Below, piece by piece: positions 1 through 64,000 of a stretch of 64,000 bases of DNA. This DNA is from Blastocatellia bacterium (GTDB lineage: Bacteria > Acidobacteriota > Blastocatellia > UBA7656 > JADIYM01): NCBI GenBank assembly GCA_021463145.1, contig JAJTWZ010000015.1, positions 1 through 64,000 of the forward strand. The letters run 5' to 3'. How positions within the stretch are numbered: position 1 is the stretch's first letter; every line of letters starts with the position of its first letter. A program made the position numbers and the translations under genes. The notes under the pieces were generated by a model. The model worked only from the letters and a program-made list of their open reading frames with translations. It searched no databases and had not been told where the DNA came from.

Positions 1-61
1 GTGCTCGTCGCGATGGCGCCGGTGCGGCCGCTCCGCGGTCGACGCGTCAGGGCCGGCGTTT

Positions 62-112
62 CCGTGGGTCGCGCGCGGAGGCTCGTTACACCCGCCGGCG
101 CGCGACCCACGG
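62..112. other. 15-bp perfect inverted repeat upstream of cysS
   Basis: Arms at 62-76 and 98-112 are exact reverse complements of 15 bases around a 21-base loop. It lies about 110 bases before the cysS promoter-like motif. It may be the terminator of a gene outside the window. No run of T follows on the plus strand and no coding sequence is recognisable in 1-264. Confidence 0.5.
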
Positions 113-223
113 CTATTGCATCGGCCGCTCCGAGGTCGCGGACCGGCCCGAGCGCGACCCGCGGCACCGCGAAATGTCGCGGCGTTTCGTTACGGGACGG
201 CCGGGTGCCGCGGATCCCGACTC

Positions 224-232
224 TGCTATTCT
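224..232 (+). promoter_or_regulatory. Extended -10-like promoter element for cysS
   Basis: TGCTATTCT fits an extended -10 box (TG-n-TATTCT) and lies 32 bases before the cysS ATG. No convincing -35 box precedes it. The same motif type precedes several other genes in the window. Confidence 0.4.
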
Positions 233-264
233 CTCTGCCTTCCAGAATCGATCCGGAGGTCAGC

Positions 265-1665
265 ATGCTTCGTTTCCGCAACACTTTGACCGGCGAACTC
301 GAGCCGTTCGAACCAATTGAAGAGGGTCGCGTTCGTATCTATGCTTGCGGGCCGACGGTCTGGAACTTCGCGCACATCGGTAACTTCAAGACGTTCGTGT
401 TCTACGACGTCCTGCGCCGCTATCTCCGCTTTCGCGGATACAAAGTCACCGAAGTAATGAACGTGACCGACGTCGACGATCGAATCGTCGAGCAGACCAT
501 CGAACTGAAGATCTCGATCGAGGAGCTAACGACCAAGTACCTCGACTACTTCCTGGAGGACATGGCTACCCTCAACATCGAGAAGCCCGAAGTGATGCCT
601 AAGGCGACCGACCACATCCCCGAGATGGTCGCGTTGGTAGAGAAGCTCCTCGCAAACGGAATGGCCTACGAAGCGGAAGGGTCGATCTACTTCAGGATTT
701 CGGCTTTCGAACCTTACGGCAAGCTGTCCGGCAAGAAACTCGAGGGCAACCAGGCCGGGCGGGGAGGCCGCGTCGACGCCCAGGAGTACGCGAAGGCCGA
801 CGTCAGCGACTTCGTCCTCTGGAAGGCGCCAAAACTGGAAGGTGAGCGCTCGTGGGATTCCGCGATCGGAGCCGGCCGTCCCGGCTGGCACCTCGAATGC
901 TCCGCGATGTCGATGAAGTACCTTGGCGAGACGTTCGATATTCACGCGGGCGGCGAGGACCTCATCTTCCCGCATCACGAGAACGAGATCGCGCAGAGCG
1001 AAGGCGCTACCGGCAAGACCTTTGCCCGCTACTGGCTGCACTCGAAGTTCCTCAACATCGAGAACCAGAAGATGTCGAAGCGCTTCGGTAACTTCAAGAC
1101 GCTTCGCGACCTGCTCGAAAATGGCGTCGAGCCGATGGCGATCCGGTATCTGCTGCTTTCCGCGCCTTACCGCACGCAGCTCAACTTCACGGCCGACGGG
1201 CTGGACGCCGCTTCTGCGTCGCTCGAACGGATGCGGAATTTCGTGCGAAGGGTTCGCGAAGCGCAGAGCGCGCCCGATGGCGACGGAGCAGGTGGCGCGG
1301 CGGCGGCGCGAATGCTCGAAGCGTTCCAGGCGGCGATGGACGACGACCTCAACACGTCGGTGGCGCTTGCCGCGGTGTTCAGTCTCGTCAACGAGGTGAA
1401 TCCGATGATCGACGCCAGGAAGATCTCTGACGCCGATCGCGAGGCGATCCTCGCCGCCATCGAACGCGCGGATGGGGTACTCGGAGTGCTGGCGCTCGGG
1501 GAAGACGAGTCGGTGCCGGCGGAGATTCTCGAACTCGTAGCCCAGCGCACCGAAGCCCGGCGGTCGCGTGACTTCAGGCTTGCGGACGAGGTGCGCGACC
1601 GGATCACCGCGGCCGGCTACGTGATCGAGGATTCGCCGGACGGCACGAAGGTCCGGAAGCGGTAG
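265..1665 (+). CDS. cysS: Cysteine--tRNA ligase
   Basis: CysS charges tRNA-Cys with cysteine in the cytoplasm. The 466-residue product matches the usual length of about 460. It has the zinc-binding Cys28 in YACGPTV, the class I HIGH-type motif HIGN at 37-40, the internal zinc segment GWHLECSAMS and the KMSKR loop (MSKRFGN). The reading frame is open back to base 1, but the ATG at 265 is chosen because GGAGGT lies at 255-260 and family similarity begins there. The upstream 88 codons are arginine- and alanine-rich without recognisable similarity. rarA follows after 75 bases on the same strand. Confidence 0.97.
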   Translation: MLRFRNTLTGELEPFEPIEEGRVRIYACGPTVWNFAHIGNFKTFVFYDVLRRYLRFRGYKVTEVMNVTDVDDRIVEQTIELKISIEELTTKYLDYFLEDMATLNIEKPEVMPKATDHIPEMVALVEKLLANGMAYEAEGSIYFRISAFEPYGKLSGKKLEGNQAGRGGRVDAQEYAKADVSDFVLWKAPKLEGERSWDSAIGAGRPGWHLECSAMSMKYLGETFDIHAGGEDLIFPHHENEIAQSEGATGKTFARYWLHSKFLNIENQKMSKRFGNFKTLRDLLENGVEPMAIRYLLLSAPYRTQLNFTADGLDAASASLERMRNFVRRVREAQSAPDGDGAGGAAAARMLEAFQAAMDDDLNTSVALAAVFSLVNEVNPMIDARKISDADREAILAAIERADGVLGVLALGEDESVPAEILELVAQRTEARRSRDFRLADEVRDRITAAGYVIEDSPDGTKVRKR

Positions 1666-1740
1666 CTTGCCTCCGTGCGTCCCCCGCGTGCCGCGCGAGT
1701 TGTGCACCGGATTGCAGAGTAAGGCTCGGAGCTTCGTTCA

Positions 1741-3090
1741 ATGGCAAGAGGACTATTCGACGAGATCGACGCGGGCGCGGGGAACTCGCCACTCGCCGAA
1801 CGAATGCGCCCGCGCGTGATCGACGAGGTCCTCGGTCAGGAGAAGTTGCTCGGTCCCGGCCGCATCCTGCGCCGAATGATAGAGGAGGACACGCTCCGGT
1901 CACTCATCCTGTGGGGGCCGCCGGGAACTGGCAAGACTACGATCGCGCGCCTCGTCGCTACAGCGACGAATGCCGAGTTCGTTCCATTCTCCGCCGTGAC
2001 GTCCGGCATCAAGGAAGTCCGCGAGGTAATGGCGGAGGCAGAGGCCGCGCGGCGGATGTCGGGCCGTCGCACCGTCGTTTTCGTCGACGAGATTCATCGG
2101 TTCAACCGCGCGCAGCAGGATGCCTTCCTGCCCCACGTGGAAAGCGGCACGATCACGCTGATCGGCGCGACAACCGAGAACCCAAGCTTCGAAGTAAACT
2201 CGGCGCTGCTTTCGCGATCGAAGGTTTTCACGCTCGATCCACTTTCGGCCGAAGCACTGACGGGATTGCTCAGGCGAGCGATATCGGACAAGGACCGCGG
2301 CCTCGGCACGCTCGAACTCGAAGTCTCCGATGCGGACCTCGTCCGAATCGCCGAGCAGTCGGGGGGCGATGCGCGATCGGCGCTAAATACGCTCGAACTT
2401 GCCGCCTCGATCGCGGCTCCGGACGCCGCTGGCGTTCGTATCGTCGACGATAACGTCATCGCCGAGGCGCAGCAGCGTGCCGTTCGCAGGTACGACAAGA
2501 CCGGCGAGGAGCACTACAACGTCGCATCGGCGCTCATCAAGTCGGTGCGTAACTCGGATCCGGACGCGGCCGTTTACTGGCTCGCGCGAATGATCGACGC
2601 CGGTGAGGATCCGAAGTTCATCGCGCGACGGCTCGTCATTCTCGCCTCCGAGGACATTGGCCTCGCCGATCCGCAAGCGCTGCCGCTCGCCGTCGCGGCC
2701 GCCCAGGCGGCTCACATGCTCGGGTATCCGGAAGCGCTCTATCCGCTCAGTCACGCGACGCTGTACCTCGCGCTCGCCGCGAAGTCGAACGCGGTCGGCC
2801 GTGCCTTCGTTGCCGCGCGCGGCGACGCCGAGCGGACGGCGAGCGAGGGTGTGCCGATGCACCTGCGTAATGCGCCAACTCGATTGATGAAGGGACTCGG
2901 GTACGGCGAGGGGTATCGTTACGCGCACGACGAAGCTGGCGGACGCGCGGACGGCATGGCGTGTCTGCCCGATTCGCTGCGTGGGGCGAAGTACTACGAT
3001 CCTGGCGAAAACGACCCGCCGCTGCCCGGTCTGGCAGTTGCTGGACACGACGGATTGGATTCCGGAAGTGATCCGGAGGACGTAGCCTGA
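1741..3090 (+). CDS. rarA: Replication-associated recombination protein A (RarA/MgsA), AAA+ ATPase
   Basis: RarA is a clamp-loader-like AAA+ ATPase that acts at stalled replication forks. The 449-residue product has Walker A GPPGTGKT at 59-66, Walker B VVFVDEIH at 112-119 and the family sequences [10 protein letters not shown] and SEDIGLADP. The C-terminal region contains the usual MgsA tetramerisation segment ([19 protein letters not shown]). Length and architecture are ordinary. It probably shares a transcript with cysS and with the small unknown gene 16 bases downstream. Confidence 0.96.
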
Positions 3091-3106
3091 TCGGGGACTG
3101 ACTACG

Positions 3107-3700
3107 ATGGGACGACTCGTCATCAAGGACTGTCGCGACATTTTCGAGGCCTCCAGGAGGTCGTCGCTCGCCGACAAGAGCAATCGCAAGCTCTCGCCGC
3201 CACCATGGTTGGACGAACGGCATCCGCTGTGGCCCATCGTCGCGGAACAGGACATTCTCTACGATGGCGGGCAGGTGGTATGGGGAGCAATCGCGACCGC
3301 AAACGATCTGCTTTACGATCCGGGCCCACAGGATAGTCTCGCCGCGCTCGTATATGCGGCCGGAACGGCCTATGACGAGTCTCCGGCCTTCCTGCAGGAC
3401 GTTGCGAAAGCGACGCGCGAACTTTCCGTCGAATCCGGGGATTCCGAGGTCCGGAAGTTTGCGGCGTTTCTCGACGATCCGAAGTCGCGAGCGCTCAGAA
3501 TTCCGATTCCGGCTTCGCTCATCGAAGACACCCCGCTCTTTTACGCAATGGTCCTGGTTCCGAGAAGGCACCTGCCGAACGGCGTGCTCACCAAGCACCT
3601 CCTGCCGGTTGTCGTAAACGCCTACAAGACCGCTGCCGCCGCGATCCTCCCGTCCTGCTACTGGAGCCCCGAGATGCTCGACTACTGGACCGATTTCTGA
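3107..3700 (+). CDS. Conserved-looking protein of unknown function (197 aa)
   Basis: I do not recognise this family. The product is soluble, mixed alpha/beta in character, without signal peptide or membrane segment, and has no cysteine pair or nucleotide-binding motif. It starts 16 bases after the rarA stop, so co-transcription is likely. The phrase FYAMVLVPRRHLPNGVLTK and the end SPEMLDYWTDF look like a real folded protein, and the codon use resembles rarA. Its 3' end overlaps the converging TPR/C39 gene by 19 bases. An immunity- or SMI1-like role cannot be supported from sequence alone. Confidence 0.75.
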   Translation: MGRLVIKDCRDIFEASRRSSLADKSNRKLSPPPWLDERHPLWPIVAEQDILYDGGQVVWGAIATANDLLYDPGPQDSLAALVYAAGTAYDESPAFLQDVAKATRELSVESGDSEVRKFAAFLDDPKSRALRIPIPASLIEDTPLFYAMVLVPRRHLPNGVLTKHLLPVVVNAYKTAAAAILPSCYWSPEMLDYWTDF

Positions 3701-6700
3701 CCGTTCGCGGCCTCGGCGTCGCGCGCCGCGTTGTACTTGGCGCACGCAACGGCGGCTCGCCGCTCGAGAGCAGCGCGGGTTGGCATCCACTCCTGGTTCT
3801 TGCGCCAGGGTTTCAGCCGGGTCAGGGCTTCGAGCTTCAAGTGCCGGCCCGTGGCGGGCGCGACGAGACTCGTGATGAGGGGGCGGCCGAGCGTCGTTCC
3901 CCACACGTAGAGCATGGAGGTCAGTATCCCCAGTTCGGCCTCGGCCGCGGCGTCGCGGGCAGAAGCCTCGATCTCGGCGTATCGATCGGCAGCAGCGCGC
4001 TCCCAGGTCCAGAGCAGAGGACGCCTGTTGGCCATCGCGGACTCGACTGCCACGACTGCAAACCGAGGAGTCGCCGGAATCCAGTCCAGGCGCAGCGCAG
4101 ACTGACACGCCTCGAAGAGCCGGGGGCCCCCTCCTCCGATCTCCGCCATCGCGACAATGGCCTCGCCATCTGCCGGATCTGCCTGCACTGCAGCGTGAAA
4201 CGCCTCGACAGATTCCTTGAGACGGTTCAGCTTCCGCAACGCCTTCGCGATCGGACCGAGTGCCCTCGAGTCGGCCGTCCGGCCGTGTGCCTCACGGAGC
4301 ATCGCCAGAGCCTCCGCTGGGTTCGTCTCGACGAGCACGGACCCAAGATGGAGCGTGGAACTCGGGTTGTAAGGGTCTAGCGCGTAACACGCCCGCGCGG
4401 CACGCTCGGCGTCGGCGTGCCGCCCGGAGCGGACATAGCACGAGGAGAGCACGCCGTACACGAGCGCCGCCGGCGAGTCCTCCGCCGCCAGTTGCTCGAA
4501 GACGGCGAGCTTCGTCGCCGCGTGTTTCGGCGCATCCAGGGCGCGCGCGAAGCTGCGAATTGCCTCCTCGCGGGTCTCGGTCGAGAGCGACGAGTCCAGG
4601 ACCGATTCGAGAACGGTCCGCACGAGTTCGGCGGGCGCGGAATAGGAGACAATCCTGGCGGCTGCGACATCCGGCCTCGATACGAGCATCTTGCGGTGCA
4701 CGTCTCTCGCCGCCGACGGGTCCACGTTGACGAGCGTGCGCGCGTGGAGATCGTTGAAGTAGGGATCGTCGGGAAACCTCTCTCGTGCATCGCCAAGTCG
4801 AGTCTGGTAGTCGGCGGTCCGGCCGAGCGCGTCCAGCGCCTGCAACTCGAATCCGAGCGCCTCCCGAGGGCTCGCGCTTCGGTAGGATTCGGACAGGGCG
4901 CCGAGCACCTCGGTCCAAGCCCCGGCCATGCCGAGTAACTCGATGCGCCACCAGGCGGCAAAGCTCTCGGTGAAGCGCGGCGCTGCGGTCTCGAGCCACG
5001 ACTGCGCTTCGCCGATGCCGGCCATCCTCGCGAGCGCGTCGAGGTACTGCCCCGCGACGTTTTCGTCGTAAGGGGCGATCCGCGTCCGACGCTCGAGTCC
5101 CTCCAGGACGTGCCTTGGAGACTCGACCGCGTGGCCGATGTCGGTGATCAACTCCCACGAATCCACGTAGCCAGGCGTGAGAGCGACACAGCGTCGCAGA
5201 TTCTCGAGAGCGTCTCCATAGTCGCCGCGGCGGAACGCGATGACACCGGCCCGATGGTAGGCCTCGTCGATCTGCGCGGACTCGGCGATTTCGAGGTAGG
5301 TCACGCGGGCCTGGTTCGTCGTTCCTGCCACCTCGTCGAGATAGGTTCGGGCCAGGCGGCCGGCTGGAGTCAGGTCTTCTCTCGGTACGACGGCATCGGA
5401 CCAGTCGGCTATCTGCGTTGCCGCGGGCGGCGTGGTCCACCGGTGATCGATGCGGCCAAGAAAGCTCGCGAGCCGTTCCCGCACCGGGAGCGGGAGACGC
5501 GCTGGAAGAACCGGGCTGAGGTCGGCGATGGCGCCGGATGCATTCGCCTCGCGAAGCCTGAAGTTGACCTCGAGCAGGGCGCACTCGACTGTCTCCTCGA
5601 GCTTCAGTCCACCGGATGCAAGGCGTTCGGCCAGTTCGCTGGACGCAGCTCCTCGAGCACAGGTCTGGTACTCCTCCCAGGCGCGTCCAAGCGTGGAAGC
5701 AAAGTCGCCGGCCGATGCTTCGTCCTCTCGTCGTTCCGGATCGGACGAGTCAACGAGCGCCCCGGCGAGGTCCGTCCGATCCTGCCGCAGGTACCACTGC
5801 CTCAACTCGCTTCGCGCGGCGTCGGAGAACGGGACCAGCCTGAGGTACTCGCGCCAGCACGATTCGACGGCCAGGCCGTCGCCACGAGAGTGCTCGAGGC
5901 GAGCGAGCGTGGATCGCGCATTGATTGAACTCGGATGGCGCGCGACGATCGAGCGTGCCCGCTCGGCAAGCTCGTCGATCGGAGTCGACTTCGGGGCAAA
6001 TCGGATCTTCTCGAGGCCGGCGTTGAGGTGAAACGGCGCCATCTCGAGACAGTTCTCCAGCGCCCGGTCCGCGTCCGCCGTGCGTCCGAGCGCTCTATGG
6101 AGGAGCGCCAGGGTGAACCACACTTCCTCGGCTCCCGGCATCTGCTCGACCAGCACGCGAAGTCTTCGGTCGGCGCCACGAACGTCTCCCTTCCAGAAGG
6201 TGCACATCGCGCGCCGATAGCGATTGAGCACACGCGGAATGGGCCTTTCGAACTCGCGCAGGATCTTCTCGGCATCCTCCTCGGCGCCGTTCGCAAAAAG
6301 GCCGAGTGCCAGGTTGAACCGTGTCGTGGGATCGACTTCCGGGTCTGTGGCGAGCGCATGAACCGCTTCACGAAGCGCGTGGGAAGGTGCGAATGCCTCG
6401 CCGGCTTCGAGAGTCAGGAACCGCCGCCGCCGGCTACCCGGGGGGAATTCGGCGAGCAGCGCACGCGCGTCGTCGATCGCTCCATCGTGGAGATGCCGGC
6501 GCGCGCGACGGACAATGGATGCTTCCGTGTCGATCCATCCGCGGTCTACCTTCTGCATCACGGCCGCATCGTCATTCGGAAGCAGCGCAACCAGCGCCTC
6601 GCCGGCCATTCCATAGATGGACTTGACGGCCTCGTACGCGATGGCGTGGGGCAGCCCTTGATCGGGATCGATCACCTCGATCTCTTCGAGCGCATCGTCG

Positions 6701-7920
6701 TAGCCGACGATTACCTCCATGTGGCTCATGAGGACGCCCTGCCGGCAGGCGAGGAGTGGGAATCCCTCGTCGAGCATTCCTCGTATGGCGTCGACTTCGG
6801 CACGGATATCGACGGCCCTGTAGCCCCGGCTGTCGCACCACCGATCGAGTTGCCAGGAAGCCACGCCATCTCCGGCATCCATCTCGGCGTGCAGCACGGC
6901 CGGATCGACGGCAGCGCCTTCCCCGTAAAAGCGAAGCACCATTGCGACGGAGGTCGAGACGCAGAGGTAGCGATCCTGGACTATCGATGGCACGGGAAGG
7001 CGGAACCTGCGGAAGTAGGAGGCCGCCTGGAGTTTCTCGAGTCGCGCGGCGAACTCGGTGTCGAACGTCCTGGCGACATCGATCGCTTCCGAGGTTTCGT
7101 AGCTTCGCCATCTAGAGCGAACGAGAAGCGCCTTGAGGGGAGTGATGTCCTCGACCGTTGCAGACCACTTTGCGATCTCGGAGTCGAGCAGATCGGCGAG
7201 CGCGGCCCATCGGTTGCGCGCAATGTGATCCTCCACGAGCGTGATGAGCACGCGCCAGTCCTGTGGAAAACGCTCCCGTGCGGCTGCCGCTATTGCCGAG
7301 GCGTCGTCGGCGCGGCCAAGCGACGAAAGGCAGCGGTGGGCGAGCACCCAGGGACGCGGCCACTGCGGACAGTCGACGGAGATCCCCATGAACAACTCGA
7401 GGGCGGGCTTCCATCGGCGGAGCCTGAAGTAGGCATAGGCGAGGCCGTAACGAACCCACGGATGGCCGGCTCCCGTGCCGGACTGAACCGACTCGACGGC
7501 CGCGAGAGCCGAATTGGCGAGGTAGATTCCGGCCAGTTCCGATGCCCTTTCCGCCTCCAGGAGTGCAATTTGGACGTCGCCCGAGGCAAGCGTGGAACGG
7601 GCCGACTCCAATCGGCGGATCGAGGCGAGGACGCGGCCGCGAGCCGATAGCGTACGGGCGATCTGGACCTCGGTGCGAATGTCCGCGCCGAACGCTGTCG
7701 ACGGGTTGCGGAACAGGTCGAGGCTCTCGCGTTCGCGACCGACTGCGCGCAGAATGTCGGCCCAGACGAGGAGGTCTTCCACATACACGAAGGCGCCGCC
7801 CGAGGCCAGGGATTGGCCGGCCTCGAATGCTTCGAACGAGAGCCCGATACGGAATGACTCCAGGACGGGCGCCCAGGCCGACTTGATCCGCGGAAGCTCG
7901 AATCGGGACTCGATGAACAT
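3682..7920 (-). CDS. Giant TPR-repeat protein with internal C39-peptidase-like domain (1412 aa)
   Basis: The product has alpha-helical tetratricopeptide-type repeats along almost its whole length. A papain-like C39 peptidase domain sits at about residues 305-460. That domain keeps the signature: Gln315 (oxyanion hole), Cys320 in QDRYLC followed by SVAMVLRFYG, His400 in SHMEVIVGYDD and Asp418 in VIDPD. C39 domains usually cleave double-glycine leaders in bacteriocin exporters, but here there is no ABC transporter or membrane segment, so the substrate is unknown. No signal peptide is visible, which suggests a cytoplasmic protein. ATG at 7918-7920 is the first start in frame. The gene stands alone, converging with the 197-residue gene. 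Confidence 0.85.
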   Translation of the reverse strand: MFIESRFELPRIKSAWAPVLESFRIGLSFEAFEAGQSLASGGAFVYVEDLLVWADILRAVGRERESLDLFRNPSTAFGADIRTEVQIARTLSARGRVLASIRRLESARSTLASGDVQIALLEAERASELAGIYLANSALAAVESVQSGTGAGHPWVRYGLAYAYFRLRRWKPALELFMGISVDCPQWPRPWVLAHRCLSSLGRADDASAIAAAARERFPQDWRVLITLVEDHIARNRWAALADLLDSEIAKWSATVEDITPLKALLVRSRWRSYETSEAIDVARTFDTEFAARLEKLQAASYFRRFRLPVPSIVQDRYLCVSTSVAMVLRFYGEGAAVDPAVLHAEMDAGDGVASWQLDRWCDSRGYRAVDIRAEVDAIRGMLDEGFPLLACRQGVLMSHMEVIVGYDDALEEIEVIDPDQGLPHAIAYEAVKSIYGMAGEALVALLPNDDAAVMQKVDRGWIDTEASIVRRARRHLHDGAIDDARALLAEFPPGSRRRRFLTLEAGEAFAPSHALREAVHALATDPEVDPTTRFNLALGLFANGAEEDAEKILREFERPIPRVLNRYRRAMCTFWKGDVRGADRRLRVLVEQMPGAEEVWFTLALLHRALGRTADADRALENCLEMAPFHLNAGLEKIRFAPKSTPIDELAERARSIVARHPSSINARSTLARLEHSRGDGLAVESCWREYLRLVPFSDAARSELRQWYLRQDRTDLAGALVDSSDPERREDEASAGDFASTLGRAWEEYQTCARGAASSELAERLASGGLKLEETVECALLEVNFRLREANASGAIADLSPVLPARLPLPVRERLASFLGRIDHRWTTPPAATQIADWSDAVVPREDLTPAGRLARTYLDEVAGTTNQARVTYLEIAESAQIDEAYHRAGVIAFRRGDYGDALENLRRCVALTPGYVDSWELITDIGHAVESPRHVLEGLERRTRIAPYDENVAGQYLDALARMAGIGEAQSWLETAAPRFTESFAAWWRIELLGMAGAWTEVLGALSESYRSASPREALGFELQALDALGRTADYQTRLGDARERFPDDPYFNDLHARTLVNVDPSAARDVHRKMLVSRPDVAAARIVSYSAPAELVRTVLESVLDSSLSTETREEAIRSFARALDAPKHAATKLAVFEQLAAEDSPAALVYGVLSSCYVRSGRHADAERAARACYALDPYNPSSTLHLGSVLVETNPAEALAMLREAHGRTADSRALGPIAKALRKLNRLKESVEAFHAAVQADPADGEAIVAMAEIGGGGPRLFEACQSALRLDWIPATPRFAVVAVESAMANRRPLLWTWERAAADRYAEIEASARDAAAEAELGILTSMLYVWGTTLGRPLITSLVAPATGRHLKLEALTRLKPWRKNQEWMPTRAALERRAAVACAKYNAARDAEAANGQKSVQ

Positions 7921-8148
7921 AACGAAAAGCCGTGTGACACGCCCGTCGGATGGCTAGTCCTGCCGGCAAGCTATGGGACGCCTGTTCCGCGCCGTCTCGA
8001 TCGGCACGGCCGGGTCAACTTTGAATGACTGTGCGCCTGGGGTTGGAGCAAGCAGACGGTGCTGGATGTAACGGCCTCCGGAATGAGATCCCCTCTGCGA
8101 CGAATTATCTACAACCCCCGTGCCATTCTCCAGCAAACGAGGGAGATC

Positions 8149-8715
8149 TCATCGAATCCTTCCCTTGGCGGTGCCGCGATCTGTTCGAGTTCGGCCGAGG
8201 GCGAAGTCCTCGAGCGTTCTCCAGGCGGAACTGCCCGTCTGTTCGATCAGTCTGACGTTGAAGAATGTCGCCGTGAGCCCTTCCGGAATAGCGAGGGCGT
8301 TGCCAAGGCAGTTGCCGGCGGCCTTCGGGTTGCGCGGATGCGCCAGAGTGATGTGGGGGGACTGGCGCCTGGCCGCGGCCGGACCGAGGATGAGTTGTCG
8401 CAGCGCCTGAAACTGCGGCTCGCCCTCGATACACGGCAAGAGAATCCCGTGTTCGTGAAACGGTTCGGGCCTTCCGAAGCGAAGGGTCACGGACTGGACG
8501 GGAAGGGAGGCGATTCGCGAGGCCAGAACGTCTCGGCCAGCTTCAGCCATCTCGTCCTCCCTGCAAAGGGTCACGTGCGCCGGGATCAAGGAGTGCTGGA
8601 CAGGGTCGAGTAATCGGCGTACCGCGTCGATCGCGCTGGCCTGAGGTTCGGGAACGTACAGGCTCAACTGGATTCGAACTTTCACGCCGTTCGAGTCATC
8701 TTGTGCGGCCTTCAT
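8149..8715 (-). CDS. LigT/2H-phosphoesterase family protein (RNA 2',3'-cyclic phosphodiesterase-like)
   Basis: This 188-residue protein carries the two HxT motifs of the 2H phosphoesterase superfamily: AHVTL with His47 and Thr49, and PHITLAHP with His121 and Thr123. Members hydrolyse 2',3'-cyclic phosphates or ligate 2'-5' RNA ends. The length fits the LigT/ThpR group, but the rest is divergent, so the substrate is not assigned. It lies 37 bases after hutI on the same strand and is probably the last gene of that operon. The GTG at 8685, just before VKVRIQLSLYV, is an alternative start. Confidence 0.8.
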   Translation of the reverse strand: MKAAQDDSNGVKVRIQLSLYVPEPQASAIDAVRRLLDPVQHSLIPAHVTLCREDEMAEAGRDVLASRIASLPVQSVTLRFGRPEPFHEHGILLPCIEGEPQFQALRQLILGPAAARRQSPHITLAHPRNPKAAGNCLGNALAIPEGLTATFFNVRLIEQTGSSAWRTLEDFALGRTRTDRGTAKGRIR

Positions 8716-8752
8716 CGAAGGCCCGCCGCGCAGATTCCGCTGTAGCGATCGA

Positions 8753-10015
8753 TCATCCGGGACCTCGGCGATCGGCCACGATAGCGCCGCGCTTGACGAC
8801 CAGCACCGCGTGATTTACCCCGAACACGTAAGGCACGTTTCGATGGTCGGGTGCGTCGAACGCCACGATGTCCGCCTGCTTGCCTTTCTCGATCGATCCG
8901 ACCCGGTCACCCCGCCCGAGCGCATACGCCGCATTGATCGTTGCCGCGGCAAACGCCTCGCACGGGCGCATACGCATCTGCGTGCAGGCGAGCGAAAGCA
9001 CCATCTGCATCGACGGAACCGGAGAACTGCCCGGGTTGAAGTCCGTCGCCAGCACGACTTTCGCGCCCGCGTCGATCAGCTTCCTCGCCGGTGCGTATCG
9101 CGAGAGCCCGAGGTGATACACCGATCCCGGCAGCAGCACGGCGGTCACGCCTCCGCGCACGATCGCGTCGACCCCCGCATCGTCGAGTTGCTCGAGGTGG
9201 TCAGCCGATGCCGCTCCTACCTCGGCCGCGAGCTCGGCACCGCCACCTCGCGTCAGCTGATCCGCGTGAAAGCGCGGGACCAGCCCGTATGCCTTTGCGG
9301 CCTCGAGCACGCGTCGCGACTGCTCGATCGAGAATACGTGCGACTCGCAGAAGACGTCGCAGCCCTCCGCCAGTCCTTCCCGCGCCACGCGAGGGATCAT
9401 TTCCTCGACGACGAGGTCAACGTAGGCGTCCGGCCGGTCGCGATACTCGTCCGGAACCTCGTGCGCGCCGAGAAGAGTCGGCGAGACCTCGAGCGGCGTG
9501 TCAGTGGCGATCCGCCGGATGGCTCCAAGCAGTCGCAGCTCGTCCGCAACCGAGAGTCCATAGCCGCTCTTCGCCTCGATCGTGGTCGTTCCGTGGGCGA
9601 GAAATACCGATGCATTGTGCAGCGCGACAGCGGCAAGCTCGGCATCGGACGCCGCGCGTGTACGCCGAACGCTGTTGCGGATTCCGCCTCCCGCTGCCGC
9701 GATCTCTTCGTACGTCGCACCCATCACGCGCAGTTCGTACTCGGCCGCGCGCCAGCCGGCGAAGACCGGATGGGTGTGGGCATCGACGAATCCAGGAGCG
9801 ACCGTCAGGCCGCTGGCGTCGATGCGCACCGTTCCTGCTTCAGCGAGGCCGGCCACGTCCGCCGTCGTCCCGACCGCTTCGATTAGTCCGTCGCGCACGA
9901 ACACCGCACCGTCCTCGACGATTGCCGGCTCGGCAAGTTCCTTACCGACCCGCGCGCGGGCCGGCCCCTCCATCGTGACGAGTTCCGATGCGTGCTCGAT
10001 TAGTAGCGTCGCCAT
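8753..10015 (-). CDS. hutI: Imidazolonepropionase
   Basis: HutI opens the imidazolone ring in the third step of histidine degradation, giving N-formimino-L-glutamate. The 420-residue product has the amidohydrolase zinc motif DAHTHPVFAG with His80 and His82, then TIEAKSGYGL, LLGAHEVP, RFHADQ and ATDFNPGSSP, all typical of HutI. It starts 16 bases after the upstream nucleotidase gene and precedes the LigT gene, in a likely three-gene operon. No other hut gene (hutH, hutU, hutF or hutG) is in the window, so the pathway must be completed elsewhere. Confidence 0.96.
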   Translation of the reverse strand: MATLLIEHASELVTMEGPARARVGKELAEPAIVEDGAVFVRDGLIEAVGTTADVAGLAEAGTVRIDASGLTVAPGFVDAHTHPVFAGWRAAEYELRVMGATYEEIAAAGGGIRNSVRRTRAASDAELAAVALHNASVFLAHGTTTIEAKSGYGLSVADELRLLGAIRRIATDTPLEVSPTLLGAHEVPDEYRDRPDAYVDLVVEEMIPRVAREGLAEGCDVFCESHVFSIEQSRRVLEAAKAYGLVPRFHADQLTRGGGAELAAEVGAASADHLEQLDDAGVDAIVRGGVTAVLLPGSVYHLGLSRYAPARKLIDAGAKVVLATDFNPGSSPVPSMQMVLSLACTQMRMRPCEAFAAATINAAYALGRGDRVGSIEKGKQADIVAFDAPDHRNVPYVFGVNHAVLVVKRGAIVADRRGPG

Positions 10016-10031
10016 GGTCTCGAGTCGCCCG

Positions 10032-11546
10032 TTACCGCCGCACTATACGGCCCTCGATCTGGGCGCTGATGATACCGCGGTTTCGAAAATGTTCGACGAG
10101 CAGTCCGGTGAGGACGATGCCGGTGTCGATCCGCTCGATCGTGGCCGGCGCGATCATCGAGTAACCGTCACCGCCAACGAGAAGGAAATCCGGCAGCGCA
10201 ACCGAATAGATTCGCGAGTCTTCGAGGGGTTCGTCTCCGACGAAGATCTCCTTGGCCTGTCCATTCTCGATTACGAACCTGACACCCGATACCTGGAGGA
10301 AGCCGCCGATCTGGTCCTCCGGCTTGAAAGATGCCGACATGCTCAGCATCTCGCGGATGGTCTTTCCCGGCAGCTTCACCGAAAGCACCACCGTGTTGAA
10401 CGGCAGTGTCGTGAGTATGTCGCCGAACGTGACCTTTCCAGGAAGGATGCTTGCGCGAAGCGAACCCGAGTTGATCAGCGCGATGTCGGTGTGTGCCGCG
10501 TTTCTGGCGAGGTCGGCCATCAGGTTGCCCAGCGTCGTCTCCTGGCTGCGGACCGTGGGACGGTGACCGTCGAGCAGCACGTTCGTCGTGCCGACGAACA
10601 TCGAAAGCCGCTCCTTGAGCTTGCCGCTGTAGCGCGCGACGGTGTCGAGCGTGGCTTTCGATTCGGGGATCGTCCCATCGATCGGAATTAGTTCGGAGTG
10701 CTCCGTAGTCACCTTGCCATCGGCATCTACGCGCAGGTCCAGCCTTCCGAGGTACCTCCCGTAATCCTGCGCCTGCACGATCACCGTGTTTCCTACGCGT
10801 TCGGGGTTCGGCAGCTTCGCGTGAGTGTGCCCACCGACGATGACGTCGATGCCTGGAACCGACGACGCAAGGCGGCGATCGTCGGGAACGCCCAGATGGG
10901 TAAGCGCGACGACGAGATCGCAGTGGGGCTCGAGCACCGGGATCGCGTACTTCGCCACCTGAATCGGGTCGTCGAAAGTGAGTCCCTCGACGTTCGTGGG
11001 GAAAGTGGTTCGCGGCGTCTCGGACGTCGTCAAGCCGAGCACTCCGATCCGGAGTCCGCCTTTCTCTATGACTGTCGAGGCGCGCGCGTAAGGTCGCCCA
11101 TCTGTCCGGAAAACGTTCGCGCTGAGGATCGGGAACTTCGCGCGCTCGACGAGCTTGGCGATGTTCGACTGCCCGAAGTCGAACTCGTGGTTTCCGATCA
11201 CCATCGCGTCGACCCCCATCAGGTTGAAGCACTCGATGTCTGGCTCACCCTGGTAGACAGCCGACAGTGGCGTTCCCTGAAGCACGTCGCCCCCCTGGAG
11301 CAGAATCGTCGCACGTCCGCGGCTGCGGTTCTGCTTTCGGACTCTCTCGACCAGGCTGGCGATGCGGGCAATGCCGCCAATGGTCGCCTCGCTCTTCGCA
11401 TCCGGTTTCCAAGGCTCGAGGTGGCCGTGGATGTCGTTGAAGTAGAGGATGGTGAGCGTTCGAGCGCGCGGCAGCGCGCGAGCCGGAAGTCCGGCGCTTC
11501 CAACAGCGAGGATGACAAAAAGGGCGTAGACGAGCTGTTTTCGCAT
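10032..11546 (-). CDS. Secreted bifunctional metallophosphatase/5'-nucleotidase (UshA family)
   Basis: The protein should hydrolyse nucleotides or related phosphate esters in the periplasm. It has a signal peptide (MRKQLVYALFVILAVGSAGLPARA), then the dimetal motifs LYFNDIHGHLEP, GGDVLQGTP and VIGNHEFDFG, HLGVPDD and GGHTHA, and the C-terminal 5'-nucleotidase domain (GNLMADLARNA, INSGSLRA, FNTVVLSVKLPG). The frame is open to 11633, but ATG at 11544-11546 is chosen because an AAGGAA site precedes it and the signal peptide begins there. That gives 504 residues, normal for the family. It is probably the first gene of the operon with hutI. Confidence 0.93.
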   Translation of the reverse strand: MRKQLVYALFVILAVGSAGLPARALPRARTLTILYFNDIHGHLEPWKPDAKSEATIGGIARIASLVERVRKQNRSRGRATILLQGGDVLQGTPLSAVYQGEPDIECFNLMGVDAMVIGNHEFDFGQSNIAKLVERAKFPILSANVFRTDGRPYARASTVIEKGGLRIGVLGLTTSETPRTTFPTNVEGLTFDDPIQVAKYAIPVLEPHCDLVVALTHLGVPDDRRLASSVPGIDVIVGGHTHAKLPNPERVGNTVIVQAQDYGRYLGRLDLRVDADGKVTTEHSELIPIDGTIPESKATLDTVARYSGKLKERLSMFVGTTNVLLDGHRPTVRSQETTLGNLMADLARNAAHTDIALINSGSLRASILPGKVTFGDILTTLPFNTVVLSVKLPGKTIREMLSMSASFKPEDQIGGFLQVSGVRFVIENGQAKEIFVGDEPLEDSRIYSVALPDFLLVGGDGYSMIAPATIERIDTGIVLTGLLVEHFRNRGIISAQIEGRIVRR

Positions 11547-12226
11547 TGGCTTCCTTGCAAGTGGGGGATGGCGCCGCACGGCCGTGAGGCTCCAGCGCCG
11601 GAATCCTGAACGAAATGGCAAAGGATTTCGCAATGTCGCCTGGCCGGCGACGAGCGGGTACGCGGTCTTCTCTCACAGTCACGGGGAGGCGCGCAACGCC
11701 GCGCAGGAACCGGAGCGGTCTGCTTCACAGGCGTCCCCGCCGGCCGCACCCGGAGCACGAGGAACGCATCCGACATCGGCGCCGAGAAGAACCACTTGTG
11801 CCCGACGAGCTCGTACAGCCCGTCGCCGATCGGCGTCGCCCGGGTCGTGTTCGCGCGGACGTCCGATCCGCCCTGCTTCTCGGTCATGCCCATGCCGACG
11901 AGGCACGCGCGCCTCCCGGTCCGGCTCTGTGTCGTGACCGCCGCCGGCGGCAGGCTTCATCGGTGACGCGTTGTCGATGCGTTCGTCCACGCCGGAACGG
12001 TTCGACTCCTGTGCACGTGGCGGCGTGTTCGCCGCAACAGATCCTACGCCCGCCGCGGCCCGCTACACCACACACCGGGCGCGGTTCACGGATTCGATAC
12101 GGACGCGGGCCGGTTCCGTCGTCGATGTTTTTCTCCCGTTCGTCGTGAGGGAATCCGTCGACGGATCTCGCCTCTGGTCACGAGGGCGTGCCAAGCATCG
12201 CCCGAACGTCTCCAAGGAGGTCAGTC
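11547..12226. other. 680-bp stretch without an intact gene
   Basis: Apart from the acyl-CoA dehydrogenase remnant (11753-11893), no plausible coding sequence is visible. Stop-free frames here are arginine- and proline-rich shadows of high GC content. The end near 12200 carries the ribosome binding site of the next gene. Confidence 0.6.
11753..11893 (-). pseudogene. Remnant of an AidB-like acyl-CoA dehydrogenase
   Basis: On the minus strand the translation begins MGMTEKQGGSDVRANTT, the FAD/substrate-loop signature of AidB-type acyl-CoA dehydrogenases, and continues through GHKWFFSAPMSDAFLVL in the family's order. After about 47 codons similarity stops abruptly and the frame becomes low-complexity arginine-rich sequence. 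Upstream only a few codons (LVG) still fit. A full gene would be about 1.6 kb, so over 90 percent is missing. It lies between the nucleotidase operon and the DUF7452-like gene, at the left edge of the accessory patch. Confidence 0.8.
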
Positions 12227-13312
12227 ATGCTATCGACCATCACTTCATCGTTCCGGTTCATCGCCATCACGGCGGTACTTCTAGTCTCAGTGTTGGCGTC
12301 GGCGCCGCTGTCGCGCGCCGGGACCCGAGACCCACAGGCGGACGCCAGTTGGGTGGTGTTCACGCACACCGTTGACGACCGCAACAGCTATTACGCGGTC
12401 ACGTGGCTCAACGACCCTGCCCTGAACGGCAATCCAGGCGCTCGAATCGTCGTCTGCGCCGGACCGGGTTGGGGCGCCACGCTCGCGGATCCGAGCGCGC
12501 TGGGGGTCTTCTACGACCACTCTTCCGCGCGCTGGCTCATCTTCAATCAGGATGGCCAGATCATGCGAAGCGGGATGTCTTTCAACGTCATCGTCGACGG
12601 TCCGGTTACGACGCACGTCACCTCGCAATCGGACACGGAATACGACTGGACGCGACTGGATCATCCGGACGCCAACGGAATCGCACACGCGAGGATCTTC
12701 GCCACTCCCGTGTTCGAGGGGATCTACCACAACCATCCGCTCGGCATCGTTCAGACGAATCTGGGGAACTGGGCGATCCAGAACCTGGACTCGGCGCGAA
12801 TGCCGGCCGGACTGCGCTTCAACGTGCTCGTCGTCGGATCCGGAATCGGGTTCGTGCACCAGGTTTCCGAACAGGGCTCGCCGACGTCGATCCTGTCCCA
12901 CGGACCCACCGGCAACCCGGCGGCCAGGCTCTTCGTGATGCCCGTGCAGAATGGCAACAGTACGCACATTTCGCCGGTGCCAGTCGGCGTTCGCCGCAAC
13001 GGCTCGTCCTACTACGAGATCTACTCCCTCAACGGAGCAGCACTGTCAGCGGGCGCCATGTACAACGTCATTCACTGGACTCCAATCTCGATCGCTCGCG
13101 CTTGGTTTACACGCCGGCACCTCCTGGTCGAGATCGATCGCGAGTGCGAACCCGGGATGACGGTGCTGATCGACGGCGTCGCCTACGCGACGATGCCCCA
13201 CCGGCGGCGCCCCGGTGTTCTAAAGGTGAAGAACGGTGCGTCGGCGACGGGCTCCGTCCTGCGCGTGCGGGAGTCCAGCGGCTTGCTTTCGATTCCGTTC
13301 TTCCTCCAATGA
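12227..13312 (+). CDS. Secreted three-repeat protein resembling DUF7452 (361 aa)
   Basis: A signal peptide (to about residue 31, ...SAPLSRA) is followed by three repeats of about 85 residues. Each has the pattern F-V/T-H..., a HPxxNGxxxARI/L strand, xHPLGI/V and W-x-I-xN, then (M)PxGxxFNV. Repeats run at about 38-110, 112-200 and 203-290, and the last is the most divergent. This matches my recollection of DUF7452 domains in secreted bacterial proteins; function is unknown. A short beta-rich tail with two cysteine-region strands follows. ATG at 12227 is preceded by AAGGAGG at 12214-12220, which decides the start over an upstream ATG at 12188. A good hairpin terminator follows. Confidence 0.85.
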   Translation: MLSTITSSFRFIAITAVLLVSVLASAPLSRAGTRDPQADASWVVFTHTVDDRNSYYAVTWLNDPALNGNPGARIVVCAGPGWGATLADPSALGVFYDHSSARWLIFNQDGQIMRSGMSFNVIVDGPVTTHVTSQSDTEYDWTRLDHPDANGIAHARIFATPVFEGIYHNHPLGIVQTNLGNWAIQNLDSARMPAGLRFNVLVVGSGIGFVHQVSEQGSPTSILSHGPTGNPAARLFVMPVQNGNSTHISPVPVGVRRNGSSYYEIYSLNGAALSAGAMYNVIHWTPISIARAWFTRRHLLVEIDRECEPGMTVLIDGVAYATMPHRRRPGVLKVKNGASATGSVLRVRESSGLLSIPFFLQ

Positions 13313-13338
13313 GCCCGCGCGGCGTCGCCCGACAATCC

Positions 13339-13374
13339 CGCGGAGGACGCCGAGTCGACCCGGCGGCCTCCGCG
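13339..13374. terminator. Bidirectional hairpin terminator candidate
   Basis: CGCGGAGG at 13339-13346 pairs with CCTCCGCG at 13367-13374, with an inner CGCCG/CGGCG stem after one mismatch and an 8-base loop. It lies between the converging DUF7452-like gene and ECF sigma gene, 27 bases past the first stop. No T-run follows. Confidence 0.55.
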
Positions 13375-13389
13375 TACCTGTCACAGGTG

Positions 13390-14001
13390 TCATTTCGGCG
13401 GCGAGCCGAGGAGTTCCCGCCTCAGCCAGTCGACGGCTGTCGCGCGGTCACGGTCCGCCGTAGCGCACGATATCCCGAGGGCTTCCGCAGTCTCTTCCGT
13501 GGTGAGCCCGCCGAAGTAGCGCAGTTCGATGACGGCAGCCGCCCGCTCGTTCGTGCGAGCCAGTCGCTCGAGGGCCTCGTGCAGAACAAGAAGGTCGACG
13601 TCGGCGTCCAACGCGGCCACGCGGTCGTCGAGCGTCACCATCTGCCGGTCGCCTCCACGTTTGGCGGCCCCCCTGGCGCGGGCGTGGTCGACCAGGATCC
13701 TCCGCATGCAGCGCGCCGCCATTGCAAGGAAGTGCGCCCGGCTCTGCCACTCGATCTCGTCGAGTCCCGCAAGCTGGACATATGCCTCGTGGACGACGGC
13801 GGTCGGCTGGAGCGTGTGGGCCGGGCGCTCGCACTTCATTAGCGCCCCGGCAATCCGCCGAAGCTCGGTGTATACGCGCGGCATGAGCTCGTCGAGCGCT
13901 GACGCGTCTCCGCGACGCATCCGGTCGAGCAATCCGGTCAGATCGGCAGTCTCGTCGGGTTTCTGCATGAGCTGACGGCGATGATAACGCGATCGGTCCA
14001 T
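13390..14001 (-). CDS. ECF-type RNA polymerase sigma factor (Sig-70 X6/TIGR02999-like)
   Basis: The 203-residue protein has sigma region 2 (RVYTELRRIAGALM, HTLQPTAVVHEAYVQL, FLAMAARCMRRILVDHARARGAAKRGG) and region 4 (ERAAAVIELRYFGGLTTEETAEALGIS followed by a helix-turn-helix). The HEAYVQL and RRILVDHAR signatures are those of the TIGR02999 subfamily, common in Acidobacteria and Planctomycetes and often beside Ser/Thr kinases. A kinase lies 470 bases away on the same strand, which fits. No anti-sigma factor is adjacent. The start is uncertain: ATG at 13966-13968 (MQKPDETADL) is the alternative, and neither has a clear ribosome binding site. Confidence 0.93.
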   Translation of the reverse strand: MDRSRYHRRQLMQKPDETADLTGLLDRMRRGDASALDELMPRVYTELRRIAGALMKCERPAHTLQPTAVVHEAYVQLAGLDEIEWQSRAHFLAMAARCMRRILVDHARARGAAKRGGDRQMVTLDDRVAALDADVDLLVLHEALERLARTNERAAAVIELRYFGGLTTEETAEALGISCATADRDRATAVDWLRRELLGSPPK

Positions 14002-14218
14002 CGCTCAATATCCAGCGTCGAGACGCAAGTCCTTCGTTCGTCCTGACCGCAAGCCATCTCTGGTGCAATTCGACACCCAGGCCGGACAAGCCCTTTGCGG
14101 CCGAATCTTGGCAACATTGGCTCGGACCGAGCGGCTGGTACTCCACCAGACTGACGAGAGGGGGTCAGACAGTGGCTATCAGTGGACACAGGTAGGTCTG
14201 CCGGTTCGACCAGCCGGA

Positions 14219-14385
14219 GACGGCTGCCGGGGGGCTGCCGGGAGGACGGCCGGGAGGCTGCCGGGGACAGTATTCCGTAGCGGTAACATTTGTCGCCTCA
14301 CTTCGGCTCGGAAGAAGGATGTGGCGAGATGCACAATCGGCATCAGCTATCGGGAAGCAGGACTGTCCCCGGCGGCCTGCCCTCC
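14219..14385. repeat. REP-like palindromic patch within a 475-bp intergenic stretch (14002-14476)
   Basis: GGCTGCCGGG units are tandemly repeated at about 14222-14266. The last runs into CCGGGGACAGT (14261-14271), whose exact reverse complement ACTGTCCCCGG is at 14362-14372. Between them a smaller stem pairs TCGCCTCAC with GTGGCGA. GGGGACAGT-type palindromes are typical of REP elements mobilised by RAYT transposases in several phyla; no transposase is present here. The rest of 14002-14476 shows no gene. Confidence 0.45.
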
Positions 14386-14476
14386 CGCCGGTCGTACCCG
14401 GAGCGGAGGCGATGAGCCCGATCGTATCGGTCGCGACACGGTGTCCCTCGCTACCGCACGGGGTTCCGGATGGCCG

Positions 14477-16459
14477 TCAGGGCGTTCGGGCGAGCCGCAG
14501 CCCGAGGCCATCATATCGGTAGCCCGGGGCATCCTGGCCGCGATACGCCGACCGGCAGCTTTCCGCGCGGTCGTTCCATCCGCCGCCGCGGGCCACCCGG
14601 CGCGTGCCCGTCGCGGGCCCGGCCGGGTCGATCAGCGGGCCGTCCTTGTAGTACGTGTCACTCGACCAGTCCTGGCACCACTCCCAGACGTTGCCGTGCA
14701 TATCGTAGAGCCCCCAAGCGTTCGGAAGCTTCGTCCCGACCGCGTGCGGCCGGTTCTCGTTCTCCACCGACGCGTCGAAGTCCCACGTCGCGTCGCTGAG
14801 CCGCTTCGTCCCGGAGTTTTCGTAGTACCAGCCCATCGCGTCGAGGTCTCCTGCCCACGTACCCGTCGTCCCGGCGCGGCACGCATACTCCCACTCGGCC
14901 TCGGTCGGGAGGCGGAAATGCAATCCGGTCTTCGCGTTGAGCTTCCGGATGAACTCCTGGCAGTCGGTCCACGACACCTGTTCCACCGGATGGTCCGGAT
15001 CCCAGTTGAAGTTCGACAGGGTCTGCCCCATGACCGCCATCCACTGCGCCTGCGTCACCTCGTACTTGCCCATAAGGAACGGCTTCGTGATCGTCACGCG
15101 GTGGACCGGCTGCTCGTTCGCCTCCACCGTGCCACCCATGTCGAAACTGCCGGCCGGCACGGACACCATCTCGATCTTCACGCCGTCGCCGAGGTCCGTG
15201 ACGAGCTCCTCGCTCGTAAGCGGCGACGGCGAGGGCGACGGCGTGTCCTCCCTGATCGGCGACGGCTCGGGCGACGGGGCGATGAGCCTTTCTCCCTCAG
15301 GCCAGAACTGCCACACCGCGACGGCGCCGACCGTCACCACGAGCAGGAACACGAGGAAGGCCATTGCCATGGCGATCCGTTTCACGGCCGTGGACCGCGA
15401 CCTCGGGGCGACCGGCACGTTCGCGACGGGGGTCGTCGCGCCTCCCGTCCCGTCGTCGCGGAGGCGCCGGTCTGGCGACGGCTCGGGAACGGTCGGTTCT
15501 CCCGCCGGAAGGCGACCGTCGGGACCGGGCCAGGCCTCGGTGGCCTCGCCGCCCGTTTCGACGTGCGTGCGTGACGCGTCCGTGGCCCCGTATGCCTTCA
15601 CGGGCGGCAACGTGCGGACGAAGTCGCCGAGACTTGCGCGGATGGCTTCGCGCATAGCGACCGCGCTCTCTGGCCGGTCGTCCCGCCGCAGGTTGAGCGC
15701 CGACTGCAGGACGGCCGCGAAGGCCGGCGGCACCGCCGGGTTCACCCGGTCGGCCGGCGGCAGCGGATCCTCCTCGCCGTTGATGAAGTTCGACAGGCGC
15801 TGGTTCGCGTCTACCGGCGGCCCCGCCGTGAGCAGGCAGTAGACGGTCGCCGCGAGGCTGAAGAGGTCCGCGCGCTCGTCGGTTCCGCGTCCGCCGAGCT
15901 GCTCGGGCGGCGCATAGTTCGGCGTGCCGGCGATGACGCTCGCGCCCGCCGTGAGCCCGGCGCCGACCGAGCCCTTCGAGAGACCGAAATCGAGCAGGAT
16001 GATCTCGCCTTCCGGCGTGAGCCGCACGTTCTGGGGCTTGATGTCGCGGTGGATGACGGGCGGGGTGCGCGAGTGCAGGTACGCGAGCGCGTCGAGCAGG
16101 CGGTCGGTCCAGGCGGCGACGGTCTCGAACGGGAAGGGCGTGCGGGCGCGTTCGAGTTCGGCGCCGAGGTCCTTGCCGGGGACGTACTCCATCACGAGGA
16201 ACTCAGAGTCCCCGTGCATGAAAAAGTCGGTGACGCGCGGCAGCGCCGGGTGGCGCAGGTGGTTGAGCAGGAGGGCTTCGCGCTCGAACGCCTTGCGCAG
16301 GTCCTCGCGGTGCGCGCCGACAAGCTTCTGCTTCACGGCGACCGGCGCGTCGCGGAAGCGGATGTCGACGGCGAGGTAGACGGCGCCCATGCCGCCCTGC
16401 CCAAGCAGGCGCGAGATGCGGTAGCGATCGGCGAGGAGTGTGTCTTGCGCCAGTTGCAC
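14477..16459 (-). CDS. Membrane Ser/Thr protein kinase fused to a SUMF1/FGE-like domain
   Basis: The 660-residue protein has a Hanks-type kinase domain at about 12-280: GQGGMGAVY loop at 20-28, catalytic Lys43, HRDIKPQN with Asp139, and DFG at 157-159. A proline-rich linker, one membrane helix at about 362-385 and a Pro/Ser tract follow. A formylglycine-generating-enzyme-like domain fills 428-660 (FDMGG, FRLPTEAEWEYACRAG, MHGNVWEWCQDW, RVARGGGWNDRAESC). Of the two catalytic FGE cysteines only the second has an equivalent (Cys635); the first is Asp, so this is probably a sensor or binding domain outside the cell. The GTG at 16457-16459 is chosen because GGAGG lies 7 bases upstream and the earlier frame is not kinase-like. 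GC content looks higher than in the neighbours. Confidence 0.92.
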   Translation of the reverse strand: MQLAQDTLLADRYRISRLLGQGGMGAVYLAVDIRFRDAPVAVKQKLVGAHREDLRKAFEREALLLNHLRHPALPRVTDFFMHGDSEFLVMEYVPGKDLGAELERARTPFPFETVAAWTDRLLDALAYLHSRTPPVIHRDIKPQNVRLTPEGEIILLDFGLSKGSVGAGLTAGASVIAGTPNYAPPEQLGGRGTDERADLFSLAATVYCLLTAGPPVDANQRLSNFINGEEDPLPPADRVNPAVPPAFAAVLQSALNLRRDDRPESAVAMREAIRASLGDFVRTLPPVKAYGATDASRTHVETGGEATEAWPGPDGRLPAGEPTVPEPSPDRRLRDDGTGGATTPVANVPVAPRSRSTAVKRIAMAMAFLVFLLVVTVGAVAVWQFWPEGERLIAPSPEPSPIREDTPSPSPSPLTSEELVTDLGDGVKIEMVSVPAGSFDMGGTVEANEQPVHRVTITKPFLMGKYEVTQAQWMAVMGQTLSNFNWDPDHPVEQVSWTDCQEFIRKLNAKTGLHFRLPTEAEWEYACRAGTTGTWAGDLDAMGWYYENSGTKRLSDATWDFDASVENENRPHAVGTKLPNAWGLYDMHGNVWEWCQDWSSDTYYKDGPLIDPAGPATGTRRVARGGGWNDRAESCRSAYRGQDAPGYRYDGLGLRLARTP

Positions 16460-16616
16460 GGGCGTTCCTCCGTGGGGAGGGGCGAATCGACTCCCCGCAT
16501 TTCGAGCCGCGACCGGTAGCGAGCGTACCACGTACAGATTCCGAATCGCGAGATCGTCCACGAGGCGCGGCGACCTTCTTCATGTTCCGTGGCGTGACGG
16601 GCGAGAAAAGACGTTA

Positions 16617-16817
16617 GTGAACCACCCGCTGGCGCTCGTCATTGTCTGCGCGTTCACGTTCGCCGTGTCGTACGCGCTGTATCTCGTGACGAGCGCGATC
16701 ATCCCGATCCGCGTCACTGAGGACCCGAAACACGTCGGCCTCGACCTCGTCCAGCACGGCGAGATGGTCGAACCGGAGTCCGAACGGCTCTTCGTTGGCC
16801 GCGCCGCCGCGGGGTGA
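16617..16817 (+). pseudogene. C-terminal remnant of an ammonium transporter (Amt family)
   Basis: A GTG-initiated frame encodes one hydrophobic helix (LALVIVCAFTFAVSYALYLVT) followed by IIPIRV and VGLDLVQHGE, the last membrane helix and cytosolic tail of Amt/AmtB proteins in the right order. The rest of the roughly 1.2-kb gene is absent; the sequence just upstream is the reversed 5' flank of the kinase gene. It is therefore a broken 3' end left by a deletion or insertion. It marks the right side of the kinase segment as the acyl-CoA dehydrogenase fragment marks the left. Confidence 0.75.
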
Positions 16818-16916
16818 CGGCGCCTCGAGGCGACGGTCTGCATACGCACCGACGGCGGCCGGGGTTGACGATCGTGGGTGAATAGCGTCAGCTCAGCGAA
16901 GGAAGTGGAGTCTCCG

Positions 16917-17213
16917 ATGAAAGACGGTACTCAATCGTTATCCTCCCGTATCGTCCTGGCCTTCGAGTCTTCGGACCTGGGTGAGGAGAAGGTCCGCCAG
17001 ATAGCTTTTCACCTGAGTGATTGCCAAGAGGACCTGATCGAGATGGCTGGGATGTTGACTTCGGCATCCCACCAGACTGACGAGCAGATTCGGGAATCGA
17101 TAATTCGGTTCCTGGCGCACGTACCAGACCATTTGGCAGCCGCGAGGAAACTGATTGGCCTTGGAGCCGTTTCGGACGTGTTTGGCGTCAACGCGCTCGA
17201 AGATGACGATTAG
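16917..17213 (+). CDS. Small protein of unknown function (98 aa)
   Basis: I do not recognise a family. The product (MKDGTQSLSS...) is probably all-helical, acidic and soluble, ending in VNALEDDD. Its third-position GC is visibly lower than in neighbouring genes, which suggests recent transfer. ATG at 16917 is preceded by GGAG 7-10 bases upstream; an in-frame ATG lies at 16878 without a site. The gene ends 33 bases before the group II intron 5' end and may have been the host gene or cargo of that insertion. Whether it is expressed is unknown. Confidence 0.55.
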   Translation: MKDGTQSLSSRIVLAFESSDLGEEKVRQIAFHLSDCQEDLIEMAGMLTSASHQTDEQIRESIIRFLAHVPDHLAAARKLIGLGAVSDVFGVNALEDDD

Positions 17214-17246
17214 TCCCGAGTAGAAAGAGAAGTGCAGGGACAGCCC

Positions 17247-17507
17247 GTGCGGCCGGGCAAGGACGTCTTCGAAGATCGAGCGGGTGGGAATCCTGCCCCG
17301 GAAGGCCCGGCCAGCTATCGGGTAGCGAGTCCCTGGAGGCTGGAGAGCAATCTCGAGTTTGAAGCGTAGGACCGCGAGCGCGCGGGCCGCAATGCGAAAG
17401 CTTGACGGGATAGAGTCCCGAAAGAACGGGACGGGAAGGGTGACGTGGTTGGCTGTGCGGAAGCCAACGCGGGAGTGGCTGAAAGCAGACGGCGAGGCAA
17501 CTCCCGC
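17247..17507 (+). mobile_element. 5' part (domain I) of a truncated group II intron
   Basis: The segment begins GTGCGGCC, the group II 5' splice-site consensus GTGYG. It then shows nested helices expected of domain I: GGCCGGGC (17251-17258) with GCCCGGCC (17305-17312); CGGGA (17406-17410) with TCCCG (17416-17420); GTTGGCT (17448-17454) with AGCCAAC (17462-17468); GCGGGAG (17469-17475) with CTCCCGC (17501-17507). The block around 17395-17500 reads like bacterial intron domain I as I remember it. No reverse transcriptase, domain V or domain VI follows before ribH, so the intron is truncated. The 3' limit given is the last helix seen. Confidence 0.6.
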
Positions 17508-17585
17508 TTCCCCGCGGTCCGTGACCACGGCCCGTCGCGCTCCGGGCACGGCTTGCCGAGACCGTCCGTCCCGGTGGACGCCGGC

Positions 17586-17672
17586 GACAGTCCTTCTTCG
17601 CGTCAACTGGTGTCGCGAAGAAAGCCTGTCTCCGGGAGAAGAACTGATGTCGCGAAGAAAACCTGCCCCCGG
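17586..17672. repeat. Hairpin and near-identical direct repeat 5' of ribH
   Basis: Bases 17586-17602 can pair with 17614-17630 at 15 of 17 positions around an 11-base loop. The right arm (TGTCGCGAAGAAAGCCTG at 17611-17628) recurs almost unchanged at about 17645-17663. It may be a decayed piece of intron domain IV or another small repeat. The rest of 17508-17799 holds no recognisable gene except a -10-like TATACT at 17756-17761, 38 bases before ribH. Confidence 0.45.
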
Positions 17673-17799
17673 CCATCCCCGGGTAAAGCCCGGCGAGGCG
17701 CAGGGCGTTTCGTTACATGGGTTTCCGCGCCCTTCCGCGACCACGGCCGTTCACCTATACTGCGGGCGGCCCGAATCTCGAGATTGGCTGGAGCATTTA

Positions 17800-18276
17800 G
17801 TGGGCGCTGACCCCAAGCGGATTGAAGGCAGCCTGGTTGCCGAAGGACTGCGGTTCGCGATCGTCGCCAGCCGTTGGAACGAGTTCATCGTCGGCAGGCT
17901 AGTCGAAGGCGCTGTCGACGGCATTGTCAGACACGGAGGATCGTCCGACCAGATCACGATCGTCCGCGTTCCAGGGTCGTTCGAGCTTGCGCTTGCCGCA
18001 AAGAAGGTTGCGAAGGCCGGCGGCATCGACGCCATTATCTGTCTCGGCGCGGTAATCCGTGGCGAGACTCCTCATTTCGACCACGTCGCGGGCGAGGCGT
18101 TCAAGGGGATTACCCACGTTTCGCTCGAAACCGAACTGCCTGTCGCCGTCGGAATCGTGACGGCCGACTCGCTCGATCAGGCCATCAACCGGGCCGGCGG
18201 GAAGGCCGGCAACAAGGGCTACGAAGCCGCGGTCACGGCAATCGAGATGGCAAATCTCCTTCGAGCGCTCGGCTGA
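17800..18276 (+). CDS. ribH: 6,7-dimethyl-8-ribityllumazine synthase
   Basis: RibH condenses 5-amino-6-ribitylaminouracil with 3,4-dihydroxybutanone phosphate, the penultimate step of riboflavin synthesis, and forms cytoplasmic 60-mers or smaller rings. The 158-residue product shows the family order: [47 protein letters not shown] (active-site His in HFDH), [10 protein letters not shown] and [18 protein letters not shown]. The frame runs open back to 17359, but GTG at 17800 follows a GGAG site by 7 bases and gives the normal length. nusB follows after 34 bases, a common pairing. Confidence 0.95.
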
Positions 18277-18310
18277 CCGGCGCCCGCGGGAACTGAAGGT
18301 ACTTGAAGGT

Positions 18311-18736
18311 ATGGGTGCTCGACGTAAGGCCCGAATTTGCGCCTTACAAATGCTCTTTCAATACGACATCGCCCAACAGCCGGTCGAAGAACTGTTGCGC
18401 ACGTACTGGAACGAGCTTGGGGGCGACTGCACGGACGACGTGAGAGACTTCGCTTCTCGTCTTGTCGCCGGCGCGGTGGACGAGATCGAGCCTATCGACG
18501 TGCGGATTCGCGAGCGCGCCGAGAACTGGCGCATCGCCAGGATGGCGGTCGTCGACAGGAACATCCTCCGGCTTGCCGTGTACGAGTTCCTCCACGAAGA
18601 GGACACTCCTAAGACCGTTGTGATAAACGAGGCGCTCGAGATCGCCAGGCGGTTTTCGACCTACGAGGCTACGCAGTTCATCAACGGAATTCTCGACGCA
18701 ATCAAGCGGGACCTCGAGACTTCCGTCACGGCGTAG
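18311..18736 (+). CDS. nusB: Transcription antitermination protein NusB
   Basis: NusB binds boxA RNA with NusE (ribosomal protein S10) and supports antitermination of rRNA operons. The 141-residue all-helical protein has the typical start ARRKARICALQMLFQYD, the central segment NWRIARMAVVDRNILRLAVYEFL and the signature TVVINEALEIARRFSTYEATQFINGILD. It probably shares a transcript with ribH 34 bases upstream. A 277-base spacer then separates it from the chemosensory operon. Confidence 0.96.
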   Translation: MGARRKARICALQMLFQYDIAQQPVEELLRTYWNELGGDCTDDVRDFASRLVAGAVDEIEPIDVRIRERAENWRIARMAVVDRNILRLAVYEFLHEEDTPKTVVINEALEIARRFSTYEATQFINGILDAIKRDLETSVTA

Positions 18737-18995
18737 CCAGGTCCGATCCGGGACCGGTAGCGGAGGGGCAGGCGCGCCAAGCAGCTTCGTGCGTTGTCGT
18801 TGGCATCGTTCAGGGGCGTTGGCCACCTTCGACCCGGTCGCTGTCGCTCCCGGCTCCGATCAGACGAGCGGGAAAGCTCCAGGGTGAAACAATTCCTTCT
18901 ATCGACGCGTTCCACCCGTCTGCAGCCGCGCCAAGCCGAATCGCAGGAGTCCCGTTCGGGCAACACTTTCGCAAGATCTCGCCCTGCTCCGCAGG

Positions 18996-19004
18996 TGGTA
19001 CCAT
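18996..19004 (+). promoter_or_regulatory. Extended -10-like element immediately before cheY
   Basis: TGGTACCAT fits TG-n-TACCAT. Its end is only 9 bases from the cheY ATG, so a transcript starting about 7 bases downstream would be nearly leaderless. No clear ribosome binding site stands before cheY. Confidence 0.35.
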
Positions 19005-19013
19005 AGCGATCCA

Positions 19014-19382
19014 ATGAAAAAGGTTCTCGTAGTCGAAGATTCCGCTGCCGTCCGGGCAATGATCGTCTCGATCGTCCAGACGGTGCCAGGCATCGAGTGT
19101 GTCGACGCCGAGGACGGGCTCGCGGCGCTCAAGGCCCTGCCGGCGGATCAGTTCGATGCGATCCTCACCGATATCAACATGCCCGGCCTTACGGGTCTCG
19201 AGTTGATCAGTTTCGTGCGCTGCCACCCCAACTACAAGAAGATCCCCATCATCATCATTTCGACCGAAAAGACCGAAGCCGACCGCGAACGCGGTCTCTC
19301 GCTCGGCGCTTCCGACTACATCACGAAGCCATTCGTTCCCGGGGATCTCCAGCGCGTCATCAAACACCACCTCGGCATCTAG
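19014..19382 (+). CDS. cheY: CheY-like single-domain response regulator
   Basis: This 122-residue receiver domain should take phosphate from the CheA encoded 30 bases downstream. The acidic pocket (Glu8, Asp9), phospho-acceptor Asp53 in LTDINMPG, Thr/Ser switch region (IIISTEKT) and Lys105 in ITKPF are all present, so it is probably active. There is no output domain. It is the first gene of the chemosensory operon. Confidence 0.93.
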   Translation: MKKVLVVEDSAAVRAMIVSIVQTVPGIECVDAEDGLAALKALPADQFDAILTDINMPGLTGLELISFVRCHPNYKKIPIIIISTEKTEADRERGLSLGASDYITKPFVPGDLQRVIKHHLGI

Positions 19383-19412
19383 CGCCCGGTCCGGGCGCTG
19401 CTGCGGGCGCGT

Positions 19413-21380
19413 ATGGACGAGCGACAGTTACAGAAGCACTTTCTCGCGGAAGCCGAGGAGTTGATCGAATCGCTCCTTGCCGACGTCGAACGCCTTGGCG
19501 CGTCCGGAGACGTGGGCCGTCCGAGTCCCGCGCTCGTCAATCGGATCTTCAGGAACGTGCATTCGCTGAAGGGGCTTTCAGGAATGGCGAACGTTCCCGT
19601 CGTCCATCGGGTCTCTCACGCGCTCGAGGACCTGCTCGAAGAAGTGCGAATGGGTCGGACTCGAGTGGACGCGGCGCTCGTCGAGGCACTTGCGACGACC
19701 GTCGACGAATTGCCCGCGTTCGTGCGGGCGGCTGCCGGCGGAGCGGCCAGCGACCGCGATGCCGAGCGAATGGTCGCGCACCTGCAGCACATTCGCGGCG
19801 GCGCACCGGCGAAGCCCATCCTCGATCACGAGCTCGTCGCGATCGACCCGGCGCTTCTGGCCACGCTGACCGAGTACGAAGAGCACCGGCTGCACGAAAA
19901 TGTCCGCGATCGCCGGCCTGTGTACGAATTGCGTGTGGCATTCCAACTGGCAGCCTTCGACCAGGGATTTCGCGGACTCAGCGAGCAGCTCGCCGCAGCC
20001 GGCGAGATCATCGGAACCTTGCCCGGTGTTGCTTCCGACGATCCGATGAAGATCGCGTTCCGGATTCTCTACGCGAGTGCGGCTCCAGCCGGCGAAATTT
20101 GCCAGTTGCTCGATGTGCACGGCGGAGAACTCGAGCAACTGAGTCACTACGACCGCGATGTTGCGGCGCCGGGAGCGGAGTCCGGAGCGATTTCCACCTC
20201 GATCCGTGTCGACATGGAAGTCTTCGACGAGCTCTCGCTCATGGCCGACAGTCTTTCCAATCAGGTGGCCGGACTCGGCGCGATATGCGCGTCAATGGCC
20301 CGGCAGCTTTCGCTCGCTCCCCGAGAGATCTTCGAATTGCGTCAACAGCGGCGAGCTATCGAGCGCGCCTTTGCCGATCTGCAGGAGAGGATCGTCGATG
20401 CGCGGCTCGTGCCGCTCGGTCCCACCCTCATCAGGTCGCGCCGGCTCGTCGAGAAGCTTGCGGCCCAACTCGGACGTGACGTGGACTTCGTCGCGGAAGG
20501 CGAGGATGTCAGGCTCGACAAGACGATCGTGGACCGCATCGCCGAGCCCCTCGCACACCTCATCGGTAACGCGCTGGACCACGGCCTCGAGCCGCCGGCG
20601 GAGCGCGAGGCAGCCGGAAAGCCCGCACGCGGAACGGTGCGGCTGAGCGCCGAATCCAGCGGGAACAGGATTGCCCTGCACATTTCGGACGACGGGCGCG
20701 GCGTCGACGTCGCTTCGGTGCGACGGGCCGCGGCCGCGCTGGGATTGGAATCGGCCACGGCGAGCCGGTCCGATCCTCTCGATCTCATCTTTGCGGCGGG
20801 CGTTTCGACTGCGCCATCGGTGACAGACGTTTCCGGCAGGGGCGTGGGACTGGACGCTGTGGCGGCGGTCATCGGCGAGCTCGGCGGCGAGATTCGGGTT
20901 GTGTCCGAAACGGGCCGCGGCACGACCTTCACGATCGAACTGCCGACCACTCTCGTCACGCTCTCGGCGTTCCTTGTCGAAGCTGCCGGATGGACGTACG
21001 CGGTCGATGTCAACCAACTCGTCGAACTAGGCATCGTCGAGGATGGCGCCGTTGATCCGAACGGGCCTTCGGTCGCCTGGCGCGACGGCGCTTTGCCCTT
21101 CTTCACGCTCTCGGGGCTCGTTCGTGCCGCGGGCGATCAGGGCCATCCAGGTAATCGCATCCCCTGTCTGATTGCCCGTAGCGGAAACTCGCGGACGGCA
21201 ATCGCAGTGGACCGCTTTGTCGGCGAGCGCGACGTAATCGTGAAGTCGCTTGGACGCCACGCGCCGGCGCTGCGCGGAGTCAGTGGAGCAATCGACCTCG
21301 AGGACAGTGGCGTCGCTCTGCTCGTCGACCTTTCAGAACTGATTGAGGAGTACCGGCTGATCTCGCGTCCGCCCGCGTAA
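19413..21380 (+). CDS. cheA: Chemotaxis-type hybrid-free histidine kinase CheA
   Basis: The 655-residue kinase has an N-terminal Hpt domain with phospho-accepting His50 (RNVHSLKGLSG). A P2-like alpha/beta domain lies at about 168-240 and a dimerisation/linker helix at about 268-330. The HATPase has its N-box in HLIGNALDHGLEP and G-boxes DDGRGVD and SGRGVGLDAV, and a C-terminal CheW-like domain binds the array. It has one Hpt and no receiver domain. It starts 30 bases after cheY and ends 12 bases before the cheW-like gene. Its input receptor is not in the window. Confidence 0.95.
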   Translation: MDERQLQKHFLAEAEELIESLLADVERLGASGDVGRPSPALVNRIFRNVHSLKGLSGMANVPVVHRVSHALEDLLEEVRMGRTRVDAALVEALATTVDELPAFVRAAAGGAASDRDAERMVAHLQHIRGGAPAKPILDHELVAIDPALLATLTEYEEHRLHENVRDRRPVYELRVAFQLAAFDQGFRGLSEQLAAAGEIIGTLPGVASDDPMKIAFRILYASAAPAGEICQLLDVHGGELEQLSHYDRDVAAPGAESGAISTSIRVDMEVFDELSLMADSLSNQVAGLGAICASMARQLSLAPREIFELRQQRRAIERAFADLQERIVDARLVPLGPTLIRSRRLVEKLAAQLGRDVDFVAEGEDVRLDKTIVDRIAEPLAHLIGNALDHGLEPPAEREAAGKPARGTVRLSAESSGNRIALHISDDGRGVDVASVRRAAAALGLESATASRSDPLDLIFAAGVSTAPSVTDVSGRGVGLDAVAAVIGELGGEIRVVSETGRGTTFTIELPTTLVTLSAFLVEAAGWTYAVDVNQLVELGIVEDGAVDPNGPSVAWRDGALPFFTLSGLVRAAGDQGHPGNRIPCLIARSGNSRTAIAVDRFVGERDVIVKSLGRHAPALRGVSGAIDLEDSGVALLVDLSELIEEYRLISRPPA

Positions 21381-21392
21381 GCCCGCCACGTC

Positions 21393-21839
21393 ATGCCCGC
21401 ACCGAGATTCGAAACGCCGGTAACGCTCGAGTCGCTGCTCGCGGCAGCCGAGGGCGCGTACGTGGACGACACTCAGCGAGCAATGCTCGTTTTCGAGTGC
21501 GGTGGAGCCTTGTCCGCGCTCCCGGCGGCATCGGTCGTTGCAATCGACGAAGCAGGAATCATTGCACCGCTGCCTTATCCGCCACCGGACGTCCTGGGAG
21601 TCGCCTCGGTTCGCGGCCGGATGCGTCTGGTCATCCGGCCAGGCGGATCGGCGCCGACGGGTCGCGGCAGGCTGATCTCGCTGTTGAGCGACGGCAACCT
21701 GGCGATCCATGTTGACCGCGTGATCGGGGTCGTTTCGTTCGACCTGGGCGACTCGGAGGCTCATTCGGCTACACTTCAAACAGGCGGCCTCGACGTCAAC
21801 CTCGTCGATCCTGCGGCGTTCCCTGGCATTTCGTCCTGA
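21393..21839 (+). CDS. cheW: CheW-like coupling protein
   Basis: CheW proteins link receptors to CheA. The 148-residue product has the beta-barrel pattern of the family: MLVFECGGALSALPAASVVAI, then LPYPPPDVLGVASVRGRMRLVI and LISLLSDGNLAIHVDRVIGVV. An extra N-terminal segment of about 25 residues precedes the barrel. The usual NxRG signature appears as SVRG. It is divergent but well placed, between cheA and the HEAT-repeat gene. Confidence 0.82.
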   Translation: MPAPRFETPVTLESLLAAAEGAYVDDTQRAMLVFECGGALSALPAASVVAIDEAGIIAPLPYPPPDVLGVASVRGRMRLVIRPGGSAPTGRGRLISLLSDGNLAIHVDRVIGVVSFDLGDSEAHSATLQTGGLDVNLVDPAAFPGISS

Positions 21840-21881
21840 GCCCGCGCACGCGCGGCTGCGGATTCGAACTGGCTGAACTTC

Positions 21882-24104
21882 ATGAACGACTTTCTGAAGC
21901 GCATCGAAACGCTCGGTAGGGACGGCTCCCTCGATGAACTCGCGGGATGGCTGGCGCACGACGACTGGCAGGTGCGGCGGTCCGCGGCCGAAGCGTTCGT
22001 CGCCCGTGCTTCGTCGCTTCCTGACGAGTCGCTTGGGCCGATCGTGCGCCTGCTCTTCGACGGCGTGGCATCGGAGGACAACGCCGGACTGCGAAGCGCG
22101 TCGCTCGAGGCGCTGACGCGTTTCGCGCCTCGTATCACCGGCCATCTGCTGGCGGAACTCGAGTCGGGTGAAGAAGACGTTCGGGTAATGCTTGCGCCCG
22201 TAGTTGGCGAGACCGGCTGCGGAGAGGCAGTCCTGGCCCTGACCGGCCTTGCCAGGGGGGCCAACGCCAATGTCGCCACGGCGGCAATCATCGGACTCGG
22301 CAAGACCAACCGCCGCGACGCAGTGCAGCCGCTGATTCACATTCTTGGCGGCAACGATTTCTGGGTGGTGTTCCCGGCAATCGAGTCGCTTGGCGTGCTT
22401 GGCGATCCGAGTGCAGTTGCTCCACTCGCGAGCCGGCTCGACGACGAATTGCTCGGCAGCACGGCTCTCGCGGCGCTCGTTCAGATCGGCGACCCGCGTG
22501 CCGCCGAAGCGATCGCGCAAAGGCTTTTTGGCGGTGGGCCGCTGCGAATCGATTTCGTGGATGCGCTTTCGAGAATTGCGACCGATTCTCCGACGCCGGT
22601 GCTGGCCGGAGCCGCACGAGCATCCGTCATTGGCGCTTTCCGAGCGCATTACGATCCGGACAGGTTCGACGAGCTTGCCGAACTTTCACAGGCGGGTTCG
22701 TGGCGCACGGAGTCGGCGCTCGAGGCGCTCGGGTGGACCGGCGACGCCCGCGCTCTTCCGGTGTTGCTGGTTGCACTGGGCCGGCCCCGGGTCCAAGCGT
22801 CGGCCGCAATTGGCCTCGCTACACTTCTTGCGGACCGCGCCGTTGTCGCCGAGCTTCAGCAGTTCCACGACCGGCTGTCGACGCCGATCCGCGAAGAGCT
22901 GGCTCGCGCGCTTGCCGCCAGCGCGCCCGTCGAAGCGGCCGCGCTGCTGGCCGACCTGCTGACGTGCGATGACGACGCGACAGTCAGGGAAGCCGCCGCG
23001 CTTGCCGGCGATATTGCCGATCGGCTTCCATCGTGCGCAATGTCCGATCCTGTCAGGGCGGGACAGGTAGTGGAGCGGCTGGCCGGTTCGATCCAGATCG
23101 CAACTCGGGACGCGATGGCGCCGCTCGCGCGGCTCGCTTCGAAAATGGCCGCCGCCGTACACCTCGACTCGGAGAGCGTCCTCCAGAGGGGCGCTGAGCT
23201 GATTCGGTCTCCAGACGTGGCCGCGCGGCTTGCCGGCGCCGAACTCGTCGCGTCCATGCGAGGCGCGACCGAATTGACACGCGACGTGATCGCAAGCGCC
23301 CTTCGCGAAACCGACCCGTTTACGCGGCATCGGGCCATCGAGATCGCGGCGGCCTGGGATCCGATGCAATCTCGCTCGCTGTTCGACGCTGCTATGGAGG
23401 ATGAGGAACCTCTCGTGCGCCGAACGGCCTTGGCGGCTCTTGCGCGCTTCGACGACGGATCGTCGACAGCGGCGCTGAAGAAGGCCCAGGGCGACTGGCA
23501 CGGCCTCGTCGCGGCCGATGCGCTTGCCGCGCTGGCGGGCAGGTCGGACGGCTGTAGCGTGCCAGAGTTGATGGCGGCGTCGCGGTCCGGCCGCGCGCTG
23601 TTGCGGTGCGTCGCGATTGAATGTCTGGCGCGCCTGGATGAAGAATCCGCGGGCGATCGTGTTCTGGAAGCGGCCCGATCGGATCCGGATTTCGAGGTCC
23701 GTCGTGCCGCGGTCGCCGCGGTTCACGGGCGGCCGTTTGCTCGATCCGTGGCTGCGGTTGCGCTCGGGGATTCTCACCATGTCGTTCGACACGCGGCGGT
23801 CCGGCTCGCCGGCCAGATCGGCGATCCGGAGTTCGCGTCGCGTCTGGCCGATCTCGCGGAGAATGACGATTCGGATGCGGTGCGTGGCGAGTCCATCGCC
23901 GCGCTTGCGTCGATCAAGCCTGGAGAGGCGCTCGACCGGATCGGTCCTGCTTTGCTGGCGCCATCGCTCGCTCCATACGCGGTGCGCGCGCTCGAGATCC
24001 TTGGCGACCGGCACATCGAGCTCCTGCGAAGCTATCGTGAAGGCGGAGCGGCCCCACGGACCGTTTCGGCGATAGACACGTTGGGGTTGCTCGGGCAGCG
24101 ATGA
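21882..24104 (+). CDS. HEAT-repeat protein in the chemosensory operon (740 aa)
   Basis: The whole protein consists of alpha-helical HEAT/PBS-lyase-type repeats of about 30 residues. Typical turns are AVAPLASRLDDE, PRAAEAIAQRLF, ARALPVLLVALG and VRHAAVRLAGQIGDPEFASRLADL. No signal peptide, membrane segment or catalytic motif is visible. Its stop overlaps the cheR start by 4 bases (ATGA), so the two are translationally coupled. HEAT proteins are scaffolds; this one may organise the CheA-CheW array or its output. That role is inferred from position only. Confidence 0.88.
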   Translation: MNDFLKRIETLGRDGSLDELAGWLAHDDWQVRRSAAEAFVARASSLPDESLGPIVRLLFDGVASEDNAGLRSASLEALTRFAPRITGHLLAELESGEEDVRVMLAPVVGETGCGEAVLALTGLARGANANVATAAIIGLGKTNRRDAVQPLIHILGGNDFWVVFPAIESLGVLGDPSAVAPLASRLDDELLGSTALAALVQIGDPRAAEAIAQRLFGGGPLRIDFVDALSRIATDSPTPVLAGAARASVIGAFRAHYDPDRFDELAELSQAGSWRTESALEALGWTGDARALPVLLVALGRPRVQASAAIGLATLLADRAVVAELQQFHDRLSTPIREELARALAASAPVEAAALLADLLTCDDDATVREAAALAGDIADRLPSCAMSDPVRAGQVVERLAGSIQIATRDAMAPLARLASKMAAAVHLDSESVLQRGAELIRSPDVAARLAGAELVASMRGATELTRDVIASALRETDPFTRHRAIEIAAAWDPMQSRSLFDAAMEDEEPLVRRTALAALARFDDGSSTAALKKAQGDWHGLVAADALAALAGRSDGCSVPELMAASRSGRALLRCVAIECLARLDEESAGDRVLEAARSDPDFEVRRAAVAAVHGRPFARSVAAVALGDSHHVVRHAAVRLAGQIGDPEFASRLADLAENDDSDAVRGESIAALASIKPGEALDRIGPALLAPSLAPYAVRALEILGDRHIELLRSYREGGAAPRTVSAIDTLGLLGQR

Positions 24105-24985
24105 CTGGAGCCCGCCACAATGCCCTTCGCGACGCGCTCGCGCGTTCGCGCGAAGCGTCGACCGGTTCGCGACTCGACGCCGAGACGTTTCTGGGCCTTC
24201 GGGACCTCATCGCGGGAGCCAGTGGCATCGATTTCGACGAGAATTCGCGCTACATCGTCGAGCGGCGGCTGATGCCTCGCCTCAGGGCGCTGCGGATCGA
24301 CGATTTCGCGGCGTACTACCGCACGCTGCTTTTTGGCGAGGACCGCGCTGGCGAGATCGAGCGGCTGCTCGAAGCCGTGACGATCCGGGAGACCTATTTT
24401 TTCCGGGAGTCTGCCCAACTCCTGGCTCTCCGTGACGACGTGCTCCCCGACCTCGTCGCCGAGAATGCGGCTTCGAAGACCATCCGAATCTGGAGCGCCG
24501 GGTGTGCTAGTGGCGAGGAGCCTTACTCGGTCGCGATGCTCCTCGGAACACAGCCAGCGATCAAGGGCTGGGACGTGCGCATTTTCGGTACCGACCTGGT
24601 CCCGTCGGCGGTGGAAGCGGCTCGCGCCGGAGTGTACCGAGACGTAGCGCTCAGGGCGACGAGCGACGATAAGCGCGAGCTGTACTTCGAGCACGAGGCG
24701 GCGAATGTCTGGCGCCTCGACGAGTCCGTGCGACAGAGAGTCACAATAGAGAGCCGCAACCTGTTCGATGGAGCACCGGACGGGACCGGTCCGTTCGACG
24801 TCATTCTCTGCCGGAACGTGCTTCTCTATTTTGGCGACGCTGCGCGACGCCGCGCCGTCGATGTCTTCCACGACTCGCTTCGTGAAGGCGGGTGGCTTCT
24901 GCTGGGCCACGCCGAGTCGCTGCTGTCGATGCGAACGCCATTCCGTCTCGTCCACCTGGGTCGCGACGTGGTGTACCGGAAATGA
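24101..24985 (+). CDS. cheR: CheR-type protein-glutamate O-methyltransferase
   Basis: CheR transfers methyl groups from S-adenosylmethionine to glutamates of chemoreceptors. The 294-residue product has the N-terminal helical domain (YIVERRLMPRLRAL), TIRETYFFRE, the SAM-binding IWSAGCASGEEPYSVAMLL and VILCRNVLLYF. The receptor-tethering beta-subdomain between SAM strands is present. It overlaps the HEAT gene by 4 bases and cheB by 4 bases. Its presence implies a methylated receptor encoded elsewhere. Confidence 0.95.
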   Translation: MTGARHNALRDALARSREASTGSRLDAETFLGLRDLIAGASGIDFDENSRYIVERRLMPRLRALRIDDFAAYYRTLLFGEDRAGEIERLLEAVTIRETYFFRESAQLLALRDDVLPDLVAENAASKTIRIWSAGCASGEEPYSVAMLLGTQPAIKGWDVRIFGTDLVPSAVEAARAGVYRDVALRATSDDKRELYFEHEAANVWRLDESVRQRVTIESRNLFDGAPDGTGPFDVILCRNVLLYFGDAARRRAVDVFHDSLREGGWLLLGHAESLLSMRTPFRLVHLGRDVVYRK

Positions 24986-26037
24986 GCGGAAGACCGGACG
25001 GAGTCCCGGCTCGAGTGCGAGTGATCGTCGTCGACGATTCGGCGTATTACCGCGGGAGGCTGGCGAGGCTGTTTCGACGGCTGGAGGGATTCGAAGTCGT
25101 CGGAGTAGCCGCGGACGGCGAGGCGGCCATCGCGCTGATTGCCGGAGAGCGGCCCGACGTCGCGGTGCTCGACCTCCAGATGCCGAACATCGACGGCTTC
25201 GCCGTTCTCCGCTGGGCGATGGCGACTGCGCCTATGCCGATCGTCGTCTGCAGTTCGATGTCGGACAAGGATTCGGTCTTCCGGGCGCTCGACCTCGGCG
25301 CAGTGGACTTCGTCGCCAAACCTGGTCCCGGCACGGAACAGCTCGCATTCGCGGAGCAGCAGATAGTCCGGAGCGTCCGCGCCGCATCCGTCGCCCGGCT
25401 CGATCTGGACTCGGCGTCGCACAAGGCCGGCCACCGCGTCAAGGCGGCTGTCCAAAGGCCGGAGGTCAAGGCGATCGTCATCGCAGCGTCAACCGGTGGC
25501 CCGGCCGCGCTGCAGCGGCTCGCGAGTGGACTCCCGAAAAGTTTCGCGGTTCCGATTGTGGTGGCCCAGCACATGCCGGCGGGTTTCACTCGCCTGTTTG
25601 CGGACCGATTGGCGAGGCAGGGCCCGTTCGAGGCCGTCGAGGTCTCCAATGGGTCCCCGTTGCGCGCATCGACGATTCACGTGGCGCCAGGTGGCGTGCA
25701 GACCCAGATCGTTGCCGGAGCTCACGGCGCTACGTTTTCGGTTCGTGCCCGGGCGGCCGCGGACGCTTATGCGCCATCGGCGGACGTCCTGCTCACTTCG
25801 GCAGCTGAAGCATTCGGTCCGGCGGCGGTTGGAGTCATCCTGACGGGCATGGGTGACGACGGCAGTCGTGGCGCGGTCGAAATCCGGCGCCGGGGTGGAT
25901 ATGTCGTGGCCGAGTCGGCCGACACGGCGCTCATCTACGGAATGCCGCGGGCCGCGTCGGCGAGCGGAGGAACGGATGCCGAACTTCCTTTGCACGCCAT
26001 TCCCGGTGCGCTCGCGGCGCTTGTCAGACATCGATGA
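24982..26037 (+). CDS. cheB: Chemotaxis response regulator methylesterase/deamidase CheB
   Basis: CheB removes receptor methyl groups and deamidates glutamines when phosphorylated. The 351-residue protein has a receiver domain with phospho-acceptor Asp64 (VLDLQMPN) and a C-terminal esterase with the full triad: Ser170 in AASTGGP, His197 in AQHMPAGFT and Asp292 in LTGMGDDG. ATG at 24982 overlaps the cheR stop (ATGA) and is preferred to the open upstream frame beginning at 24892. It closes the operon; queE follows after 104 bases. Confidence 0.95.
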   Translation: MSGRPDGVPARVRVIVVDDSAYYRGRLARLFRRLEGFEVVGVAADGEAAIALIAGERPDVAVLDLQMPNIDGFAVLRWAMATAPMPIVVCSSMSDKDSVFRALDLGAVDFVAKPGPGTEQLAFAEQQIVRSVRAASVARLDLDSASHKAGHRVKAAVQRPEVKAIVIAASTGGPAALQRLASGLPKSFAVPIVVAQHMPAGFTRLFADRLARQGPFEAVEVSNGSPLRASTIHVAPGGVQTQIVAGAHGATFSVRARAAADAYAPSADVLLTSAAEAFGPAAVGVILTGMGDDGSRGAVEIRRRGGYVVAESADTALIYGMPRAASASGGTDAELPLHAIPGALAALVRHR

Positions 26038-26141
26038 CCGCTACGCCGATCCGCGCTATCGGCCGGATGTGAGCCCGCCAGCTCGCTAGCGGCAACGGGC
26101 CGGTTGTATTCTGGACCGCGCGGGAATCCGCTCGATCTGAA

Positions 26142-26783
26142 ATGCGAATCACCGAGATCTACAAGTCGATCCAGGGCGAATCGACCTGGGCGGGACTACC
26201 GTGCATATTCGTGCGGACGAACCGGTGCGACCTGCGTTGCACCTGGTGCGACTCTGCGTTCACCTTTACGGGCGGGGTGGAGATGCGGGTCGACGAAATC
26301 GTCGCGGAGGTGGACCGGCTTGGCTCCGGCATCGTCGAAATCACGGGGGGCGAGCCGATGCTTCAGCGCGATGTCGGCGAGTTGGCTCGAAGGTTGTGCG
26401 ACGCCGGACGCACGGTGTTGATAGAGACCGGGGGGCACCGCGATGTGGGGCCGGAGGCGCTCGATCCGCGCGTGATCAGGATCATGGACGTGAAGTGTCC
26501 TGGATCGGGCGAGTCGGAGAAGAACCGGTGGGAGAACCTCGACATCCTGCGCGCGACCGACGAGGTGAAGTTCGTGTTGACGGGAAGAGAGGACTACGAA
26601 TGGGCGCGCGATATCATTCGCCGCCACGCGCTGGAGGCTCGGCTGACCGTTCTGCTTTCGGTCGCGCACGGGCTTGTCGAACCAAGCGAAGTCGTCGGAT
26701 GGATGCTCGAGGACGGGTTGCAGGCGCGCTTCCAGATGCAGATGCACAAGGTCATCTGGGAGCACGAGGCGCGCGGCGTCTGA
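26142..26783 (+). CDS. queE: 7-carboxy-7-deazaguanine synthase (radical SAM)
   Basis: QueE rearranges 6-carboxytetrahydropterin to 7-carboxy-7-deazaguanine in queuosine and deazapurine synthesis. The 213-residue enzyme has the start ITEIYKSIQGESTWAGLPCIFVR, the iron-sulphur motif CDLRCTWC with Cys29, Cys33 and Cys36, the SAM glycine motif EITGGEP, and MDVKCPGSGE. A -10-like TATTCT lies at 26107-26112. No other que gene is adjacent. Confidence 0.95.
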   Translation: MRITEIYKSIQGESTWAGLPCIFVRTNRCDLRCTWCDSAFTFTGGVEMRVDEIVAEVDRLGSGIVEITGGEPMLQRDVGELARRLCDAGRTVLIETGGHRDVGPEALDPRVIRIMDVKCPGSGESEKNRWENLDILRATDEVKFVLTGREDYEWARDIIRRHALEARLTVLLSVAHGLVEPSEVVGWMLEDGLQARFQMQMHKVIWEHEARGV

Positions 26784-26785
26784 TC

Positions 26786-26844
26786 CCACGGATTTCCGCG
26801 GACGATCACAAATTGGCTCGCCGCTTATCCGTGGCGATCCGTGG
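26786..26844. terminator. Palindrome between queE and the aldolase-fold gene, overlapping its last codons
   Basis: Arm 26786-26802 and the reverse complement of 26828-26844 agree at 14 of 17 positions (CCACGGAT shared at the base). It starts 3 bases after the queE stop. The right arm is the final six codons of the minus-strand gene (STDRHG). It resembles dispersed palindromes of the CACGGATTTCCGCGGA type and may terminate both transcripts. Confidence 0.55.
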
Positions 26845-27484
26845 ACAGCTCTCTGTACGACTGGATCAGCGAGCGGGCGCGGTCGGCAATGCGGCCGTAG
26901 CCGCCAGACTGCACGTCGCCGGCAGAAAACAGGCCGGCGCCGACCGATACGGCGAACGCCCCGGCCCTGAAGTAATCGCGCATCGTCTCGATGCTGACGC
27001 CGCCCGAAGGCATGAGCCTCACGTCCGTGTAGATCTCGGCCAGCATTCGTACGTAGGCGGCGCCGCCAAACGGACCGGCCGGTGAAATTCCGACTATCGG
27101 CGTGCCCAGATTCCAGCCCTTCATCACTTCGGTCGGTGTCAGAGCTCCAGCCACCGCCAGCAGTCCCTTCTCGCGGCAAATCGTCAGGATCGACTCGTCG
27201 GTGTGAGGAGAACTGATGAACTGTGCGCCCGATTTGACGGCCCGATCGGCCATTTCGGATGTCACCACTTCGCCGGCGCCGACCAGGACCGAATCGCCGT
27301 GCTCGCGGCGCAGGTCCGAGATCACGCGGTAGGCCCCCGGGCTCGACAGCCGGATCTCAATGAGCGTCAGTCCGCCACGAATTGCGGCCTCGGCCGACTT
27401 GAGCGCCGAATCGGCCGATGGAGCGGTGAGCGCGGCGAAAATCGGCAGCGCCCGGATTCTCTCGATGCATGCGTGGTCGTTCAT
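26825..27484 (-). CDS. KDPG/KHG aldolase-fold protein lacking the Schiff-base lysine
   Basis: The 219-residue protein aligns with Eda (2-keto-3-deoxy-6-phosphogluconate aldolase) along its length: GGLTLIEI with the catalytic Glu43, VGAGEVV, GAQFISSP, ALTPTEVM, ISPAGPFGG, MPSGGVS. At the position of the E. coli Schiff-base Lys133 (KFFPA) it has Gly132 (GISPA). The Arg of EVTLRT and the Thr of GAGTV are also replaced (Ser, Glu). Ordinary class I aldolase chemistry is therefore unlikely. It starts inside the stop of the upstream cyclase gene (ATGA), so the two are coupled. The last six codons lie in a palindrome arm. Confidence 0.82.
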   Translation of the reverse strand: MNDHACIERIRALPIFAALTAPSADSALKSAEAAIRGGLTLIEIRLSSPGAYRVISDLRREHGDSVLVGAGEVVTSEMADRAVKSGAQFISSPHTDESILTICREKGLLAVAGALTPTEVMKGWNLGTPIVGISPAGPFGGAAYVRMLAEIYTDVRLMPSGGVSIETMRDYFRAGAFAVSVGAGLFSAGDVQSGGYGRIADRARSLIQSYRELSTDRHG

Positions 27485-28101
27485 CCGCGAAGCACGACAC
27501 GCGCCGGAGCGCCGTCTCCTCCTTCGATCTTGAGTGGCAGGCAGATGAGTTCGTAATGACCGGGTTCGACGTCGCTCAGGTTCAGGCCTTCGATGATTAC
27601 GGCGCCGCTTCCCAGCAGTGTCCGGTGGACGTCCGGAGTGTCAAAGTTGTACTTCTCGACTGAGAGGTAGTCAATCCCGACGACCTTGATGCCGTTCTCG
27701 ACCAGGTACCGGGCAGCGTCCGCCGTAAGGTAGACGAAGTCCCTGACGAATTCCGGTTCGCCCCACACATACGAGTTGCGTGTCTTGAAAATCACGCGCA
27801 TGTCGTCAGCCAGATCCACACCGGTAAGGCTCTCGCGGTCGATCACCGTCGAGCCTGCGTCGACAACGTGCACGCGGCCAATGAGCAGGTTCAAGGGGAT
27901 TGCGTCGACCGTCATGCCGTTTTCGATGAAATGCGCGGGAGCGTCGACGTGAGTGCCTGTGTGCGAACCGAAACGCAGGAAGGAAACGTTGGCCACGTCG
28001 CCGTCGGCGAGCCTGCTCGTTTGCTGGATGTCGACGGCCGGGTCGCCCGGATAAACGTGCATGTCTGGCGACAGAGGCACCGAAATGTCATAGATCTTCA
28101 T
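27481..28101 (-). CDS. Cyclase-family metal hydrolase (KynB-like)
   Basis: The family includes kynurenine formamidase KynB, which hydrolyses N-formylkynurenine, and other metal-dependent amidohydrolases and lactonases. The 206-residue product begins IYDISVPLSPDMHVYPGDP and has the metal-binding motif HTGTHVDAPAHF with His47, His51 and Asp53, then VGIDYLSVEK. No kynurenine-pathway gene is nearby, so kynB is not assigned. It is translationally coupled to the lysine-less aldolase-fold gene, which suggests a shared small-molecule substrate. The 218-base spacer to 28320 holds divergent control regions. Confidence 0.88.
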   Translation of the reverse strand: MKIYDISVPLSPDMHVYPGDPAVDIQQTSRLADGDVANVSFLRFGSHTGTHVDAPAHFIENGMTVDAIPLNLLIGRVHVVDAGSTVIDRESLTGVDLADDMRVIFKTRNSYVWGEPEFVRDFVYLTADAARYLVENGIKVVGIDYLSVEKYNFDTPDVHRTLLGSGAVIIEGLNLSDVEPGHYELICLPLKIEGGDGAPARVVLRG

Positions 28102-28254
28102 GTCGCCGTTCCCCTGGTTCGTGCGCGGCGTATGCTACGGGCGGGTCCGGACGGTGTCAATTCCGGCCACAGGACGGGCGCGCGTCATACAGCGAGCCTG
28201 TCCGCGACACCAATCGAGGTCACGATGCGCGAATCCGGGGCAGTCCCGGTTGGC

Positions 28255-28284
28255 CTGACACGGCTGCCGCGCGGCTTGTACTAT
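28255..28284 (+). promoter_or_regulatory. Sigma-70-type promoter for the lipoprotein gene
   Basis: CTGACA at 28255-28260 (-35) and TACTAT at 28279-28284 (-10) are separated by 18 bases, 35 bases before the ATG. This is one of the most complete promoters visible in the window. Confidence 0.5.
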
Positions 28285-28319
28285 TGGGGGCAATCAACTC
28301 GATCGAATCGGAGGAGTTC

Positions 28320-29486
28320 ATGTCTCGACGGATCCTGGCGGCAATAGCCGTCTTCGTACTTTCGGCGGCTGCTGCGTCTTGCAAGGCCACAGGTGGGGCG
28401 GTCGGAGACGGTGACGCCCACGCCAACGACGGACCGCCGCGCGTCACGCTCGACGACGCGGGCGCAAAGCAATTGCTCGGAGAGGACGACGGGATGCAGG
28501 GCGTGATCTTCTATGGCGCCGAGTTGCAGGGATCGATCAAGGATTGTGGTTGTCCTAGCGATCCGCAGGGCGGACTGCCGTGGCGCCTCGGCTACACGGA
28601 GGGCTTTCGTTCGGCATATCCGGACGTGGCGTACCTCCAGGTCGACGCCGGCAATTCCATGGCGGACCAGATCGACAACACCGGAAAGCTGATGTCCGAC
28701 CAGGCGGTGAAGTGCGATTGGGTGGTCAAGGCGCTCGACAGGTTCGGGTTCGACGCGGTTAACATCTCGCACAAGGACATCTACTACCTTGCGCGCTTCC
28801 TCAAGCCCGGAGAGTGGGAGAAGGCAGTAGCCGAGAGGCCCGTTCTCGGCCGGTTCGTTTCTGCAAACCTGGAACCCGAGAAGCCGGATTCCGGTCTGAT
28901 CGCTCCGCCCGCCTACGTCGTTCGGACGATGACGGGCAAGCGACTGCCGGGTGGGTCGGTTCGAGTGGCATTCATAGGTCTGACGGAGAACAACCCCAAC
29001 CTGCCGCAGCACACGGGTTTCAAGGTTGTGAGCCCCGATGTCGCGCTCGACCGCGTCCTGCCGAAGGCGAAGGCCGAGGCGGACATCGTGGTCGTCCTGC
29101 TCTATGGTGGCCCCGAGGTCGCGCAGTCGCTTTCCAGGCGAGCCGTCGGTCAGGTCTCGACCTTCATCGTTTCGCACCCGACGTCGCGCGACAAGGAGGC
29201 GCAACTCGGGCCCGTCAACCTCGTCTATGCGAAGTTCCAGACGAAGCAGTTGGGTGAGCTTCGGATGATGTTCGAAGGGAAGAACCTCGCCACGGTTACG
29301 AATCGATACGTGTTGCTCAACAAGGTGCTGCCGAAGGATCCGGTTGCCGAAGAGATGGCAGGCGAAGCGGACAAGGCGATCAAGCAGGCGCAACTCGAAC
29401 GATTCAACAATATGAACCCGCCTGCAGGCGAGTTGCCTGTGACGGCGCCTCCTCCTGCCGACGTTCCCACTCCCGGAGGGAAATAG
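28320..29486 (+). CDS. Lipoprotein with 5'-nucleotidase/calcineurin-like domain of the CGC type
   Basis: A lipoprotein signal (MSRRILAAIAVFVLSAAAASC, probable lipidated Cys21) is followed by a domain like the N-terminal part of UshA/SoxB-type metallophosphoesterases. Features are IKDCGCPSDPQGGLPWR with Cys76 and Cys78, VDAGNSM, WVVKALDRFGFDAVNI and VAFIGLTEN. The classical metal-binding DxH of the first motif is not visible (FYGAELQG), so phosphatase activity is doubtful. The Cys-Gly-Cys pair may bind metal or be redox-active. The 388-residue form starts at an ATG preceded by GGAGGA. The MauE-thioredoxin gene begins one base after its stop. Confidence 0.78.
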   Translation: MSRRILAAIAVFVLSAAAASCKATGGAVGDGDAHANDGPPRVTLDDAGAKQLLGEDDGMQGVIFYGAELQGSIKDCGCPSDPQGGLPWRLGYTEGFRSAYPDVAYLQVDAGNSMADQIDNTGKLMSDQAVKCDWVVKALDRFGFDAVNISHKDIYYLARFLKPGEWEKAVAERPVLGRFVSANLEPEKPDSGLIAPPAYVVRTMTGKRLPGGSVRVAFIGLTENNPNLPQHTGFKVVSPDVALDRVLPKAKAEADIVVVLLYGGPEVAQSLSRRAVGQVSTFIVSHPTSRDKEAQLGPVNLVYAKFQTKQLGELRMMFEGKNLATVTNRYVLLNKVLPKDPVAEEMAGEADKAIKQAQLERFNNMNPPAGELPVTAPPPADVPTPGGK

Positions 29487-29487
29487 C

Positions 29488-30492
29488 GTGATCGACGAAG
29501 GCGTTTCCGGCAACGTCGAACTCGAGCGCGATGCCCTGGCGGCCGCCGATCGCGTCGTTGGCGAATCGCGCCGAACCTGGATGCTCAAGCTGATTGGCCG
29601 CAACGCCGGCCGGGCGCTCGGCGCGTTATTCCTCGCCGCGGGCGTTCTGAAAGCGCTTGCGCCGCTCGAGTTCGCGAAAGAGATCTCGGGGTACGGCATC
29701 GTCACCGATCCCATCGCCACGGGAATCATGGGCTTCGTCCTGATCGTCGTGGAGTGCGGGCTTGGGGCCGCGTTGCTCTCGAATCTGCGTCCGCGGCTGA
29801 TGCTCGCGCTAACGCTGGGTCTGCTCGCGGTCTTCTTGGTGGCGATCGGTACTGCCTGGTGGACCGGCGCCGCGACGGAGTGCGGCTGCTTCGGTCCGTG
29901 GAAGCGATCGATGCCCGTCGCATTCACGCAGGACCTGATGATGATGGCGGTGGCTGGCTGGGCGCTCTGGAGCCACGCCGGCATTCGGAGCGCCGTTAAC
30001 GCTTTGAAGCTGGGTATCGTCGGAACGGCGCTCGCGGCCGGTGTGACGATACCGGCCATTGCCGTGATGTCGTCGGTTGCGTCGCCAGGCTCGCTCGGCG
30101 TCGTCGGTTCTACTGCCTTCAGGACGATGGAGGTATCGGAGGCGCCCCAGAGCCTCGCGACCGGCGAACATCTGGTGCTCCTGATGAGCACGGATTGCGA
30201 TCATTGCAAGGCGGCGGTTCCGGCCGTGAACGCCTTGTTCGAGGATGAGCGCTTGCCGAAGGTGACGGCCGTGGCCATGGGAGATCGTGTCGATCGCGGG
30301 CTTTTCCGGCAGGACCTCGGTGCGAAGTACCCGATCGCGCAGATTTCGAAACAGTCCGTCGTGGGTCTCGTCGACAAGGCGTTTCCGCGGCTGTTCCTCG
30401 TTCGTGATGGCGTGATCGTGGCGATCTGGGATGGCGAGATTCCTTCCGCGGAGGTCATCCTGGCGAAGCGGCAGGAGAACGGACCGGCCTGA
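29488..30492 (+). CDS. MauE/DoxX-like membrane protein fused to a thioredoxin-like domain
   Basis: The 334-residue protein has about four N-terminal membrane helices between 40 and 165 with the MauE-type motif ECGCFG (Cys132, Cys134). A further hydrophobic helix lies at about 172-198, followed by an extracytoplasmic thioredoxin-like domain with CDHC (Cys237, Cys240) and a Gly-Asp-Arg strand pattern. MauE proteins support disulphide formation in methylamine dehydrogenase and related enzymes. Here no mau gene is present, so a general thiol-redox role is inferred. GTG at 29488 lies one base after the lipoprotein stop, so the genes form an operon. Confidence 0.82.
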   Translation: MIDEGVSGNVELERDALAAADRVVGESRRTWMLKLIGRNAGRALGALFLAAGVLKALAPLEFAKEISGYGIVTDPIATGIMGFVLIVVECGLGAALLSNLRPRLMLALTLGLLAVFLVAIGTAWWTGAATECGCFGPWKRSMPVAFTQDLMMMAVAGWALWSHAGIRSAVNALKLGIVGTALAAGVTIPAIAVMSSVASPGSLGVVGSTAFRTMEVSEAPQSLATGEHLVLLMSTDCDHCKAAVPAVNALFEDERLPKVTAVAMGDRVDRGLFRQDLGAKYPIAQISKQSVVGLVDKAFPRLFLVRDGVIVAIWDGEIPSAEVILAKRQENGPA

Positions 30493-30615
30493 CACGATCA
30501 GCGGGGGTTTTGCAGGAAGGATCGGGACGAGATCCGCGCCCTCGAGCCCATCGGAAACGGGGTCCGGCCGGGAATGATGCCGCGAGAATTCCCGAAAGAC
30601 TTCCGGAGTCCCTGT

Positions 30616-30957
30616 CTACCCGGTCAACGACTTGACGGCTTCCGCGTCGGTTTCGAACGTGTCGAACACGTCCCCGAGCTTGGTGATACGGAGCAGGTCC
30701 ACGAGGCGCGGCCGAAGGTTCGTGAGAGCCATCGCCCCCTGGTCGCGACGCAGCGCGCTGTAGCAACGCACAAGTTCTCCGAGCCCGGAACTGTCCATGT
30801 ACGGGACGTCTGCGAGATTCAGGACGATGCGGTTGAAGCCGCGATCGCTCAATCCCTCGATGTGAGCGCGCAGCACGTATTCTCCGTCCGCCTTCGTTAC
30901 CTTTCCCGAGACGTGCAGGATTCTGACCCGTCCGTCGGCGCGCTCTCGAATTTCCAT
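30616..30957 (-). CDS. STAS-domain anti-sigma factor antagonist (SpoIIAA/RsbV-like)
   Basis: The 113-residue STAS domain has VRILHVSGKVT, the strand RIVLNLADVPYMDSSGLGELV with the phosphorylatable Ser57, and ALTNLRPRLVDLLRITKLGDVFDTF. Such proteins free a sigma factor or another partner when unphosphorylated. No RsbW-type kinase or sigma-B gene is near. The ATG at 30957 is chosen because family similarity begins there; an in-frame ATG at 31002 would add 15 residues. It is transcribed away from the GAF/PAS gene. Confidence 0.9.
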   Translation of the reverse strand: MEIRERADGRVRILHVSGKVTKADGEYVLRAHIEGLSDRGFNRIVLNLADVPYMDSSGLGELVRCYSALRRDQGAMALTNLRPRLVDLLRITKLGDVFDTFETDAEAVKSLTG

Positions 30958-31067
30958 GGATTGGCGTCCCGTCGCTCGTCGGGCGAGATTAGCACCGGCC
31001 ATTCGCCACCGGCAACGGTGGCGCAGTGAGTCGAGCGAGGAGTGCGCGAAGGGCGCGACGAGAGCCG

Positions 31068-31076
31068 TGCTACAAT
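31068..31076 (+). promoter_or_regulatory. Extended -10 element for the GAF/PAS gene
   Basis: TGCTACAAT fits TG-n-TACAAT and ends 28 bases before the ATG at 31105. No -35 box is obvious. Confidence 0.45.
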
Positions 31077-31104
31077 CGGCCGGCCGTTCCAGATTCGCTA
31101 CTTC

Positions 31105-32865
31105 ATGGGTTCACTGCTCGTCATTGTCGTCTGTGTGGTCTGCCTCTTGGCCGGAGCTGCCCTCGGCTGGCTGCTGTCTCGATCGCGAGGTTCTGGTGGC
31201 TTGGCCGTTTCCGGGACCGATCCCTGGACGCTCGCGGCTGAAGCGGTCCCGTACGGCGCCTCGCTGGACGAATTCTCGTCGGCCTTGCGCTCTGCCCTCG
31301 GGCAGCATACGGATCTGGTGCTCCTGGCCGTATATGCCGGTCGCGAAGATGACGACGCGCTCCAGGCCTTCTGGCGTCACGAAGCCGCGCGTGGCGACGG
31401 CATTCCGGCGGCCGCGCCGGCGACGCTGGTCCTGCAGTTGCCGGGGCCAACGCTGGTGGACTCGGCCGAGCTTGGAAAGGGGCTCAGGCCTGGCTTGCCG
31501 CCCGCCGACCCGACGATCGAAGCGACCCAACTCGAGGACGAACGAATCGCCGACGAGAGACGCGTCGCGGAGTCGATGTTCGAGAATCCATTCGAGCTCG
31601 AGGACGAGGCGCTCACCGAGTCCGCCGTTCAGGCGCCGCCCATGCCTCCGGCCGGTAACGGCCAAAGCGCCGCTCCGGTCGACGAAGCGCAACTCGCGGC
31701 CCGGCTTCTCGCGGTGCCCTGGCGTGGAGCTTTCTCCTGGCGTGGCGTTTTCGTTGCCCGCCCGGGCGCCGATCCGTTGCGCCATTTCACGGATGCAGGC
31801 CGCGCAGCCGCCACTTTCGGTCCTCGGCTCGCCATTCACTGCGAGATCTCACGGTATTCGAGGGCGCTCGCCCGTGCGACGGAGCCTCGCCCGGCCGTCG
31901 AGCGGAAACAGAAAGTCGCCGATGAGCCGCACGCGCCTATCGAACTGCCGCCAGTTCCGCCGCCGATGCCGTCGCCCGTAGCAGCTCGGCTGCATCGCGC
32001 CGAGGTACGCATGGCGGATGCCCTGCAGTCGCCTCGCCGCGAGCCGGACCTGCTGCGAAACGCCGTTGGTCTGCTCGCCGAAGGACTTGCGACCGATCGG
32101 TGTTACGTGGTCGAGATCGAAGGACTGCACACCAAGCCCGTTGCAGTCGAACGACGGTCCGAGGCGGTCGCCTCGGCGGCCGGTCTCGATTTCGGATCGC
32201 AGTTTCTGTCGGCCGTCCGCTCGCGAAGTTCGACGACGATCAAGGCCATCGTCATGGCTTCGGGCAGTTCCGGCGAGCTGCTTTCCGAGGAGGTCAGCAC
32301 CCGCCTCGGTCCAATGTCGCGAGTGGTCGTGCCGGTAATCGAGAAGGGACATACGTCGGCCGTTTACGTATGCGAATGGATCGATCCGGCAAAGCGATTA
32401 ACCGACGACGACATTGCATTCGCCGAGCGCGTGGTCGCCCGGGCGGCCGTCGCGTGCGAGCGGCTGCACCAGTACGACGCTCTCGCGCAGCAGGCGGCGC
32501 ACGCGCGCGAAGCGCAGGAAGCTGTCGAGGATGCGCTCGTTCAGATCCAGTCGCTGGTGGCCGCACTTCCCGAGGCGCTGGTTGGCCTCGATACCGACGG
32601 CAAGATCGCGTTCGCAAACCGTGCCGCTGGCCGCTATTTCCACAAGCAGGAGTTCGAGCTCATCGGACGTTCGGTCGTCGACCTGGTGAGGTCGGCGGGT
32701 GGCGACGCATCTGCGTGGGAGAGGGCAATCAACGCCCCGGCTACAGACAGGTTTGCGGCGGCAATTGCCACCCCCGACGGCCGGTCGACCGTCGACATCA
32801 CGGTGATTCCGGGCCTGCAGTCTGCGATCTGCGACCGCCTCGTCACGCTCTCGTTCAGAGCCTGA
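31105..32865 (+). CDS. Membrane-anchored GAF and PAS domain sensor without output kinase
   Basis: A single N-terminal membrane helix (VIVVCVVCLLAGAALGWLL) anchors a long cytoplasmic protein of 586 residues. A poorly conserved domain lies at about 40-260, a proline-rich linker at about 285-315, a GAF domain at about 320-475 (NAVGLLAEGLATDRCYVVEIEG ... YVCEWIDPAKRLTDDDIAFAERV) and a C-terminal PAS domain at about 490-580 (LVAALPEALVGLDTDGKIAFANRAA). There is no histidine kinase, GGDEF or EAL motif, so it must signal through a partner. The divergent STAS gene is a candidate. ATG at 31105 is preferred to the GTG at 31042. Confidence 0.85.
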   Translation: MGSLLVIVVCVVCLLAGAALGWLLSRSRGSGGLAVSGTDPWTLAAEAVPYGASLDEFSSALRSALGQHTDLVLLAVYAGREDDDALQAFWRHEAARGDGIPAAAPATLVLQLPGPTLVDSAELGKGLRPGLPPADPTIEATQLEDERIADERRVAESMFENPFELEDEALTESAVQAPPMPPAGNGQSAAPVDEAQLAARLLAVPWRGAFSWRGVFVARPGADPLRHFTDAGRAAATFGPRLAIHCEISRYSRALARATEPRPAVERKQKVADEPHAPIELPPVPPPMPSPVAARLHRAEVRMADALQSPRREPDLLRNAVGLLAEGLATDRCYVVEIEGLHTKPVAVERRSEAVASAAGLDFGSQFLSAVRSRSSTTIKAIVMASGSSGELLSEEVSTRLGPMSRVVVPVIEKGHTSAVYVCEWIDPAKRLTDDDIAFAERVVARAAVACERLHQYDALAQQAAHAREAQEAVEDALVQIQSLVAALPEALVGLDTDGKIAFANRAAGRYFHKQEFELIGRSVVDLVRSAGGDASAWERAINAPATDRFAAAIATPDGRSTVDITVIPGLQSAICDRLVTLSFRA

Positions 32866-32887
32866 GGGTGCCAGGATAGAACCGACA

Positions 32888-32931
32888 GGATCGGCAGGAC
32901 CGGAAGGTCATGGATTCAGTCCTGTAAATCC
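32888..32931. terminator. Imperfect palindrome between the GAF/PAS gene and amrA
   Basis: Bases 32888-32900 (GGATCGGCAGGAC) and the reverse complement of 32919-32931 (GGATTTACAGGAC) agree at 10 of 13. Sequences of the GGATTnACAGGA kind recur around 63480. The right arm covers the last codons of amrA (DLQD and part of the preceding codon). Probably a bidirectional terminator. Confidence 0.45.
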
Positions 32932-33521
32932 GGCCCACTCTCCTCAGCGATGGTCACGGTCCGGTAGCGGGACACTCGAATCGCCGGCGACCATTCGTTG
33001 ACCGGCAGTCCTGCCTTCCGCTTCAGTTCGCGGACAAAGGACGCAGGGTCGGGCAGGGACTTCCATACCACGGGCAGAAACGTTCCACGCAGCCCGCGGT
33101 CCTCCAGGGTGACTCCGTCGATTCCCGGGCGCAGTTGCGCGATCAGGTCGGCCTCCGATTCCACGGCCATCGGCTCCGAAGGTGTCAGAAGCGAAATATC
33201 GATACGGATGTGCTCAACGTCGGAAGGGAGTAGCGGCGGACAGCGAGGATCGCGAAGCACGGCCGCCGCCGCGTTGTCGATCAAGTCGTCGATGAGCGGG
33301 CGCACCGGAGCGAGCGTGCCGACACAGCCAAGCAGTTCGTCGCCGCGATGAAGCGACACGAAGGTCGCCGCGGGCGTCAGCAACTCCCTTGCGACGCCCG
33401 ACGTGTCCGAACGAAGGGGCCTGCCGGTCCGAACGGCGTGCGTCACGCTCCGTCGCGCGGCCGCGATCAGTTCCTGTCCGCGGCGCCCGGCGAGCTCGGC
33501 CCATTCGTCAACCCGCGACAT
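32916..33521 (-). CDS. amrA: AmmeMemoRadiSam system protein A (AMMECR1 family)
   Basis: The 201-residue AMMECR1-domain protein has ATFVSLHRGDELLGCVGTL (family LRGCIGTL), AAAVLRDPRCPPL, HIRIDISLLTPSEPM and GLRGTFLPVVWKSLPDP. The A and B proteins usually occur with a radical SAM enzyme; the reaction is not established to my knowledge. ATG at 33521 overlaps the upstream Memo-type gene by 14 bases; GTG at 33527 is an alternative. No radical SAM gene of this system is adjacent. Confidence 0.92.
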   Translation of the reverse strand: MSRVDEWAELAGRRGQELIAAARRSVTHAVRTGRPLRSDTSGVARELLTPAATFVSLHRGDELLGCVGTLAPVRPLIDDLIDNAAAAVLRDPRCPPLLPSDVEHIRIDISLLTPSEPMAVESEADLIAQLRPGIDGVTLEDRGLRGTFLPVVWKSLPDPASFVRELKRKAGLPVNEWSPAIRVSRYRTVTIAEESGPDLQD

Positions 33522-34305
33522 ACGCACCGTAGCCCACGACTTCGTCGCGGGGACCCGCCGTTTCGCCGGAATTACGCAGGTCGATCGACTTGACGCTCAT
33601 CCCGCGCCTGCGGGCGGCAGTGAGCAGTCCTCCGATCGGAACGCGGCCGCACGCGCGGTCCCACGCGATCCGTTCCGGCTGGAGCCGCTCGATCCACTGC
33701 GAGGTCTCGGCATCCAGGGCCTTTGCCTCGTCGAACTCGTGATAATGCGAGAGGTCCGAGCTTACGACGATACACGTCTCGTCGCCGCCCCAGAGCAGGT
33801 CGAGAACTTCGGCGACTTCGTCGTCGCCTGCGTCTCCAACTGCGAACGGAACGATGGCTGGATCGCGCAGCGCAATCTTAAGGAAAGGCAGGTGAACCTC
33901 GAGCGAATGCTCGCGGTCGAAGGCTGCGTCGAACGAGACGACCTGCGGCAGATTCGCCACCGAAGCTATCGCGTCGCGATCGACGCGAACTCGCCCGAGC
34001 GGCGTCTCGAAGTGAGTCGCCGACGGGACGGCGAGGCCGGAGAATCGTTGGCGATGGCTTGGTCCGAGCAGCACGACTCGCTCGATCCGATCGCGGCCGA
34101 GGGAGAGCCTCGCGTAGGCGGAAGCGGCAATGGGTCCTGAGTACACGTAACCGGCGTGAGGAGCGATGATGGCCTTCGGGACGGCGGAATCGGCGGTCCG
34201 GGTTGCAGTCGCGTCACCGAGCATGCGACTGACGGCGGCCTCGAGCTCAAGCGGCGAACCCGGGTAGAACCGGCCGGCGACGGCGGCTTGACGCACCCTC
34301 TCCAT
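33508..34305 (-). CDS. amrB: AmmeMemoRadiSam system protein B (Memo family)
   Basis: Memo proteins are related to class III non-haem iron dioxygenases; the bacterial role is unknown. The 265-residue product has the family start RQAAVAGRFYPGSPLELEAAV, the metal-site region IAPHAGYVYSGPIAASAY, LLGPSHRQ, FDREHSLEVHLPFL, VVSSDLSHY and the final GYGAYVAG. It overlaps amrA, so the two are translationally coupled, with amrB first. Confidence 0.95.
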   Translation of the reverse strand: MERVRQAAVAGRFYPGSPLELEAAVSRMLGDATATRTADSAVPKAIIAPHAGYVYSGPIAASAYARLSLGRDRIERVVLLGPSHRQRFSGLAVPSATHFETPLGRVRVDRDAIASVANLPQVVSFDAAFDREHSLEVHLPFLKIALRDPAIVPFAVGDAGDDEVAEVLDLLWGGDETCIVVSSDLSHYHEFDEAKALDAETSQWIERLQPERIAWDRACGRVPIGGLLTAARRRGMSVKSIDLRNSGETAGPRDEVVGYGAYVAG

Positions 34306-34399
34306 CTGCTACCTCCAGCGGTATCGGCGAACGCCGCCGGGCGCCGCGCGGCCAACCGCTGAGCGAGTATAGCGCAGGCAGGATGCTCCGCGACCCGTG

Positions 34400-34408
34400 T
34401 GCTACACT
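34400..34408 (+). promoter_or_regulatory. Extended -10 element for the DUF6335-like gene
   Basis: TGCTACACT (TG-n-TACACT) ends 34 bases before the GTG start and 18 bases before the AAAGGAGG ribosome binding site (34427-34434). Confidence 0.45.
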
Positions 34409-34442
34409 GCCGACAGGTCCCTTTTTAAAGGAGGGCACACAC

Positions 34443-34883
34443 GTGAGCGGATCGAAGGACAACGAGAAGCACGGACATTTCGTAGACGCCGGCCGGGCTG
34501 AAAGCGAGATTTTCGAAGCGGATCCCGAGGTCGCCGAAGTCTTCGAGTCCGACAAGCACGGCCACGGCGCGCGCTCGGGCGGGCTTCAGATGAAGCGCGA
34601 GCTCGAGGGACATTCCGGTTACAGCCGCGAGTTGAGCGGTGGAGATCTTGACGCGGATGTCGTCGACACCGAGTTCGTCGGCGAAGAGGCAGTCGGCGGC
34701 GATAATCCTTCACCCGATCAGGACATCGTGGCCGAGATCGGACTCGCGGCCGGCTTGGCATACGAAGACAACGAGCCATTGAGAACGGCCGAGAAGGTCG
34801 GCGAGCGCGACCGGCATCGATGGGAACTGGATCCGGCATCGGCCGAGGATTACCAGGATCGAATGCGGCACAAGAGGGATTGA
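34443..34883 (+). CDS. DUF6335-like small acidic protein (146 aa)
   Basis: The hydrophilic product has the pattern LSGGDLDADVVD, VGEEAVGGDNPSPDQDIVAEIGLAAGL, NEPLRTAEKV and DRHRWELDPASAEDY, which I recall from DUF6335 proteins. Function is unknown; small acidic proteins of this kind are often stress-related in annotation. There is no signal peptide. GTG at 34443 follows an excellent AAAGGAGG site by 8 bases, so the ATG at 34383 is rejected. The gene stands alone, 120 bases before the lectin-like gene. Confidence 0.75.
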   Translation: MSGSKDNEKHGHFVDAGRAESEIFEADPEVAEVFESDKHGHGARSGGLQMKRELEGHSGYSRELSGGDLDADVVDTEFVGEEAVGGDNPSPDQDIVAEIGLAAGLAYEDNEPLRTAEKVGERDRHRWELDPASAEDYQDRMRHKRD

Positions 34884-35003
34884 GCTGAGCGGCTCCATTC
34901 GATACAACGCACGTCGGAAACGGGGGCATCGGAAACCGTGAATGCACCGTCGTGCCTTCGAATCACACGAGGCTCATCGAGCCGGTTGAAGGAGTCAGGT
35001 TTC

Positions 35004-36812
35004 ATGCGTGATTTGTTGCGCGCGGGTAGCGTGTTCCTGATGGTGGCCCTTCTGGCGACTGGCGCTGCGGCCGACACCATCTACATGAAGAATGGCAGCG
35101 TGATCCGGGGTACGGTTGTCGGATACGGCAACGGTGAGTTTTCGGTTCAGTTGACCGGAACCGGCGGCTCGCGAAGCCGGGCGACGCTGGCCGGAGACGA
35201 CATAGAGAGAATCGAGTTCGATGGATCGGGCCCAGGTGCGTCCTACGATCCGCAGCCACGGGATGCGGCGCCGTCCGATCGAGGCGCTGGCGGAGGCTCG
35301 ATTCCCGACGATACGGCATCGGCCGATCCGTCTGGCTCGCCGGACGACGGCGGCGGCGCGTCGCAGCCACCGCTGTCGGGTGGCGGGGGCGCGTCAGCAC
35401 CGCGGCCCGATCCAACTCCCGTGAGCGGACGGCGGGAAGCCACGGTGCCGGTCGAGCCTAAGTCGGACTGGACGAACACTCAGCTTCTTCTTCGCCGGGG
35501 CGCGCGTGTACGAATCACGGCGACGGGCACGGTAAAGCTCGACGCGGCGGGGCGGCGAACGTCCGGGCCGGCGGGTACTCAACTGGCGGACCGCGACAAG
35601 CTCATGCCGAGCCGTCCGACCGGGGCGCTCATTGCAGTAATTGGTGACGACAACGACGATTTCATTTTCGTTGGCGCTCAGGCCGAATTCGTCTCGCAGC
35701 GCGACGGGTTTCTGTTCCTGAGCGTCAACGAGGGCGTACTTCGCGACAACTCGGGGTCTTATTCGGCCCGGATCGTGGTGGAGGCCGGTCAACCGTCGGC
35801 TGCGGCGCCGCGCTCGGGCGCGGGCAGCGCACCGCCGGTCCGCACGACCCAACCCTCGATTGCGCGAGACAAGCCGCCCGCTGCCGCGCCCGGAAAGGCG
35901 CGCGAGACGGCGCCACCTGCTACTACCCCGCCTCGGACGGACGCGCCCGCGACGCCGCCGGCTACCGGGTCGGCGATCCGTGAGCTCGACGTGGTCGTTC
36001 AGTCGAACATCGATTGGACGAACACGAAGATCCGCGTGCAACGAGGTAACGTAGTCCGCGTCTCGGCCACGGGCACCGTGGCGCTCAGGCCCGGTGGCGG
36101 TCGCACGGGACCGGCGGGAATCGAGTCAGCGGATTCCGACAAGCTGATACCGAACGGTCCGACCGGTGGACTGATCGCCGTGGTAGGCGACGACAACGAC
36201 GACTTCGTCTATCTTGGCGCCTCCGGGCAATTCACTTCGCGCCACGACGGTGTGCTCTTCCTGAGCGTCAACGAGGGAAATCTTCGCGACAACGTCGGTA
36301 CGTTCAATGCGAAGGTGGCCATCGAGCAGGTCCGCGTCGACGCGGGAGCGGCCGGTGACGCTGCGTCGGGCTCCGCGCCTCCGCGTACTTCGCCGGCCGG
36401 CGCCGCTCCGGCGCCCAAGCCGAAACCGGCGGCGCCGGCGATCGGCGCAAGCGGCGGGTCTGCCGAGTTGACAATTCAGGCCAGGAACGACTGGACCGGA
36501 ACTCAGATCGCTATCAAGAAGGGAATGAAGGTGAAGATCACGGCGAGCGGGACGGTGAAGCTCGACCGTGCCGGGCAGGTGTCGGTCTCGCCTGCCGGGA
36601 ACCAGGCCGCCGATCCGCTCAAGTTGATCGCCGACAAGCCAACCGGGGCGCTCATCGCCGTGATCGGCGACGACAACAGCGAATATATCTTCATCGGAAC
36701 TGGCGCCGAGTTCGTGGCGACCCGCGACGGAGTCCTCTATCTCGGGATCAACGAGGGCGATGTAGCCGACAACGCGGGGGCCTTCATCGTTCGGATTGTG
36801 GTGACGCTGTAG
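35004..36812 (+). CDS. Secreted protein with three PA-IL-lectin-like domains (602 aa)
   Basis: A signal peptide (ending near TGAAA) is followed by a short beta domain (DTIYMKNGSVIRGTVVGY) and Gly/Pro/Ala-rich linkers. Three copies of a domain of about 108 residues lie at about 154-262, 336-442 and 495-602. Each runs DWTNTQ or similar, a basic-strand turn, (T/S)GTV, GPAG or SPAGN, PTGxLIAVIGDDN, DGxLFLSVNEG and DNxGxxxxRIVV. This matches the LecA/PA-IL galactose-binding fold as found in many bacterial exoproteins. Sugar binding is inferred, since calcium ligands cannot be confirmed by eye. ATG at 35004 is preceded by GAAGGAG. It converges on the efflux operon with 23 bases between. Confidence 0.85.
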   Translation: MRDLLRAGSVFLMVALLATGAAADTIYMKNGSVIRGTVVGYGNGEFSVQLTGTGGSRSRATLAGDDIERIEFDGSGPGASYDPQPRDAAPSDRGAGGGSIPDDTASADPSGSPDDGGGASQPPLSGGGGASAPRPDPTPVSGRREATVPVEPKSDWTNTQLLLRRGARVRITATGTVKLDAAGRRTSGPAGTQLADRDKLMPSRPTGALIAVIGDDNDDFIFVGAQAEFVSQRDGFLFLSVNEGVLRDNSGSYSARIVVEAGQPSAAAPRSGAGSAPPVRTTQPSIARDKPPAAAPGKARETAPPATTPPRTDAPATPPATGSAIRELDVVVQSNIDWTNTKIRVQRGNVVRVSATGTVALRPGGGRTGPAGIESADSDKLIPNGPTGGLIAVVGDDNDDFVYLGASGQFTSRHDGVLFLSVNEGNLRDNVGTFNAKVAIEQVRVDAGAAGDAASGSAPPRTSPAGAAPAPKPKPAAPAIGASGGSAELTIQARNDWTGTQIAIKKGMKVKITASGTVKLDRAGQVSVSPAGNQAADPLKLIADKPTGALIAVIGDDNSEYIFIGTGAEFVATRDGVLYLGINEGDVADNAGAFIVRIVVTL

Positions 36813-36835
36813 CAGGCTCCCCATAGCGGACCGCG

Positions 36836-38125
36836 TTACGGGAGCATCCCCCTATGGTAGTCGAGGATCGAACGGCGAACGAGATACTCGTACTTTGCGT
36901 TCTCGTGCTCGATCTCCGCTAACGTGACGCTCAGCAGCGCCTGACTCAGTTCCACGATCGAGCTCAACCCGAGCCGGTAGCGCTCCTGTGCAAGTTCGAG
37001 CGACTCGCGCGCGTGGCCGAGCAACTGCGACGCGAGGCTGATCCGCTGGAAGGCGCTGTCGGCGTTGAACCACGCCGCGCGAACGTCGCGTGCGATTCGG
37101 TTCTCCGCCTCCTTAACGAGGGCCTCCGCGGCGCGCGCCTTGAGTTCCGCTTCGGACTCGCGGGCCTCGAACAGTCGTCCGTTGAAGATGGGAATCGTGA
37201 CGTTGATCGCCACCGCGCCGTACCGGCGGCTCAGGTCGTCCGCCCGGAACGGAGCCCACCCGGCATTCAAGGTCGTGCTGACCGTCGGATTGTCGAGCTT
37301 CTTCTCGGCCTCCAGGAACCGGTTCGCTGCGTCGCGATCGAACCGCAGCGCCTTCAGCTCGGGACGGTTCGCCAGTGCCGGTTCGATCAGGTCAAAGCGA
37401 GAGGCAAGCGGCTCGACCGGCAACGGATCCTCCACGAGCTCGAACGTGTGCTCGTCGCGGCTACCGATCGCCAGCGAGAGCTCGGTGTACGCCGCCTGGA
37501 GGTCGTTCTCCGAACGGGACCGCAGCAGCTCGGCCTCGGACAGGCCGTACTGTGCGAAGCTCACGTCGAGGCCCGACTTGACGCCGCTCCTCTGCAGCGC
37601 CTCGATCTGTTCGACGACCACCAGACGCGCAGCGACGGTCTGTTCGGCGACCCTGAGCATCGACTGGGCACGCAACACCGCGAAATATGCCCTGTCGACT
37701 TGAAGGACGACCTGTGCTCGCGTTGCCGTCGCGGTCTGCTCGACGGATCGTGCGCGCAGGCGCGAGCTTTCGACGAGCGAGTCAGTTCGCCCGAAGTCGG
37801 TCAGCGTCTGGCTGACACTTACGCCCGCAGCAGCCCGGGTGCTCACGGAAGAGTTACTCATCCCGCCAGCTGTGATCTGTGAGTTCTCGAGCGCGCCGAC
37901 GCCGGTAGTGTGGACCTGCACGACGGGATACTTCGCCGCGCCGACCTGTCTCGGCACTTGATCGGCGGCTTGCGCGTTAAGTTCGGCGGAGTGCACGAGT
38001 GGATGCCGTTGCACGGCCATCGCGCGGGCTTCCCGGAGCGAGATGCGGAGCGCGGTCTGGCCTTCGGCCGTCCGGCTGGCGGTCAACGCAACGATCACGA
38101 GAAGGGCAAATCGAAGAAGCTTCAC
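36836..38125 (-). CDS. TolC-family outer-membrane efflux protein
   Basis: The 429-residue protein has a signal peptide (VKLLRFALLVIVALTASRTAEG) and two helical-hairpin halves: ARAMAVQRHPLVHSAE and GVSVSQTLTDFGR, then RPELKALRFDRDAANRFLEAEKK, INVTIPIFNGR and QERYRLGLSSIVELSQALLSVTLAEIE. It forms the outer-membrane channel of the pump encoded upstream. GTG at 38123-38125 overlaps the RND stop (GTGA), which fixes the start; the longer open frame to 38368 is shadow. GCTCCC/GGGAGC arms around its stop and the neighbouring gene's end may form a terminator. Confidence 0.94.
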   Translation of the reverse strand: MKLLRFALLVIVALTASRTAEGQTALRISLREARAMAVQRHPLVHSAELNAQAADQVPRQVGAAKYPVVQVHTTGVGALENSQITAGGMSNSSVSTRAAAGVSVSQTLTDFGRTDSLVESSRLRARSVEQTATATRAQVVLQVDRAYFAVLRAQSMLRVAEQTVAARLVVVEQIEALQRSGVKSGLDVSFAQYGLSEAELLRSRSENDLQAAYTELSLAIGSRDEHTFELVEDPLPVEPLASRFDLIEPALANRPELKALRFDRDAANRFLEAEKKLDNPTVSTTLNAGWAPFRADDLSRRYGAVAINVTIPIFNGRLFEARESEAELKARAAEALVKEAENRIARDVRAAWFNADSAFQRISLASQLLGHARESLELAQERYRLGLSSIVELSQALLSVTLAEIEHENAKYEYLVRRSILDYHRGMLP

Positions 38126-41100
38126 GCGGTGGCCTCCGCTTCCGGTTCGACGGGCGAATTCCGGCGTGGCTCTCGTCCGTAGACGAGCAGGTATGCGGCC
38201 GGTACGATGAAAACGGTCAGCGCGACCGACACGGCCAACCCCCCGATGATCGCCCGAGCGAGCGGAGCGTAGGCTTCGCTGCCGACACCCAGCTGGAGCG
38301 CCATCGGCGCAAGGCCGATGATCGTCGCAAGTGACGTCATGAGGATTGGCCGCAAACGCACGCGGCACGCCTCTACGATCGCGTCGCGCACGGCGGCGCC
38401 GTCCGCGATCCGATGGCGCGCGAAGTCGACGATGAGGATGCTGTTCGACGTCGCGATGCCGACGAGCATCACGACGCCCATGAGCGACTGAACGTTGAGC
38501 GTCGTGCCAGTCAACCAGAGCGCGAGCAGCACGCCGATCAGCCCCATCGGGACGGCGAGCAGAATGAGGAACGGCTGGACGAACGAACGGAACTGCGCGA
38601 CGAGGATGAGATAGACGAGCAGCGAGGAAAGCAGGAGTCCGATCCCGAAGCTCTGAAAAGACGAGCGCATGGCCTGTGCCATGCCGCGCAGGTCGACCTG
38701 GACGCCGTCCGGAAGGTTTGTCGCGGCGACGATCCGCTCGATGCCGCTCGTCACCTCGCCAAGATCCTCGCCCGATGTGCTGACGTAGACGTCGATCACG
38801 CGCCGGATCTGGTAGTGGGACACTTCGGTCGGACCCTGCGCCCGATCGAACGTCGTCACGGCATCGAGCGTCGTGGGCATCGGACGGTTCGGCGCCCGCA
38901 GCGGGATGTTCTTCAGGTCGTCGAGCGTCTTGACGTGTCCTTCGGGGTACTGAACCGTCAGGTAGTAGTCGTTGCCGCTCTTCGGGTCGAGCCAGAACGT
39001 GGGGGCGATCATCTGGTTCGAGACAAGCGACGTTATGACGTTGCTGACGACTTCGCGCGTGCTGATGCCGAGCTGGCTCGCCCGGTCGCGATCGACGTCG
39101 AGCTCGAGCGATGGCGCGTCGAGATCCTGCGGGATGTAGACGTCGCTCACGCCCTCGAGCTTGCGGATTTCGGCGGCGAGTCGCGTAGCGACCTCGTAGT
39201 CCTTCTCGAGGTTCGAACCGCTCACCTGCACGTTGATCGGCGCGGGCAGCCCCATGTTCAAGACGGCGTCGACCATGCCGCCGGATTGAAAGTAGGTCGT
39301 GAGATGGGGCAGCTCATCGCGTAGCCGTTGCCGGACCCGGTTCATGTAATCGTAGCTGCCGATCGTTGCGCCCTCCTTCAGGCCGACCTGCACGAATGCC
39401 GTATGCGGCGCGGAGTTGCTCGTGTAAATCGCCGAGATGTCCTGCGTGATCCCTATGTTCGAGACGATGATCCCGAGATCGTCCGGTACGACGACCTCCC
39501 GGATGAGGTCTTCGACACGCTTCACCTCTTCCTGCGTGACTTCGAGCCGAGTTCCAGACGGCGCTTTGAGGTTGATCACGAACTGCCCTGCCTCCGTGCG
39601 TGGGAAGAACGCAACGCCGAGCAGGGGATAGATGAGCAGACTAGCGACGAAGACGGCGGTCAGGCCTGCAACTGTGCGCGCCGGCCAGTCGAGGGCGACG
39701 TGCAGCAGGCGCTCGTAGGTGTGGAGGAACGCGTCGAATTGCCCGGAGAACCAGGCGTTGAAGCGGGTGCCGAGTGAGGGGCGTGGCGCGGTCTCGGCCT
39801 GCTCGGCTTCGTCTGGCCGATCATCGGTTTCCACGACGGCGTTCCCCAAGGCGTGGGGTTCGTCGGAGTGGTGCCCCTTGAGCAGCTTCGCACAGAAGAG
39901 CGGCACGACCGTAAGCGCGACGACATACGAGGCGAACAGGGAGATGACGACCGAGAGCGCCAGGGCGCTGAAGAGGAACTTGCTCACGCCGTAGAGCAGC
40001 GTGACGGGAAAGAACACGACAGCTGTGGTGAGCGTCGCGGCGAGGACAGGCAGTGCCATCTCGCGCCCGCCTTTCTCTGCGGCCACCTCTGGTGACTCGC
40101 CAAGTTCGAGATGGCGGAAGATATTCTCGATAACGACGACGGAGTTGTCGATGAGCCGCGAGAACGCGAGCGCCAGTCCTCCGAGAATCATCGTGTTGAC
40201 CGAGTTTCCGCCGAAGTAGAGGACGATGAAAGTCGCGAGCGCCGACAGCGGGATCGACAGGCAGACGGCCACCGTTGCTCGCAGGCTGCCGAGAAAGATG
40301 AGGATCATCAGCGAAGTAAGGAATACGCCGAGGATCCCTTCGTGCAGCAGCGTCTCGATCGCCCGCTTCACGAAGAGCGACTGGTCGAAGACAACGTCGG
40401 TCTCGAGTTCGTCCGGCACTCCGGTGAGCTTCGCCAGCGCTTCCTGCGTGCCGTCGACGACGGCGATCGTGTTCGTGTCGCCGCCCTGCTTCAGGACCGG
40501 CACGTACACGGAGTTCTGGCCATCGACGCGCACGACGTTGTACTGGATCTGCTCCGCGTCTTTCGCTTCGCCGATCTCCTTGACTCGTACCGGTGCCGCT
40601 CCGACGGTCCGGAGGGGCGTTTCGCCGATTTCTTCGATCGTACTGAGTTGGCTGTTAGCCTTGATGCCGTAGTCGAGCGGTCCGATCTTCACGCTTCCGG
40701 CGGGCAAGATCAGGTTCGAGTCGTTCACGGCCCGGACGACGTCCATCGGGCTCAGCTGATGCGCCTCCAACTTCAGCGGATCGAGGTAGATCATGATCTG
40801 CCGAACCTTCCCGCCGAACGGCTGTGGCACGGAGGCGCCCGGGATCCGGGCCATCTGGTTGCGGATCGAGTAGTACGCCGTGTCGCGAAGGGCGGTCTCG
40901 CTCAGACCCTCGCCCTTTACCGTCACGAGACAGACCGGAAGGCTCGACGCGTCGAACTTCAGCAGGATCGGCGGCATCGTGCCCGGCGGCAGCCGTCGAA
41001 GGTTCGCCATGGCGAGATTCGAGATCGTCATCACTGCGGCGTCGGGATCGGTGCCGGGCTGGAAGTAGATCTTGATGATGCTGACGCCCGGCAGCGAGCG

Positions 41101-41340
41101 TGATTCCATCCGGTCGATCCCGCTGCCGAGTGTGAAGAACCGCTCGAAGCGTGTCGTGATGTTGCTCTCGATCTGCTCCGGACGCATGCCCGGATAAAAC
41201 GTCGCGACGGCGACGACCGGGATGTTGATGCTCGGAAAAAGATCGACCGGCGTGCGAACGAGACTCGACGTCCCGATGACGGCGACGAACAGACAAACGA
41301 CGATGACGAAGTACGGGTTGCGGATCGCGAATCGCGTCAT
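38122..41340 (-). CDS. RND multidrug efflux permease (HAE1/AcrB-like)
   Basis: The 1072-residue inner-membrane proton antiporter has the typical N-terminus RFAIRNPYFVIVV, two large periplasmic loops and twelve membrane helices, ending with IGLAPMALQLGVGSEAYAPLARAIIGGL. In helix 4 the proton-relay pair of AcrB (Asp407-Asp408) reads Asp-Asn in FSRLIDNSVVVIENIF, a variant I associate with acidobacterial pumps. A loop at about 495-535 is longer than usual and charged. It is coupled by 4-bp overlaps to the adaptor upstream and to the TolC-like gene downstream. Substrate is unknown; no regulator gene is adjacent. Confidence 0.95.
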   Translation of the reverse strand: MTRFAIRNPYFVIVVCLFVAVIGTSSLVRTPVDLFPSINIPVVAVATFYPGMRPEQIESNITTRFERFFTLGSGIDRMESRSLPGVSIIKIYFQPGTDPDAAVMTISNLAMANLRRLPPGTMPPILLKFDASSLPVCLVTVKGEGLSETALRDTAYYSIRNQMARIPGASVPQPFGGKVRQIMIYLDPLKLEAHQLSPMDVVRAVNDSNLILPAGSVKIGPLDYGIKANSQLSTIEEIGETPLRTVGAAPVRVKEIGEAKDAEQIQYNVVRVDGQNSVYVPVLKQGGDTNTIAVVDGTQEALAKLTGVPDELETDVVFDQSLFVKRAIETLLHEGILGVFLTSLMILIFLGSLRATVAVCLSIPLSALATFIVLYFGGNSVNTMILGGLALAFSRLIDNSVVVIENIFRHLELGESPEVAAEKGGREMALPVLAATLTTAVVFFPVTLLYGVSKFLFSALALSVVISLFASYVVALTVVPLFCAKLLKGHHSDEPHALGNAVVETDDRPDEAEQAETAPRPSLGTRFNAWFSGQFDAFLHTYERLLHVALDWPARTVAGLTAVFVASLLIYPLLGVAFFPRTEAGQFVINLKAPSGTRLEVTQEEVKRVEDLIREVVVPDDLGIIVSNIGITQDISAIYTSNSAPHTAFVQVGLKEGATIGSYDYMNRVRQRLRDELPHLTTYFQSGGMVDAVLNMGLPAPINVQVSGSNLEKDYEVATRLAAEIRKLEGVSDVYIPQDLDAPSLELDVDRDRASQLGISTREVVSNVITSLVSNQMIAPTFWLDPKSGNDYYLTVQYPEGHVKTLDDLKNIPLRAPNRPMPTTLDAVTTFDRAQGPTEVSHYQIRRVIDVYVSTSGEDLGEVTSGIERIVAATNLPDGVQVDLRGMAQAMRSSFQSFGIGLLLSSLLVYLILVAQFRSFVQPFLILLAVPMGLIGVLLALWLTGTTLNVQSLMGVVMLVGIATSNSILIVDFARHRIADGAAVRDAIVEACRVRLRPILMTSLATIIGLAPMALQLGVGSEAYAPLARAIIGGLAVSVALTVFIVPAAYLLVYGREPRRNSPVEPEAEATA

Positions 41341-42590
41341 CGACTATCTCTTCCCGCGAGCGTCGCCTCCTTCGGTTCGACGGCCTGGCCCGGCCGGAGC
41401 TGGCCCTGGCTGCTGACGACGACGCGCTCGTTCTCCGCGAGTCCCGATACTATTTCCACGCTGTGAGAAGACTCGAGCCCCGTGGTGACATCGCGATGCT
41501 CGAGGAGGTTGTCGGCGTTGACGATCGTCACGCGCGACTTGGACTCGAGACGAGTCACGGCCTGAACTGGCACGGTGAGCGTTGCGTGCCGGACTTCGAG
41601 GGCGAGATCGGCGGATGCGAACATGCCCGGCTTCAGCACGAACTGCGGGTTCGCGATGTCAACCTCGGTCTCCATCGTGCGCGTCGCGGCGTCGACCCTG
41701 CCGGTGATGCGCGCGACGGTTCCGTCGAAGGTCTGTTCGAGCGCCGGGACCGTTACTTTCACGACGTGTCCGACCTCGGCGCGCGCCACAACCGATTCGG
41801 GGACGGGAAGGACGAGGCGCAGGCGATCAACCTGCGAGAGCCGTACCACGGGCATCGCCTGGGTCTGCGAGGACGTGCCGGCCTGGATCATCGCGCCACG
41901 GTCGGCGTACCGCCTGGTGATCAGTCCGGAGAACGGCGCGGTGATGACCTTGTAGTCGGACATGGTTCGCGCTCGGGTTTCCGTGGCTTCCTGCATCCTG
42001 ACCTGTTCCTCGGCGACGGCGAGGCCGGCCGTCGCCATGTCGAGCTGGGCTTCGGCGACGCGCATTCTTGCGAGCGCGTCGTCGACTTCCTGTTGCGCGA
42101 GTAGCTTGGGGCGCGATCCGGAAACTGCGGCGAGCCGCTCGTGCGTCAGACGCGCCGCGTCGAGCACCGACTGGGCGCGGCGAACGTCGCTGCGCGCGCG
42201 GAGGACATCGCTCTCGCTCCGCTTCGTCGCGGCGGATGCCTGATGCAGATCGCTGCTGAACTCAGGGATGTCGAGTACGGCGATGACCTGGCCTTCGCGA
42301 ACGTGGTCGCCAACCTCGACGCGTATCTCGCGAACGTAGCCGGCGACCTTCGCGTGCAGGTCAATCTCGCGGTACGGCCGGAATTCGGCTGTAAGCGTGA
42401 GTTTCTGCGAGAGGTCTTCGCGAACGACCCGCGCCACGGCGACGGCGACATCCGTCGCCGACTCGCTGTCGACCGGTGGCTGCCGAGTTAAACCCAACGA
42501 CGTGTACGACACCACCAGAAGTACCGCACCGGCGACTACCAAGCCAAACGCCGAGTTGACAGTCCGTTTTCTCGTCCAACGTTGAGCCAT
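41337..42590 (-). CDS. RND efflux periplasmic adaptor (membrane fusion protein)
   Basis: The 417-residue adaptor bridges pump and outer-membrane channel. It has an N-terminal membrane anchor (GLVVAGAVLLVVSYTSLGL), lipoyl/barrel-sandwich halves (VAGYVREIRVEVGDHVREGQVIAVLD and KVITAPFSGLITRRYADRGAMI), a long coiled coil at about 105-205, and the beta-barrel and membrane-proximal domains (LKPGMFASADL ... LAENERVVVSSQGQLRPGQAV). It is the first gene of the efflux operon. The 278 bases before it contain two strong hairpins that probably end the FecR-gene transcript. Confidence 0.94.
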   Translation of the reverse strand: MAQRWTRKRTVNSAFGLVVAGAVLLVVSYTSLGLTRQPPVDSESATDVAVAVARVVREDLSQKLTLTAEFRPYREIDLHAKVAGYVREIRVEVGDHVREGQVIAVLDIPEFSSDLHQASAATKRSESDVLRARSDVRRAQSVLDAARLTHERLAAVSGSRPKLLAQQEVDDALARMRVAEAQLDMATAGLAVAEEQVRMQEATETRARTMSDYKVITAPFSGLITRRYADRGAMIQAGTSSQTQAMPVVRLSQVDRLRLVLPVPESVVARAEVGHVVKVTVPALEQTFDGTVARITGRVDAATRTMETEVDIANPQFVLKPGMFASADLALEVRHATLTVPVQAVTRLESKSRVTIVNADNLLEHRDVTTGLESSHSVEIVSGLAENERVVVSSQGQLRPGQAVEPKEATLAGRDSR

Positions 42591-42767
42591 GCGTACCTCG
42601 CGATCCGTTGCTGTTTTGTGCGCCTACGCGGTCGAAGTGTCGCGATGCGACGACACTGCGCCTGTCGCCACACACGCCTCGACACAGGCACGCTACCAAG
42701 CCGAAAGTAAAAGGACGATAAACGGGTTCCTGAGACCGAAACGACGCGCCTGGGCAGACCACAGCAC

Positions 42768-42820
42768 GACGGCCACGGATCGGTTCGATTCGTGGCCGTC
42801 ATCCCGCGCCGATCGGCGCG
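42768..42820 (-). terminator. Two adjacent hairpins after the FecR/DUF6600 gene
   Basis: GACGGCCACG (42768-42777) pairs with CGTGGCCGTC (42791-42800), extended inward by GATCG/CGATT around a 3-base loop. A perfect 16-base palindrome CGCGCCGATCGGCGCG lies at 42805-42820. Both follow the FecR-gene stop on the minus strand and precede the efflux operon. Confidence 0.6.
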
Positions 42821-42868
42821 AGTCCCCCTCGTGCTTTGGTCCCGAGTCCGTGCCCGGGGTTCATTCAG

Positions 42869-44836
42869 CTACGGTTTGCGACGGCCGCCGCCGCCACCCT
42901 TGCCACCGCCACCGCTCGGTGCCGGCGCAACGTAAACACGTGGCTGTGGCGGAGGCGACGAACGCTCGACGCGCTCCGCACGCGGCGCGCGTTCGGCCTT
43001 CGTCTCTGCTCGCGGCGTGGATCGTTCGACGCGTTCGGCACGCGGGGCACGCTCGGGCTTCCCGGCCTTCGTCGGACGCTCGACGCGTTCGGCGCGCGGC
43101 GCTCGATCGGACTTTGGCTCGACCTTCACCGGACGCTCCACGCGCTCCACGCGCTCGGGCTTCGTGGTCGATCGCGTCGCCGGACGTTCCACCGGATCGC
43201 GCCGGCGCGGCTTTGCGACCGTCGCCGGTTCGTCATCGGAGCCGGATTCGACAGTGGACACCGGCTTCGAGGACCGCGGCTTTACACTGGCGCCACGACC
43301 TGGAACCGGGCGCTCCTCTCGAACGTTCGGCACGTCTTCGCCGGCCGCGGGCTTGCGCGGAACCGGCTTGATCGCGACGCCCGCCGAGGCGCGGCGAGTC
43401 GGGCGGTCCTTTACCTCGCCATCGCCCGCCGCAGTGCGAGGCTTGACGCCCGTCGCCGACTTACCGTCCTTCACGACCACCGGGCGGTTACGTATCTCGT
43501 CAGTGAGGCCCGGCTTGACGCGCGCGACTGCGAGCTTCATGTCCTTTGGAGCATCGGGCACGACCGCAACCGGATTCCGGCCGCCGAAGGACGACTTCAC
43601 ACCTCCAGGCTCGATTCGCGCTCCGGATCCCGGTTTCGACACGCCGATGCCGCGTCCTTCACGCAGATGGCGTGGAACGAAGTCACGGTCGTGGCGGGCT
43701 CGAAGACGGCTTACGCCAGCGTATGGCTCACCTGGCGCAAGCGGCACCCACGTGTATCCCGAGCCGCCCGGGTTCTGGTACCAGGACACGACGCCCGGAC
43801 ACCACGGGTAATAACTGCTGCCCCAGCCGTAGTCGTAGCCTCCGTACGAGCCATAGCTCGAGAACGGCATCCATGCCCAGCCGTACCCGTTCAGATAGGC
43901 CCAACGGCCGTAATGGAACGGCGCCCAGCCCCACACGTCATTCGAAACGAACGTGTAGCCGTATCCCGGATAGTATTGCCAGTAACCGTTCGAATACGGC
44001 GACCAGCCCGAGCCGACTCTTGGAATCCAGCAACTGCCGAACGACGCGTCGTTGATCCATCCGCCATAGAGTGCAAGTTCGGCCAGTCCGTAGATATCGC
44101 TCCGATACAGCGACGAGGCGACGTTGCCGGAGCCGCGATTCTGGGATTCGTATCGCGCGTAATCCTGGTCGAGGCCTGTCGACCACGAGTCGAACGAGTC
44201 GTAGCCGGTCCACGCCACCAGGTCGACGAGCGAAGGATCGCCGTACGGCATCGAAGCCGTCTCACCCTCGTCGACTCGCACTGTCCGGTCAGGGGTGCTC
44301 ACTTCGGCTCGGCCCTCGTGAACCGACACGCGGGTGTCTCCCTCGTCTGTCACGTCGATCCGGTACGTGCCTTCGTCCTTGATGGTGACCGCCGCGGACG
44401 GCGCGTTGATCTCGAACTCGTCACCGCCGGAAAAATGGCGGAGCGAAACGATCAGGCTACCGACGGGGATCTCGAGGCGGACGGCGTCCGTGTCGAGCTT
44501 CGCTACGACGACGTCCGTGTCGCCGCCGAGCCGCACGTACCGGCCTCCACCGAACTGCAGTTCGAGCCGCGACCTGTCGGAAGTGAAGAACTCGTCGCCT
44601 TCGAAGACCGGGGAGTTGCTGTCCGCGTCGGTCCATTGGGTCGACCCCGGTTGCCGCATCGCCGCGTCGCCGTCGAGCCGAGAGACTCGGCCTACGCGGG
44701 AGGGACCTTCGTCCTCGAGGTTGGGATCGAACGCATTCGATTGTGCGGAAGCAGATTGAGCGCCCACGAACGGGAGCGCCATTGCCGCGACGAGAAGCGC
44801 GACTGGAAGGCGGAACGAAAAACGGGACCAGGACAT
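42869..44836 (-). CDS. Secreted FecR-domain protein with DUF6600-type Trp/Tyr/Gly-rich repeats
   Basis: The 655-residue protein has a signal peptide (ending near ASAQS) and a FecR-like beta domain at about 45-195 (GRVSRLDGDAAMR, VFEGDEFFTSDRSRLELQFGGG, VSVHEGRAEVSTPDRTVRVDEGE). An aromatic repeat region of the DUF6600 kind follows at about 240-370 (GWSPYSNGYWQYYPGYGYTFVSNDVWGWAPFHYGRWAYL, SWYQNPGGSGYTWVPLAPGEPY, quoted in parts). The long basic, proline-rich tail carries three copies of RAPRAERVER. FecR domains normally sense signals for ECF sigma factors, but here the domain is on an exported protein, so a wall- or membrane-associated role is inferred. The gene is monocistronic. Confidence 0.85.
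   Translation of the reverse strand: MSWSRFSFRLPVALLVAAMALPFVGAQSASAQSNAFDPNLEDEGPSRVGRVSRLDGDAAMRQPGSTQWTDADSNSPVFEGDEFFTSDRSRLELQFGGGRYVRLGGDTDVVVAKLDTDAVRLEIPVGSLIVSLRHFSGGDEFEINAPSAAVTIKDEGTYRIDVTDEGDTRVSVHEGRAEVSTPDRTVRVDEGETASMPYGDPSLVDLVAWTGYDSFDSWSTGLDQDYARYESQNRGSGNVASSLYRSDIYGLAELALYGGWINDASFGSCWIPRVGSGWSPYSNGYWQYYPGYGYTFVSNDVWGWAPFHYGRWAYLNGYGWAWMPFSSYGSYGGYDYGWGSSYYPWCPGVVSWYQNPGGSGYTWVPLAPGEPYAGVSRLRARHDRDFVPRHLREGRGIGVSKPGSGARIEPGGVKSSFGGRNPVAVVPDAPKDMKLAVARVKPGLTDEIRNRPVVVKDGKSATGVKPRTAAGDGEVKDRPTRRASAGVAIKPVPRKPAAGEDVPNVREERPVPGRGASVKPRSSKPVSTVESGSDDEPATVAKPRRRDPVERPATRSTTKPERVERVERPVKVEPKSDRAPRAERVERPTKAGKPERAPRAERVERSTPRAETKAERAPRAERVERSSPPPQPRVYVAPAPSGGGGKGGGGGRRKP
42960..43106 (-). 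repeat. Three near-identical in-frame repeats encoding RAPRAERVER
   Basis: Copies lie at about 42960-42992, 43020-43052 and 43076-43106, 54-60 bases apart, in the tail of the FecR/DUF6600 gene. They keep the reading frame and are a likely site of copy-number change. Confidence 0.6.
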
Positions 44837-45192
44837 GACGTGGACCTCTCGAAATTCGCGAATTCAACCGCAACGCGCGCAGCAATCTCCGTGCCCTCAT
44901 TCTTGCACGAATGTCGAGCGCCTGCCTGTCGAACAGATCGTCAGAACAACCGTCACGAACTCGTCGACGCCGATGTCCGGCAACAGCAAAGCATCTGGAT
45001 TCAATAGCTTGAGTGAATCCTGAAATGCAACTCCCGATTGGCGCGGCGCGACTGCCGTTCGGGACGATCAGCCTGTGGCTGCACCATTTCGTGTATGCCC
45101 CACCGAGAAACAGACGAATTGGAGTACTCGGAGGCGGCGAACACGTCGTGAGCTGGCGAGTCCACACTCTCGTCAGCCCCTTGCGATCGCCG
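44837..45192 (-). other. 356-bp spacer between the macroglobulin and FecR genes
   Basis: No gene is visible. GGATTCA (44997-45003) and TGAATCC (45014-45020) form a 7-bp hairpin with a 10-base loop, 170 bases after the macroglobulin stop, a possible terminator. The local AT content around 44990-45110 is higher than elsewhere and probably holds the FecR-gene promoter. Confidence 0.4.
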
Positions 45193-48100
45193 CTACTCCG
45201 CCGACCGGAACTTCGGCGGCTGCAGCACCACGTTCGACTCCGGGTTGTAGTAGTCGTACACGGACGACGGCGCCGCCATCGCGTCGATCGCGTATCGCGT
45301 CGTGAAGCGGAACGAGAACGATGTGCCGCCGGCTTTCGGCCAGAGGTAGACGACGACCCGGTCCGGCAGGACGTCGTACCGGCACACCGTCCACCCACTG
45401 TTTGCGACAGCTCGATCGAGCGACGCCCGGTCGACGTCGTTGCCCGGCGGCAGCCCAACTTCGGCGACGAGCATGCCGTAGCCCAGGCTTCCAACTCGCT
45501 CCGCCGTCACCGCGCACGTGACCTGTGCTCCAACGGGCGCGTCGAGCCGGTCGTACCCGACGGATAGCCGCAACGCAGCTTCACGCTTCTCGGCGTGATT
45601 CGGCCGCGCGGGGTCCCGGCCGGCATCCACCCACGGCACGAAGTGGCGCGCGACGATCTGCGCGAGGATTTTCGAATCGTCGGAGCCCGTCAGTTCGATC
45701 GAGTGTTCGCCGGCGCCGATGGCCGCGGAAAGATCCACTTCCACGGGTGCGGACACGACGGACGCCGCGGGCAGTCCAGCCACGGCAATCGTACGTCCAT
45801 CGACTGCGACGGAGATCGAACGCTCGGCCTTCGTGTCGGCGGATGAACCGCCGACCTGCTCGAGCAGGCAGTCGAGCACCGAAACGGTCGCCTGTGTGGA
45901 ATACCACACCCCGTAACGGTCTTTCCGCTCGAGCAGGAAGAGCGTTCCACGATCCGCGAGCGATCGCGAGTCGGCCGCCGATGCGCCAGCCGGGCTTCGC
46001 CCGGCGTGACGCGCCAGCGCACGGACGACTCGTGCCGTGGTCTCGATCCGTCCGGCCGCTCCCCAGCCGTAGAAGGGGGTGTTCGTCTCGATCGTCCAGT
46101 AGGCGGCCGCGCCCTCGGCGCGCGCCGTCGCCACAAGCCGCGCGACTGCATCGTCGGCCATGGCCGCATCGCCGATGTCCATTGCGGCAAGCGCGATCGA
46201 GGCCGTCAGGTACGGCTCGTCGATGCTCGACGCGATTGGAGCCGCGAAGGCCAGTGCGCGCCGTATCGCGTCGCGGCTCGCATCGCTCGCGAACGCCGGC
46301 ACTTGCTGGACCCTTGCCAGGATGCTTGCAACGTAACCGGTCTCCACGGCGTCGCGGACGCGATCGCCCGTTGAGTACCAGCGTGGCGCTTCCCACCGGC
46401 CGTCAGGTTTCTGTGCCTTCACGAGATAGTCGCGAAGCTGAGTAACGAAAGCCGGATCGACTTCGAAAACGCCGTCGGCATCGAGCAGGAATCGAAGCGC
46501 GTAGGCAGTGAGCGCCGTGTTCGAAGGCGAGTCGGCCCAGTACCCGATCCCTCCATCGGCGGCGCGGTAGGATTTCAGCCGCTCGTAGCCGGCGCGAAGA
46601 AACTTACGTGCGGTTGCTTCGAGTCGGGGTTCCAGCCCGTCCGGCACTTTCTCGAGCAGCAGCAGGCTTGGATAACTCGACGAGATCGTCTGTTCACCGC
46701 AGCCGTAGGGCCGCTTCATGATGCCCTCCACGCTTTCGACGACGTGGGCCATCGGGCTCGGGTATATCTTCAGCTTCGTTTGCGGCGAGCCGAGCGCGTC
46801 GTCCGGCAAGCGGATACCGAGCACTCCCGTGCGCTGGACGAAACCGGAGGACGTCATTATTCGTTCCTCGCCATCCGGATGGACGTCGACGGGCTTTTCG
46901 ATCGCATCGGACGCCCGGGTTCCAAGGCCGGTGACGCGCTGGGCTCCGTCATCGACCGAGGCCGTCGTTCGCACGTCGAAGACCTGCCGCGACGACTGGC
47001 TCGCACCGACGCGAACTTTGCGGCTCGCCGGCCCGTCGATCGCGAACCACGGCGCAGGCTCGATCGACAGATCCACGGACTGGGCCTTGTCCAGGTAGTT
47101 GCGGACGACGACGGGCAGCCCGATCCTGTCGCCTTCCGTCAGCACACGCGGCGGGTCGTGATCGATGAAGAACGGCTGGAACGCTAGCACGTCGGCCGTA
47201 CCCAGGGCGATACGGCCGTCTTGTGTCGACGCGAGCACCGAGAGCTGCCAGGTCGTTATGGAGTCGGCGAGCGGGAACTCGATTCGGGCGCGCCCGTTCC
47301 TGTCGGTCACGATCTCGGGGTTCCAGTAAACCGTTTCGGGGAAGTACTGGCGAAGTCGCGGGGTTGAACGGACCGGCGCGTCGGCGCCTTCCGGCTCGCC
47401 TGAATTCCGTCCGCGGCGCGGGTCGGGCGGAAGGTAGTGAACTTCCCGACGGGTCACCGTCGTGCTGGAACTCGACAGCTCGACCGCGTTGTCCGATGCG
47501 CCAACGACGCTGACGGCCTCGCTCGCGCCCGCTACGCTCAGTTCGAGATCGACCTGGGTAGTCGTACCGGCGCTCACGGGAACCAGTTCGACCGTCGCTG
47601 ACGTGAACCCGCTCGCTTCAACCGAGACCGTGTACCTCCCGGGCGTCAGGTTCCTGAACGCGAAGCATCCATTCGAATCGGTGAGGCCCACTGCGAGCAC
47701 GACCTGCGATCGATCGAGAAGGAGCACGGTCGCTCCGGCGATTACGGAGCCCTGCGGATCGGTCACGGTGCCGGCGATCGAGCCACCAATCCCCTGCGAG
47801 ACCGGGAACACGATCGACGCAGGAAGCGGCACGGGCGCCGGGTCCGTAGCGGACGTGGTGGACCGAACGTGCTCGAACTGCGCGAGAAGCACGTCATCCA
47901 TCGTTCCCGGATAGCGGTCGGCGCCGCGGCTGGTGAGCAGGATTTCGTCGAACTCCTCGGTGACTGGAGTCGTCGTCGTGCGAATAGCCGGGGCCGACGA
48001 GCCGAAGACCGTGGTATTCGAGAACGTCACGCGATTCCGATAGCGGCTTTTGCGGGCAAACGAGGTCTCCGGAGCGGATCCGTACGGATCGACGAGGCTG

Positions 48101-51100
48101 GCGGGATCTATCCCGGCGGCAGCAAGAGCGGAGTTCCAGGTCGACACATCGGTCGGATACGAACCGAGCCCGGCCGCGCGGTCCAGAGCCGCCTGCAGCG
48201 TTGCGGTTCGCCTGGCATAGCAGTCGATGGAGACTCGCGCGATCACGAAGTCGTCGGAGCCGCCCTGACTTTCCGGTCCGAAGCGGCCGTCGGGGCCCGC
48301 GCTCTCGAGTTCCACGAAGAATCGGCCGCCCGATGCTGAGAACCTTGGGGCGTATGGCTTCTTCCACTCGTCCATCAGAACGGACGCATCGATGCCCGCG
48401 GACGCCATAGCGGCCCGGAAGGCCGGCTCGTCGAGTACGAAGCGCCCCGGCTCCACCGTGTACTCGGCGATGGCGGCGGAGATACGGGCCTCCGCGGCCC
48501 TGAAGTACCGATCTCGCTTCTGCGTCACGAACAGATCGTCAACCGTTCCCGGTGTCGCGTCCGGTCCCGCGCTGGACACTGTCAGCACGCGGTACGGACC
48601 GTCTACTCGACTCGACACGACGAGTCGAGACCCCCACGGATCCGCCAGCGGTTCGAAATTTACGCCACCGAACTCAAGCGCCTCGGCGAGCGATTGCTCA
48701 TCGTCAGGATGTTCACGCGGTGATGAGTCGTCCACGATCAAGGCGGAATCGATGGAGCGGCGGAGCTGTTCGATGGCCGACTTGAAGACCCGTTCGAGCG
48801 GGGTCGCGTGCCGGGTTGCCACCTCGACGATGTCGAGATCCTCGTAGGCGTTACTCAGCAGAGCGGCGGCGACGATGTCGAGTTCAGGAGACACGCGGCG
48901 CGACGGATCTCTTCGATTCAGGGAAGAGAGCGTGACGTCACCGATGCGTCCGCCATCGGCCAGACCCCACCACTGCGGCACCCTGAGCCCGCCGTTTGCG
49001 TATCGACCAATACTGTCGAGTCTCGCCGTGACGGACGCGTCGACGGCTGTCACTGCGAGAACACTCTCGGCCCGCCGTCCGCTGCCGTCGCGAACGCGGA
49101 CGGCCGCCGCCAGGGATTCGCCGGGGCTGTAAGTATCGCGCTCCGGATGTATCGCGACCTCGATGTCCGGGTCATTGGGGTAAAGCACGCCGGAACTGTC
49201 TGTTCCGTTCGACGAATACCAGCCGTTGTCCCGGACGGTCGGGTCGATTGCGATCACCGAAACGCGACCGCGGTACTCGGGTCGGTACGGAAACTGGATC
49301 GCCCCGTGGCCATCCCGCAGGGTTGCCCATGCGGACTCGAGAAGTTGCCCGTCCCGTACGGTGCCGACCATCAGCGCCGATGCGGCGCTGGAAGTTCGGA
49401 CGCGGGCCTCGATCGGGTCACCCGCCGCAAGGACCGATCGGACCGCATCCACGGTCACGACGGCACTGTCGGACACGTAGGCCGACTCGGTAGTCGAGCC
49501 TTCCAACCCGGCGCCATCCGTTGCATCGACTCGGATATCGAGTCCCCTGTAGCGCGCCGACGGCTCACCGTGCAGCCGGACGTTGCGAACCGAAGCCACG
49601 CCGAATTTGCTGGTTCGCACCCTGGCGATCGGTATCCACGACAGTCTCGAGCTTCCGTCCGGCGCTACGATGCGCGGACCGGCTTCGCTGACCGTCACGT
49701 CGCACCCAACGACCGTGCCGTCGGCTCGCGTAGTGATGACGAAGAACGAGGTCGACTCGCCGGCCCTCACCTCTCGCAAGCCGGTGACGGCGACGTGAAT
49801 CGGCGCACGTGTAGTGCGAACGTCGAATCGCCGCTCCTCGGTGCGGTTCGTGCTCGGGTCGGTCACGGATGCGACGAAGGACGCATCGCGATAGTCGTTC
49901 CAGCGCTCGCGGGTCAGCGCATCCATCGCTTCCGTGAGATCGAGCGCGGATTCAAATGCGCCGTCGAGCCCGCAGGTGCCTTCGGCGAGGACGGGACCCT
50001 CGTCGTCATCGTCCGCGTTAGTTCGACGATTCCACGAGTCTTCGTCGAAGGCGCGGATTCGAACGCGACCGCCCGGGACCGGTTTGCCGAACAGGTAGTT
50101 GGCCGACACGGTGACGCGCGCGTGTTCGCCAGGAAGGTAGTACGGCCTGTCCGTGGCAGCGCTGACCGTAAACGTCGGCAGATCGTAGCGGCTGACTATC
50201 ACGGTGCTTCGTGCGCTGTCGTCGCTACCGGCCTCGCGCTCGACGGTTGCCTCGATCTCGTAATCGCCGAGCGGAGCGTCGTCGGCGAGAGGAATGTCGG
50301 CAGAGGCAACGCCGAAGCGGGACGTAGTCAGCGTTCGCGCGAAAACGGTCTCTCCGGACTCGTCCTTGACCTTGAAACGGACATCTGTCTTCGCTGCGGG
50401 GCGACGGTCGCGTCCGACTGCGAGAACGCGCGCGTGCAGGGTCTGGCCGGGCTGATAGATGCTCTTGTCGGTCGAGATGAGCAGCGCCAGGTCGCCCGAA
50501 TGTATTTCGAGATGGGCCGACGCCTCGGACCTCAGTGCTCCCTGACGAGCGGACACCTCGACCGATCCGCCGTCGAGTCCCGCAACGTCCGGCACCGAAA
50601 AATGAACGCGCGCCGTGCCGTGACGATCCGTTCGGACCACTCGTTCAAACGTCGCATCCTGGTCGGCATCGAGGTTCAACGCCACACGTACGGATGCTCC
50701 ACGGACCGGCTTCGACGTCGCGATGCTCGACGCAAAGACGTGCACGGTATGTGTCTTTCCCGGAAGCACGGATTCTTCCGTCAGCAACGAGACCTTGAAT
50801 GACTCGGTGACGATCCGCGAGAGCGCGACGATGCCTTCCGTCATCTCGCCGGTTGCGCCGGATGCGCGGATCTCGTACGTCACGCGAGTCGATTCGACGG
50901 TTTCCACGGTCCAGCCGGACGTTATCTTCGTTCCGTCGACTTCGACGGATGCGAGCGCATAGCGGCCCGTTGTTACGATCGCGGCTTCGCCCTCCGCCAG
51001 GGTGAGGCCGGACGGATCGACGAGGCGCACGTGCAGACGTACCGGGGTCCGGGTGTCCGCTCGGCTGCGGACGGTGAGTCGGATCGCCGCTCCATTCGTA

Positions 51101-51219
51101 CGGAGTTCGGCTGTGGATGCCGCGATGTCGACGTCGAATCCGGCCGGCGCGTTCGCTCGCACCAGGACAGACCCCGACGAGGCCATGCAGCAGAGCAGGG
51201 CAAGAGCTCTGAGTCGCAT
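45193..51219 (-). CDS. Giant alpha-2-macroglobulin with thioester, regulatory insert and pseudopilin-like modules (2008 aa)
   Basis: Alpha-2-macroglobulins trap proteases through a bait region and a reactive thioester. A signal peptide (MRLRALALLCCMASSGSVLVRA) is followed by MG domains, including YQPGQTLHARVLAVG. The thioester motif GCGEQTI is near residue 1506, and the alpha/alpha helical domain and receptor-binding-type C-terminus follow. Between about 850 and 1120 stand three modules with DPWG/DPYG and (A/R)GPDG...GT-DD(L/V), like GspG pseudopilin C-termini. A carboxypeptidase-regulatory domain (AGTVTDPQGSVIAGATV) lies at about 1145-1215. ATG at 51219 is preceded by GGGAGA; the open frame to 51360 is rejected. 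No penicillin-binding protein gene accompanies it. Confidence 0.9.
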   Translation of the reverse strand: MRLRALALLCCMASSGSVLVRANAPAGFDVDIAASTAELRTNGAAIRLTVRSRADTRTPVRLHVRLVDPSGLTLAEGEAAIVTTGRYALASVEVDGTKITSGWTVETVESTRVTYEIRASGATGEMTEGIVALSRIVTESFKVSLLTEESVLPGKTHTVHVFASSIATSKPVRGASVRVALNLDADQDATFERVVRTDRHGTARVHFSVPDVAGLDGGSVEVSARQGALRSEASAHLEIHSGDLALLISTDKSIYQPGQTLHARVLAVGRDRRPAAKTDVRFKVKDESGETVFARTLTTSRFGVASADIPLADDAPLGDYEIEATVEREAGSDDSARSTVIVSRYDLPTFTVSAATDRPYYLPGEHARVTVSANYLFGKPVPGGRVRIRAFDEDSWNRRTNADDDDEGPVLAEGTCGLDGAFESALDLTEAMDALTRERWNDYRDASFVASVTDPSTNRTEERRFDVRTTRAPIHVAVTGLREVRAGESTSFFVITTRADGTVVGCDVTVSEAGPRIVAPDGSSRLSWIPIARVRTSKFGVASVRNVRLHGEPSARYRGLDIRVDATDGAGLEGSTTESAYVSDSAVVTVDAVRSVLAAGDPIEARVRTSSAASALMVGTVRDGQLLESAWATLRDGHGAIQFPYRPEYRGRVSVIAIDPTVRDNGWYSSNGTDSSGVLYPNDPDIEVAIHPERDTYSPGESLAAAVRVRDGSGRRAESVLAVTAVDASVTARLDSIGRYANGGLRVPQWWGLADGGRIGDVTLSSLNRRDPSRRVSPELDIVAAALLSNAYEDLDIVEVATRHATPLERVFKSAIEQLRRSIDSALIVDDSSPREHPDDEQSLAEALEFGGVNFEPLADPWGSRLVVSSRVDGPYRVLTVSSAGPDATPGTVDDLFVTQKRDRYFRAAEARISAAIAEYTVEPGRFVLDEPAFRAAMASAGIDASVLMDEWKKPYAPRFSASGGRFFVELESAGPDGRFGPESQGGSDDFVIARVSIDCYARRTATLQAALDRAAGLGSYPTDVSTWNSALAAAGIDPASLVDPYGSAPETSFARKSRYRNRVTFSNTTVFGSSAPAIRTTTTPVTEEFDEILLTSRGADRYPGTMDDVLLAQFEHVRSTTSATDPAPVPLPASIVFPVSQGIGGSIAGTVTDPQGSVIAGATVLLLDRSQVVLAVGLTDSNGCFAFRNLTPGRYTVSVEASGFTSATVELVPVSAGTTTQVDLELSVAGASEAVSVVGASDNAVELSSSSTTVTRREVHYLPPDPRRGRNSGEPEGADAPVRSTPRLRQYFPETVYWNPEIVTDRNGRARIEFPLADSITTWQLSVLASTQDGRIALGTADVLAFQPFFIDHDPPRVLTEGDRIGLPVVVRNYLDKAQSVDLSIEPAPWFAIDGPASRKVRVGASQSSRQVFDVRTTASVDDGAQRVTGLGTRASDAIEKPVDVHPDGEERIMTSSGFVQRTGVLGIRLPDDALGSPQTKLKIYPSPMAHVVESVEGIMKRPYGCGEQTISSSYPSLLLLEKVPDGLEPRLEATARKFLRAGYERLKSYRAADGGIGYWADSPSNTALTAYALRFLLDADGVFEVDPAFVTQLRDYLVKAQKPDGRWEAPRWYSTGDRVRDAVETGYVASILARVQQVPAFASDASRDAIRRALAFAAPIASSIDEPYLTASIALAAMDIGDAAMADDAVARLVATARAEGAAAYWTIETNTPFYGWGAAGRIETTARVVRALARHAGRSPAGASAADSRSLADRGTLFLLERKDRYGVWYSTQATVSVLDCLLEQVGGSSADTKAERSISVAVDGRTIAVAGLPAASVVSAPVEVDLSAAIGAGEHSIELTGSDDSKILAQIVARHFVPWVDAGRDPARPNHAEKREAALRLSVGYDRLDAPVGAQVTCAVTAERVGSLGYGMLVAEVGLPPGNDVDRASLDRAVANSGWTVCRYDVLPDRVVVYLWPKAGGTSFSFRFTTRYAIDAMAAPSSVYDYYNPESNVVLQPPKFRSAE

Positions 51220-51387
51220 CGGCGTGTCTCCCGTCGTCGTGCAGGGGTGTCGATTCGCCGACGGTAACGGCTGACGAGCGTGGATTCTTACGAGAGTCCG
51301 GCAATACGGTTCGGCACCGCGAGCTCGCGGGCCGTGCAATCGGCGCGGCTGGCCTCGCACCCGTCCACTGCTACTCGCGCTCCGGCG

Positions 51388-53055
51388 TTACTTCCGCCTG
51401 AAGAGCTTCGAGAAAACGTTGCCCGACGAATCGTCCTTCGCACCCTTCTTCTTCGGCGACTCGACGCCCATCTCGACGAGCGCCGCTTCGGCGGCGCGAT
51501 TGATCGGATCGATCGCGAGCACGTGCCGGAACTGCGACTCCGCGCGCTTCTGCAGGCCGAGATCACGGTAGATCTGCCCAAGCCTCAGGAAAATCTGTGC
51601 GTTGGTCGGTTCGAACCGCGTCGCCTCGAGCAGATGCTTTTCCGCTTCCTTCGACCAGCGTGGATTGGTGGCCAGAGCGGCGCCGAGTTGGTAATGGTAC
51701 GTTCCGCGCGATGGCGCGAGCCGCACCGCCTCGCGCAGCAACGCGATCGCGCCCATCAGGTCGCGCGAATCGAGGCGCTTCATGGCCTCGTTGTAGTGCT
51801 GCTCGGCGAGTTTCTCGGGGTTTGCCTGCTCTCCGAGGGTTCCGGTCGTCCTGGACCTGGGCGTCATGGGGGCCTGCCCCTGGGCTGCCGTTCCGCCCGC
51901 CGCCACAGGCGGAGGTTCCGGCGCGGTTGGCGAAGTCGACTGCGCTGTTGCGGGACGAGCCGGAGTGCCGCCGGCGCCTGCCGGCGTGGAGGGCAGCGGC
52001 TGGACGATCGGCTTCGGCGGAACGATCGGCGACGGAGTAGCGGCGCCAGCTCCGATCCTCCGGTCGTAGTCCGCGCGCAGCTTCTCGTCCTTCAGCGTGT
52101 CGTAGGCCTTCGACACGTGCGAGAAGATCGCCTCGAGCTTGTCGCGGATCTCCTGGTCGTTGGTGTGCTGGTAACGGTCCGGGTGGAACTTCTTCGCAAG
52201 CGCGTAATAGGAACGCTTCACCTCGGCTGGCTCGGCTCGCCGGGTGATCTGCAGAACGTCGTAATACTCGGCGCCGACGAACGACCCGAGAACGCGGTCG
52301 AGGTCGTCGCGGATCTCTTCGACTGACTGGATCGGCGCGTCAGCGAGCGGCCCCGAGTTTCCAGCACTTTCGGCGCCGTCGACGGCGATCAATCCGGCCG
52401 CGAACAGCGCATAGATGGTCGGAATACTCTGTTCTTCGGAAAGACCGCTGACGGTATGGATTTCGTCAACGGTCTTTGGCGACGAAATGCGCGACAGGAG
52501 GAAGCCATCGAGCGGCGACATCTCGGCAACCTTCGCGCCAGTAGGAACGTAGAGGGTATTCGGATCCCCGAGCACTCGTCTCGCCGTTTCCGGCGACACG
52601 TTCCGCGCCGTATCCAGAAGCCATTGGTCCAACGGCGCATCGATCGTCACGTCGTGGTTCACGCGCTGCGAGAAGTCGAGCGTGTATTCCCCCTCGAACA
52701 TGAGCATCGTGTTCTGGACTATGCGGCAAATCTGGTCATAGATCGCGGCGTCGATAGTTGCAACATCCGAGAGGCCGAGCTCGACGACCTTCGGGCCGAA
52801 CTCGGCTTCCTTCGTGATCTGGGACTTGACGGACTTCGCCTGGTCGGGCGTCAACTTCCGGCTGCGAACGAGCAGCACGTCGAGCTGGTCGCCCGGGACG
52901 TTGCTGATGCCAAACACTGGCCGTCCTTCCTCGAAGACGACGATACGTATATGCCGGTCGGCCTGCACCCGCAGAATTCCGCTACGGCTCGACCTGCCCA
53001 TCTCGCGGAAGATCTCGGTGACTGGCTTTTCACTGATGTTGCCCTTGTCGGCCAT
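51388..53055 (-). CDS. PATAN (DUF4388)-DnaJ-TPR signalling protein (555 aa)
   Basis: The N-terminus resembles a DUF4388/PATAN domain (PVTEIFREMGRSSRSGILRVQ...RIVVFEEGRPVFGISN), found in bacterial signalling proteins linked to surface behaviour. A winged-helix-like middle region follows (about 150-225). A J domain with the HPD motif (YYALAKKFHPDRYQ) lies at about 270-335, then a proline-rich linker, and TPR helices at about 435-530 (AEQHYNEAMKRLDSRDLMGAIALLREAVRLAPS). The J domain should stimulate a DnaK-type chaperone. It is divergent from the HD-GYP gene, 150 bases away, and upstream of the macroglobulin gene on the same strand. Confidence 0.87.
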   Translation of the reverse strand: MADKGNISEKPVTEIFREMGRSSRSGILRVQADRHIRIVVFEEGRPVFGISNVPGDQLDVLLVRSRKLTPDQAKSVKSQITKEAEFGPKVVELGLSDVATIDAAIYDQICRIVQNTMLMFEGEYTLDFSQRVNHDVTIDAPLDQWLLDTARNVSPETARRVLGDPNTLYVPTGAKVAEMSPLDGFLLSRISSPKTVDEIHTVSGLSEEQSIPTIYALFAAGLIAVDGAESAGNSGPLADAPIQSVEEIRDDLDRVLGSFVGAEYYDVLQITRRAEPAEVKRSYYALAKKFHPDRYQHTNDQEIRDKLEAIFSHVSKAYDTLKDEKLRADYDRRIGAGAATPSPIVPPKPIVQPLPSTPAGAGGTPARPATAQSTSPTAPEPPPVAAGGTAAQGQAPMTPRSRTTGTLGEQANPEKLAEQHYNEAMKRLDSRDLMGAIALLREAVRLAPSRGTYHYQLGAALATNPRWSKEAEKHLLEATRFEPTNAQIFLRLGQIYRDLGLQKRAESQFRHVLAIDPINRAAEAALVEMGVESPKKKGAKDDSSGNVFSKLFRRK

Positions 53056-53156
53056 GCAATTCGCCTCGACTCCGTAGGGGCGACAACGTTACCGGCACGA
53101 TTCGAGGCAAGTCAAACCAGAGGCCGGGATCGCGACGGCGCGCCGTTCGCAGTCTG

Positions 53157-53165
53157 TGCTACGCT
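53157..53165 (+). promoter_or_regulatory. Extended -10-like element for the HD-GYP gene
   Basis: TGCTACGCT (TG-n-TACGCT) ends 40 bases before the proposed TTG start. It matches the motif seen before the GAF/PAS and DUF6335-like genes. Confidence 0.35.
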
Positions 53166-53205
53166 GCTCGAGACCGATGGACTTTCGCACCAGGGGGACA
53201 AACCC

Positions 53206-54963
53206 TTGCGGCGCATCCTTGCCCACTCTCGCATCCTTTATTCGCTGCTCGCCGTCATGCTCGCAATGGCGCTCCTGCCTCTTGCGATCGTGAGCTGGCG
53301 ACTGATCTCGATAAACCGGACTAGCCTGCTTGCGGCGCAGCGCTCGGTGCAGATCGACGAAGCGAAGGGCAACGCCCTGGCGGTCGAGGCCTTCGTGGAC
53401 GGCTACGCGAGGCAGACAGCGGCAGTCGCGCGCGCTCTCGAACTCTCGGGCGGGCTTCGGGTGGACGTTGACCTTGCTGCGCGGCTCGGTGAGTTGCTCC
53501 GTGACGACTCGAATCTCGTTGCAATTGCGGTAGTCGAACCTGGCGGGCCGCCGGTCGTGGCGCGCGGGACCGCGCAGTTGCCCGAATCGGAACTTGCGAA
53601 ACTTGTCGCCGAAGGATCGTCGGGCGCATCCGCCGGAGGATCGTACGTCGGGCAGCCGCAACGTGCAGGCGATGCGGGTGTGCCGCTGATTGCGATGTCG
53701 CACCCGATTCCGATCGAAGGTGGGCGCGCGGGAGCCGTCGTATCGATCGTCGACATGACTGCGGCGTTCCCGTTCCTGAACGCTGTCCCCCGTCGAGACC
53801 ACGGAGGCGAAGCTGTGGCGCCGAATCCGTCGGGCTCGTTCGTCGTCGACGATCACGGGACGGTACTGGCTTCGTCGCGCGCGGGAGCGCCGGCCGCAGA
53901 CGGCGTCTCTGCCCTCGTCGACGACTGGCTCGCGCATCCGGACGAATCCGGGGGGCTGACGCGCGAGTTCGGCGCAACGGTCGATGGTCAAAGCGCCCGG
54001 TTGCTCGGGTCGGTCGCCACGGCGGAGTTGGGGGGCGGGCGCCGCATCGGCATTGGATCCGTGGTGAGCCGGGACGTTGCAATGGCGCACGCGAACCGCA
54101 TGACTGCACAGACGGTCTGGGCGGGCCTCGTAGTCGCGTTCGTGACGGCGTTGATCGCAATCCTGTTCGCGGGCTACATCGCGAATCCAATCAAGGAACT
54201 GGCAACGGGCGCGCGCGCGATGGCCGACGGCGACTTCTCGCGCCGGATCCATGTGTGGTCGAACAACGAGACCGGCCAACTCGCCGAAGACTTCAATCGA
54301 ATGGCCGAACGACTGAATTCGACGGTCGAAGAGATGCGCGACGCGGCGGTCCGCAACCACGAGCTGTTCATCGGAACGGTCCGTGGTCTTGCGGCGGCAA
54401 TAGACGGCAAGGATCCTTACACTCGCGGCCATTCCGAGCGGGTCGCCGAGTTTTCGTCCGCGATGGCAATCGAGCTTGGTTTGCCCGAGGACGAGGTCGA
54501 GAAGATAAGGATCAGCGGGCTTATGCACGACGTCGGCAAGCTCGCGATCGAGGACAAGATCCTTCGCAAGCCTGCGGCGCTCACCGACGAGGAATTCGAG
54601 ATCATGCGGGAGCATCCGGAGCGCGGTGCGCGGATCATGTCCGAGATTCCACACATGCGCGAATACATTCCCGGAATGCGGTTCCATCACGAAATGATGA
54701 ACGGAAAGGGCTATCCACTCGGTCTCGAGGGCGACCAGATTCCGCTCATGGCAAAGATCGTGAGCGTGGCGGATTCATTCGACGCCATGACGACGAACCG
54801 TCCCTACCAGAAGCAAATGCCCATCGACCTCGTGTTCGAGAAGATCCGCGAAATGGCGGGGATTCGATATGACCCGGACGTGGTCGAGGCTCTCGTTCGC
54901 GCCTACGACAACGGGCGTATCAGATTGCGGATGAAGAAATCGGGAGCAGGGCTATCGCAATGA
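53206..54963 (+). CDS. Membrane HD-GYP cyclic-di-GMP phosphodiesterase with extracytoplasmic sensor and HAMP
   Basis: The 585-residue protein has a membrane helix (about 10-32), a periplasmic dCache-like sensor domain (about 35-295), a second helix (about 302-325), a HAMP domain (PIKELATGARAMADGDFSRRI) and an HD-GYP domain. The latter keeps GHSERVAEFS, LMHDVGKLAI, HPERGARI and HHEMMNGKGYP, so it should hydrolyse cyclic di-GMP. The start is inferred: a TTG at 53206 lies after CAGGGGGA, and the nearest in-frame ATG (53257) is inside the first helix. The frame is open far upstream but antisense to the PATAN gene. The divergent PATAN gene may be its partner. Confidence 0.9.
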   Translation: MRRILAHSRILYSLLAVMLAMALLPLAIVSWRLISINRTSLLAAQRSVQIDEAKGNALAVEAFVDGYARQTAAVARALELSGGLRVDVDLAARLGELLRDDSNLVAIAVVEPGGPPVVARGTAQLPESELAKLVAEGSSGASAGGSYVGQPQRAGDAGVPLIAMSHPIPIEGGRAGAVVSIVDMTAAFPFLNAVPRRDHGGEAVAPNPSGSFVVDDHGTVLASSRAGAPAADGVSALVDDWLAHPDESGGLTREFGATVDGQSARLLGSVATAELGGGRRIGIGSVVSRDVAMAHANRMTAQTVWAGLVVAFVTALIAILFAGYIANPIKELATGARAMADGDFSRRIHVWSNNETGQLAEDFNRMAERLNSTVEEMRDAAVRNHELFIGTVRGLAAAIDGKDPYTRGHSERVAEFSSAMAIELGLPEDEVEKIRISGLMHDVGKLAIEDKILRKPAALTDEEFEIMREHPERGARIMSEIPHMREYIPGMRFHHEMMNGKGYPLGLEGDQIPLMAKIVSVADSFDAMTTNRPYQKQMPIDLVFEKIREMAGIRYDPDVVEALVRAYDNGRIRLRMKKSGAGLSQ

Positions 54964-55068
54964 CGGTTGCAAGGCCTTCGTTCCGGTGTCGTTGATTTGT
55001 CCTGAGCCGGGATGCACAATCCCTTGAAGCTGCATTCAGTCCAACCCTGACCAAAGGAGCCTTCCCGA

Positions 55069-55437
55069 ATGGCCGAGCCCTTCTCCGTGATGCTCGAGGA
55101 TCTAGTTCAGCGTGTGGACGGGGCTATCGGCGCCGCGTTCGTCGACAGTTACGGCGAGGCGGTGCAGAGCCACGTCGCGCCTGGGGGAGACGACGAGTAC
55201 GTGAAGCTCATGGGTGCGTATCAGGGCATCGCGTTCAACACGTCCAGGATGATCTGTTCGCAATTGGAGGCCGGGGGTATCGATTACTTCTTCACGGCTT
55301 ACGAGAACGTCTCGTTCCTTATCAAGTCGCTCGACCAGGATTACTTCGTGATGCTGGTGCTGGCCCCGGGAGCGAACGTCGGGCAGGGAATCTACTCGAT
55401 CCGGCGGTCGGCGGCCGGCTTCAATAGCGAGATGTAG
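55069..55437 (+). CDS. Roadblock/LC7-family protein
   Basis: The 122-residue single-domain protein has the beta-alpha pattern of Roadblock/LC7 (MLEDLVQRVDGAIGAAFVDSYGEAVQSHV ... YFVMLVLAPGANVGQGIYSIRRSA, quoted in parts). Such proteins, like MglB, regulate small GTPases in bacterial polarity and gliding; no MglA-type GTPase is in the window. AAAGGAG stands 7 bases before the ATG. The neighbouring HD-GYP gene suggests a link to signalling at the membrane. Confidence 0.85.
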   Translation: MAEPFSVMLEDLVQRVDGAIGAAFVDSYGEAVQSHVAPGGDDEYVKLMGAYQGIAFNTSRMICSQLEAGGIDYFFTAYENVSFLIKSLDQDYFVMLVLAPGANVGQGIYSIRRSAAGFNSEM

Positions 55438-55467
55438 CGGCGCCTGGACCGGTGGGCCGGAGCGGGA

Positions 55468-56571
55468 ATGCGAAGTCGACGCGGCGAGGTGAAGTTCGGT
55501 TGGCGCCGGGCGCTGGTTCTTGCCCGTGTCTGGACGCTCCTGCTTCTGCCCGGTCAGTGCGCAATCGCGCAGTCGCCAGTGCCGCCGCCGGCGCCGCCTC
55601 CCGAACCGGCCGAGGTGAAGCCGGCGCCGGCCGATGTTGCGCAGAGGGACGACGAGATCGTCCTCGAGAGCGATCTGGTACTCGTGCCCGTGTCGGTGCG
55701 GAAGGATCGCGGTGGAGCGATTCTGGACCTCGACAAGAGCGAGTTCCGGGTGCTGGAAGACGGAGTGCCGCAGGATATTGCATTTTTCAATCGGGATGTT
55801 GCGCCGCTCGACGTGGTGCTGCTCGTCGACAGCAGCGGCAGCATCGAGGGTACGCTCGACGTCATCCAGTCGGCCGCGCTGAAGTTCATCAAGCAGTTGC
55901 GGGCGGTGGACCGCTTCTCGATCGTGTCGTTTTCCGACCGTCCGATCATCGTTCTTGACTGGTCGTCGGATGTGAAGGCCGCACCCGGCGCGCTCCGATC
56001 GCTCGAACCTGGGGGAAACACTGCGCTGTACGGATCGGTAGTCGCCGTTCTCTACGAGCGATTCGACGCTTCTCCCGTTGGCCGGAGGAGGGCAGTCGTG
56101 GTGCTGTCGGATGGCGACGACACGACCTCCAGCGTCACCTCGAGGAGCGCTGCGCGCGCGGCACTGCTTCACGATGCGAGCGTCTACGTCGTTTCGATAA
56201 GCCGACTGCTTGCCGATCGGTTCGCGGAATACGCCCGCATGAGCGCGCTACCGGCGCAGGAGCGCTCGAAGTTCCGGACGCTTTCTGGGCGCCTGCGACG
56301 GTCCGAGGAGCGCCTCGAGTACCTTGCGGATCAGTCCGGTGGCCGGGTCGTGTACCCGAAGAGGCTCGGCGATCTGGGCAGCGCATACGACGAAATTGCC
56401 GAGGAGATGCGGTCGCGCTATCTGATCGGTTACTACCCGCCATCTGGCTCGAAGCCTGGGTTTCACGCGATTGGCGTGACGACACTTCGAAAAGGCGTGG
56501 CGATGTACGCGCGACAGGGGTACTTTCGGGACGTGGCCGAAGGGGAGGCTCCGGGTCCAGAGTTGCCCTGA
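55468..56571 (+). CDS. Secreted VWFA-related protein (acidobacterial TIGR03436 type)
   Basis: A signal peptide (VLARVWTLLLLPGQCAIA) and a proline-rich spacer lead to the acidobacterial pre-VWA strand region (LVLVPVSVRKDRGGAILDLDKSEFRVLEDG) and a von Willebrand A domain with MIDAS motif DSSGSIEG and VVLSDGDD. The C-terminal part (LADQSGGRVVYPKRLGDLGSAYDEIAEEMRSRYLIGYYP) is typical of TIGR03436 proteins. The length of 367 residues is normal for the group. The function is unknown; metal-dependent protein binding outside the cell is inferred. It starts 31 bases after the Roadblock gene. Confidence 0.92.
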   Translation: MRSRRGEVKFGWRRALVLARVWTLLLLPGQCAIAQSPVPPPAPPPEPAEVKPAPADVAQRDDEIVLESDLVLVPVSVRKDRGGAILDLDKSEFRVLEDGVPQDIAFFNRDVAPLDVVLLVDSSGSIEGTLDVIQSAALKFIKQLRAVDRFSIVSFSDRPIIVLDWSSDVKAAPGALRSLEPGGNTALYGSVVAVLYERFDASPVGRRRAVVVLSDGDDTTSSVTSRSAARAALLHDASVYVVSISRLLADRFAEYARMSALPAQERSKFRTLSGRLRRSEERLEYLADQSGGRVVYPKRLGDLGSAYDEIAEEMRSRYLIGYYPPSGSKPGFHAIGVTTLRKGVAMYARQGYFRDVAEGEAPGPELP

Positions 56572-56631
56572 TCGGCCGGCAGTCCAATATTTCGCAAACT
56601 TTCCGCCGGCCGGGGCGGTCTAGGAGGTTGC

Positions 56632-57267
56632 GTGATTGGAGAAGGATCTCGTGCCGTGGCTCCGGAGGCCGTCCAGAACGTGGAGATCACCGACCAACTG
56701 TTGATTCAGCGGGTTCTCGGCGGCGAGACCGACGCCTACGGGTTGCTCGTACACCGATGGGAGCGGCACATCTACGGCCTCAATCTTCGGATGCTCGGGC
56801 ACACGGAGGATGCGCAGGACGCAACGCAGGAGACATTCATCTCCGCGTACACGAATTTGAAGAGTTTTCGCGGCGATGCGAAGTTCTCGTCGTGGCTGTA
56901 TCGAATCGCGCTCAACGTTTGCCATTCGAAGCTGCGAAGGCGGGTCAGGCGGCCTGACGCATCGCTCGAGCAGCAATTCGAGGACGTCGGTTTCGAGCCT
57001 GCGTCGACGGATGCAGGAGTGGAAGAGCAACTGCTTGGCGACCAGGTCAGCGCCCAGGTCAGACGGGCGCTTGGGGCCATTCCGGCGGAAATGCGGCAGG
57101 TCATCATCATGAAGGAGTACGAGGACCTCAAGTTCCACGAGATCGCCGAAGTCCTCGACATCCCGGTCAGTACCGTAAAGACGCGGATGTACACGGGATT
57201 GCGCGAGCTGCGGAAAAGGCTCGAGCACTTGAAGCCAGTTGGGGAATCGAATTTCGGGGATTCGTGA
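56632..57267 (+). CDS. ECF RNA polymerase sigma factor (RpoE-like)
   Basis: The 211-residue factor has region 2 (LLVHRWERHIYGLNLRMLGHTEDAQDATQETFISAYTNLKSFRGDAKFSSWLYRIALNVC, in parts) and region 4 (IPAEMRQVIIMKEYEDLKFHEIAEVLDIPVSTVKTRMYTGLRELRKRL, in parts). The GTG start follows AGGAGG by a few bases. The next gene encodes a zinc-motif membrane anti-sigma factor, as usual for RpoE/SigW pairs. A hydrolysing protease for the anti-sigma factor is not nearby. Confidence 0.95.
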   Translation: MIGEGSRAVAPEAVQNVEITDQLLIQRVLGGETDAYGLLVHRWERHIYGLNLRMLGHTEDAQDATQETFISAYTNLKSFRGDAKFSSWLYRIALNVCHSKLRRRVRRPDASLEQQFEDVGFEPASTDAGVEEQLLGDQVSAQVRRALGAIPAEMRQVIIMKEYEDLKFHEIAEVLDIPVSTVKTRMYTGLRELRKRLEHLKPVGESNFGDS

Positions 57268-57277
57268 AGGTATCGCC

Positions 57278-58006
57278 ATGACGAACAAGCGAGCGGATCG
57301 GGAAGAGTGCGGGAAGGGAGACCTTCTCGTCACGGTGCTGTACGGTGAGGCGACGCGTGCCGAGCGCGCCGATTTCGACGCGCACGCGTCGTCGTGCGCG
57401 ACTTGCGCCGACGAGCTGGCGGCATTTGGCGGCGTCCGCGAGGCCCTACAGGGGTGGGACGTCGAACGCGTGCCCGCGATCCGGGTAGAGGTGCGTCCGG
57501 GCTTCTGGGAGCGCTTCCGCCAGGCATTGGCGATCCTTCCCTCCTCCGCGAAATGGGTGGCGGCCGGTGCGGCGGCAATGCTCCTGCTTGCGGTCGCGAA
57601 CACGAACGTCTCCGTCGGACCGAACGGTGTTGCGTTTCAGACCAGCCTGATGCCGCGCGGAGCGACAACGGCAGCGCCTCCGATTGCCGCGCCGTCGTTG
57701 GCGACGAGCGGCACTGCGATTGCGCTGACTCAGGAGCAGTTGGATCGTCTGATCGCCGAGCGGACGGATGCCACGGTGCGTGCGCAACTCGCCCAGTATC
57801 GTGACGACCTCGATCGCGATCTGAAGGAACTGCAGCTGCAGTTGGTGTCGGCCCAGTCGTCAGGCGACGTCCAGCGGCTCTCGCGGCAGGTTGCCGCCCA
57901 GCGCCGGAAGATCGACGAGTTGCAGAGGGACATTGACCAGTCGGCCGGGTACGGCGGATCCGATCTCTTCAGTGCCGTGTTGAGCCAGCCTGAGCCGGGA
58001 ACCTGA
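57278..58006 (+). CDS. Zinc-binding membrane anti-sigma factor
   Basis: The 242-residue protein has an N-terminal anti-sigma domain with the ZAS-type motif DAHASSCATCADEL (His and two Cys), one membrane helix (KWVAAGAAAMLLLAVANTN, about 92-110) and an extracytoplasmic C-terminal coiled coil (ALTQEQLDRLIAERTDATVRAQLAQYRDDLDRDLKEL, in parts; 155-225). It should hold the adjacent ECF factor at the membrane. ATG at 57278 starts 10 bases after the sigma stop, with GAAGG before it. Confidence 0.9.
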   Translation: MTNKRADREECGKGDLLVTVLYGEATRAERADFDAHASSCATCADELAAFGGVREALQGWDVERVPAIRVEVRPGFWERFRQALAILPSSAKWVAAGAAAMLLLAVANTNVSVGPNGVAFQTSLMPRGATTAAPPIAAPSLATSGTAIALTQEQLDRLIAERTDATVRAQLAQYRDDLDRDLKELQLQLVSAQSSGDVQRLSRQVAAQRRKIDELQRDIDQSAGYGGSDLFSAVLSQPEPGT

Positions 58007-58466
58007 TTCATCGGGGGTTCTCACATCTGCAGCAGGTTTTCCGGGACGTTGCGGGGCCGGGCCGTTTCGGGGGTAGAGCCAGTGCGCGGGGAAGGCCCGC
58101 GGTCCTTTGCGTGGCATTGGCCTATGCGGAGCCGGCGCCGAAGGCGAGGACCGCGAAGCGATCCGTCGCGACTCACTGACCAATCACCCCAACCCGGCTC
58201 CGACCGCGGAGCGGTCGCTCAGTACGCCGAATCGGCAACGCTGCCGATTGATCCAATCAGCCAACGTGGGGTTAATTGCCGTGTGAGAGTGGGCCGGCCG
58301 CTTGAAGGCCGGACCGAACGATTCACGAAGGCGGGTGTCGCGACAACGAATCTATCGATGCGCCACGAAGGCCGGTTGCCACGAACAATCGGGATGGAAC
58401 CCCGCAAGCGGCGAATTAGTCGCGCCGCCCTCGAGTGCGGTTGACCCGCATACGTCTGTCTCGCAC
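58007..58466. other. 460-bp convergent spacer with three consecutive hairpins
   Basis: No gene is visible. GACCGC-GGA-GCGGTC at 58202-58216, AATCGGCA-ACGC-TGCCGATT at 58230-58249, and CCGGCC/GGCCGG around 58293-58315 are perfect stems with short loops. A 10-base palindrome lies at 58336-58345. The block may terminate both neighbouring transcripts or belong to a small RNA. Confidence 0.5.
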
Positions 58467-58814
58467 TCAGGCCGGGCTTTGATGTCCGCCCTGGCCCACG
58501 CCCCAAATCACGACCGGGTTGACCGCGTCGTCCAGGTACTCCAGACCGACGACGAACGACCCCGTCAGGGGATCGGCCTCGATGATCCTCACCACCGCAC
58601 GCGTGTTAAACGCGTAGCCCTGGGTCGCGAACTCGACCACCGAGCCGCGTACCAGGCTCTGATCGAGACAAACCGATGCTCCGTGCGGACTGACATCCAC
58701 CGTAGTCGTCTCTGCCCGAAAATCGTCGCCGTTCGAGTCGCTACCCGCGACGATGACCCGCGTATGTATCTTCACCCGCGGTTCGCGGCGTTTGTTGTTG
58801 TAGACATCCAGCAT
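58467..58814 (-). CDS. PilZ-domain protein
   Basis: The 115-residue protein is one PilZ domain with the cyclic-di-GMP-binding signature: KRREPRVKI at the N-terminus and DVSPHGASV downstream (the D/NxSxxG box). It is a likely receptor for the second messenger that the HD-GYP enzyme 4 kb away degrades. ATG at 58814 is preceded by GGGGAAG; the open frame to 58856 is rejected. The gene is monocistronic. Confidence 0.88.
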   Translation of the reverse strand: MLDVYNNKRREPRVKIHTRVIVAGSDSNGDDFRAETTTVDVSPHGASVCLDQSLVRGSVVEFATQGYAFNTRAVVRIIEADPLTGSFVVGLEYLDDAVNPVVIWGVGQGGHQSPA

Positions 58815-58960
58815 CGATCTTCCCCGCTCGCCCCCCCGGCACATGTTGTGTCGCACGTTCTGTATCGGCAGGTAATCACGAAACCTTAGCGCCGAATTCG
58901 AGCTTCATTGCATGCCGCTGGCTGGATTGACCGGGCGTGCCGGCGATAGGATCTGGCGCG

Positions 58961-59788
58961 ATGAGACACGCTGCGGCAGCGACTAATCCAGCGGCCGGCA
59001 TCCTTCGACGGGGAAGCCGATTCGAGCGAATCGTGTGCCTTACGGAGGAGACGACCGAGACGCTCTACATGCTTGGCGAGGGCGACCGCGTGGTTGGAGT
59101 CTCCGGGTACACGGTGCGCCCGCCGGAAGCCCGCAGGAAGCCGAAGATATCGGCCTACATCACCGCAAAATTCGACAGGATCGAGGCGTTGGAGCCGGAT
59201 CTGGTGCTGGGTTTTTCCGACCTTCAGGCCGACATCTGCGCGGAACTCATCCGCCGTGGCATGACCGTCGTGTGCTTCAACCAGCGTTCGATCGCCGACA
59301 TCCTCACGATGATCGAGACGGTCGGCGCCCTCGCCGGCGTGCCCGAGAAGGGCCGCGACCTGGCCGCATCTCTTCGCGAGAGCCTGCTCGAAGCCGGCGA
59401 AGAGTCGCGGCGCCAATCCGTGAGACCGCGAGTCTTCTTCGAAGAATGGTACGACCCGCTGATCTCGGGAATTCGCTGGGTGAGCGAACTGATCGAGATC
59501 GCGGGCGGGACGGACATCTTCAGCGAAAACAGGTTGTTCCACGACGGAAAGAGACGAATCGTCGATCCGGCAGAGGTCGTTCGCCGGGATCCGGAGGTCA
59601 TCGTCGCATCCTGGTGCGGACGCAAATTCCAGCCGAACCTCGTACGAAGCAGGCCGAGATGGGAGGAGGTGTCGGCGGTTCGCAACGGCCAACTCCACGA
59701 GATCAAATCGGCGGTGATACTTCAGCCCGGCCCGGCGTCGTTGACGGAAGGGTTGCGGGCGCTCCGCGAGATAATTTCCTCGGCGTGA
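58961..59788 (+). CDS. Cobalamin/substrate-binding-like protein without signal peptide (BtuF-type fold)
   Basis: The 275-residue product has the helical-backbone class III binding-protein fold: FERIVCLTEETTETLYMLGEGDRVVGVSGYTVRP, ALEPDLVLGFSDLQADI, VCFNQRSIADILTMI and a C-terminal lobe with DPAEVVRRDPEVIVASW (in parts). The family is usually periplasmic and linked to an ABC importer, but here no signal peptide or importer gene is seen. This variant without export signal is a known subgroup. ATG at 58961 follows AGGAT and is preferred to 58937. Confidence 0.88.
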   Translation: MRHAAAATNPAAGILRRGSRFERIVCLTEETTETLYMLGEGDRVVGVSGYTVRPPEARRKPKISAYITAKFDRIEALEPDLVLGFSDLQADICAELIRRGMTVVCFNQRSIADILTMIETVGALAGVPEKGRDLAASLRESLLEAGEESRRQSVRPRVFFEEWYDPLISGIRWVSELIEIAGGTDIFSENRLFHDGKRRIVDPAEVVRRDPEVIVASWCGRKFQPNLVRSRPRWEEVSAVRNGQLHEIKSAVILQPGPASLTEGLRALREIISSA

Positions 59789-59827
59789 CTCCATCGGCCG
59801 CGACCGGCGCCCGATTCCGAGCCGGTG

Positions 59828-59836
59828 TGGCACAAT
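59828..59836 (+). promoter_or_regulatory. Extended -10-like element immediately before recF
   Basis: TGGCACAAT ends 9 bases before the recF ATG, the same spacing as before cheY, which suggests a nearly leaderless recF transcript. No ribosome binding site is visible in the gap. Confidence 0.35.
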
Positions 59837-59845
59837 CCGCCACCT

Positions 59846-61009
59846 ATGTACCTTCGCTCCGTCGAGGCTACGGGATTTCGCAATCTCGCAACGAGCATCG
59901 AGTTCGGCCCCGGTCTGAACATCCTCTGGGGTCGTAACGCTCAGGGAAAGACGAGCGTTCTCGAAGCGATCTATATCCTCGCGAACACCAAGTCTTTCCG
60001 CACGAGCACGTTGCGGGATGCCATCGCTCACGGCGCATCCGAAGCCATCGTCCGTGGAGTGGTAGAGCATGGCGCGGTGCGGCGCGAGTTGAAGTTCCGG
60101 GTCGCAGGCGCGCGCAAGGAGTTCTTCGTCAACGAAAAGCGGGAATCGACCGTCGATTACATCACCCAGCTCGACGCCATCGTGTTTTCGTTCGAGGAAC
60201 TCGGTGTAGTTCGCGGAGAACCCGCAGAGCGGCGGCGTTTTCTGGACCGCGGGGTCGTCGCTCTCAGGCCCGCGTACCTGCGCACGATCGCGGACTACAA
60301 CCGGATTCTCCGGCAGAAGAGCAGGCTGCTGCGCGACGCGGCCGAAGCTGAGGACGCAAATCCAGGACGCGCCGCGTCGCTCCGCTCCACCGTCGGCGCC
60401 TGGAACGAGCAGCTCGTGGAACTCGGGGCCGAAATGCATCGCGAGCGGACCGCTTACGTCGACAGGTTGAACGCCGTCCTGGCCCGGAATCTGTTCGACG
60501 AGCGGCTCGACGTCCGGTACGTGTCGTCGTTCGAAGGAAAGGGCGACCTGGACGCATACGAACAGCTCTACCGGTCGCGTCTCGACCTCAGATTCGACGC
60601 AGAACTGGCCTCGGGGCGGGCACTAATCGGGCCGCATCGGGACGACCTCGAGGTGCGCGTGGCGGGTCGCGACGTCGACCGTTTCGGGAGCGCCGGACAG
60701 CAGCGAAGTGCCTTATTAATCCTTGATTTAGCGCAAGTCGACGTGTACTATGAAGCGTTTGAAGAGTACCCGATATTGCTGATAGACGACATCGACGCCG
60801 AACTCGACCGGGACCGTATCGACAGGCTGCTCGGAAGAGTGGAGGGGAAGGCCCAGACCTTCATTTCAACCTCCAAGCATGACATCGCCGAATCCTTCCG
60901 TTCGCGAGCCGAAATTTTCTCGGTACGCGACGGAGGAGTGGTCCGCGAGGTCTCGGGCGCGTCGGGTGTCAGGGGTGCCGGGCGCGACGCTGAAACAGGC
61001 GAATCCTAG
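59846..61009 (+). CDS. recF: DNA replication and repair protein RecF
   Basis: RecF loads RecA at gaps through RecFOR. The 387-residue SMC-like ATPase has YLRSVEATGFRNL, Walker A GRNAQGKT at 29-36, the ABC signature SAGQQRSALLILDLAQV and Walker B ILLIDDIDAELD. ATG at 59846 matches the family start; the upstream ATG at 59825 adds 7 residues and is rejected. It stands directly upstream of gyrB, 15 bases apart, as in many bacteria. Confidence 0.96.
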   Translation: MYLRSVEATGFRNLATSIEFGPGLNILWGRNAQGKTSVLEAIYILANTKSFRTSTLRDAIAHGASEAIVRGVVEHGAVRRELKFRVAGARKEFFVNEKRESTVDYITQLDAIVFSFEELGVVRGEPAERRRFLDRGVVALRPAYLRTIADYNRILRQKSRLLRDAAEAEDANPGRAASLRSTVGAWNEQLVELGAEMHRERTAYVDRLNAVLARNLFDERLDVRYVSSFEGKGDLDAYEQLYRSRLDLRFDAELASGRALIGPHRDDLEVRVAGRDVDRFGSAGQQRSALLILDLAQVDVYYEAFEEYPILLIDDIDAELDRDRIDRLLGRVEGKAQTFISTSKHDIAESFRSRAEIFSVRDGGVVREVSGASGVRGAGRDAETGES

Positions 61010-61018
61010 GAGATCTGA

Positions 61019-63466
<2,448 letters not shown>

Positions 63467-63472
63467 GTGGAC

Positions 63473-63559
63473 GGACGGGATTCACGGAGCTTTCTAAGGA
63501 TTCACAGGATCTCCGGACCGGATCGTTTCGGTCCTCCTGAAATCCCGTGAATCCCGTCC
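63473..63559. terminator. Long palindrome between gyrB and the M28 peptidase gene
   Basis: GGACGGGATTCACGG at 63473-63487 is the exact reverse complement of 63545-63559. Inside, CAGGA/TCCTG and GGACCG/CGGTCC nest around a short loop. It starts 7 bases after the gyrB stop and ends 3 bases before the peptidase stop, a likely bidirectional terminator. GGATTCACAGGAT repeats inside link it to the 32.9-kb palindrome. Confidence 0.65.
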
Positions 63560-63562
63560 TCT

Positions 63563-64000
63563 CTACTCGTCCTCAGCCGTAGCCGGAAGCGGACGGTCGA
63601 CCTTGGGGCGCGTTGGCGATTCGGCGAGGGCCCAGCCGAGAACGTATATCGTTCGCGTCACCCGCTCGAGTTTCCGGAAGTCGATCTTCTCCACCTCGTC
63701 GCCCACCCGGTGGTAGTCCTCGTGTAGCCCGCTGAAGAAGAAGATGATCGGGATTCCCTTCTTCGCGTAGTTGTAGTGATCGCTACGGTAGAAGAGCCGC
63801 TGCTGGTCATTCGGATCGTCGTACTTGTAGTTCAACGAGATCTTCAGGTACTCGCCGTTCACCCGCTCGTTCATCGCCGCCAGCTGGTCGCTCATCATGC
63901 GCGACCCGATCGCATAGACCTCGTCCGGTCCCGACAGGGCTGCGTTGCGTTCGTTTACGTCACCTGGCTTCTTGCTCCGGCCGATCATGTCTATGTTGAG
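63563..64000 (-). CDS. M28-family metallopeptidase, C-terminal part (truncated by window edge)
   Basis: The frame is open to the window end, so only the last 145 codons are present. LNIDMIGRSKKPGD is the end of a peptidase M28 metal-site strand (family VNLDMIGR), and RSDHYNYAKKGIPIIFFFSGLHEDYHRVGDEVEKIDF (in parts) contains the SDH and the metal-ligand His of the family. The enzyme is probably exported and cleaves N-terminal residues. The start lies outside the window. Confidence 0.9.
   Translation of the reverse strand, partial: LNIDMIGRSKKPGDVNERNAALSGPDEVYAIGSRMMSDQLAAMNERVNGEYLKISLNYKYDDPNDQQRLFYRSDHYNYAKKGIPIIFFFSGLHEDYHRVGDEVEKIDFRKLERVTRTIYVLGWALAESPTRPKVDRPLPATAEDE

Follow-up and report, generated by a model that had tools for sequence, protein, structure and literature searches.

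Three pseudopilin-tip modules in the bait slot of an acidobacterial alpha-2-macroglobulin

The window analysed here, a stretch of 64,000 nucleotides from a Blastocatellia bacterium (contig JAJTWZ010000015.1, positions 1 to 64,000), carries on its minus strand a gene for an alpha-2-macroglobulin (A2M) with three tandem modules in its bait slot. Profile comparisons established that these modules share homology among themselves and with the C-terminal domain of the pseudopilin GspG (T2SSG). Judged from the sequences compared, the three-module arrangement is old and conserved within Acidobacteriota, and it has a single-tip relative in Planctomycetota. The reading towards which we lean, with some reserve, is a thioester-type A2M with a rebuilt bait domain, in which a linker close to the end of the slot (linker B) would be the bait and the modules calcium-stabilised spacers in a protease trap.

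By its domain matches, the gene product is a secreted, thioester-bearing A2M (Type I-like). MG2, MG3, A2M, TED_complement and A2M_recep all matched over the Pfam cut-off, the N-terminus resembles a type-I signal peptide, and the thioester motif GCGEQ is intact (46704-46690). Most relatives have GCGEQ or GCAEQ, and their N-termini, judged by eye, are signal-peptide-like. The gene and the parts of its product referred to below are as follows.

45193..51219, minus strand: A2M gene, 2008 aa, ATG at 51219 (residue 1); from the ORF and Pfam
49015..49173, minus strand: MG6 first half, residues 683-735, ending near '..VTAVDASV'; from alignment with relatives
48799..49014, minus strand: variable pre-module segment, residues 736-807; 26% mean pairwise identity
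48508..48798, minus strand: pseudopilin-tip module 1, residues 808-904; DPWG at 860, calcium-type triad D887/D894/D895
48220..48507, minus strand: pseudopilin-tip module 2, residues 905-1000; DEWK at 950, triad D977/D989/D990, longer loop
47854..48219, minus strand: pseudopilin-tip module 3, residues 1001-1122; DPYG at 1044, triad D1101/D1108/D1109
47788..47853, minus strand: linker A, hypervariable, residues 1123-1144; 14% mean pairwise identity
47533..47787, minus strand: CarboxypepD_reg (CpdR) domain, residues 1145-1229; PF13620, E=1.8e-20
47377..47532, minus strand: linker B, hypervariable candidate bait, residues 1230-1281; 19.5% identity
47095..47376, minus strand: MG6 second half (MG6b), residues 1282-1375, PRLRQYFPETVYW...; PF00207, 64.7% family identity
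45865..46752, minus strand: thioester (TED) domain, residues 1490-1785; PF07678, E=1.9e-28

A division of MG6 into two halves is known from C3 and A2M. In the window protein the inserted block lies between '..VTAVDASV' of the first half, which we take to be the counterpart of the AVDQSV stretch of human A2M, and PRLRQYFPETVYW of the second half. It begins with modules 1-3, which are followed by linker A, CpdR and linker B, and then by MG6b. The Pfam matches to MG2 and MG3 precede the block, and those to PF00207, TED and A2M_recep come behind it. The preliminary description had placed the modules where a bait region is expected, directly before a carboxypeptidase-regulatory domain, and both points are borne out: the modules fill the bait-domain slot between the two MG6 halves, and the PF13620 match follows them directly (P0001 residues 1150-1230, E=1.8e-20).

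The recurrence of three motif pairs, also described earlier, was confirmed at the same place on the minus strand. The pairs are DPWG at residue 860 with GPDATPGTVDDL, DEWKKPY at 950 with GPDGRFGPESQGGSDDF and DPYG at 1044 with GADRYPGTMDDV, spanning residues 860-896, 950-991 and 1044-1110 (window about 48642-47890). The opening turn, given as DPWG or DPYG, stood for pairs 1 and 3 but not for pair 2, which begins DEWK (DRWGKPY or DPWG in relatives). Module 3 has an extra insertion of ~30 residues, within which TPVTQ is conserved among relatives. A regular expression for the motif pair, composed post hoc with the sequence already known, matched three times in the window protein, and in 5,000 composition shuffles it matched not at all in 4,962, once in 38 and never twice. 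Because the expression was composed in this way, conservation is a stronger test than shuffling.

The homology among the modules was strong in profile-profile comparisons (hhalign E-values 2.2e-25 for module 1 against module 2, 9e-23 for module 1 against module 3, and 6.1e-21 for the third comparison). Compared by hhalign with 11 aligned acidobacterial GspG proteins, module 1 scored 1.8e-9, module 2 4.4e-8 and module 3 3.6e-7. The module 1 profile also found GspG chains in the PDB (29jd, 6e-6; 1t92, 3.2e-5; 3g20, 4.3e-5; 5wda, 1.4e-4); the profiles of modules 2 and 3, searched singly against the PDB, found no GspG at significant E-values. Pfam T2SSG (PF08334) matched 11 of 14 family members (best 1.8e-8) and TIGR01710 (gspG) 8 of 14. 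With the window protein alone, searches of Pfam, NCBIfam and the PDB did not detect the modules and gave no T2SSG match, so that its T2SSG assignment is made through its alignment with family members. The GspG-type likeness noted from the motifs is thus upheld by profile for the C-terminal domain. Whole pseudopilins are not what the protein contains: the modules are internal and have no hydrophobic helix or prepilin leader.

AlphaFold2 predicted well-folded structures for the three-module segment (mean pLDDT 83.7) and for module 1 alone (84.7), and in these models each module consists of two helices followed by three strands (a1-a2-b1-b2-b3). In a Foldseek search of the PDB with module 1, PulG (1t92) ranked 2nd of 385 with E=0.27 and TM 0.34, and nothing was significant; the three-module model gave spurious long matches to the PDB, with GspG not among the hits listed. 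The structure prediction proposed in the preliminary description gives the element order of PulG, but the Foldseek match to PulG itself falls short of significance (E=0.27). We take 1t92 to be the first, calcium-lacking PulG entry. In PulG the a1-a2-b1-b2-b3 order carries a calcium site around the inter-strand loops, and in the first structure, determined without calcium, the C-terminal end was misfolded (PMC6692295); if 1t92 is that structure, the misfolded end may have lowered the Foldseek score.

The earlier description also raised the idea of a route to recognise type II secretion machinery. Homology to the major pseudopilin speaks for such recognition, or for the macroglobulin travelling with this machinery in its own cell. 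The distribution of that machinery speaks against it and leaves this explanation very improbable. No GspG and no GspD was found over cut-off in the window genome, which is estimated to be 100% complete, and GspG was over cut-off in none of 13 other module-carrying genomes. There is little overlap across the phylum either: GspG was over cut-off in 31 of 199 Acidobacteriota genomes. Of these 31, G161 and G065 alone match the modules strongly, and the strong triple carriers G000, G001, G009, G013, G024, G036, G043 and G062 are without GspG over cut-off. The lack of a hydrophobic pilin helix in the modules counts against such an association as well.

A search of 58 related genomes recovered full-length relatives with 33-40% identity across most of the length. 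Scanning 84,980 species genomes added 34 further loci, of which nearly all bear an Acidobacteriota label (Blastocatellia, Pyrinomonadaceae, Acidobacteriaceae, gp2, gp4 and unclassified); the loci from other phyla matched mostly to the MG6b part. When the same order was sought in acidobacterial macroglobulins, as had been proposed, three modules in the same order were present in 32 of 32 aligned relatives, all of them Acidobacteriota. Their motifs are usually better than the window copy (e.g. DPWGxPYRxxF...SAGPDKxFGTxDDF). In a tree of 121 modules, built from a short alignment and with many weak forks, the module 2 rows formed one group (98/91), and the module 1 and module 3 rows clustered with few strays. 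The modules were probably triplicated before the three-module A2M family spread.

Related A2Ms with a single module were also found: L092, a paralog in the same genome, L093 and L096, and, in other acidobacterial families, L146 and L148, the latter over the T2SSG cut-off with 23.0 bits. Judged by motif or by eye, several Planctomycetota A2Ms (L068, L071/L159, L072, L160-L163, L165) have a tip in this slot too, and Pfam did not score these tips. Planctomycetota bait slots hold other inserts too, several predicted membrane helices among them. Membrane inserts in other phyla were considered as candidate pilin helices, a reading for which Pfam and NCBIfam gave no support. One pseudopilin-tip module is also present in each of several short free-standing proteins (L149, L150, L152). 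A copy number of one or three in Acidobacteriota, together with the other inserts in Planctomycetota, would fit a bait slot that tolerates insertions and has captured common extracellular domains with no specific role. We consider this unlikely, given that three modules with near-invariant positions are kept in all 32 relatives and across several families.

The Asp of GPD and both Asp of DD are side-chain calcium ligands in PulG, and all three are present in each window module. Among the 32 relatives, Asp occupies the three columns in 30, 32 and 32 sequences for module 1, in 19 (with Asn in 8 more), 29 and 28 for module 2, and in 26, 26 and 27 for module 3. The putative ligand aspartates are therefore near-fixed in module 1 and largely retained in the other two, in keeping with the calcium-binding tips first proposed. 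As the first ligand Asp of module 2 is lost in ~40% of relatives, calcium would not be essential in every module. The near-invariant triad of module 1, together with the requirement of calcium for PulG folding (PMC6692295), could point to a calcium switch, in which calcium-dependent folding of the modules keeps the trap native and calcium loss unfolds them and alters bait exposure or triggering. A structural calcium site would show an identical pattern, however, and both module 2 of many relatives and several single-module paralogs have degenerate ligands; we think such a switch improbable.

Bacterial A2Ms have a largely disordered bait, and the thioester arm is freed when this bait is cut (PMC4498604); in those of Type I, cleavage of the disordered bait is followed by thioester trapping (PMC4498604, PMC5764988). 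The proposal that the modules themselves form the bait region was not supported: they are predicted to be well folded (pLDDT 83.7) and, with 30-35% mean identity among relatives and near-constant length, are nearly as conserved as CpdR (37%), whereas the linker after CpdR varies. Because they are conserved and predicted to be folded, the modules are probably not the bait. Linker B (length 35-78 in relatives, s.d. 10.7, 19.5% identity), hypervariable and placed just before MG6b, fits best as the likelier bait.

By their matches, CpdR and linker B come from a TonB receptor of the Oar type. Many relatives have in linker B a TonB-box-like ETVTVTA with LPLNGRN..LL.LQPG behind it, and L049, L058 and L066 have further plug-like sequence there. 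Linker B segments matched receptor L157 (same genome), whose domains are CpdR, Plug and barrel, in one register, with E-values that come from a two-sequence database (best 3.4e-7; window protein 0.004). A strict plug-start motif occurred in 6 of 71 bait windows, two of which (L100 and L047) are without CpdR; the 102,305 A2M residues outside the bait windows had none. The window protein gave no Plug and no barrel match against Pfam and thus is not a full TonB-dependent receptor.

These matches bear on the idea that the bait domain is a decoy made of parts that the cell's envelope proteins also contain, a pilus tip and the front end of a TonB receptor, so that proteases capable of attacking such structures would cut the trap in their stead. 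Two unrelated inserts both originate from envelope machinery, the plug-start motif is confined to bait windows and extends to those two bait segments lacking CpdR, and linker B matches a receptor in register. Set against this, the genome has no recognisable GspG to mimic, folded and conserved modules would make poor baits, and recombination alone could provide the receptor piece where CpdR receptor genes are common, as they are in these genomes; on balance we find self-mimicry doubtful. The wider proposition that A2Ms in at least two phyla build bait domains from envelope-machine parts as self-mimicking decoys for proteases that attack the envelope, with module copy number tuning how far the trap reaches, seems to us doubtful to the same degree.

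In the preferred reading, that of a spacer-bearing protease trap, the interior of MG6 would have been rebuilt from three GspG-tip domains without the pilin helix, a CpdR and a short stretch of a TonB receptor of the Oar type. A protease reaching the periplasm or cell surface would cleave the flexible linker behind CpdR and so release the macroglobulin arms, and the GCGEQ thioester would bond covalently to the attacking protease. The three modules would act as rigid, calcium-stabilised spacers that keep the bait at a distance from the macroglobulin ring and determine how far it reaches. The intact thioester motif and the signal-peptide-like N-termini of the relatives suggest a periplasmic or surface-located trap. 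We infer calcium binding, linker B as the cut segment, trapping and the spacer role of the modules; their geometry as spacers on the ring is a guess.

Type I bacterial A2Ms (E. coli YfhM/ECAM, Salmonella SaA2M) share with the window protein the MG domains, a bait slot inside an MG domain, a TED with a CXEQ thioester and a C-terminal receptor-type domain. Their bait slot is largely disordered, whereas that of the window protein is ~550 residues long and contains modules predicted to be folded, and here there is no recurrent neighbour such as PBP1c and the signal peptides have no obvious lipobox. Across 24 loci no gene neighbour recurred except the A2M itself and, in 3 loci, a peptidase-like ORF, and a search for a plasmid relative of the A2M found none. 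With the GspG/PulG C-terminal domain (T2SSG, PF08334) the modules share the DPWG turn, the GPDG..DD calcium loop and the predicted a1-a2-b1-b2-b3 order, but they have neither prepilin leader nor hydrophobic helix, stand as three tandem copies inside another protein and, in module 3, have an additional insertion. Oar-type TonB-dependent receptors with CpdR (e.g. L157) have the same succession of CpdR, TonB-box-like stretch and plug-start motif; the macroglobulin differs in lacking a barrel and a complete plug domain. The best PDB matches of the window protein, over its MG6b-TED half, are vertebrate A2M and CD109, which have a short, unstructured bait and are not known to have folded domains inserted in it. 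No paper combining 'macroglobulin' and 'pseudopilin' was found in the literature searched, which included few subscription journals, and other searches returned only general A2M papers and no published description of the arrangement.

Bait regions are usually viewed as largely disordered. Here the slot is filled with conserved, predictedly folded domains from another machine; their order is preserved in many lineages of one phylum, another phylum has single-tip relatives, and a pilin-tip domain is employed away from any filament. With natural one-module and three-module versions at hand, roles of a bait domain other than presenting a cut site become testable.

Downstream of the alpha-2-macroglobulin (A2M) gene in the window lies a FecR-like gene, and this neighbourhood is not conserved.

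42869-44836, minus strand, FecR-like protein with a Gly/Tyr/Trp-rich middle

A second A2M is encoded in the same genome, and its bait slot (the insert between the two halves of MG6) holds one pseudopilin-tip module, a carboxypeptidase-regulatory (CpdR) domain and a Gly-rich linker.

C90:4500-12500, second A2M (L092)

The Planctomycetota A2Ms L159-L163 and L165 have a tip module within the bait slot, seemingly preceded in L161-L163 by several helix-plus-DPWG-like repeats. At L099 and L145, the A2M gene is followed or preceded in tandem by a shorter one; these two neighbours, of 1329 and 1397 aa, retain modules but have no thioester motif. Single tip modules are found, without a pilin helix, in short stand-alone proteins of 124-130 aa (L149, L150, L152), at least one of them lipoprotein-like.

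By eye, several membrane helices are predicted in the bait slots of other A2Ms (L067, L069, L074, L075, L167-L176). Some of these inserts end in a pilin-like stretch, e.g. LAALLLPALASARK in L174; a relation of the inserts to pilins was not confirmed by family searches.

The start motif of the TonB-receptor plug (LPLNGRN...) is present in the bait linkers of many acidobacterial A2Ms, including two without a CpdR domain. The linkers tied to this observation are:

47377-47532, minus strand, candidate bait linker after the CpdR domain of the window A2M
L049, L058, L066, bait linkers
L100, L047, bait segments without CpdR
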